Shown here in pieces: positions 1 through 27,353 of a stretch of DNA of 27,353 nt (position 1 is its first letter; the number at the start of each line of letters is the position of its first letter). The notes under the pieces are model-generated. The model was not told the origin of the DNA and did no database searches. It saw only the letters and a program-made list of their open reading frames with translations. The translations under genes were made by a program, and so were the position numbers. Location of the stretch: positions 1-27,353 of the IMG/VR virus record IMGVR_UViG_3300025132_000224. One strand, 5' to 3'. This DNA comes from a virus.

Positions 1-345
1 ATTCGTAGACAACAAGCACAGCAACTTGCGTCAGAACGACTTGCTTCTGCAAGGGCTAATCTTCCAAGAGTTGCCGACCCTGTTGCAAGTTTTAGGCAAG
101 GTATTGAAGAAGGGGCTGCTCAAAAAATGGAAATGGGGGGACAAGTATATGGTCCACGGAGAATGGGAGAAGTACCCGGTCCTCTTGGCGTAGAACGTGA
201 TGTTGTTCCCGCTGACCTTATGCCCGGTGAATTTGTGTTTACAAAGGACGCTGTGCGCGGAGCAGGTAAAATGGCAGGGGGAGGCTACAAAGACGGTATT
301 AAGACAATGTACCGTCTAATGAAAAAATTTGAGGGAGTTGATTAA
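1..345 (+). CDS. Phage virion-associated protein, C-terminal part (5' end outside window)
   Basis: The frame is open from base 1, so this is the last 114 residues of a longer gene. The N-terminal visible part is rich in Gln, Ala and Arg and looks helical. The segment LMPGEFVFTKDAVRGAG matches a pattern I know from many phage structural proteins (a 'pGEfV.t..AV.gaG' box near the C-terminus), often beside internal virion or tail genes. The stop TAA shares one base with the ATG of the next gene (TAATG), so the two are likely coupled. The first ATG in frame is at 127, but the coding frame runs upstream of it. The exact function is unknown. Confidence 0.8.
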   Translation: MRRQQAQQLASERLASARANLPRVADPVASFRQGIEEGAAQKMEMGGQVYGPRRMGEVPGPLGVERDVVPADLMPGEFVFTKDAVRGAGKMAGGGYKDGIKTMYRLMKKFEGVD

Positions 346-1517
346 TGTCTAGAGATTTTGTTGAACAAGTCACCACGGTAAAAGAAGATCCAGCTTTTGC
401 GCCGTATAGACAAGCGCTTTTACAGGATGTGCAGGAACTTGTTGCAAGTCGGCAGGCAGATAGCGTTTTACCGCCGGGATTTAAAGTTGCAGGGTTATCC
501 CCGCAGGAAATGCAGGCAATGGATATCGCTGAAACAGGCATAGGCTCCTACCTTCCATACATACAAAACGCACAAGACCTTATTGGAGAAGCTGCACGGA
601 CCTATGGTCAGGCAAGAGGAACCCTTGGCCGTGGCGAACGTGCCTTTGACATTATGGACCCTTCAGAACAGCAACTTCAAACAGGCTATGAACAGCTTTT
701 ACCAACCGCAGGAGCAACACCTGAACTAGAGTCTGGTATTGCGGCTATTCGTCAGGCACAACAAGCACAATTTGACCCTTCAAGCGTTACACGCTTTCAA
801 AGTCCGTACCAACAATACGTAGAAGCCGCTATCAACCGTCAATTTGACCAAGCACAAAACAGACAGGATGCTCAAGCTGTTTCTTCTGGCGCATTTTCTG
901 GTTCACGGCGTGATATTATGGATGCAGAACTAGAGGGACAACGTGCCAGAGCTGTTGGTGAAGCTTACGCTCAAGATTTTGGAAGAGCCTCGCAACAAGC
1001 ACAACAGGCCTTTCAGGAAGAACAAAACAGAAGATTGGCTTCAGGTCAGGGACTAAGTAATATAGGGTTCCAAAGAGCAGGAGCGCTACAACAAGCAGGT
1101 CTTGCTCGTTCTGATTTAGCGGCGCGTCAGGCAGGATTAGCGTCTGGCCTTGCAGGAGGAATTGCAGGATTAGGGCAACAACTTTCAGGACTAGGCGGTG
1201 TTCAGGCAGGAATGGGGCAACAACTTCAAAACCTTACTGGTGAAGATATTCGCACATTAATGAATTTAGGTACACTGCAACGTGGTATTGCTCAGTCTGC
1301 CCTTGATGCAACGCGACAAACAGAGCTTCAGCAACAACAATATCCGTATCAACAACTGCAGTTCTTAAGTGACATATACAAAGGTATACCGTCAAGTCAG
1401 CAAACAGTAACACAAACACCAACTTTCTCTCCATCTCCGTTCCAGCAAGTAGCAGGGTTAGGGATTGCAGGGTTAAGTGCCGCGGCAGGTGCTAAAAATC
1501 TTGGGTTATTTGGATAA
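345..1517 (+). CDS. Putative internal virion / structural protein
   Basis: This is a 390-aa protein of unknown fold. It is strongly helical and rich in Gln, Ala and Gly, with an RFQSPYQQYVEAAI segment near residue 150 and a Gly-rich stretch around 260-300 (GLAGGIAGLGQQLSGLGG type). The C-terminus has a hydrophobic GLGIAGLSAAAGA segment. Such Q/A-rich helical proteins sit next to ejection proteins in short-tailed phages, and its position between two other large late genes fits that. There is no recognisable catalytic motif. The start overlaps the previous stop by one base. The structural role is inferred from context. Confidence 0.75.
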   Translation: MSRDFVEQVTTVKEDPAFAPYRQALLQDVQELVASRQADSVLPPGFKVAGLSPQEMQAMDIAETGIGSYLPYIQNAQDLIGEAARTYGQARGTLGRGERAFDIMDPSEQQLQTGYEQLLPTAGATPELESGIAAIRQAQQAQFDPSSVTRFQSPYQQYVEAAINRQFDQAQNRQDAQAVSSGAFSGSRRDIMDAELEGQRARAVGEAYAQDFGRASQQAQQAFQEEQNRRLASGQGLSNIGFQRAGALQQAGLARSDLAARQAGLASGLAGGIAGLGQQLSGLGGVQAGMGQQLQNLTGEDIRTLMNLGTLQRGIAQSALDATRQTELQQQQYPYQQLQFLSDIYKGIPSSQQTVTQTPTFSPSPFQQVAGLGIAGLSAAAGAKNLGLFG

Positions 1518-1530
1518 GGAAACATACGAC

Positions 1531-4158
1531 ATGAATCCATTAAAACGAAAAATGTTTATGCAACAAGGTGGTATGGTTCCTCAACAAATGATGCCCCCTC
1601 CACCACAACAGCAGATGATGGCTCCTCCACAACAGATGATGCCCCCTCCACAACAGATGATGCCCCCTGCTGAAATGCCCATGGCCCCCGGTCCAGAAGA
1701 AGTTATGGCAGAAGCACAAAGACAAGAAGGGGATGAGCTTGTTTCTGGTATCTTGTCTCAGGTGGACTCTGCACAAGACTATGAACAGTTAATGAACGCA
1801 ATTCGTGGCGATGAAGTCCCTGTAGAGGGGCGCAGAGGCGAGCTTGCAGGACTTGTCGGGGAGCCTGATGCAGAGCAAACCCCTGATTCTGTATTGACCT
1901 TGGTTCAACCGACTATGGCTATCGTAGAGGCTCAAGGTGGATTAGATGCCTTGATGCAAGGCGAAGCTGATATTGCTATGGAAGATGAAGGCGGTATGCC
2001 AACAGATATGGCAGGCGGTGTTGGGTCTATGCTTATGGCAGGACAACCTGAAGAACCTGTGCAAATGGCTGATGGTGGTATGGTTCGTAAAATGCAAGAA
2101 GGTAGTGCTTATGGCTCTTTTAGACCAGATGCGTTTAAGATAGAACCAATGACAGATTTAAATGCAAGAAGTCTTCAAGATATTTATGCAGGGCTTTTAC
2201 CTACTTTTCAAACAGGAATAGGGCAACCTGATAAAGATGTTGCAAGAGCTCAAGCATTGGCTTCTATCGGAGGGGCGGGATTAAGACTTGCACAAGGGTC
2301 ACGCCAACCTGGCGCAAATTTTCTTAGTGATTTAGCAGGTGCTTTTGCTCCTGTACCGGGAGAAATTACTGCTATAGCAGGACAAGCATCAGAAGCTGAC
2401 CGCGCTGCACGTATGGGGGCTCTTCAAACTGCGTCAGGAATTTATCAAGAAGAACAAAAAGATATAAGAAAGCAAAAAGCAGCAGAAAGGACAGCAACTC
2501 TTGGTAATATGTTTGAAATAGGCTTAACAGGTTTTCGAGCAGATATAGCTAAAAAAGTACAAGAAAGCGCACAGGACCATCAAGCAAGACTAGCTAATGA
2601 TGTAAATGCATTACAAAAATACATAGCAGAATTAAATAGTAGTACCGAGCTTAACAAAACGCAAATGCTTAATGACGCAAGACAAAAACTGCAAGTGTTA
2701 ATAGGAGAGCAAAAACAAGCAGAAATAGCGGTAGGGCATGAAAACCTATTAAAAACAATGGATGTCACACAAGGGTATACCGAAAAAAATATGAATCTTG
2801 ATTTTAACAATAAATCTGCATTGTTAAGTCAAAAAACTCTTGCAGAAAAGTTACTGCAAGCCGAAAGATTAGAGCAACAACAACAACAATTTGCTGCATC
2901 TATAGGCCTTGATAGAGAACAATTAGAACAAGCAAATGAACAGTTCTTTGCAAAATTAGGTCTTGACAAAAACCAATTAGAACAAGCACGGATACTTGCC
3001 AGAGAAAAAATGGCTCTTGAGAAAGAATTAACTGAACTAGGGATTGATGGACAGATAACACTGCAAGGATTAAAAGATAAAACGTCTAAAGAGTTGTTAG
3101 ATCTTTCACAGGCACTTGAGTATGACAAACTTAAATTAGAAGCTGCGGAATTACGGCTTGAATACGGTGACTTTAATTTAACTACAGAGACTGGTAATAA
3201 AGTAATAAACGATGCTGGGTTTAGAAGCTGGTATGAGAAGTTAGCGCCGACAGAATCCGAAAGGCGGAGAGCGTTACTTTCTAATTCAGATATTAGGAAA
3301 AGTTATGCATCAGGAACTGAGATGTTTAGTTCAGATCTATTCAATCAAGCTCTGTTAGATTCTATAGTTCCAAGAACCGAAATAATAAATGGTAACCCTA
3401 TAAAAATAGAACCAAATTTATCTTTTGCCAACGCTAAAGCTGTACTAGATCGTATTGACGCAGGTCAAAATGTTAACCCAGTTTTAGAAACAGCAGCAAA
3501 AAGTGCTGTTGGAACTAAGCGTCTAAGCGAAGGTCCTGAAATAGATATTGGAAATGTAGCAGATAGTGAGTCTCCGCAGGCTCCTGCGCTTATATCTCTT
3601 GCTAATTCTATAGACGCAAGCGGCATTCCTGAAAATTTTGTAAAAGATATTGGTGCCGGCATCAATGTGTTAAGTCGGATAATTGGTGGCCCAACAAGAG
3701 CTATGCCAGACGCAGCTCCTTTAAATCAAGCTTTAAACGCTTTTGAAGCAACTTACGTTTCATTAATCCCAAAAGCTTCTGCTTTATTAGCAGAAAGAAG
3801 TCAAGGAGGAGGAGCAACTATATGGGAGAAATTTAAAGATTATCTTCCTGAAAAAATTAGTGGAGCAAATACTATTGGAAAAGCAGGAAGCGAAATAAAA
3901 AATACAACTATTCCTTATTTAAAACAATTAGAAGAATCTCTTACGCAAAAAGCAAGAGAGGAAACAGAACCAAATAAATTAGCAGAAATAAATACAAACA
4001 TATCTATAGCTCAAACCCTTATTGAAGCGTATACAATAACTGCAGATGAGTTTCTTTATAAAAATAGAGAACAAAGAATTAGAAGTTTAGAGGACCGAAC
4101 CGGTAAGCCCGTTTCAGGAAACATTTACGAAAATATACTTAGAAATAATACGGATTAA
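1531..4158 (+). CDS. Large Q-rich putative internal virion protein
   Basis: The protein is 875 aa. I prefer the ATG at 1531 over an in-frame GTG at 1477, because AAGGA lies about ten bases upstream and the start MNPLKRKMFMQQGG resembles the N-terminus of many phage late proteins. Residues 17-46 carry a PPxQQMM repeat. An acidic, Met/Gly-rich region follows to about residue 190. The middle (about 330-560) is a long Glu/Gln/Lys-rich predicted coiled coil, and the C-terminal third is mixed. No enzyme motif was seen. Flanking genes suggest an ejected or internal core protein. The function is inferred, not shown. Confidence 0.75.
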   Translation: MNPLKRKMFMQQGGMVPQQMMPPPPQQQMMAPPQQMMPPPQQMMPPAEMPMAPGPEEVMAEAQRQEGDELVSGILSQVDSAQDYEQLMNAIRGDEVPVEGRRGELAGLVGEPDAEQTPDSVLTLVQPTMAIVEAQGGLDALMQGEADIAMEDEGGMPTDMAGGVGSMLMAGQPEEPVQMADGGMVRKMQEGSAYGSFRPDAFKIEPMTDLNARSLQDIYAGLLPTFQTGIGQPDKDVARAQALASIGGAGLRLAQGSRQPGANFLSDLAGAFAPVPGEITAIAGQASEADRAARMGALQTASGIYQEEQKDIRKQKAAERTATLGNMFEIGLTGFRADIAKKVQESAQDHQARLANDVNALQKYIAELNSSTELNKTQMLNDARQKLQVLIGEQKQAEIAVGHENLLKTMDVTQGYTEKNMNLDFNNKSALLSQKTLAEKLLQAERLEQQQQQFAASIGLDREQLEQANEQFFAKLGLDKNQLEQARILAREKMALEKELTELGIDGQITLQGLKDKTSKELLDLSQALEYDKLKLEAAELRLEYGDFNLTTETGNKVINDAGFRSWYEKLAPTESERRRALLSNSDIRKSYASGTEMFSSDLFNQALLDSIVPRTEIINGNPIKIEPNLSFANAKAVLDRIDAGQNVNPVLETAAKSAVGTKRLSEGPEIDIGNVADSESPQAPALISLANSIDASGIPENFVKDIGAGINVLSRIIGGPTRAMPDAAPLNQALNAFEATYVSLIPKASALLAERSQGGGATIWEKFKDYLPEKISGANTIGKAGSEIKNTTIPYLKQLEESLTQKAREETEPNKLAEINTNISIAQTLIEAYTITADEFLYKNREQRIRSLEDRTGKPVSGNIYENILRNNTD
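1579..1668 (+). repeat. Tandem 21-bp repeat coding for PPxQQMM
   Basis: Two near-identical 21-bp units (1621-1641 and 1642-1662) are flanked by a 27-bp variant (1594-1620) and partial units. Each encodes a Pro-Pro-x-Gln-Gln-Met-Met heptad. The length is a whole number of codons, so copy-number change would keep the reading frame. Confidence 0.8.
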
Positions 4159-4163
4159 TTTTA

Positions 4164-7100
4164 ATGACAAATTACAATCAACAAAATCTTTATGATAATT
4201 ATGAAAAGTTTAAAAAATTAGATCCTGCTTTAATAGAGCAAAGAAGAAATCAACCATATGATGTTAAAGGCGTTTTTGAAAGACTTAGAAACGAAGGTGG
4301 TTATAATGAAAGACTTGCTAAAGAAATTATAGCTAACGATTTATTATTTCTTCAAGGATTTACTCCAAAAGACATAGAATCTAAAGTATACGGAGGCGAC
4401 CAACCTCTTTCTTCTGAAGATATAATAGAACAATCAACAGCAATACGAAAAAGAACTGCAGACGATAAATTTTTAGGTGTTATAGACAAAGAAAGATTTG
4501 TACGAGGTCTTTTTGAAGGTGCAGGCGTATATCAAGGAATAAAAAGAGGATTTAGAACGGGGCTTGCTGCAGGGTCTTTTATCCCTGCTGCAACTCCGCT
4601 TACTCTTGCTCTTAAAGGAATTTTAGCAGCAGGAGGAGCAGTAGCAGGAGGAATAACCGGCGCTGTTCTTACAAAAGGTGCTCAAGAAATTATTGCTCCA
4701 GAGGACCTCTATATGCCAGGTGCAGACCAATCAGCAGCAAACGCTGCGGATACTCTTTCTGCTATTATTGCTTTTACACCAGGGGTTAAAGCTCTTGCAA
4801 GTAAAATTGCAACAAAAGAAGGTTTAGACGCATCTATAAGTTCAGGGGTTACTGCTTTAAGAAATGCAATAAATCCAGGAAGAGAATCTATTATAAGAAA
4901 AGCAGGAGAAGCTTCTCCTGAGTTATTTAAAAGATTAAATCAAGCCGCTGGTAAATCTAAATTATTAGATAAGACTTATACAGGAGGCCGTGCTACTAAA
5001 AACTTTATTACTGGTGTTTTAGGAGCAACAGGTAAAGCAGCAAGAGAAGGCGCAAAAGACATTGCTATTCCTAAAGCTGTTCCGCTTGTAGGCGGTAGAG
5101 CTGTTCCTGCAAAATTTACAGGCCCTCCTGGATTAAAACTTGGCGACCCTTTTGTTAGGGCCGAAATTGGTGTTGGAGCAGCCGCGGTTCCCGGAACATA
5201 TTTTGCAGAAAAAACTAATCCAGGAGAATTATTGCCAAGAATTGCTTTTGAAACTATTTCGTCCATTATTAACATTCCCCGCATAACCGTAAATCTTGGT
5301 ATGGGTGTAGCAAATAAAATAATAAGAGGAGTTCAAGGACAAAAAGGTGTAGACAAAAGAACGGGAGAATTTATTGCTAAAAAAATAGCTGAAGCCGCAG
5401 AGCAGGGAGAAGATGTTAATTTAACTCAAATTATGGCTCAAGTTCAAGAAGCTATTGACAACGGTCAAGTTATCTCTCCAGGGCAAGTAACTTTAGCTGA
5501 ACCTCTTATTCAAATACAGAGAGAATTAGTGTCAAGATTAGAAAAAAATGGAGTAAGCCCTCTTGATGAAGAAATTAAAAAATCAATAATAAACCAAGTT
5601 ACTTCTATACAAAAAGTAATAAACACACTCAGAACAGGAGCAGATGCCGGAGGAGTTACAAAACAAGAATCAGAAAATTTAATTAATGCAGCAGCAGATA
5701 TAGAACAAAACAGATTAAAACAAATTTTTCAAGTCGAGCTAAGAAATGCAATGGACGAAGTAGATAAATACATATTGTCAATAAAAGGACCTAAAGGAAA
5801 AGAAATTGACGATGCTTTAGATGCAGATGGGTATAGCTCAGTTTTAGATGAAGAAATAGCTAAAAAAACGCGAGAAGCGTTAGATAGAGTTTTAACTATT
5901 ACAAAAGACAAAGAAACCGAATTGTGGACAAAAATAGACAAAGGCACTCCTGTTGAAACTTCTAACATTTTAGCTCGTTGGAAAGAAATAACAGATCCTA
6001 ATTCGGAAGGTGATTTTTTACTGCCTTTTTCTGGAAATCTTGATGATCTTAAAACAACAGATCCAGAATTAGGTACGTTAATTACTTTATTAAATAAAAT
6101 TTATTCAGATGCAGGTAAAGAAGGGGCAAAATCAACTTTTAATGAAGTAAGAAGAATAGACAATAGAATAGAGTCTCTTAGGTATCAAATTAACAAACAA
6201 TTAAATGAATCAGACATTTACAGAGACTTTGAAAAAACCACTACTGATCCAAATAAACTTAGTGCTTCTGATAGGGGAAGATATAATAAAGCATTAGAAA
6301 AAGACCCTGATTTAACAATAGAAGAATTTTTTATGATGGAAAACCAACCTCTTGGTTTTCTTATGAATCCGATTAAACTAGCAAAAAACCCTGTGTTAAC
6401 TAAACCGCGTTTAAAGAAATTTATAGAAGAAATAGAAAAATTAGGTCCGGGTGAGTTTGAAGGCACAAAAATAGGAAAGGGAAAATATGCTAATTATTCT
6501 TCAGCTGAACTTGGAAGGTTAAAAAAGATAGCACAAGATACTTTAGAGCTTACTCAATTAAATGAAAACAGAATTAATGTTTTATCTAAATACCCTAAAG
6601 ATGTAATAAACTTAGGTTACTTGAAAAATATGAGAACGCTTTTTAGAGAAAAATCAAAAGAATTAATAAACCGAGGCAAAAATAGAGATGCAGCAATTTA
6701 CTCTACAATAGGAGAATCTATTTTAGCAGATATGGAAGATGCTCTTATTCCAAAAATATCTATAGGAACAGGAAAAAGTCAATTAGATTTATTTAGAGAT
6801 GCTAGGAATTTTTCAAAATCAAGAAACGATGTTTTTGGCTCAACTTATATGACACAACTTTTTGAAAGAAATGCTTCAGGAAGAATAAAATATGATCCTG
6901 AATTGCTTTTAGAAAGAACGCTTAGTGGAACTGCGTTAGCTTCAAGAATAAAATATAATGAAATTATAAACGCTTTTGAATTTTTAAAAAGAGATCCTTT
7001 TGATTCTAATCCTTTAAAAGTAATGAAAGACGGTAGAGCATTTAATGTTGACAGAGAAATAAAAGATTTTAATACCGGCATAGAATATATTTTTAGAGGG

Positions 7101-8447
7101 ATAGCTCAAAACTTTATTAAAGAAAAATCACTTAGACAAAAATTTATTGATTTTGATAACCCAGAACAATTAACATTAGATGTTATAGATGACCAAAGTA
7201 TTAGAAATTTTGTTGAAAAATACAAAGAATTTTTTGATCAACCTCCATTTGTAGAACTTAAAAATTTGCTTTTAAAAGGAGGAGAATCATCAAAAAGATT
7301 TATGAACGAAATAGTTCCAAGTATAGTGAAAAAAAATAAAGAGAAAGAAGAATTAGCTAAAACTTTAAAAACAGCAGGATTTGAACGGCCGTCTGATGTT
7401 GTAAATAATGTTCTTTTTGAAGGCACAAAAAATCCAACGATAGAATTTACTAATCTAAGCAAAATAATTGCAGGTGCTAAAAATGAATTACCAGGGGCAG
7501 GAGATACTTTTACAGGAATTATTGTAGAAGAATTATTAGAAAGAGTTTTAAGAGAAGCTCGTTTGCCTGGAAATCCAAACGCAGGAAAAATGCTAGATTT
7601 TGTTTTAAACTCTAACGTAGCAAATTTAAAAAATTTAAAAACAACATTTAAAGAAGACTTTAAACCTTCCGAAAATTCTGTTTTAAATTTGTTAAAAAAA
7701 CAAGGTCTTCTTAACCCAGAAACGGAAACTTTAATAAAAGAACAAATAAAAAATTTAGATAAAGTAGCTAGTTATTTTAAAGAACTTGACCCAAAATATT
7801 TAGATTTAAGCCCCTCTACTACAGATGAAAAAATAGCCAGAGTTGTAGGCCTTCAAGCAATAGGAAGTCTTACTAATTACCTTAACCTTTTTAAAGGAGT
7901 AGGAAGTATACAAGCAGGTGGAATAGCTTCTGATGTAGGTAAAGAGATTCTTGCAGATGCGCCTATGTTTCTTTTAAAAGAAAAATTAGTAGAAGTTTTT
8001 ACACCGGGAAAAGGAGAAGAATTTATAAAAATAATGAAACCTTTTGAAAATGTAAAATTTTCAAAAGAAGATTTAAAAACAAAAACTATAGATTCAGCTA
8101 CAGCAGCTATGCAAGAGTTTGAAAACGCTTTATTAAAATATTTTGGGTTACCACTTTCGGCTGTTCCCGCAACAACTTTTATTCGAGAAGGAATTACAGC
8201 ACCTGTAACTGATACAATTGTCCCTACAGGAAGAAGTCAAGAAGAAGAAAAAATAAAATTAAGAAAAGAACTTTTTGAAAGAAACAAAAAATTAAAAGAA
8301 ATGGCCCCTCGCCCTGGTATTAAACCCCTTGCTCCAGCAAATAATATACCTCCTTCAGCAGCTAATCTATCCTCTCAAACTAATCTTGGGCCCTTTAATC
8401 CTGATACCCTTGCAAGAATGGAACAACTAGATAAATTAATAGGATAA
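4164..8447 (+). CDS. Very large (1427 aa) putative ejection / internal virion protein
   Basis: This is the largest gene in the window. The N-terminus has an LDPALIEQRRNQPYDV segment. Residues about 130-215 form an Ala/Gly-rich hydrophobic stretch (ALKGILAAGGAVAGG and following) that could enter or cross a membrane. The remainder is long, Lys/Glu-rich and helical, ending in a Pro/Asn-rich tail. I see no lytic transglycosylase or peptidase motif. Its size, late position and amphipathic glycine-rich segment are like the giant internal proteins that podoviruses eject into the cell. No clear Shine-Dalgarno precedes the ATG, which lies 5 bases after the previous stop, so translation may be coupled. 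Confidence 0.8.
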   Translation: MTNYNQQNLYDNYEKFKKLDPALIEQRRNQPYDVKGVFERLRNEGGYNERLAKEIIANDLLFLQGFTPKDIESKVYGGDQPLSSEDIIEQSTAIRKRTADDKFLGVIDKERFVRGLFEGAGVYQGIKRGFRTGLAAGSFIPAATPLTLALKGILAAGGAVAGGITGAVLTKGAQEIIAPEDLYMPGADQSAANAADTLSAIIAFTPGVKALASKIATKEGLDASISSGVTALRNAINPGRESIIRKAGEASPELFKRLNQAAGKSKLLDKTYTGGRATKNFITGVLGATGKAAREGAKDIAIPKAVPLVGGRAVPAKFTGPPGLKLGDPFVRAEIGVGAAAVPGTYFAEKTNPGELLPRIAFETISSIINIPRITVNLGMGVANKIIRGVQGQKGVDKRTGEFIAKKIAEAAEQGEDVNLTQIMAQVQEAIDNGQVISPGQVTLAEPLIQIQRELVSRLEKNGVSPLDEEIKKSIINQVTSIQKVINTLRTGADAGGVTKQESENLINAAADIEQNRLKQIFQVELRNAMDEVDKYILSIKGPKGKEIDDALDADGYSSVLDEEIAKKTREALDRVLTITKDKETELWTKIDKGTPVETSNILARWKEITDPNSEGDFLLPFSGNLDDLKTTDPELGTLITLLNKIYSDAGKEGAKSTFNEVRRIDNRIESLRYQINKQLNESDIYRDFEKTTTDPNKLSASDRGRYNKALEKDPDLTIEEFFMMENQPLGFLMNPIKLAKNPVLTKPRLKKFIEEIEKLGPGEFEGTKIGKGKYANYSSAELGRLKKIAQDTLELTQLNENRINVLSKYPKDVINLGYLKNMRTLFREKSKELINRGKNRDAAIYSTIGESILADMEDALIPKISIGTGKSQLDLFRDARNFSKSRNDVFGSTYMTQLFERNASGRIKYDPELLLERTLSGTALASRIKYNEIINAFEFLKRDPFDSNPLKVMKDGRAFNVDREIKDFNTGIEYIFRGIAQNFIKEKSLRQKFIDFDNPEQLTLDVIDDQSIRNFVEKYKEFFDQPPFVELKNLLLKGGESSKRFMNEIVPSIVKKNKEKEELAKTLKTAGFERPSDVVNNVLFEGTKNPTIEFTNLSKIIAGAKNELPGAGDTFTGIIVEELLERVLREARLPGNPNAGKMLDFVLNSNVANLKNLKTTFKEDFKPSENSVLNLLKKQGLLNPETETLIKEQIKNLDKVASYFKELDPKYLDLSPSTTDEKIARVVGLQAIGSLTNYLNLFKGVGSIQAGGIASDVGKEILADAPMFLLKEKLVEVFTPGKGEEFIKIMKPFENVKFSKEDLKTKTIDSATAAMQEFENALLKYFGLPLSAVPATTFIREGITAPVTDTIVPTGRSQEEEKIKLRKELFERNKKLKEMAPRPGIKPLAPANNIPPSAANLSSQTNLGPFNPDTLARMEQLDKLIG

Positions 8448-8451
8448 TACA

Positions 8452-8610
8452 ATGAACAGTGACGATGTTTTAAAGTTGTTGGAAAGACATGAAAAAGAAT
8501 GTCATATACGGTATTCTAATATAGAAAAATCGTTAGACAAATTAGATGTCAGACTTTGGGCCATTGTCGTGCTTATTGTTATTGCAAGCGGTCTTGAGCA
8601 ATTGTTATGA
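8452..8610 (+). CDS. Small one-helix membrane protein, holin-like
   Basis: The product is 52 aa. It has a charged N-terminal helix of about 35 residues (repeated Lys/Glu, LERHEKEC), then one predicted membrane helix, LWAIVVLIVIASGL, and a short tail. Its TGA overlaps the ATG of the M15 peptidase gene (ATGA), so the two are probably translated together. A small membrane protein directly upstream of an endolysin is the usual place for a holin. Tiny proteins of this charged-helix plus single-membrane-helix form are common in marine phages. Holin function is inferred from position and topology only; a spanin or inner-membrane accessory is possible. Confidence 0.65.
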   Translation: MNSDDVLKLLERHEKECHIRYSNIEKSLDKLDVRLWAIVVLIVIASGLEQLL

Positions 8611-9059
8611 AACTATCCCCGCATTTTACATTAAAAGAGTTATGCAAAAGCCAAACCGCCTCACGTTTTAATCTTGATAACCTCCCTACAGACGAACATA
8701 TCGAAAATCTTAAGTATTTATGCGAAACAATTCTTGAACCTGTGCGTGAAAAATACGGCCCCTTTACCCCGACAAGCGGTTATCGGTCCAAGGAACTTAA
8801 TGAAAAAATAGGCGGCTCTCAAAAAAGTCAGCATTCTTTGGGGCAAGCTGCTGATTTAGATATCGCAAGGGTTTCAAACCCAGAGCTCGCTAAATTTATT
8901 CAAGACAACCTTAAGTACGATCAGTTAATTTTGGAATACTGGTCAAAAAAACACAACGACCCAAACAATGGATGGGTGCACGTTAGCACTAAAAAAGAAG
9001 GGTGCAGAAAATCCTGTCTGGCCTATGACGGAAGTGTCTACACATACTTAACTTTGTAA
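8607..9059 (+). CDS. M15-family D-Ala-D-Ala carboxypeptidase-like endolysin
   Basis: This 150-aa protein matches the zinc peptidase family M15 (M15_3/VanY-like), which cuts peptide cross-links of peptidoglycan. SGYRS is at residues 57-61. The zinc ligands are seen as H76 and D83 in SxHxxGxAxD and H125 in WVHVS. Length is typical of a single-domain phage M15 enzyme, without a separate binding domain. There is no signal peptide, so release would need a holin, matching the gene just upstream. The 3' end overlaps the convergent helicase gene by 12 bases. Virion-borne use cannot be excluded, but lysis is the likelier role. Confidence 0.9.
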   Translation: MKLSPHFTLKELCKSQTASRFNLDNLPTDEHIENLKYLCETILEPVREKYGPFTPTSGYRSKELNEKIGGSQKSQHSLGQAADLDIARVSNPELAKFIQDNLKYDQLILEYWSKKHNDPNNGWVHVSTKKEGCRKSCLAYDGSVYTYLTL

Positions 9060-10505
9060 CCACTGCCGTGTTTCCTCTCCAAAAACTTTGGTTGCAAGAT
9101 CCACTTTGTCCTGCAAAGCATCTATAATCTTTTCATCAACCGTATCAGGACTCACGATATCAATGTAAGTTACGTTACTTTCTTGTCCTATACGATGCGC
9201 TCTGTCTTCTGACTGCAAACGTATCTCAAGGTCATAACTGTTAGAGTAATAGATAACGGTCTTGGCTTCCGTTAACGTCAACCCAAACCCACCTGTCTTT
9301 GGTTGCCCAACAAAAAAACGAAGAAAGTCTTTGTAGTCTTGGAATCTATCTACAATTTCCTGACGTTTATCTTGAGGGGTATCTCCATAAAAAGTTGCTA
9401 CACTTTGTTCTCCATATTTTTCAGCAATTGCTTTTTTTATTTTCTTAATATCATGCGTCCACGTTGCCCAGATAATAACTTTTCCGTCTACTTCCTCTAA
9501 TATAGATAACAGTTCTTTTAATCTTCCGTTCTCTAGTTCTTTTATTTGACCGTCATCAGGGGGCAAAAACCCACAACATATCTGTTGTAATCTCATTATC
9601 TGCGTTAAAACACTTGTTGTAGTTGCCAATTCTCCGTTGTCTATCTGGGCAAGAGCAAGCGTTTTCATCTGCTCGTAGACTTTCTTTTGGTCCGCGCTCA
9701 ACGGAACATAGCGTTTCTGGTAAAGTTTATCAGGTAAATCCAGACAATCCTCTTTTAAAATCCTAGTACTGTAATCATGTATCTTTGCCTGTAGCTCTTC
9801 CATTCTTCTGTACCCAATAATCTGGTCAAAAGATTTACCGCCAAACGACACACGTTTCATTAAAGCGTAACGGTTACGAAACGCATAGTAACTGTCAAAC
9901 CCAAGGATATTGGGGTCTAAAAACTTGCATTGAGAAAACAAGTCCAAAGGCGACTTAGTTACAGGAGAGCCTGTTAAAATCCTTTTGTATTTTCCGAGCT
10001 CACCCAACTTAATAATAGATTTAGTGCGTTCTGCGTCTTTGTTCTTAATAGTGGTGCTTTCGTCCACAATGATTAAATTATCCGGGTTCTGAGATAAATA
10101 ATATGTACCAACCTCTATCCCCTTACGTGTTGACAATGCTTCGACATTCATCACAAGAACATGCAGTTTCTCGTCCTTTCTTTTGCTTCTGGTCGCTACC
10201 TGATGCATCTGTTCTTTAAATGTTTTGGTAAAATTTGGTTGCCATTTAACAACAAGAGGCTCAATTCTATCCGGCATGTGTTTTGGTATTTCGTTCTTAA
10301 TCCAATTCTCATACACACCTTTAGGGGCCACAATAAGCACTGTGTCTATTTTGCCGCTTTCATATAAATACGACATTGTATCTACGGTAACTTTAGATTT
10401 TCCGGTTCCCATCTCAAGGAAAAACGCATAATGTCTAAGGCTTTTCGAGCGATTAAAGACCCTTTCCTGGTGTCTAAACGGTTGCGTTTTATACTCATAA
10501 TTCAC
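9048..10505 (-). CDS. SNF2-type DEAD-like superfamily 2 helicase/ATPase
   Basis: This is a 485-aa protein if translated from GTG at 10505, which has AAGGAG a few bases upstream. The longer open frame to 10814 runs antisense through the next gene and is rejected. Motifs in order: FRHQ (residues 10-13), Walker A GTGKS (33-37), DEST as the Walker B box (about 150), TGSP (about 183), TGGFGLTLTEA (about 405) and QSEDRAHRIGQ (about 434-444, motif VI). The last is diagnostic for SNF2-like ATPases. It probably remodels or unwinds DNA during replication or recombination. It lies alone on the minus strand, divergent from the replication operon. Confidence 0.93.
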   Translation of the reverse strand: MNYEYKTQPFRHQERVFNRSKSLRHYAFFLEMGTGKSKVTVDTMSYLYESGKIDTVLIVAPKGVYENWIKNEIPKHMPDRIEPLVVKWQPNFTKTFKEQMHQVATRSKRKDEKLHVLVMNVEALSTRKGIEVGTYYLSQNPDNLIIVDESTTIKNKDAERTKSIIKLGELGKYKRILTGSPVTKSPLDLFSQCKFLDPNILGFDSYYAFRNRYALMKRVSFGGKSFDQIIGYRRMEELQAKIHDYSTRILKEDCLDLPDKLYQKRYVPLSADQKKVYEQMKTLALAQIDNGELATTTSVLTQIMRLQQICCGFLPPDDGQIKELENGRLKELLSILEEVDGKVIIWATWTHDIKKIKKAIAEKYGEQSVATFYGDTPQDKRQEIVDRFQDYKDFLRFFVGQPKTGGFGLTLTEAKTVIYYSNSYDLEIRLQSEDRAHRIGQESNVTYIDIVSPDTVDEKIIDALQDKVDLATKVFGEETRQWLQS

Positions 10506-10599
10506 ACATTTTCTCCTTGATTTTAATATAAAATAGTATATATATGATTTACTACTCAAAAACAAGTAGTGAATTTTTAACCAAGAATGAGGAAAAACG
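10506..10599. promoter_or_regulatory. Divergent intergenic control region with inverted repeat
   Basis: This AT-rich gap lies between the helicase start (minus) and the replication operon (plus). A 9-base inverted repeat, TTTACTACT (10548-10556) and AGTAGTGAA (10565-10573), has one G/T mismatch and an 8-base spacer. TTGATT at about 10517 followed by a TATATA-rich stretch gives a possible weak + promoter. The inverted repeat could be an operator serving both directions. None of this is proven. Confidence 0.45.
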
Positions 10600-11166
10600 A
10601 TGGTCGAAGTACCCGATTTTATGAAAGAGGATGCAGATGTCTCTGCACCTAAAATCAAAGAAGAAAATTTAAACTCTATATCTTCCGTTGCTGAACGTAT
10701 TGTTGAAATGCAAGAGAAAATTGAAATGCGTGAAGATATACTTAAGAAAGACAAAGCGGAGCTTCGTGTTCTTACGGATGATCGCCTGCCTGAGTTAATG
10801 AATGAAGCAGGCATGAAAAAGTTTGTAATGAAAAACGGAGCAGAAATTTCTGTTAAGAAGATATATTCTTTCCGTCCAAAAGCAGAAAATAAAAATGACG
10901 CTTTGCGTTATCTTGAAAAAAACGGACATTACGACATTATTAAGAACACTGTCTCAATTGATTTTGGTAAGGGCGAGTATGAGGCAGCCGAAAAATTTAA
11001 GACACTCGCCTTGCAAGAAAACTTGCCTATACAGGAAGATTCTAAGGTTCACCCGATGACGGGAAAAGCTTGGGCTAAAGAACAGATCGAGAAGGGCGTT
11101 AGCCTTCCTGAATTTATGGGTGTAACAGTCATTGACCACGCTACTATCAAAGGAGGTAAACAGTAA
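10600..11166 (+). CDS. Conserved-type phage replication-operon protein, function unknown
   Basis: The protein has 188 aa. Residues about 25-65 form a charged coiled coil (RIVEMQEKIEMREDILKKDK). A compact segment follows around FVMKNGAEISVKKIYSFRP, with a mixed C-terminal half ending in GVTVIDHATIKGGKQ. I do not recognise a named family. The start has GGAAAA upstream. Its stop TAA overlaps the ATG of the SSB-like gene by one base (TAATG), so it heads the replication operon and is likely co-translated with that gene. A role as a DNA-metabolism partner of the SSB-like protein is an inference from order alone. Confidence 0.75.
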   Translation: MVEVPDFMKEDADVSAPKIKEENLNSISSVAERIVEMQEKIEMREDILKKDKAELRVLTDDRLPELMNEAGMKKFVMKNGAEISVKKIYSFRPKAENKNDALRYLEKNGHYDIIKNTVSIDFGKGEYEAAEKFKTLALQENLPIQEDSKVHPMTGKAWAKEQIEKGVSLPEFMGVTVIDHATIKGGKQ

Positions 11167-11939
11167 TGGCGAAACAAGAAGTATCAAAAACGAACACGAA
11201 TAACGAAGTTGCCGTTTTAGACGAAGACATATTTGCACAAGACGCAGGAGCAGGACTTTCTGGCATAACTCAGGACGATGTTGCTTTGCCTTTTATAAAA
11301 ATATGGTCTGGTATGGACGATATCCCTGACGATGCAAAGAAGGGTGATATATACAATTCGGTCACCAATCAAAATTACTCTGGAAAAGAAGGCATTCGCG
11401 TACTGCCTGTATTGTTCCAAAGTAAATATATTCATTGGGCTGCACGCGGCACAGGAACAGGTGCGCCTATTGCTATGTATTCTGCAGGAGATCCAAACAT
11501 ACCAAAATACGAACGTAGTGCGGAAGATAATAAGGACTATGTTGTTGATGGTAACGGAGATTACATAGAAAAAACGGCGCAACATTACGTTGTGGTGTTA
11601 AACGATGATGGCAGTTCTTCGACTGCTTTGATTTCTATGAAATCGACACAACTTAAGAAGTCAAAAAAATGGCTCTCAACGATTTTGTCTCAGACAATGA
11701 AGGATAAAAACGGTGAAAGTTTTGATCCTCCTTCTTATGCTTTTGTGTACAGAATGAAAACCGTTGACGAGGAAAACTCTAAAGGTAAATGGTCTGGATG
11801 GGACATATCTTTAGAAGGCGTTGTGAAAAACGCTGAAGCTTATCAGAAAGCTAGGTTATTTGAAAAGTCGATTGCAGAAGGCGAAGTAACCGTAAAACAT
11901 ACGGAAGAAGGCGCTGAATCACAAGACATACCGTTTTAA
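11166..11939 (+). CDS. Single-stranded DNA-binding-like protein
   Basis: This is a 257-aa protein. Its acidic tail ends in AESQDIPF. A DIPF terminus is the same as the E. coli SSB tip, which recruits partner enzymes. The body has several predicted beta strands (KEGIRVLPVLFQSKYIHWAA, QHYVVVLNDDGS) consistent with an OB-like fold, and a KSKKWLSTIL segment. It sits immediately before primase, helicase and polymerase genes. The tail and context support an SSB role in coating template strands and binding replication partners. Sequence identity to classical SSB is not evident to me. It starts on the TAATG overlap with the preceding gene. Confidence 0.65.
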   Translation: MAKQEVSKTNTNNEVAVLDEDIFAQDAGAGLSGITQDDVALPFIKIWSGMDDIPDDAKKGDIYNSVTNQNYSGKEGIRVLPVLFQSKYIHWAARGTGTGAPIAMYSAGDPNIPKYERSAEDNKDYVVDGNGDYIEKTAQHYVVVLNDDGSSSTALISMKSTQLKKSKKWLSTILSQTMKDKNGESFDPPSYAFVYRMKTVDEENSKGKWSGWDISLEGVVKNAEAYQKARLFEKSIAEGEVTVKHTEEGAESQDIPF

Positions 11940-11952
11940 CTTTTCTGGATGG

Positions 11953-11976
11953 ATCAGGGGTGTAAAAACCCCTGAT
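11953..11976 (+). terminator. Hairpin between SSB-like and primase genes
   Basis: A perfect 8-bp stem ATCAGGGG / CCCCTGAT encloses the loop TGTAAAAA. Only a short, interrupted T-rich stretch follows, so it may attenuate or process the transcript rather than stop it fully. That would set a higher SSB level than primase. Confidence 0.55.
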
Positions 11977-11993
11977 TTATTGATAGGTGATTT

Positions 11994-13535
11994 GTGTCCA
12001 CAGAATCAGATAAATTTAAACATATATTTAGAGGTCTGGAGCTTGCTTACGGAACGTATGCCGTGTCTGGTAATAAGAACGGTAAGCAAACAGGTAAAGC
12101 CTCTATTGTTCGTACTCCACGCACCACGGAGCTTTGGGAAGAGCATCTGTCAGGTAAGGGGTCAGCAATTGGTATTATTCCCATTAACGAGGAGAGTCAA
12201 TGCGTCTGGGGATGCATTGATGTAGATGAATACGTTGGTCTTGACCACAAGGTTTTAGTTGAAAAAATAAGGACTTTAGAGTTACCACTTGTTGTCTGTC
12301 GCAGTAAATCAGGGGGCGCTCACATATTTTTATTTAGCAAGGAGTGGATGTCCGCTAAAGACATGCAGGACACTCTTAAGGATATGGCCTCTGCTTTGGG
12401 GTATAATGGTTCAGAGATTTTTCCTAAACAGGTTTTTTTAAACGTAGAAAAAGGCGACACAGGAAATTTTCTTAATCTTCCTTACTACGATGAAAAGATG
12501 GGACTTCGTTACGTTATTAAAGACGATGGAAGCGGAGGAACCCTGCAGGAGTTTTTTGATTTATACGATCACTACGCAAAAGACCCTGATGAAATTCTTG
12601 CGTTTGAAATTAAAAATGAACCTGACGAAAATTTCAAAGACGTTCCACCGTGTCTCCAGGCACTATTTAAACAAGGGTTTGAAGAGGGCTCACGGAACAA
12701 CGGTCTTTTTAATGTTGGGGTCTACTTAAGAAAAGCATTTCCTAAATCGTGGAGTCAGGAAATATCCAGATACAATGCGAAATATTTTGACCCTCCTTTA
12801 GATTTGAATGAAATGAACGCCGTTGCCAAGCAACTTGAGAAAAAAGATTACACTTATAAATGCAATGACCAACCTATAAAAAGCTTTTGTAACAAGGAGT
12901 TATGCGCGACACGCAAATTTGGGGTTCAATCTCTTGTCACTAACACGGCAATGGGTAATTTGAGAAAGTATAACAGTAACCCACCGCTTTGGTTTTTAGA
13001 TGTTAACTCTCATCCGGTTGAGCTCGATAGTGAGAGCCTTATGGTTCAGGCGAAGTTCCAAAAGTGTTGTCTTGAACAGTTAAATTTTGTTCCTCCTACG
13101 ATTAGCAAACCGCAATGGGAGACTCGATTAAACGGTCTTCTGTCTAATATGTTAGAGACAGAAGGAGCGATAATGGAGGCCTCTGAGGATTCTAATATAG
13201 ATGGACAGTTTTATGAATACCTCGAAGAGTTTGCTCATCATTTGCAGAAAGCAGAAAGTCGTGACGAAATTTATCTTCGCCGTGCGTGGACAGATGAGGA
13301 AAGGTCTTTAACCTATTTTCGTATAAAAGATTTAATGGACCATCTAAAGAAGAACAAATTTTACGATTATAAAAGACATCAGGTAGCCCAAAGGGTTAAA
13401 GACATAGGCGGTATGCCTGTGATGTTAAAAGTTAAAGGTAAGGCGCTTCGCGTGTGGAGTATTCCGGCTAACTTTGAAGAAGATATAAAAATTGATCCTA
13501 AAAAGTTTGATGAGCAAGAAAAGAGTCCGTTTTAA
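11994..13535 (+). CDS. Archaeo-eukaryotic primase (AEP) family DNA primase
   Basis: This is a 513-aa protein starting at GTG 11994 with AGGTGA upstream. AEP catalytic signatures are visible: the metal-binding pair D76 and D78 in CIDVDEY, H110 in SGGAHIFLF, and the third strand NLPYYD near residue 166. A C-terminal helical part contains a cysteine set, Cys-x8-Cys-x4-Cys, in the region KCNDQPIKSFCNKELC, as in primases with a PriCT-type accessory domain. The enzyme would make primers for the PolA gene downstream. No DnaB-type helicase is fused to it. Its TAA overlaps the next ATG by one base, so it is probably co-translated with the UvrD-like helicase. Confidence 0.85.
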   Translation: MSTESDKFKHIFRGLELAYGTYAVSGNKNGKQTGKASIVRTPRTTELWEEHLSGKGSAIGIIPINEESQCVWGCIDVDEYVGLDHKVLVEKIRTLELPLVVCRSKSGGAHIFLFSKEWMSAKDMQDTLKDMASALGYNGSEIFPKQVFLNVEKGDTGNFLNLPYYDEKMGLRYVIKDDGSGGTLQEFFDLYDHYAKDPDEILAFEIKNEPDENFKDVPPCLQALFKQGFEEGSRNNGLFNVGVYLRKAFPKSWSQEISRYNAKYFDPPLDLNEMNAVAKQLEKKDYTYKCNDQPIKSFCNKELCATRKFGVQSLVTNTAMGNLRKYNSNPPLWFLDVNSHPVELDSESLMVQAKFQKCCLEQLNFVPPTISKPQWETRLNGLLSNMLETEGAIMEASEDSNIDGQFYEYLEEFAHHLQKAESRDEIYLRRAWTDEERSLTYFRIKDLMDHLKKNKFYDYKRHQVAQRVKDIGGMPVMLKVKGKALRVWSIPANFEEDIKIDPKKFDEQEKSPF

Positions 13536-15067
13536 TGTTTCGTATATTTGGCCCTCCAGGTACAGGAAAGACAACCACGTTAATAAACAAAGTGTCAGAC
13601 GCTCTTGAAAAAGGAGTTTCTCCCCACAGAATTGCTTTTCTTAGTTTTACGAACAAGGCCTGTGACGAAGCCAGAGAAAGAGCAGGCAGGCGTTTTGGTT
13701 TTAAAAATGCAGAAAAGGATCTTTTCTGGTTTAAAACAATTCATAGTTTTTCAAAGCATTGTATGGACGAAAGAGGGATGCGTTGTCTTGGTGATAAAGA
13801 GATTAAACAATTTGCATCTCAGGTTCGCCTTGTATCTCTTGGAAGCGTAGAGGCAGAGGATGTTGAAGACAGAGGATACATAAGAAACAGTCCGATACTG
13901 TCCCTTATTCACCGCGCACGGGTCAAGAAAGTGCCCTTAAGAACGGAATACAATACATCTACGCGCGGTAATCTGCATTGGCATGAAGTTGAATACGTTT
14001 CAGAAAGTTATGAAAACTTTAAAAAGAGTCAGTCTTTATATGATTTTACCGACATGCTCGAGATGTTCCTGACGGATGCAGTTGCGACTTGTCCAGAGTT
14101 TGATTTAATTTTACTTGACGAGGCACAGGACTTGTCCCCTCTTCAATGGGACATTGCTGCAATTTTAGATAAGAAAACAGAAAGAATGATATGCGCCGGA
14201 GATGACGATCAGGCAATTTTTACATGGGCGGGGGCTTCTCCTCAACATTTTATAAATTTAGATAGCGGAGCAGAAGTTCTTTCTCAATCTTACCGCGTAC
14301 CTGTAGAGCCCCACAAGATTGCTCAGAGAATAATTAAACAGGTATCAAAAGGTAATCGCTTTCCTAAAGAATATTCTTCGACACCTTCTGAAGGAGAAGT
14401 GCATCGCATGTATACTCCTCCTTACGAAAAGATGGGAGAGGGAAAATGGTTAATCCTGTCCCAATGTGCTTTTATGCTGAGAGAAATAGCCGATGAACTA
14501 CGAGTACACGGATTGTTTTTTCAAGACCAATACGGCAATCTTTCTGTAAGTCAGCCTGTTTTACAGGCCATCAAAGGATGGGAGACGCTTAGAAAAGGAG
14601 AACGTGTTGATCTTAAAACGGCACAAAAAATATATAAGTTTATGTCTGGTAACGATGTGCACATAAAACGTGGGAAGAAAACAATACACGGACAATTTGA
14701 TACAGAGACATTTACATACGAAGACCTTAAGGAGCATCACGGTTTGCTCGTAGACAAGGACGTTATATGGAGAGATGCGCTTGATTTAATTAAAGATGAA
14801 CAGGAAACATACATCGTTTCTCTTTTAAAAAAGAAAGAAAAGCTTGGAAGAGAACCTCGTATTATTCTTTCAACTATTCACGGAGCAAAAGGGGCTGAGT
14901 CCGATAACGTGGTTGTCCTGACAGATATTTCTTCTGCCTCAGAACGCGAAACACGGTACAACAAAGATGCCTTGCATCGTTTGTTTTATGTGGCCGTAAC
15001 CCGAACAAAAAACAGTCTTTACATACTTTACCCAAAAGATCCCGATAAATCTTATTTAATTGTATAA
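13535..15067 (+). CDS. UvrD/PcrA-like superfamily 1 DNA helicase
   Basis: This 510-aa protein has a full set of SF1 helicase motifs: GPPGTGKTTT (residues 6-15), FLSFTNKACDEARER (Ia), LDEAQDLSPLQWD (about 192, motif II), GDDDQAIFTWAGA (about 221, motif III), SYRVP (about 251, motif IV), STIHGAKGAESDNVVVL (about 446, motif V) and YVAVTRTK (about 486, motif VI). It is shorter than bacterial UvrD (about 720 aa), as usual for phage versions. It would move along single-stranded DNA 3' to 5' and open the duplex. With no DnaB-type gene in view, it may be the replicative helicase. It overlaps the primase stop by one base. Confidence 0.95.
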   Translation: MFRIFGPPGTGKTTTLINKVSDALEKGVSPHRIAFLSFTNKACDEARERAGRRFGFKNAEKDLFWFKTIHSFSKHCMDERGMRCLGDKEIKQFASQVRLVSLGSVEAEDVEDRGYIRNSPILSLIHRARVKKVPLRTEYNTSTRGNLHWHEVEYVSESYENFKKSQSLYDFTDMLEMFLTDAVATCPEFDLILLDEAQDLSPLQWDIAAILDKKTERMICAGDDDQAIFTWAGASPQHFINLDSGAEVLSQSYRVPVEPHKIAQRIIKQVSKGNRFPKEYSSTPSEGEVHRMYTPPYEKMGEGKWLILSQCAFMLREIADELRVHGLFFQDQYGNLSVSQPVLQAIKGWETLRKGERVDLKTAQKIYKFMSGNDVHIKRGKKTIHGQFDTETFTYEDLKEHHGLLVDKDVIWRDALDLIKDEQETYIVSLLKKKEKLGREPRIILSTIHGAKGAESDNVVVLTDISSASERETRYNKDALHRLFYVAVTRTKNSLYILYPKDPDKSYLIV

Positions 15068-15094
15068 ATATAAAAAGTGTGTTAAGTAGTTGAT

Positions 15095-17011
15095 ATGGAA
15101 CAAGGAATTTTAAATTTGGCCAGAATAGATACGGTAGACTCATGGTCACCTCCTGAAAGCTTCCCCGATCTCAGCAACGCTAAAAAAATAGCAATCGACC
15201 TCGAAACACGCGACCCTGACCTCCGTTCTTCTGGCCCTGGGTGGCCGACAGGGAACGGTGAAGTTGTAGGCGTTGCCGTAGCCACAGATGAGTTTAAAGG
15301 ATACTTCCCTCTCAAGCATATGGGAGGAGGCAATCTGGATGAGCGTTTGGTTAATTTGTGGCTCAAAGATATGTTGGCTCTTCCGTGCGATAAAGTGTTC
15401 CACAATGCTCAGTACGATGTAGGTTGGTTGAGAGCTATGGGGCATAAAGTTGAGGGCCGAATTATTGATACAATGCTCGTTGCAAGTCTTCTTGACGAGA
15501 ACCGTTTTTCTTACAGTCTGAACGCCGTTGCCTTTGATTATCTCGGTAAAACAAAATCAGAAAAGGGTCTTGTTCAAGCCGCAACTGAATTTGGTTTAGA
15601 TGCCAAGTCAGAAATGTGGAAGATGCCGGCTAACTTTGTCGGAGGCTACGCAGAAACGGATGCCGAGTTAACTCTTGATCTTTGGAACACTTTTAAAACT
15701 AAAATAGAAAGAGAAGATTTAACGACTGTTTTTAATTTAGAAACGGAGCTTTTACCGTGTTTAGTTGACATGACAAAGAAAGGTATTCGCGTAGACATAC
15801 AAGGAGCAGAAAGAACACAAAAGATGCTTGAAAAGGAGGAGAAGGCAGTTCTCGATGAGATTAAACGTCTTACAAACTTAGATGTAGCGATATGGTCAGC
15901 GCACAGTATTGAGATTGTGTTTAAAGAGCAACAACTTCCATACCCTAAAACACCAAAAGGAACCCCTTCGTTTACCCGAGAGTTTCTTACTCAGCATACC
16001 CATAAAATACCTAATTTAATTGCTAAAGCGCGAGAATTAAATAAAATTAACGGCACATTTATCAATACCATTCAGAACCATGCCGTAAACGGCCGTATAC
16101 ACTCCCATATTAACCAAGTTAGAGGGGACGCAGTAGGAACCGTTACAGGCAGATTGTCGATGAATAACCCTAATCTACAGCAGATTCCTACCTATGGTAA
16201 AGGAAGCCTTATGTCTGTACGAAATCTGTTTCTTCCTGAAGAAGGAGACACTTGGGCGAGTATTGACTTTAGTCAACAAGAGCCACGGATTCTTGTTCAT
16301 TACGCTAAAGTATATAATGATTGGCAGAAAAACGCGGTTCAACTTGAAGGCGTTGATGAATTTGTTTCTAATTACCAGAACGACCCCAAAACAGACTTTC
16401 ACAGTTTGGTAGCTGAAATGGCCGACATTCCTCGAAAACAAGCCAAGACAATTAACCTTGCCATGATGTATGGTATGGGCGTTAAAAAGCTTTCAGAACA
16501 ACTTGATTTGTCTTTTGAGGAGGCTAAAGACCTTACCGCACAATATCACTCTCGGGTCCCCTTCGTTAAAGGATTGCAACAGGCCCTTATTACACGGCTC
16601 AATAAACAAAAAACAGATGAAGCTTATTTAAGGAGCTTAAGAGGAAGACGGTTAACCTTTGACCAATGGGAGCCTGATACCTTTGAGCTGACAAAAGCTT
16701 ATAGTAAGAGAGAGGCACAGGAGAAGTACGGTGCGACTACACGCCTTAAACGAGCTTACACTTACAAGAGCCTGAACAAGCTTATTCAGGGCTCGGCGGC
16801 TGATATGACTAAACAGGCAATGGTAGACGTTTACAAGGAGGGAATTGTCCCTCTTGTACAGGTGCATGACGAATTGTGTTGCAGTGTTCATTGCAAGGAA
16901 GAAGCGTTGCACATTAAAGATATTATGGAAAAAGCTATTCCCCTTGAAATTCCCTCCCGATGCGACCTTGAAATGGGGGAAAGTTGGGGCCAAGTTGTTG
17001 ACATAATATAA
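15095..17011 (+). CDS. polA: Family A DNA polymerase with 3'-5' exonuclease
   Basis: This is a 638-aa protein. The exonuclease domain shows D35 and E37 (AIDLETRD), FHNAQYD near 104 (Exo II) and YAETDAELT near 188 (Exo III). The polymerase domain has motif A SIDFSQQEPRI with D391, motif B RKQAKTINLAMMYGMG with R447, K451, L455 and Y459, and motif C VQVHDEL with D592. By alignment with E. coli Pol I motif B, L455 sits where E. coli has Phe762. Leu there is a known marine virioplankton type. There is no 5'-nuclease domain. No strong ribosome site was seen; it starts 27 bases after the helicase gene. Confidence 0.96.
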   Translation: MEQGILNLARIDTVDSWSPPESFPDLSNAKKIAIDLETRDPDLRSSGPGWPTGNGEVVGVAVATDEFKGYFPLKHMGGGNLDERLVNLWLKDMLALPCDKVFHNAQYDVGWLRAMGHKVEGRIIDTMLVASLLDENRFSYSLNAVAFDYLGKTKSEKGLVQAATEFGLDAKSEMWKMPANFVGGYAETDAELTLDLWNTFKTKIEREDLTTVFNLETELLPCLVDMTKKGIRVDIQGAERTQKMLEKEEKAVLDEIKRLTNLDVAIWSAHSIEIVFKEQQLPYPKTPKGTPSFTREFLTQHTHKIPNLIAKARELNKINGTFINTIQNHAVNGRIHSHINQVRGDAVGTVTGRLSMNNPNLQQIPTYGKGSLMSVRNLFLPEEGDTWASIDFSQQEPRILVHYAKVYNDWQKNAVQLEGVDEFVSNYQNDPKTDFHSLVAEMADIPRKQAKTINLAMMYGMGVKKLSEQLDLSFEEAKDLTAQYHSRVPFVKGLQQALITRLNKQKTDEAYLRSLRGRRLTFDQWEPDTFELTKAYSKREAQEKYGATTRLKRAYTYKSLNKLIQGSAADMTKQAMVDVYKEGIVPLVQVHDELCCSVHCKEEALHIKDIMEKAIPLEIPSRCDLEMGESWGQVVDII

Positions 17012-17027
17012 TAAATTATCTTATATT
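16998..17027 (+). promoter_or_regulatory. Sigma70-type promoter for the RHH gene, inside the polA end
   Basis: The TTGACA box is at 16998-17003 and a TATATT box at 17022-17027, 18 bases apart, in a very AT-rich stretch. The -35 box lies within the last codons of polA, so the small downstream gene can be expressed independently. Confidence 0.65.
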
Positions 17028-17056
17028 ATATATAAATTTTTATAAAGGATACACCC

Positions 17057-17206
17057 ATGGATTCAAGTAAATATAAATCAGTTGCTTTATCAATTGATAC
17101 TTATAATATTCTTAAAAGGAAAAGTGAGGAAGAAGACAGAACCATTTCTGGAACTATTCGACACTTGCTCAAGAAAACAGAAAACCCCCAGCAGGGGATC
17201 AACTGA
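17057..17206 (+). CDS. Small ribbon-helix-helix (CopG/Arc-like) DNA-binding protein
   Basis: The product is 49 aa. After a short lead, KYKSVALSID forms the predicted beta strand, TYNILKRKSEEED the first helix, and TISGTIRHLLKK the second helix. This is the strand-helix-helix order of CopG/Arc/MetJ-type dimeric repressors. AAAGGA lies upstream of the ATG. The gene has a good promoter within the polA end and a terminator overlapping its stop codon, so it is a single-gene unit. It is a reasonable candidate for binding operators in this phage. RHH assignment rests on pattern, not on an alignment. Confidence 0.65.
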   Translation: MDSSKYKSVALSIDTYNILKRKSEEEDRTISGTIRHLLKKTENPQQGIN

Positions 17207-17215
17207 GGGTTTTCT
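17179..17215. terminator. Bidirectional terminator overlapping the RHH stop codon
   Basis: AGAAAACCC (17179-17187) pairs perfectly with GGGTTTTCT (17207-17215), with a smaller CCCC/GGGG stem inside. The T-run is part of the stem on either strand, so it could end both the + RHH transcript and the convergent minus-strand cluster. Confidence 0.7.
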
Positions 17216-17235
17216 CCGCTACGTCAGCGGTAACT

Positions 17236-17388
17236 TTAAAAGATAAATGCTATAAACACACACAAAATGCAAAACACAAAAGATCCTGCCAAAGCCAGAC
17301 TTAGTAGATTTATTTTTATTGCAAACACAACAGGCGATACGCACAGTACAAACGCCAGAATTTTATTTAAAACAGTTAACGCAGTCAT
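17236..17388 (-). CDS. Small two-helix membrane protein
   Basis: The product is 50 aa if started at the ATG at 17388, which is preceded by AGAAGGAGAATAAA, a strong ribosome site. The longer frame to 17430 lacks one. Two hydrophobic helices are predicted: NKILAFVLCVSPVVFAI and LLSLALAGSFVFCILCVFIA. Only one base separates its start from the stop of the gene before it. Two short helices joined by a tight turn could be a holin or inner-membrane antagonist, but the gene sits far from the endolysin. The function is unknown. Confidence 0.6.
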   Translation of the reverse strand: MTALTVLNKILAFVLCVSPVVFAIKINLLSLALAGSFVFCILCVFIAFIF

Positions 17389-17389
17389 T

Positions 17390-17563
17390 TTATTCTCCTT
17401 CTCTAAAAGTAAAATCAGGTCTTGGGTCAAAACGTCTCAGAAAACTTTTTATTCTTTTTTTAAATCCTTTCTTCTTTTCTTGGTGTTTTTTCTTTGGGTT
17501 TAAATCAATCGCTATTTGTTGTTTCTTCCCTGAAGAGCTCTCCTTGATTGTGATTATGTCCAT
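17390..17563 (-). CDS. Very basic small protein, function unknown
   Basis: The product is 57 aa from the ATG at 17563, chosen because AGGAG stands seven bases upstream. It begins MDIITIKESSSGKKQQIAID and ends in a Lys/Arg-rich tract (KKKHQEKKKGFKKRIKSFLRR) that would bind nucleic acid or acidic proteins. It overlaps the gene before it by 59 bases in another frame, and is followed one base later by a membrane protein gene. No family was recognised. Confidence 0.5.
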   Translation of the reverse strand: MDIITIKESSSGKKQQIAIDLNPKKKHQEKKKGFKKRIKSFLRRFDPRPDFTFREGE

Positions 17564-17786
17564 TTTCCAACTCCTCTTTAATATCAATTAACAAATCAAT
17601 AGAATCATCAATTAATTTGTTACTTTTTTTCAACAATGTTTTTTTCTGTATCTTTCCTTTTTTTATTAAATCTATTACGGAATGGTTTACTCTTTCCAGA
17701 GAACTAATCGCATCATCAAAAGATACTTCGATAGATTCTTTTTTGCTCTTCGCTAATTGTAAGGGACGCACTATCTGGTCTTTCAT
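17505..17786 (-). CDS. Small helical protein, function unknown
   Basis: The product is 93 aa, Lys/Ser-rich and helical, with DDAISSLERVNHSVIDLIKKGKI and a long amphipathic segment SNKLIDDSIDLLIDIKEELE. Its C-terminus is hydrophilic (HNHNQGELFREE). GGAAAA lies upstream of the ATG. The first 71 bases overlap the gene before it and the last 59 the gene after it, which is a lot even for a phage. It could be a coiled-coil partner protein. No family was recognised. Confidence 0.55.
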   Translation of the reverse strand: MKDQIVRPLQLAKSKKESIEVSFDDAISSLERVNHSVIDLIKKGKIQKKTLLKKSNKLIDDSIDLLIDIKEELENGHNHNQGELFREETTNSD

Positions 17787-17985
17787 TTATTTTTTCCTTT
17801 TCTAAAAATTTATAAATACATTGTTTAATTGATACCAATAACGAATTAATTCTTTGTATCTCCTGATACTGTTGTATCTCTCTGACATTTGTTGTTGGTT
17901 TATTTTTAGGAATGCTTTCCTCAAAAATATCACAAATAACATTTAAGTGATTCTTCAGTATTTCTTCTCTTTTTTTGCTAATCAT
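17716..17985 (-). CDS. Small helical protein, function unknown
   Basis: The product is 89 aa and mostly helical: KREEILKNHLNVICDIFEESI, then QQYQEIQRINSLLVSIKQCI, then a charged end. GGAAAAAG lies upstream of the ATG at a loose distance. It overlaps the preceding gene by 8 bases and the following gene by 71 bases. No known family was recognised. Placement and codon pattern support coding, but either overlapping gene could start later. Confidence 0.5.
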   Translation of the reverse strand: MISKKREEILKNHLNVICDIFEESIPKNKPTTNVREIQQYQEIQRINSLLVSIKQCIYKFLEKEKINERPDSASLTISEEQKRIYRSIF

Positions 17986-18280
17986 AATAAGTTCTTTTTC
18001 CGTTAAATCCTAATCGATGCACAGTCGTACACTCTATACAGACCGTTGATATTTCTTTGGGAACAATAACGCCTTCAACTCTGTGTCTGGCCCGTAGCCC
18101 TGTTATTGCTCCATTCGTTTTTTTCATTACAAGGTTATCCTCATAAAATCCTCGGCCCCAACTTGCAGGGTCATTCGGATTCCTGGGGGTTGCTATCTCC
18201 GTTTTGCTTCTCACCCTCTCCAAATTCTGGAGACGTTTCTTCCTGAACGCTAAACGCTTTTTCCTCATATCCATATCCAT
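17978..18280 (-). CDS. Small basic protein with CxxC, function unknown
   Basis: The product is 100 aa from the ATG at 18280, which has GGAG seven bases upstream. The first 20 residues are very basic (MRKKRLAFRKKRLQNLERV). The middle has NPNDPASWGRGFYEDN, and C81/C84 form a CxxC near the end. About 110 bases overlap the 3' part of the DUF6378-like gene in another frame. A GTG at 18214 with GGAGAGG just upstream is an alternative start. The strongest coding signal lies in the unshared C-terminal two-thirds. It may bind nucleic acid; the function is unknown. Confidence 0.55.
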   Translation of the reverse strand: MDMDMRKKRLAFRKKRLQNLERVRSKTEIATPRNPNDPASWGRGFYEDNLVMKKTNGAITGLRARHRVEGVIVPKEISTVCIECTTVHRLGFNGKRTYYD

Positions 18281-18755
18281 CTTCTTTCTCCGCACATTCC
18301 GCAGACAACGCCATATAGCCAATTGCATCAGCGTAAGAATCCTCATGTTTTTTATTGGATAAAATTCTGGAAATTTTCAGCCAAGCCATCATCAGGGCGA
18401 CTGTCGAGGGAGGGATTTTTTCTACTCCGAGAATGGCGCTCCATCCCTTCGCAATATGCCCATGGGCTACAAGAGGATCTCCATATGTTGTCTCTCTTTC
18501 TCCGTTTATTAAGCTTTTAGCCTGATCTATTATTGAGTTTCTGTCAAGTTTTTCTCTTTTTTCTCCAATTTCTTCAATAGAAACAACGTCTTGCACCGAT
18601 TTAACCCCTTTTCTAATGCATTCCGCATTCATAATTATAAAAAAATCAAGAAAATTACCTGACGAAAACGGAGAAGAAGTTTTAAACGTAAATATCCTCT
18701 CCTCTTCTGTTCCTTCCTCGTTTGTAATATGATATGTAACCATGTATGACATCAT
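18171..18755 (-). CDS. DUF6378-like phage protein
   Basis: The product is 194 aa from the ATG at 18755, with AGGGGAA upstream. Residues about 80-160 carry the pattern GERETTYGDPLVAHGHIAKG, then AWLKISRILSN and SYADAIGYMAL, which I recognise as the DUF6378 domain common in phages. The arrangement of conserved Glu, Asp and His in helices resembles MazG-like folds, but no nucleotide hydrolase activity is established. The C-terminus is a Glu/Gly-rich tail. The first gene of the minus-strand cluster, it faces the ncRNA promoter. The 3' end overlaps the next gene by about 110 bases. Confidence 0.75.
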   Translation of the reverse strand: MMSYMVTYHITNEEGTEEERIFTFKTSSPFSSGNFLDFFIIMNAECIRKGVKSVQDVVSIEEIGEKREKLDRNSIIDQAKSLINGERETTYGDPLVAHGHIAKGWSAILGVEKIPPSTVALMMAWLKISRILSNKKHEDSYADAIGYMALSAECAEKEDGYGYEEKAFSVQEETSPEFGEGEKQNGDSNPQESE

Positions 18756-18780
18756 GTTTAAAATTCCCCTGTAAAGTATA

Positions 18781-18817
18781 ATTATATCTTGTAACATATG
18801 TATTTATATATTACAAT
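18781..18817. promoter_or_regulatory. Divergent promoter region with inverted repeat
   Basis: On the + strand, TTGTAA (18789-18794) and TACAAT (18812-18817) are 17 bases apart, a good sigma70 arrangement for the ncRNA. On the minus strand, a perfect TATAAT (18781-18786 complement) serves the DUF6378-like cluster with a weak -35. TTGTAACATA (18789-18798) and TATATTACAA (18807-18816) form a 9-of-10 inverted repeat, so a single regulator could cover both promoters. Confidence 0.6.
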
Positions 18818-18823
18818 ATAGGA

Positions 18824-19002
18824 GATTAAACAGAATTGAACCGAACAACCGAATGTGAAAGTGGAACAACAGCCTGTCGTGAGGCTATAATTCAAGGGGT
18901 TCACATTTGGTTCTCTCCTCGCCCCTTGGATCACGACATGTACTCATAGTACGTCCTTTACCTTGCCCCTGACTTTTTTATTGAAAGTCAGGGGTCTTTT
19001 TT
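18824..19002 (+). ncRNA. Candidate structured non-coding RNA with pseudoknots
   Basis: A transcript of about 180 nt is bounded by a sigma70-type promoter and a strong terminator, with no convincing ORF. P1 is a 13-bp helix, 18847-18859 with 18900-18912, having one G-U. Inside its loop, P2 is AGCCT/AGGCT (18871-18875, 18882-18886) with hexaloop GTCGTG. TTCAAGGGG (18891-18899) pairs with CCCCTTGGA (18922-18930), and the P2 loop GTCGTG pairs with CACGAC (18932-18937), giving two pseudoknots. GTAC (18940-18943) and GTAC (18949-18952) form a further hairpin. G-U pairs fit transcription from the + strand. I cannot match it to a named family. It lies just upstream of the small terminase gene. Confidence 0.75.
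18966..19002 (+). terminator. Strong rho-independent terminator
   Basis: CCCCTGACTTT (18966-18976) pairs perfectly with AAAGTCAGGGG (18984-18994) over 11 bp with a 7-base loop, then a T-rich run to 19002. It ends the ncRNA unit. The small terminase gene starts 17 bases further on. Confidence 0.9.
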
Positions 19003-19018
19003 ATAAGATATATCCGAT

Positions 19019-19630
19019 ATGCCAGTTAAAGCTTTACTTACTCTTGACCCAAATGACAAAGCCTACCAGAAACGTGTCAGTAAACAATTGACACGAAAAG
19101 AGGAGAAGTTTGTCAAAGCCCTTGTGTCACGGGACGGAGAGATTACCAATACCGAGGCCGCAATTGAGGCAGGATATGCAAAAGGGTCTGCCCATGTTCG
19201 TGCATCAGAACTATTAAACCCTTACAAAAGTCCTCATGTTGTTCGTGCCCTGCAAACATATCGAACCGAACTCGACCGTAAATACGCCGTGACCTATCAA
19301 CGGCACATTAAAAGATTAGACGATTTATCCAGAAGAGCAGAAGAGAACGGGGCCTACAGTGCATCTGTTCAGGCTGAGTATCGAAGAGGGCAAGCTCAAG
19401 GATTGTACGTTGATAGAAAAGAAATTCTCCACGGATCAATAGACCAGATGTCAAAAGAAGAAGTGTTAAAAAGATTAAAGGAAATACGAAATGAAAACGC
19501 TAGAGGAGATCATAGAGAGCCCATCGTCATCGAACACCAAGCCAACCCTGAAGATTACGAAAAAGAAAATCAAAAGAACGGAGAAGAAGTTTTACCAGAA
19601 GATCAGGACCAATCTGTGGAGGCTTCCTGA
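19019..19630 (+). CDS. Terminase small subunit
   Basis: The product is 203 aa. Residues about 24-80 hold LTRKEEKFVKALVSRDG, TEAAIEAGYAKGSAHVRA and the segment up to SPHVVRALQTY, the helix-turn-helix region of the Terminase_2-like DNA-packaging small subunit. RKEILHGSIDQMSKEEV near residue 135 is a further pattern of this group. The C-terminal tail is acidic. It would bind the packaging site and direct the large subunit. No large terminase gene follows; the next gene is a nuclease overlapping the last 140 bases. No clear ribosome site precedes the ATG, and the ncRNA terminator ends 17 bases upstream. Confidence 0.88.
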   Translation: MPVKALLTLDPNDKAYQKRVSKQLTRKEEKFVKALVSRDGEITNTEAAIEAGYAKGSAHVRASELLNPYKSPHVVRALQTYRTELDRKYAVTYQRHIKRLDDLSRRAEENGAYSASVQAEYRRGQAQGLYVDRKEILHGSIDQMSKEEVLKRLKEIRNENARGDHREPIVIEHQANPEDYEKENQKNGEEVLPEDQDQSVEAS

Positions 19631-19961
19631 ATGGGATGTCTTAAAACTTGATACCTATGCCACCAGAGGTATTCCCGATCTTCTTGTCCGTTGCCCTGAG
19701 TACCACTTTCACTTTATTGAACTTAAGATCACCTCAACCAGAAGTATTCGCCTGTCTCCGCATCAAGTGTCCTTCCTGCAAAAAAACAAAGACACTCGCT
19801 CATGGATCATGGTCGAGGACGCAACAGATTCTATCTACCTGTACCACGCTTCCCAAGTTTTAGACATAAAAAAAGAGGGGCTGAATCTTCAGCCCCTCGG
19901 TGGGTTCTTTGAATATCCTTACATTGATTGGGAAAAGATATTCAGCTCGTTGCAGAAGTAA
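19491..19961 (+). CDS. PD-(D/E)xK (VRR-NUC-like) nuclease
   Basis: The product is 156 aa from the ATG at 19491, backed by AAAGGA eight bases upstream. TRGIPDLLV places D63, and FIELK places E77 and K79, so PD-x13-ExK is present as in VRR-NUC and Holliday-junction-resolvase-like nucleases. A helix RTEKKFYQKIRTNL near residue 30 is typical of the family. It may resolve branched DNA before packaging. The first 140 bases overlap the small terminase gene in another frame, and a terminator for the convergent gene lies in its 3' end. Confidence 0.8.
   Translation: MKTLEEIIESPSSSNTKPTLKITKKKIKRTEKKFYQKIRTNLWRLPEWDVLKLDTYATRGIPDLLVRCPEYHFHFIELKITSTRSIRLSPHQVSFLQKNKDTRSWIMVEDATDSIYLYHASQVLDIKKEGLNLQPLGGFFEYPYIDWEKIFSSLQK
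19868..19898 (-). terminator. Rho-independent terminator of the minus strand, inside the nuclease gene
   Basis: GAGGGGCTGAA / TTCAGCCCCTC is a perfect 11-bp stem at 19875-19898 with a very short loop. On the minus strand it is followed by seven T (19868-19874 complement). There is no T-run on the + strand side. It would end the transcript from the gene at 19942-20409. Confidence 0.85.
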
Positions 19962-20409
19962 CAGAGTCTTTTAGTTTCCAATACCCATAGACGCATCGTG
20001 TTCCCTCTCTGGAACAATCGTGAGTATCGTTAATGACTCCATCAATAACAGAAACATAATGCCTTGACACCACACACACTAATCGGCCTTTCGGTAGCTC
20101 ATCTGACTTAAGATGAACCTTGCATCCCGAACCAATTTGCATTGTAGCCGTCCATTCAAACCCAAGCTCTTTCATGTAATCTTTAAACCATTTTCTCCAA
20201 ACAGTAATTCCATTTCGAGCAGATTTAGGCAGTTTAGTTTTTTGATTTTTGCTACGTCTTTGAGAAGCATTGCCTTCAGCTAACCTATCATACACTTCCT
20301 GATAAGGTCTTCCTGACGCTATAACTATTGCTCGACAAACACAATCTCTTGCCTCGCCTTTAAACCCTGCTTCTTTTCTTCCGCCATCATTGTATTTATA
20401 ATTTTCCAT
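19942..20409 (-). CDS. Papain/C39-like cysteine-peptidase-fold protein, phage type
   Basis: The product is 155 aa. DGGRKEAGFKGEARDCVCRA gives C23 in a typical DC-x2-RA box, SRHYVSVIDG gives H117, and VINDTHD gives D128 or N127. CVYGYWKLKD closes the domain. The order Cys, then His, then Asp/Asn fits a papain-like peptidase or related fold. I recognise this as a recurring family in phages and bacteria, without a proven function. An ATG with a nearby purine-rich stretch starts the frame. It has a near-consensus promoter upstream and a terminator downstream, so it is a single-gene unit, perhaps acting early on a host protein. Confidence 0.7.
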   Translation of the reverse strand: MENYKYNDGGRKEAGFKGEARDCVCRAIVIASGRPYQEVYDRLAEGNASQRRSKNQKTKLPKSARNGITVWRKWFKDYMKELGFEWTATMQIGSGCKVHLKSDELPKGRLVCVVSRHYVSVIDGVINDTHDCSREGTRCVYGYWKLKDSVTSATS

Positions 20410-20474
20410 AGCTTGATTAGTCCTTTACTTAAATTTAAAGAATTATTTTTTTCTGATTCACAATGTCAAATAGC

Positions 20475-20499
20475 ACGGAGTACATTAGAATTTCTCCGT
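20475..20499 (-). promoter_or_regulatory. Hairpin at the 5' end of the peptidase-like transcript
   Basis: ACGGAG (20475-20480) and CTCCGT (20494-20499) form a 6-bp stem. The stem begins at or near the expected transcription start of the minus-strand promoter, so it may protect the mRNA end or act as an operator. Confidence 0.4.
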
Positions 20500-20505
20500 A
20501 TCTTA

Positions 20506-20535
20506 ATTATAACATATTATCCCATACCTTGTCAA
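20506..20535 (-). promoter_or_regulatory. Near-perfect sigma70 promoter (minus strand)
   Basis: On the minus strand, TTGACA (20530-20535 complement) and TATAAT (20506-20511 complement) are 18 bases apart, both perfect consensus hexamers. TATGGGATAATAT, sharing the TCCCATA motif found at other promoters in this phage, sits in the spacer. It drives the gene at 19942-20409 through a leader of about 90 bases. Confidence 0.85.
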
Positions 20536-20551
20536 CCCCCTATTTTTGGCC

Positions 20552-20586
20552 AAAAAAAATCCCGAGATAAAAACCTCGGGATTTTT
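20552..20586. terminator. Bidirectional rho-independent terminator
   Basis: AAAAATCCCGAG and CTCGGGATTTTT form a 12-bp stem (20555-20566, 20575-20586) with a loop of eight. On the minus strand eight T follow, ending the zinc-ribbon gene cluster; on the + strand five T follow. It lies just upstream of the peptidase-gene promoter. Confidence 0.85.
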
Positions 20587-20605
20587 CCGTTATTGGTTAA
20601 TTAAT

Positions 20606-20938
20606 TTAAGAGTTTAGTTTCTTCCAAATTTTAGTTTCTTCCTCAGTTAAACATTCCTCATGAACACGCCATGCACCATCACTAAATTCTTCAAGACCGC
20701 AATCATCTGCTGTTATATCTTCATCTAAAGGAATTGAAACATCACAACGGTCGCAATCTCTGGCCATGCATGGAGCACAGGCATATCCGTCACGATACTC
20801 CCCGTCCTTAAAGATTATATTACCTTCAGAATCTTCTGCCTCATAATCGGCATCCGCAGGAATACGATTAACGAATAATCCACTCCCAAAAGATGTATCA
20901 GCACCACAATGTACGCATCTGTTTCCTATATCAGTCAT
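20606..20938 (-). CDS. Small cysteine-rich zinc-binding-like protein
   Basis: The product is 110 aa from the ATG at 20938 (AGGAG seven bases upstream). Cysteine pairs are at C8/C11, C54/C57 and C62/C65, with an extra WRVHEEC (H93, C96) near the end, a pattern like zinc ribbon or LIM-type knuckles. The rest is acidic. It is the last gene of the minus-strand cluster and overlaps the gene before it by 8 bases; a terminator follows at once. Zinc binding is inferred from the cysteines, and no specific family was identified. Confidence 0.65.
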   Translation of the reverse strand: MTDIGNRCVHCGADTSFGSGLFVNRIPADADYEAEDSEGNIIFKDGEYRDGYACAPCMARDCDRCDVSIPLDEDITADDCGLEEFSDGAWRVHEECLTEEETKIWKKLNS

Positions 20939-21257
20939 CTGGGTTCTCCTCTGGTCTCGTTGCATTTACAAGTTCCCAAGCAAGTGTATGAAGGCGGTTA
21001 CGTGCGTTCTCCTTATCACCGTTTTCATTGTCCAACTCGTATAATAGTTGGTCAACCAACTCCCTCGTCTTGTCTACCATTCTAGTCTCCTCAAATTTAT
21101 TAAAACATTTATTACAAACATATTCACCGCCTTGATGCGAATCTTCTTCATCATAATCTAAAAACGCACCTTCAACATTCCAACTTGTTTCATTTTCTAA
21201 AACAAACCCAGTGTGACAAACTTCGCAATGTCGTATCTTATCATATGGTTCAATCAT
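20931..21257 (-). CDS. Small zinc-ribbon-like protein
   Basis: The product is 108 aa. C11/C14 and C48/C51 form two CxxC pairs about 37 residues apart, enough for one zinc ribbon. A helical Glu/Lys-rich part follows (RELVDQLLYELDNEN). The ATG at 21257 is preceded by AGGAGG and GGAG, a strong ribosome site. It overlaps its neighbours by 4 and 8 bases. The function is unknown; a nucleic-acid or protein adaptor is possible. Confidence 0.65.
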   Translation of the reverse strand: MIEPYDKIRHCEVCHTGFVLENETSWNVEGAFLDYDEEDSHQGGEYVCNKCFNKFEETRMVDKTRELVDQLLYELDNENGDKENARNRLHTLAWELVNATRPEENPDD

Positions 21258-21478
21258 CTCCTGTCCTCCTTTATCGCCTTTTCAACTATTTCCATAAACA
21301 TGGAGTCTACTGCACCATACGTCAGCCTTGGTTGAGACGCATAATACACACACTCAACAACTGTCCTTAAGGCAGGGGATAAACCAACACCCTCAAGCTC
21401 TTGTCTTTTATTGTCGGCCATATCGAGAACCTCATCCAAAGTCATCGGTCTGTCTGGCTCTGGGAATAATTCACTCAT
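21254..21478 (-). CDS. Small hypothetical protein
   Basis: The product is 74 aa from the ATG at 21478 with AGGAG upstream; a longer frame to 21502 lacks a site. Sequence such as EPDRPMTLDEVLDMADNKRQ and PALRTVVECVYYASQ suggests a compact helical fold. It overlaps the next gene by 4 bases (ATGA). No family was recognised. The four-base overlaps on both sides mark it as part of a coupled operon. Confidence 0.6.
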   Translation of the reverse strand: MSELFPEPDRPMTLDEVLDMADNKRQELEGVGLSPALRTVVECVYYASQPRLTYGAVDSMFMEIVEKAIKEDRR

Positions 21479-21690
21479 TGTTTGTCTCCTCTCGTCTTCC
21501 ATTGTTCATAAGCCTTGCCTTTCCTCCACAATATTTGATTAATGCATTTTTCGACACTAATCTTATTTTTTTCACAAAAATGCCAGACGTAATTAGGAAT
21601 GTATAACGCAACAGGATCAGGGTAACCATTATCCTCGTAATAATGACGAACCTCATCATCCTCTATATGCCGATCAAATTTAATTTTCAT
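21475..21690 (-). CDS. Small hypothetical protein
   Basis: The product is 71 aa from the ATG at 21690, chosen because GGGAGG stands five bases upstream; a nearby ATG three bases earlier is too close to the site. It has EDDEVRHYYEDNGYPDPVAL and an aromatic-rich segment IPNYVWHFCEKNKISVEKC. No family was recognised. It overlaps the preceding gene by 11 bases and the following by 4. Confidence 0.55.
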   Translation of the reverse strand: MKIKFDRHIEDDEVRHYYEDNGYPDPVALYIPNYVWHFCEKNKISVEKCINQILWRKGKAYEQWKTRGDKQ

Positions 21691-21880
21691 CATCACCTCC
21701 CTGCACAAAAAAAACTTCATAGTCATCTACAGTGCTATCCTCTTCGTTCCTGTCTTGATAATGGTCGTAATCACCACTCAAATATTTTTCTTCTGCTTCT
21801 TTTTTAGAGGAAGCATCTATCTTAATTAGATACTTAGCAGTTATAAATTCTTCTATGATGTATTCTTTTGTTTTACTCAT
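21680..21880 (-). CDS. Small acidic hypothetical protein
   Basis: The product is 66 aa from the ATG at 21880, preceded by AGGAG seven bases upstream. The start MSKTKEYIIEEFITAKYLIK looks like a strand-helix pair; the rest is very acidic (EEKYLSGDYDHYQDRNEEDS). Such acidic small proteins in phage early regions often act as DNA mimics or inhibitors, but nothing here proves it. It overlaps both neighbours. Confidence 0.55.
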   Translation of the reverse strand: MSKTKEYIIEEFITAKYLIKIDASSKKEAEEKYLSGDYDHYQDRNEEDSTVDDYEVFFVQGGDDEN

Positions 21881-22049
21881 CGTCTGTCTCCTCATAATAA
21901 AAAACAATGCTTGGCATTACATCACCTAGCTTTTTATTCTTAATTTCTTCCAATTCTTTAGCAGTTAACGTATCAACAAATGCCCAATTAGTATGTCCAT
22001 ACTGATATCGGCATACATCGTCTATGTTTTCGGTTATGTCTTTACTCAT
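21873..22049 (-). CDS. Small hypothetical protein
   Basis: The product is 58 aa. The ATG at 22049 follows GGAG at seven bases. The sequence runs MSKDITENIDDVCRYQYGHT, then a helical KELEEIKNKKLGD, ending in YYEETDDE. The last 8 bases overlap the start of the next gene, and its own start overlaps the preceding stop by 4 bases, which supports it as a real member of the operon. No family was recognised. Confidence 0.6.
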   Translation of the reverse strand: MSKDITENIDDVCRYQYGHTNWAFVDTLTAKELEEIKNKKLGDVMPSIVFYYEETDDE

Positions 22050-22297
22050 CGTTTGTCTCCTGTCTTCTCTTCCTTCTCTCGCCTTCCTTCGTTAATATCT
22101 TCTTGGGCATACGCATGTCCAAACCCTTCAAAATCCTCAAGCACCTCTAATGTGTCCGCATCTTCTCGGTACACTTCATACCACCCACAGTTAAAACACC
22201 CTGTAATACTTCCTATCTCATCATCCTCAAAAGTTTCATGATATGCATTGGTCGAGCCACAGTTTGTGCATGTTGCATCACTTGTCATGCTACTCAT
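22046..22297 (-). CDS. Small zinc-ribbon protein
   Basis: The product is 83 aa. C10/C13 and C34/C37 (CTNCG, CFNCG) make a classic two-CxxC zinc ribbon in the first 40 residues, then an acidic and helical C-terminus. The ATG at 22297 has AGGAGG six bases upstream. Its first seven residues, MSSMTSD, are identical to those of the preceding gene at the DNA level. It overlaps the next gene by 4 bases (ATGA). Confidence 0.7.
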   Translation of the reverse strand: MSSMTSDATCTNCGSTNAYHETFEDDEIGSITGCFNCGWYEVYREDADTLEVLEDFEGFGHAYAQEDINEGRREKEEKTGDKR

Positions 22298-22463
22298 CAG
22301 CGTCCTCCTCTGTTATGTCGGGTTCACAAGTGCAACCAAATAAATCAAATACATTTTCTGACCATTCGTTTGTTTCTTTGGAAATTCCGCAGGCACAATT
22401 TTCTTCCACCCACTTTTCACGGTTCATGGTTTGAGCTTCATCATCACTTGTCATGCTACTCAT
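22276..22463 (-). repeat. 22-bp direct repeat at the starts of two adjacent genes
   Basis: The stretches 22276-22297 and 22442-22463 are identical over about 22 bases, both ending in the start codons of the two genes and coding for MSSMTSD. The copies are 166 bases apart. Confidence 0.8.
22290..22463 (-). CDS. Small CxC-containing hypothetical protein
   Basis: The product is 57 aa. It begins MSSMTSDDEAQTMNREKWVE and has C23/C25 and C44/C46 as two CxC pairs, a spacing unlike the other cysteine-rich genes of this operon, then an acidic end. GGGGAG lies upstream of the ATG. It overlaps both neighbours (4 and 8 bases). The seven-residue N-terminus is shared with the downstream gene, pointing to duplication. 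Confidence 0.6.
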   Translation of the reverse strand: MSSMTSDDEAQTMNREKWVEENCACGISKETNEWSENVFDLFGCTCEPDITEEDADE

Positions 22464-22765
22464 AGCTCACGCTCCCCTGATATAAATTCTTCCAAGAAAC
22501 TCGGTTGAACCAACGGCTCAATTATATTGCCGTCCTTATCTTTTTTCTCAGAATAATGCGTCATGTAAAACCGACCACGGCTCACTTGTATAGCATCTTC
22601 CAATGTCTTCTGATGTTCCCCTACAGGGTGAGGATTAGAAGGATTTTCGTCCTGCACCTCATTACGTCTTTGTTGAAGATATAATTGAGTTTTATAAAGT
22701 GTCTCTCGGTCTTTTTCGAGGCCTTCAATATAGGCCTGTAGCTCCTCTAATTTTTCATGTGTCAT
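22460..22765 (-). CDS. Small coiled-coil hypothetical protein
   Basis: The product is 101 aa. The N-terminal half (KLEELQAYIEGLEKDRETLY, then QLYLQQRRNEVQ) is a predicted coiled coil. The C-terminal half carries GRFYMTHYSEKKDKDGNIIE, ending LEEFISGEREL. AGGAG is upstream of the ATG at 22765. It overlaps the next gene by 4 bases and the preceding gene by 4. No known family was recognised. Confidence 0.65.
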   Translation of the reverse strand: MTHEKLEELQAYIEGLEKDRETLYKTQLYLQQRRNEVQDENPSNPHPVGEHQKTLEDAIQVSRGRFYMTHYSEKKDKDGNIIEPLVQPSFLEEFISGEREL

Positions 22766-22935
22766 GTTTGCTCCTTAAAATTGCGACAACCCGAATTATC
22801 AGGTCTTGGAAACCAAATGTGTATATCGTTAGCCGAACCTGCATTAATGTAGCGTTTGCACTCATTAGAACGAGGACAGTCTCCGTCATTACACAATACT
22901 TTTCTAGTTTTTCTTAGTTCAAATGTCATTTTCAT
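22762..22935 (-). CDS. Small cysteine-containing hypothetical protein
   Basis: The product is 57 aa from the ATG at 22935, with GAGGG six bases upstream; a later ATG two codons on is an alternative. The cysteines C15, C20, C26 and C50 are spaced irregularly, with DIHIWFPRPDNSGC between, so a metal site is possible but unlike a normal ribbon. It overlaps the next gene by 4 bases and the one before by 17. Confidence 0.5.
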   Translation of the reverse strand: MKMTFELRKTRKVLCNDGDCPRSNECKRYINAGSANDIHIWFPRPDNSGCRNFKEQT

Positions 22936-23101
22936 CAAAACCCTCTGGTTGAAACCCTGTCTTGCATATCGGACAAAGGTATACACTACGGTTACGTTTC
23001 ATTAAGTGATACCCACAATTTGGGCACGAAACACGCTCCACGGTGCTTGAATTAATAGAATTTAGTTCTTTTTTTTGCTTCATATATAGCCATAATAACA
23101 T
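22919..23101 (-). CDS. Small zinc-ribbon protein, first gene of the minus cluster
   Basis: The product is 60 aa. CPNCG (C26/C29) and CPICK (C43/C46) form a canonical zinc ribbon in the second half. AAGG lies eight bases before the ATG at 23101; an internal ATG at 23083 has no such site. It heads the eleven-gene minus cluster. Zinc ribbons of this size in phages can act as transcription adaptors, but no target is evident. Confidence 0.6.
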   Translation of the reverse strand: MLLWLYMKQKKELNSINSSTVERVSCPNCGYHLMKRNRSVYLCPICKTGFQPEGFDENDI

Positions 23102-23412
23102 ATCATTTACCTTATTTTATGGGATAATATAGCAACAATAGGGGTTTTTTATCGGAAATCAACTAAAAAGTTGCCCCTTATACATATCTAGCTCAGAATT
23201 AAGAAAAAAATTTTTACACTTTATCACGATGTAACCCGATAACCTGATAACCTTTTTAAAATATGTTCTTGTCTGAAGGAACTTTTTTTGCACTAAATTT
23301 TTTTTCTATTTTTCTGGGTAGATTACTTTATAGGGCTTTTTGATACTTACCCTGTTTGACATATCAGACTATATGGGATACTTTAACCTTCCACTATATT
23401 GAGGAAAAGAAA
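23102..23412. promoter_or_regulatory. AT-rich divergent intergenic region with iterations; candidate origin or control region
   Basis: About 310 bases have no gene. TAACC occurs three times at 8-base spacing (23232-23252). Long A and T runs flank it. CAACT/AGTTG (23160-23164, 23169-23173) is a perfect small hairpin, and AGGGG (23140-23144)/CCCCT (23074+100) at 23174-23178 extend it. TCCCATA motifs stand at both ends (23118-23124 and 23372-23378, read on the minus strand). A possible minus promoter serves the small-gene cluster. Replication origin function is speculation based on composition and iterations. Confidence 0.4.
23356..23384 (+). promoter_or_regulatory. Sigma70-type promoter
   Basis: TTGACA (23356-23361) and TACTTT (23379-23384) are 17 bases apart. 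The TCCCATA motif, as TATGGGA on this strand, lies at the end of the spacer. It drives the gene at 23413 through a short leader. Confidence 0.7.
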
Positions 23413-23637
23413 ATGAAATATATCCACATTAATCAGCACGTTATACGAGCAAATAAAAAAGAAGGGAAAAACGACCCTGTAATTACAATTAAGCAGGGTA
23501 AACAAAATACGTATGCCCACCAAGTTGAAATACTAGGCCCATCAACTGTTGTTTATTCTGGTAATGATAAGACTTTATTGTCCTGCGGGGCCCGTGTTGC
23601 CATCAAAACAAACAGTCAAGTGAGGGTAATTAAATGA
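23413..23637 (+). CDS. Small hypothetical protein
   Basis: The product is 74 aa from the ATG at 23413, chosen because GAGGAAAAG stands just upstream. It is basic and strand-rich: KYIHINQHVIRANKK, DPVITIKQGKQNTYAHQVEI and a C-terminal GARVAIKTNSQVRVIK. This fits a small beta-barrel-like or strand-rich protein. It overlaps the next gene by 4 bases (ATGA), so the two are coupled. Its family was not recognised. Confidence 0.65.
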   Translation: MKYIHINQHVIRANKKEGKNDPVITIKQGKQNTYAHQVEILGPSTVVYSGNDKTLLSCGARVAIKTNSQVRVIK

Positions 23638-24341
23638 CAGTCAAGTTAGTGTCTAAATCAAGAGCCCAAAAAACAACAGGTATTGCGACTACTTATAGAG
23701 CAGGGAATATAAATAAATTTGGTACTTGCCCCTCTACTTGCCCTTTTTTAGATCGTCATTCAAAAGGAACAGAAAAAATTGATCTAGAGTACACTAAGGC
23801 ATTGAGTCAGGCCGTAGCACCTCAAGGCCAATCATGGCTTTATACCCATTTTAAAGTTGACCAATGGATTAAAATTGCTCGTAAAGGTAAAACAATTTTT
23901 AATTATAGTACTGATAGCATCAAGCAGGCTATTAGATTTTTTAATAAAAAAATACCTGTTGTTACTGTTGTGTCTGATACATTCTGGGCAGAGAACCCTG
24001 CTAAAAGAATAATTAAAGGTATTGTTTTTTTACGTTGTCCGGCTGAGATAAATAAAAAGATAACCTGTGCAAACTGCGGAGGGAAAACGGCCTTATGTGC
24101 CCAAAAAAATCGTAAGCAGATAATTTGTTTTACAGAACACGGCATTCAAAAAAAATTGGCTAACCAAAGAAAGGGGGGCTGTTATGCTCATTCTGGCTTT
24201 CATACTCGGATAGCTTGGAATAATACCCTAGACGAAAAATCCTCTTTATCTGATGGAGACAGGGTTCTTGCATGGAGCCAAACTCTAAAAGATAAAACAA
24301 GAATTAGATTTCATGTAGCAGGAGATATAGGCCTCACTTGA
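23634..24341 (+). CDS. DUF7227-like phage protein, apparently C-terminally truncated
   Basis: The product is 235 aa. GTCPSTCPF near residue 30, a zinc-ribbon-like ITCANCGGKTALC near 145, GGCYAHSGF near 177 and RIRFHVAGDIG at the end are the marks of a cysteine-rich phage family I recall as DUF7227. In that family the protein continues well past the HVAGD box; here TGA follows within five residues, and only 84 bases remain before the next gene. It overlaps the gene before by 4 bases. A terminator follows. The function is unknown; an Fe-S or zinc site is suggested by the cysteines. Confidence 0.6.
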   Translation: MTVKLVSKSRAQKTTGIATTYRAGNINKFGTCPSTCPFLDRHSKGTEKIDLEYTKALSQAVAPQGQSWLYTHFKVDQWIKIARKGKTIFNYSTDSIKQAIRFFNKKIPVVTVVSDTFWAENPAKRIIKGIVFLRCPAEINKKITCANCGGKTALCAQKNRKQIICFTEHGIQKKLANQRKGGCYAHSGFHTRIAWNNTLDEKSSLSDGDRVLAWSQTLKDKTRIRFHVAGDIGLT

Positions 24342-24371
24342 CCTTGTATAAGATTATATGCTACTTTCTGG

Positions 24372-24397
24372 AGGCCGTAATAAATACGGCCTTTTTT
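24372..24397 (+). terminator. Rho-independent terminator
   Basis: AGGCCGTA (24372-24379) and TACGGCCT (24385-24392) form a perfect 8-bp stem with loop ATAAA, followed by a T-run to 24397. It closes the two-gene unit at 23413-24341. Confidence 0.88.
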
Positions 24398-24425
24398 ATT
24401 AACCACTTATGGAGATTTTTATATT

Positions 24426-25718
24426 ATGAATAATATAATTAATATCGGCAAATCCTCAACCGACTTGTCGTTGAATATTGGAGATATTGTTGCACCTGAT
24501 ATGAGAAATTGTATTAATCAATTGGATAACCATCGAGGAGACTTACTAGGGTCTTATATACAATCGGTCGGAGAACTAGCAACCAGACAAATTTTAATGA
24601 TCGAAATTAAGGATACTCATTTTGAGTTTATAGATGGCGAAGTTAAACTTGTAATTAATGCTCATTCTAGTCCTAATCACCCTGATTATCCTCGACTGGA
24701 ATGTTCTTTAACAAATACCGCAGTAACCAATATTGCATCTGCTTCCAGATCATATAATGGTGGAGCATTGTCAGTTCATTTTGTTAGAGAATGTATTCTA
24801 GACGCTGGTCTAATTGATAGTGAAGCAGGCTTGAATGCACTCAACGAGAAATGGCATCAGAGGGACTTTGTAGAGGAAAATGGCAAGTATACTCTCAAAA
24901 GACCCAGACTATTGTCAGCTCGAGTACTTCTTAATCAGGACGGGACACACCGTTTAGCTTTTCTGGGTTCAGATAAGTACAGGCCAATTGAGGATAAGTT
25001 TATTTTAGACGCAGTGTTGCCCGAATTAGCTAAACAAGAGGTAAATTTTACAATATCAGGTTTCAAAAAAACTGACGATGTCACGACTTTTAGCTTTAAA
25101 AGTAAAACATTAGTGGAAGAACCGGTTGAAGGTTCGCTTGTCGCTTATGGTGTAAATCTCAGAAATTCTTGCACCGGTAAATCGGGCGTTCTTATATCTC
25201 CGCTTGTTATTACTTGCTTCTGTGATAATGGCCAGACAATGGTCACGTCTGGCAATGTCAGAAAAAACCACGTTCAGCGAGCAGTCACTAGTCTGGGCGT
25301 TATTAGTCGCGAAACAATAGAGAGCGATAACAGAACAGTTGGATTAGCCTTGAGAGATGCTACTGCTAGTGTTGTTAATAAGGATAATTTTAAAACTGAG
25401 ATGGCGTTATTTGAGGAAGTCGGAAAAGAACTTTATACGCCAGAATTTCAGTCTTCAGACCGCTATGCAGAAGTTTGCAGTCGTGTCCAAAAAGAGCTTA
25501 AGTTACCGGACGTTGATGGACAAAGAATGAGAGATGAACTCATTAAGGCCAAGGCCAATCAAGACGGCATAGCCGGAAAGCCGTTAAGTAACTATGACAT
25601 CATGCAGGCAATAACAGCCCTGCAACATTCAGCAACGGCAGACGACCACCAGATGTACATGCAAGCAGGACAGAGGTTTGTTAGTAACACAAGCTTACGG
25701 CAAAAATTAGTCGCCTAG
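24426..25718 (+). CDS. DUF932-like phage/plasmid protein
   Basis: The product is 430 aa. AFLGSDKYRPIEDKFILDAV near residue 180 matches the 'aflSdrYrpidN' box of DUF932 (TIGR03299-type) proteins, and CFCDNGQTMVTSGNVRKNHV near 265 matches their 'C.NG......R' box. Such proteins occur in many phages and plasmids; a role in DNA recombination or replication has been suggested, not proven. The start has GGAG upstream. It is flanked by terminators on both sides, so it is a single-gene unit. Its promoter is not obvious. Confidence 0.75.
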   Translation: MNNIINIGKSSTDLSLNIGDIVAPDMRNCINQLDNHRGDLLGSYIQSVGELATRQILMIEIKDTHFEFIDGEVKLVINAHSSPNHPDYPRLECSLTNTAVTNIASASRSYNGGALSVHFVRECILDAGLIDSEAGLNALNEKWHQRDFVEENGKYTLKRPRLLSARVLLNQDGTHRLAFLGSDKYRPIEDKFILDAVLPELAKQEVNFTISGFKKTDDVTTFSFKSKTLVEEPVEGSLVAYGVNLRNSCTGKSGVLISPLVITCFCDNGQTMVTSGNVRKNHVQRAVTSLGVISRETIESDNRTVGLALRDATASVVNKDNFKTEMALFEEVGKELYTPEFQSSDRYAEVCSRVQKELKLPDVDGQRMRDELIKAKANQDGIAGKPLSNYDIMQAITALQHSATADDHQMYMQAGQRFVSNTSLRQKLVA

Positions 25719-25745
25719 ATAATCTAAAATTTTTTAAAACTTGAG

Positions 25746-25778
25746 CCCCAGAAGACTAAACCCTTCTGGGGTTTTTTT
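25746..25778 (+). terminator. Rho-independent terminator (copy 1 of the repeated module)
   Basis: CCCCAGAAG (25746-25754) and CTTCTGGGG (25763-25771) form a 9-bp stem, followed by seven T. The sequence CTTGAGCCCCAGAAGA is shared with the second copy. Confidence 0.92.
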
Positions 25779-25786
25779 ATCGACCG

Positions 25787-25837
25787 TCCCATAACTTGCC
25801 ATAAACAAAAAAATGAATTATTCTTTTCTAGTTCGTT
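25787..25837 (+). promoter_or_regulatory. 51-bp repeated promoter, copy 1
   Basis: TTGCCA (25796-25801) and TATTCT (25819-25824) are 17 bases apart within a 51-base segment identical to 26261-26311. TCCCATA (25787-25793) stands just upstream of the -35 box. A leader of about 30 bases with AGGAG leads to the gene at 25863. Confidence 0.8.
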
Positions 25838-25862
25838 CAATCTAAACAGGAGATATTAAAAC

Positions 25863-26144
25863 ATGAAAAATAAACCAATCACTATTGAAAAGTTGCCTCT
25901 AATAGTTGCTACGCTGAAAAACTCTTTTCCGGATGTTCCTATTTATGAGGAATCTACCCCAGAAGACTGGGAAACCATAGCAGAGGTATGGAACATGGCT
26001 ATATCTGATGGAGTAGACCCTGAGGAATACTTTGCTGAGGCATGTAAGGGAAGCAAAAAAAACGTAATAGAAGGTCTCTCTTTTTTCGCCCACACTTTGG
26101 CACAAATAGAGCAGGACTGTTACACCGCCGAAAAATTGAATTAG
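25863..26144 (+). CDS. Small acidic hypothetical protein in a cassette
   Basis: The product is 93 aa and acidic, with SFPDVPIYEESTPEDWETIA and a helical part AEVWNMAISDGVDPEEYFAEA. GGAG stands upstream of the ATG. Both flanks carry copies of the same terminator plus promoter module, so the gene reads as an exchangeable single-gene cassette with its own promoter. No family was recognised. A small acidic early protein could be an inhibitor of a host factor, but nothing shows it here. Confidence 0.7.
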   Translation: MKNKPITIEKLPLIVATLKNSFPDVPIYEESTPEDWETIAEVWNMAISDGVDPEEYFAEACKGSKKNVIEGLSFFAHTLAQIEQDCYTAEKLN

Positions 26145-26193
26145 AATTTTTAAAAAATTTTTTAAAAGACTTAATTTTTTAGTAACCCTTGAG

Positions 26194-26225
26194 CCCCAGA
26201 AGATTGGCCCCTTCTGGGGTTTTTT
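26194..26225 (+). terminator. Rho-independent terminator (copy 2 of the repeated module)
   Basis: The same stem as copy 1, CCCCAGAAG (26194-26202) and CTTCTGGGG (26211-26219), with a different loop (ATTGGCCC), followed by six T. Confidence 0.92.
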
Positions 26226-26260
26226 CGTGCGCGAGCCTGGACTGCTGCGCTCTCAGATAA

Positions 26261-26311
26261 TCCCATAACTTGCCATAAACAAAAAAATGAATTATTCTTT
26301 TCTAGTTCGTT
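26261..26311 (+). promoter_or_regulatory. 51-bp repeated promoter, copy 2
   Basis: Identical over 51 bases to 25787-25837. TTGCCA is at 26270-26275 and TATTCT at 26293-26298, 17 bases apart. It serves the gene at 26338. Between terminator and promoter, this copy holds an additional GC-richer stretch (26226-26260) that copy 1 lacks. Confidence 0.8.
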
Positions 26312-26337
26312 TAACTTAACAAAGGAGATATTAAAAA

Positions 26338-26838
26338 ATGAACAATGTTACTTTCAAATTACATACACAACCAGACCAACACACTTTTCAGCGTGACGGT
26401 CTTCCTACAACCGCTCTGGGCCAGAGGATAGAGGCCGAGAGAGACGCCTTAAGCTTGATTAAAATTAAACCGCTAAAATTGAGCTCTAACCGATCAGCGA
26501 GCCCCAATCATATCGTTATTATGACCCCCCATTGGAAGGCCTTGCAGTCCTATCAGACCATCGTAGCAGTGACTAATCGAGTAAATTATGAAATACAAAT
26601 TCCGCAGATCGATTTAGATATTCAGTACTGGGATTTTTCGAAAACAACTTCTAGATATCTACATGAATTTTTAGAGCTCAGCAGGGGAGACCTTCAACTG
26701 CGGATCCGCAACGGATTAATTAATTTTCAACGTCTGAACGGGAAAGGGCACAGAGTGGAAAAAGATGGTTCAACTTTGTACTACACCGAAAAGCAGAAAC
26801 AGATGCCAAGAGGAGGATTTCATTATGTCAGAGCTTGA
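26338..26838 (+). CDS. Small hypothetical phage protein
   Basis: The product is 166 aa. SYQTIVAVTNRV near residue 78 followed by YWDFSKTTSRYLHEFLEL near 100 is a pattern ('SY.T.VA ... S.TT..H...F') that I have seen in short phage proteins of unknown function. GGAG stands upstream of the ATG. It lies behind the second copy of the repeated promoter. The next gene overlaps it by 14 bases. Confidence 0.65.
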   Translation: MNNVTFKLHTQPDQHTFQRDGLPTTALGQRIEAERDALSLIKIKPLKLSSNRSASPNHIVIMTPHWKALQSYQTIVAVTNRVNYEIQIPQIDLDIQYWDFSKTTSRYLHEFLELSRGDLQLRIRNGLINFQRLNGKGHRVEKDGSTLYYTEKQKQMPRGGFHYVRA

Positions 26839-27145
26839 GATATCAATTAGTCAGTTGCCGGACGTAATCCGTGCAGGCTATGAGGTCAAGGTCTTTAACG
26901 CTTGGGGCGAGTACCTTCAAAATATCTACACCGTCAGAGAGGCTAAAGCTTTATGGCCTAATCATTCTATTGAGATCCACACAGACAAGGCAGGCTATCC
27001 TTCTTTGTGCTTTGGTATCTTGACCGAGGAGGACGCAATACCGGACTATCAGGACGATGGATACGCGGAGGCCAGAGAGTCCTACAACCGACAAGGCCTA
27101 GATCTGTCATACTCTCAATACTTGGCCACATATGGGCCGGAGTAA
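26825..27145 (+). CDS. Small hypothetical protein
   Basis: The product is 106 aa from the ATG at 26825, with AGGAG upstream; a longer frame to 26765 lacks a site. It contains VKVFNAWGEYLQNIYTVREA and an acidic middle DYQDDGYAEARESYNRQG. The 14-base overlap with the gene before suggests coupled expression from the same promoter. The family was not recognised. Confidence 0.65.
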   Translation: MSELEISISQLPDVIRAGYEVKVFNAWGEYLQNIYTVREAKALWPNHSIEIHTDKAGYPSLCFGILTEEDAIPDYQDDGYAEARESYNRQGLDLSYSQYLATYGPE

Positions 27146-27203
27146 TAGGCTATAAACACTTGGCCCCTGCGCCTCTCACAGAGGGCCCAGAACCTACCAG
27201 ACG

Positions 27204-27239
27204 AGCCCCGAGGATATAATCACCTCGGGGCTTTTTTTT
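27204..27239 (+). terminator. Rho-independent terminator
   Basis: AGCCCCGAGG (27204-27213) and CCTCGGGGCT (27223-27232) form a 10-bp stem, followed by a T-run to 27239. It ends the unit at 26338-27145. Confidence 0.92.
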
Positions 27240-27353
27240 GGGCCATTCTGGAGCGTCCTAGAGCCTTGAACCATGGGCCACAGGCAACCGCCACCAATTG
27301 GATCCGCAGACCAACAGCCTGGCACACTTCTAAAAAATTAAGCAAAATCAAAC
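27240..27353. other. No gene seen to the window end
   Basis: No ORF, promoter or hairpin stands out in this GC-richer tail. It is probably the leader of a gene outside the window. Confidence 0.4.

What the first reader, a model, noticed from the sequence alone, without database searches (positions are those of the whole stretch)
18824..19002. Double-pseudoknotted candidate ncRNA with its own promoter and terminator
Between a TTGTAA/TACAAT promoter (17-base spacer) and an 11-bp terminator lie about 140 nt with strong pairing: a 13-bp helix, a nested hairpin, and two pairings from the helix loop to a downstream 16-nt segment (9 bp and 6-7 bp). S2 abuts P1 with no linker, as in a coaxial H-type pseudoknot. 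G-U pairs on the + strand, and no convincing ORF, suggest an RNA. I cannot match it to a known family.
Basis: partly seen in the sequence, partly recalled or inferred. Interest (0 to 1): 0.87.

Follow-up and report, generated by a model that had tools for sequence, protein, structure and literature searches.

The report
Clade-specific pseudoknotted small RNA in phages
A small group of aquatic podovirus-like phages carries, just upstream of a DNA-packaging gene, a short RNA gene whose elaborate double-pseudoknot fold is kept by matching mutations in related phages; it fits no catalogued RNA family and its job is not known.

Summary
Between a promoter-like site and an intrinsic terminator, upstream of terS, lies an RNA of about 180 nt. 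A 13-bp helix (P1) encloses a 5-bp hairpin (P2). The P2 loop pairs downstream (PK2, 5-6 bp), and so does the segment abutting P1 (PK1, 9 bp). No shuffled sequence reached its topology score. It occurs in 7 other IMG/VR contigs of the same clade (4 sequence types with the window). Between the window and L003, 36 of 38 pairs survive 19 substitutions, with six compensated pairs in P1, PK1 and PK2 (simulated null about 5e-6). There is no Rfam match and no hit in INPHARED or PLSDB. A 37-aa frame in the window is broken in L001/L002 while the helices stay. Three sister contigs with equally similar TerS lack the RNA body but keep its tail and terminator, so it is an accessory element. A promoter-like site within the terminator, no Shine-Dalgarno site before terS, and a gene inserted between RNA and terS in one contig favour a separate small-RNA gene over an obligatory terS leader. 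I infer a clade-specific, probably trans-acting phage sRNA. Its target is unknown, and no phage antisense target beat shuffles. A terS-controlling leader or a two-state switch is not excluded. No expression data exist.

The parts
18789..18817 (+). promoter-like site TTGTAA-N17-TACAAT of the RNA gene
   Evidence: 9/12 match, about 2 expected by chance in the stretch; the -35/-10 positions are recognisable in L001 and L003-L007
18824..19002 (+). predicted small RNA, about 180 nt
   Evidence: homologues in 7 IMG/VR contigs
18847..18859 (+). P1 5' strand AACCGAATGTGAA
   Evidence: 13 bp; 4 compensatory pairs and 3 one-sided kept pairs, window vs L003
18900..18912 (+). P1 3' strand TTCACATTTGGTT
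18871..18886 (+). P2 hairpin AGCCT-GTCGTG-AGGCT
   Evidence: stem invariant in all homologues, so covariation says nothing about it
18876..18881 (+). PK2 5' strand (P2 loop GTCGTG)
   Evidence: pairs with 18932-18937; one compensatory pair (T-A to C-G); outermost pair not conserved
18932..18937 (+). PK2 3' strand CACGAC
18891..18899 (+). PK1 5' strand TTCAAGGGG, abutting P1
   Evidence: pairs with 18922-18930; one compensatory pair (G-C to A-U) and one-sided kept changes
18922..18930 (+). PK1 3' strand CCCCTTGGA
18913..18921 (+). pyrimidine-rich loop CTCTCCTCG between P1 and PK1, unpaired, CTCTCCTC invariant in 8 contigs; candidate contact site
   Evidence: function inferred only
18939..18953 (+). 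P3 hairpin TGTAC-TCATA-GTACG
   Evidence: one-sided U-G to C-G change keeps it in L003
18954..18964 (+). unpaired tail TCCTTTACCTT before the terminator; related sequence kept even in L008-L010, which lack the RNA body
18965..19003 (+). intrinsic terminator, 12-13 bp stem and T run
   Evidence: stem re-paired in L003, L006, L008, L009 variants
18981..19009 (+). promoter-like TTGAAA-N17-TAAGAT overlapping the terminator, placed to start a leaderless terS mRNA
   Evidence: elements present in L001-L007, and TTGAAA-N17-TAAAGT in L008-L010
19019..19630 (+). terminase small subunit gene (terS), neighbour; no Shine-Dalgarno upstream
   Evidence: (PF03592 Terminase_2)
18171..18797 (-). divergent neighbour, DUF6378 protein (true start probably inside this ORF)

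Best explanation
It is a gene for a phage-encoded structured small RNA of about 180 nt, restricted to one clade related to DSL-LC04 and HTVC023P. Shown by sequence comparison: P1, PK1 and PK2 are held by compensatory changes, and the terminator helix is kept. Inferred: the RNA folds as two interleaved H-type pseudoknots, P1/PK1 and P2/PK2, with the PK1 and PK2 3' strands adjacent (18922-18937). It is transcribed from its own promoter and ends at the terminator, while terS starts from a second promoter overlapping that terminator. The rigid fold would present conserved unpaired segments (CUCUCCUC between P1 and PK1, and UCCUUUACCUU before the terminator) to a protein or RNA partner, so it acts in trans during infection. 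The partner is not identified.
For: Homologues in 7 further contigs with 4 distinct sequences in all. Window vs L003: 6 compensatory and 4 one-sided kept pairs, 2 lost, null P about 5e-6. Topology score exceeds all shuffles. Stable nested fold, z -3.27. Terminator maintained by compensation. L003 has a gene inserted between the RNA's terminator and terS. Promoter-like elements precede both the RNA and terS, and there is no Shine-Dalgarno before terS. The RNA body is missing in L008-L010 although terS is intact and equally similar, as expected for an accessory gene.
Against: No expression data. The promoters are weak consensus matches expected by chance. No phage antisense target beats shuffled segments. 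Only four sequence types, so the covariation rests on few evolutionary events. The RNA always sits just upstream of terS or, once, of an inserted gene, which also suits a leader.
Confidence: 0.52

Rival explanations
1. Cis-acting leader: the pseudoknotted RNA is the sensor of an attenuator. A protein (for example TerS itself) or a ligand binds it and sets read-through of the terminator into terS or the inserted gene, analogous in logic to the autoregulatory T4 gene 32 pseudoknot or a transcriptional riboswitch.
For: The RNA and terminator lie directly upstream of terS, the T run ending 16 nt before the ATG. Position conserved in all 8 contigs. The tail and terminator are kept next to terS even where the RNA body is missing.
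Against: A promoter-like site conserved within the terminator could start terS independently. I found no conserved antiterminator: the window's AGGGGU (PK1) could pair with the terminator's GCCCCU, but this is not kept in L003, from reading the sequences. L008-L010 keep terS and the terminator without the sensor. No Shine-Dalgarno lies between terminator and ATG.
Confidence: 0.25
2. Two-state RNA switch rather than a static double pseudoknot: P1+P2 and PK1+PK2 are alternative folds.
For: PK1 and PK2 are nested with each other and form a hairpin of their own (-14.3 to -15.3 kcal/mol) against -22.6 to -25.0 for P1+P2. The single-sequence MFE of L003 contains the PK1 helix. Covariation supports helices, not simultaneity.
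Against: The four helices are topologically compatible, and the loops look long enough by simple length arithmetic. P1+P2 forms first during transcription.
Confidence: 0.1
3. A small protein (37 aa, TTG 18836 to TAG 18949) is the product, and the RNA structure is secondary.
For: The frame is preceded by AGGAG, and L003 has a related open frame (TTAFREALVQGIILRSPRPLDHGFVQ).
Against: Broken by a stop and a frameshift in L001/L002. L003 reaches it through compensating indels. Substitutions are not biased to third codon positions, by inspection of the codons. Compensatory changes track base pairs.
Confidence: 0.04
4. DNA-level site (packaging or regulatory site for TerS) whose inverted repeats look like RNA helices.
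For: Lies next to terS; the tail and terminator DNA are conserved across both subclades.
Against: G-U/U-G intermediates and compensated pseudoknot pairs are expected of RNA, not duplex DNA. The body can be absent.
Confidence: 0.05

Closest known systems
Autoregulatory H-type pseudoknot of phage T4 gene 32 mRNA (own knowledge)
   Same: phage RNA, compact H-type pseudoknot with a very short loop 1; P2/PK2 here has a 0-1 nt first loop
   Different: T4's is a single pseudoknot in a translational operator; this one has two interleaved pseudoknots, its own terminator and lies before a different gene
HDV-like ribozymes (own knowledge)
   Same: double-pseudoknot small RNA
   Different: strand order differs: in HDV the pseudoknot strand P2a precedes the P3 hairpin, here the hairpin precedes PK1a; no Rfam ribozyme match
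phi29 packaging RNA (own knowledge)
   Same: small phage RNA; here next to a packaging gene
   Different: this phage has a TerS protein, unlike phi29, and there is no Rfam match
Rfam Flavobacterium-1 sRNA, found here in pelagiphage HTVC027P upstream of terS
   Same: structured RNA near terS in a related phage
   Different: no match in the window or its clade; fold and sequence are different

Membership tests
Any Rfam 15 family (4227 models) | score at or above gathering threshold | tested here: not met
   best chance hit MIR5286 23.2 vs 93 bits, on the minus strand
Phage small regulatory RNA (broad kind) | intrinsic terminator at the 3' end | tested here: met
Phage small regulatory RNA (broad kind) | own promoter and discrete transcript | not testable with these tools
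   only consensus matches; needs RNA-seq
Phage small regulatory RNA (broad kind) | conserved RNA structure, no conserved ORF | tested here: met
Phage small regulatory RNA (broad kind) | base-pairing target | tested here: inconclusive
   apart from self-matches, no site consistently better than shuffled segments; host unknown
Transcriptional riboswitch or attenuator | conserved alternative pairing between aptamer and terminator | tested here: not met
   window AGGGGU/GCCCCU pairing not kept in L003/L006 (sequences), by inspection
HDV-like ribozyme | HDV strand order P1a P2a P3 P1b P4 P2b and Rfam CM match | tested here: not met
   strand order; no match
T4 gene 32-type autoregulatory pseudoknot | bound by the product of the downstream gene | not testable with these tools
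   needs a TerS-RNA binding assay
phi29 pRNA | pRNA covariance model match; packaging motor without a TerS protein | tested here: not met
   no Rfam match; TerS is encoded next to it

The most novel reading that the evidence does not exclude
A new class of double-pseudoknot RNA with a specific activity of its own (a protein-titrating or ribosome-targeting decoy through the exposed CUCUCCUC and UCCUUUACCUU segments, or a sensor controlling DNA packaging) that phages of this group gain and lose as a cassette next to terS.
Probability: 0.2. Interest if true: 0.8.

Novelty: new variant of a known kind. Interest (0 to 1): 0.5.

Why it matters
Structured RNAs of aquatic phages are little catalogued. 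This one has covariation support for both pseudoknots, a clean presence/absence contrast between close relatives, and sits next to the packaging gene. If confirmed as a transcript it would be a new RNA family and a tractable fold, and would raise the question of whether RNA helps to time or carry out packaging. A cultured relative, HTVC027P, carries a different structured RNA about 2 kb upstream of its terS.

Tried and rejected
Rfam at gathering threshold and relaxed threshold: nothing real. BLASTN against phages and plasmids: chance hits only. Exact-pattern scan of GTDB genome contigs: none; TerS alignment scan of the same: none. Relaxed patterns in viral contigs: extra hits were chance, no CM match. 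CM search of 70 further terS loci, of HTVC023P, HTVC027P, 023Pt_psg01 and DSL-LC04 genomes (first 50 kb of each), and of the 57%-PolA sister group: none. Small protein: rejected because the frame is broken in L001/L002. Antisense targets in the phages: best non-self sites do not beat shuffled segments consistently; the CTCTCCTC complement in the primase gene (window 12141 region, GAGGAGAG) is internal to the coding sequence. A 9-nt likeness of UUGGAUCAC to the 16S rRNA 3' end (own knowledge) was noticed and judged probably chance, since those bases are used by PK1 and PK2. The weak minus-strand CM hits (about 20 bits) are the reverse complement of the same helices. Literature: one paper holds both pelagiphage and noncoding RNA, neither in title or abstract and not read; no ncRNA mention in the HTVC023P-group genome paper PMC9599517 or the HTVC027P transcriptome paper PMC12753301.

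Full report
What the window is. The window is a 27,353-base IMG/VR virus record. Its DNA polymerase A is 47-52% identical to those of phage DSL-LC04, phage 023Pt_psg01 and the pelagiphages HTVC023P and HTVC027P, and TerS finds the same four. The neighbourhood is a divergent DUF6378 gene on the left and terS (PF03592) on the right.

The observation. P1 (13 bp) encloses P2 (5 bp, 6-nt loop). The P2 loop pairs with 18932-18937 (PK2) and the segment immediately before P1's 3' strand pairs with 18922-18930 (PK1). One further hairpin (P3), an unpaired tail and a 12-13 bp terminator follow. The nested part alone folds better than 199 of 200 shuffles (z -3.27). A descriptor for the complete topology scored 81 in the window and 74-80.5 in its homologues. 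The best of 40 hits in 437 kb of first-order shuffled sequence was 63.5, and the best unrelated hit in related phages was 69, in a GC-rich genome.

Relatives. Searching with TerS gave ten IMG/VR contigs at 79-96% identity, then a gap to 64% and below; a second search with an alignment gave the same clade. Seven of the ten carry the RNA, and pattern scans of the whole viral collection found only those seven. With the window there are four sequence types: the window; L001/L002; L003/L004/L005; L006/L007. Three contigs (L008-L010) lack the body. They keep CGTCCCTAAACTT, the terminator, TTGAAA and a -10-like site before terS. TerS of L009/L010 is 82% identical to the window's, the same as L003/L006, so presence of the RNA does not follow TerS similarity: it is gained or lost as a cassette. 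More distant terS loci and the 57%-PolA sister group have no match.

Covariation. On the MAFFT alignment 98.4% of cells pair, and five pairs change on both sides: three in P1, one in PK1, one in PK2; sliding the partner by 1-3 columns drops pairing to 30-48%. With the two-base gap in P1 placed by hand, the window and L003 differ at 19 of 76 paired sites. Ten changed pairs are kept, six of them with both sides changed, and two are lost. Placing 19 random substitutions keeps 36 of 38 pairs with P about 5e-6. One P1 pair is also compensated between the window and L001, through a region with a two-base indel. P2 never varies, so it rests on position and on its loop's pairing. The outermost PK2 pair is not conserved; by H-type geometry that base could serve as the one-nucleotide loop (inference). 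Four sequence types are few, so the P value describes two lineages, not a deep family.

Coding or not. The window has a 37-aa frame from TTG 18836 with an upstream AGGAG, and L003 has a similar frame. In the identical L001 and L002 sequences it is stopped and shifted, while the helices are preserved. The RNA reading is better supported.

Does it belong to terS? The terminator ends 16 nt before the terS ATG and there is no Shine-Dalgarno in between. Within the terminator lies TTGAAA-N17-TAAGAT, conserved in position in all relatives, placed so that terS mRNA would be leaderless. In L003 a gene of 205 codons with an NPPF motif, methyltransferase-like by inspection (Pfam only weakly so), is inserted between this promoter and terS. 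These facts favour a self-contained RNA gene next to an independently started terS. They do not exclude a leader role, because consensus promoters are weak evidence: two were found where two are expected.

Function. The conserved unpaired segments CUCUCCUC and UCCUUUACCUU are candidate contact sites. A duplex search of six related phage genomes and the window found, apart from the RNA's own complement, no target consistently better than shuffled segments. The host is unknown, so host targets were not testable. My best reading is a trans-acting, protein- or RNA-binding phage sRNA (0.52). The main rival is a leader that regulates terS (0.25). Covariation cannot tell a simultaneous double pseudoknot from two alternating folds: PK1+PK2 can form a hairpin of its own.

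Novelty. No Rfam family, no phage or plasmid record and no GTDB contig by exact pattern holds it. It is a new family of a known kind of thing, with an unusual topology. Interest is moderate: the fold is well supported for so few sequences, but distribution is narrow and function unknown.

Noticed in passing
L097:903-1023 (HTVC027P, MN698241.1, about 17753-17873): Cultured pelagiphage HTVC027P carries an Rfam Flavobacterium-1 sRNA match (90.2 bits, cut-off 58.9) inside an unannotated gap of about 550 nt that folds strongly (z -5.1), about 2 kb upstream of terS. No similar DNA in other phage records.
   Followed up: partly
L096:2425-2970 (HTVC023P) and L095:1754-2396 (DSL-LC04): Unannotated 550-640 nt gaps upstream of terS that fold better than shuffles (z -3.8 and -3.3). 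The equivalent gap of 023Pt_psg01 does not (z -0.6). HTVC023P's gap has repeated CTAGGAAAA units.
   Followed up: partly
window:18785-18820: Imperfect 15-nt inverted repeat TATCTTGTAACATAT / ATATATTACAATATA over the RNA's promoter; possible operator between the divergent genes.
   Followed up: no
L003:4378-4995: A gene with an NPPF motif, methyltransferase-like by inspection (weak Pfam PF05175 hit), inserted between the RNA terminator and terS in one contig only.
   Followed up: partly
L008:3988-4050, L009:4938-5000: Sister contigs lacking the RNA body keep the tail CGTCCCTAAACTT and a re-paired terminator directly before terS; an even shorter transcript may exist there.
   Followed up: partly
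window:27204-27240: Strong terminator-like palindrome AGCCCCGAGG...CCTCGGGGCT followed by T8 near the right end (sequence).
   Followed up: no
window:22046-22463 (- strand): Two adjacent small ORFs both start MSSMTSD, suggesting a local duplication.
   Followed up: no
window:11994-13532: Replication protein with an archaeo-eukaryotic primase domain of the TOTE type (PF22548, E 7e-12), next to UvrD helicase and PolA.
   Followed up: no
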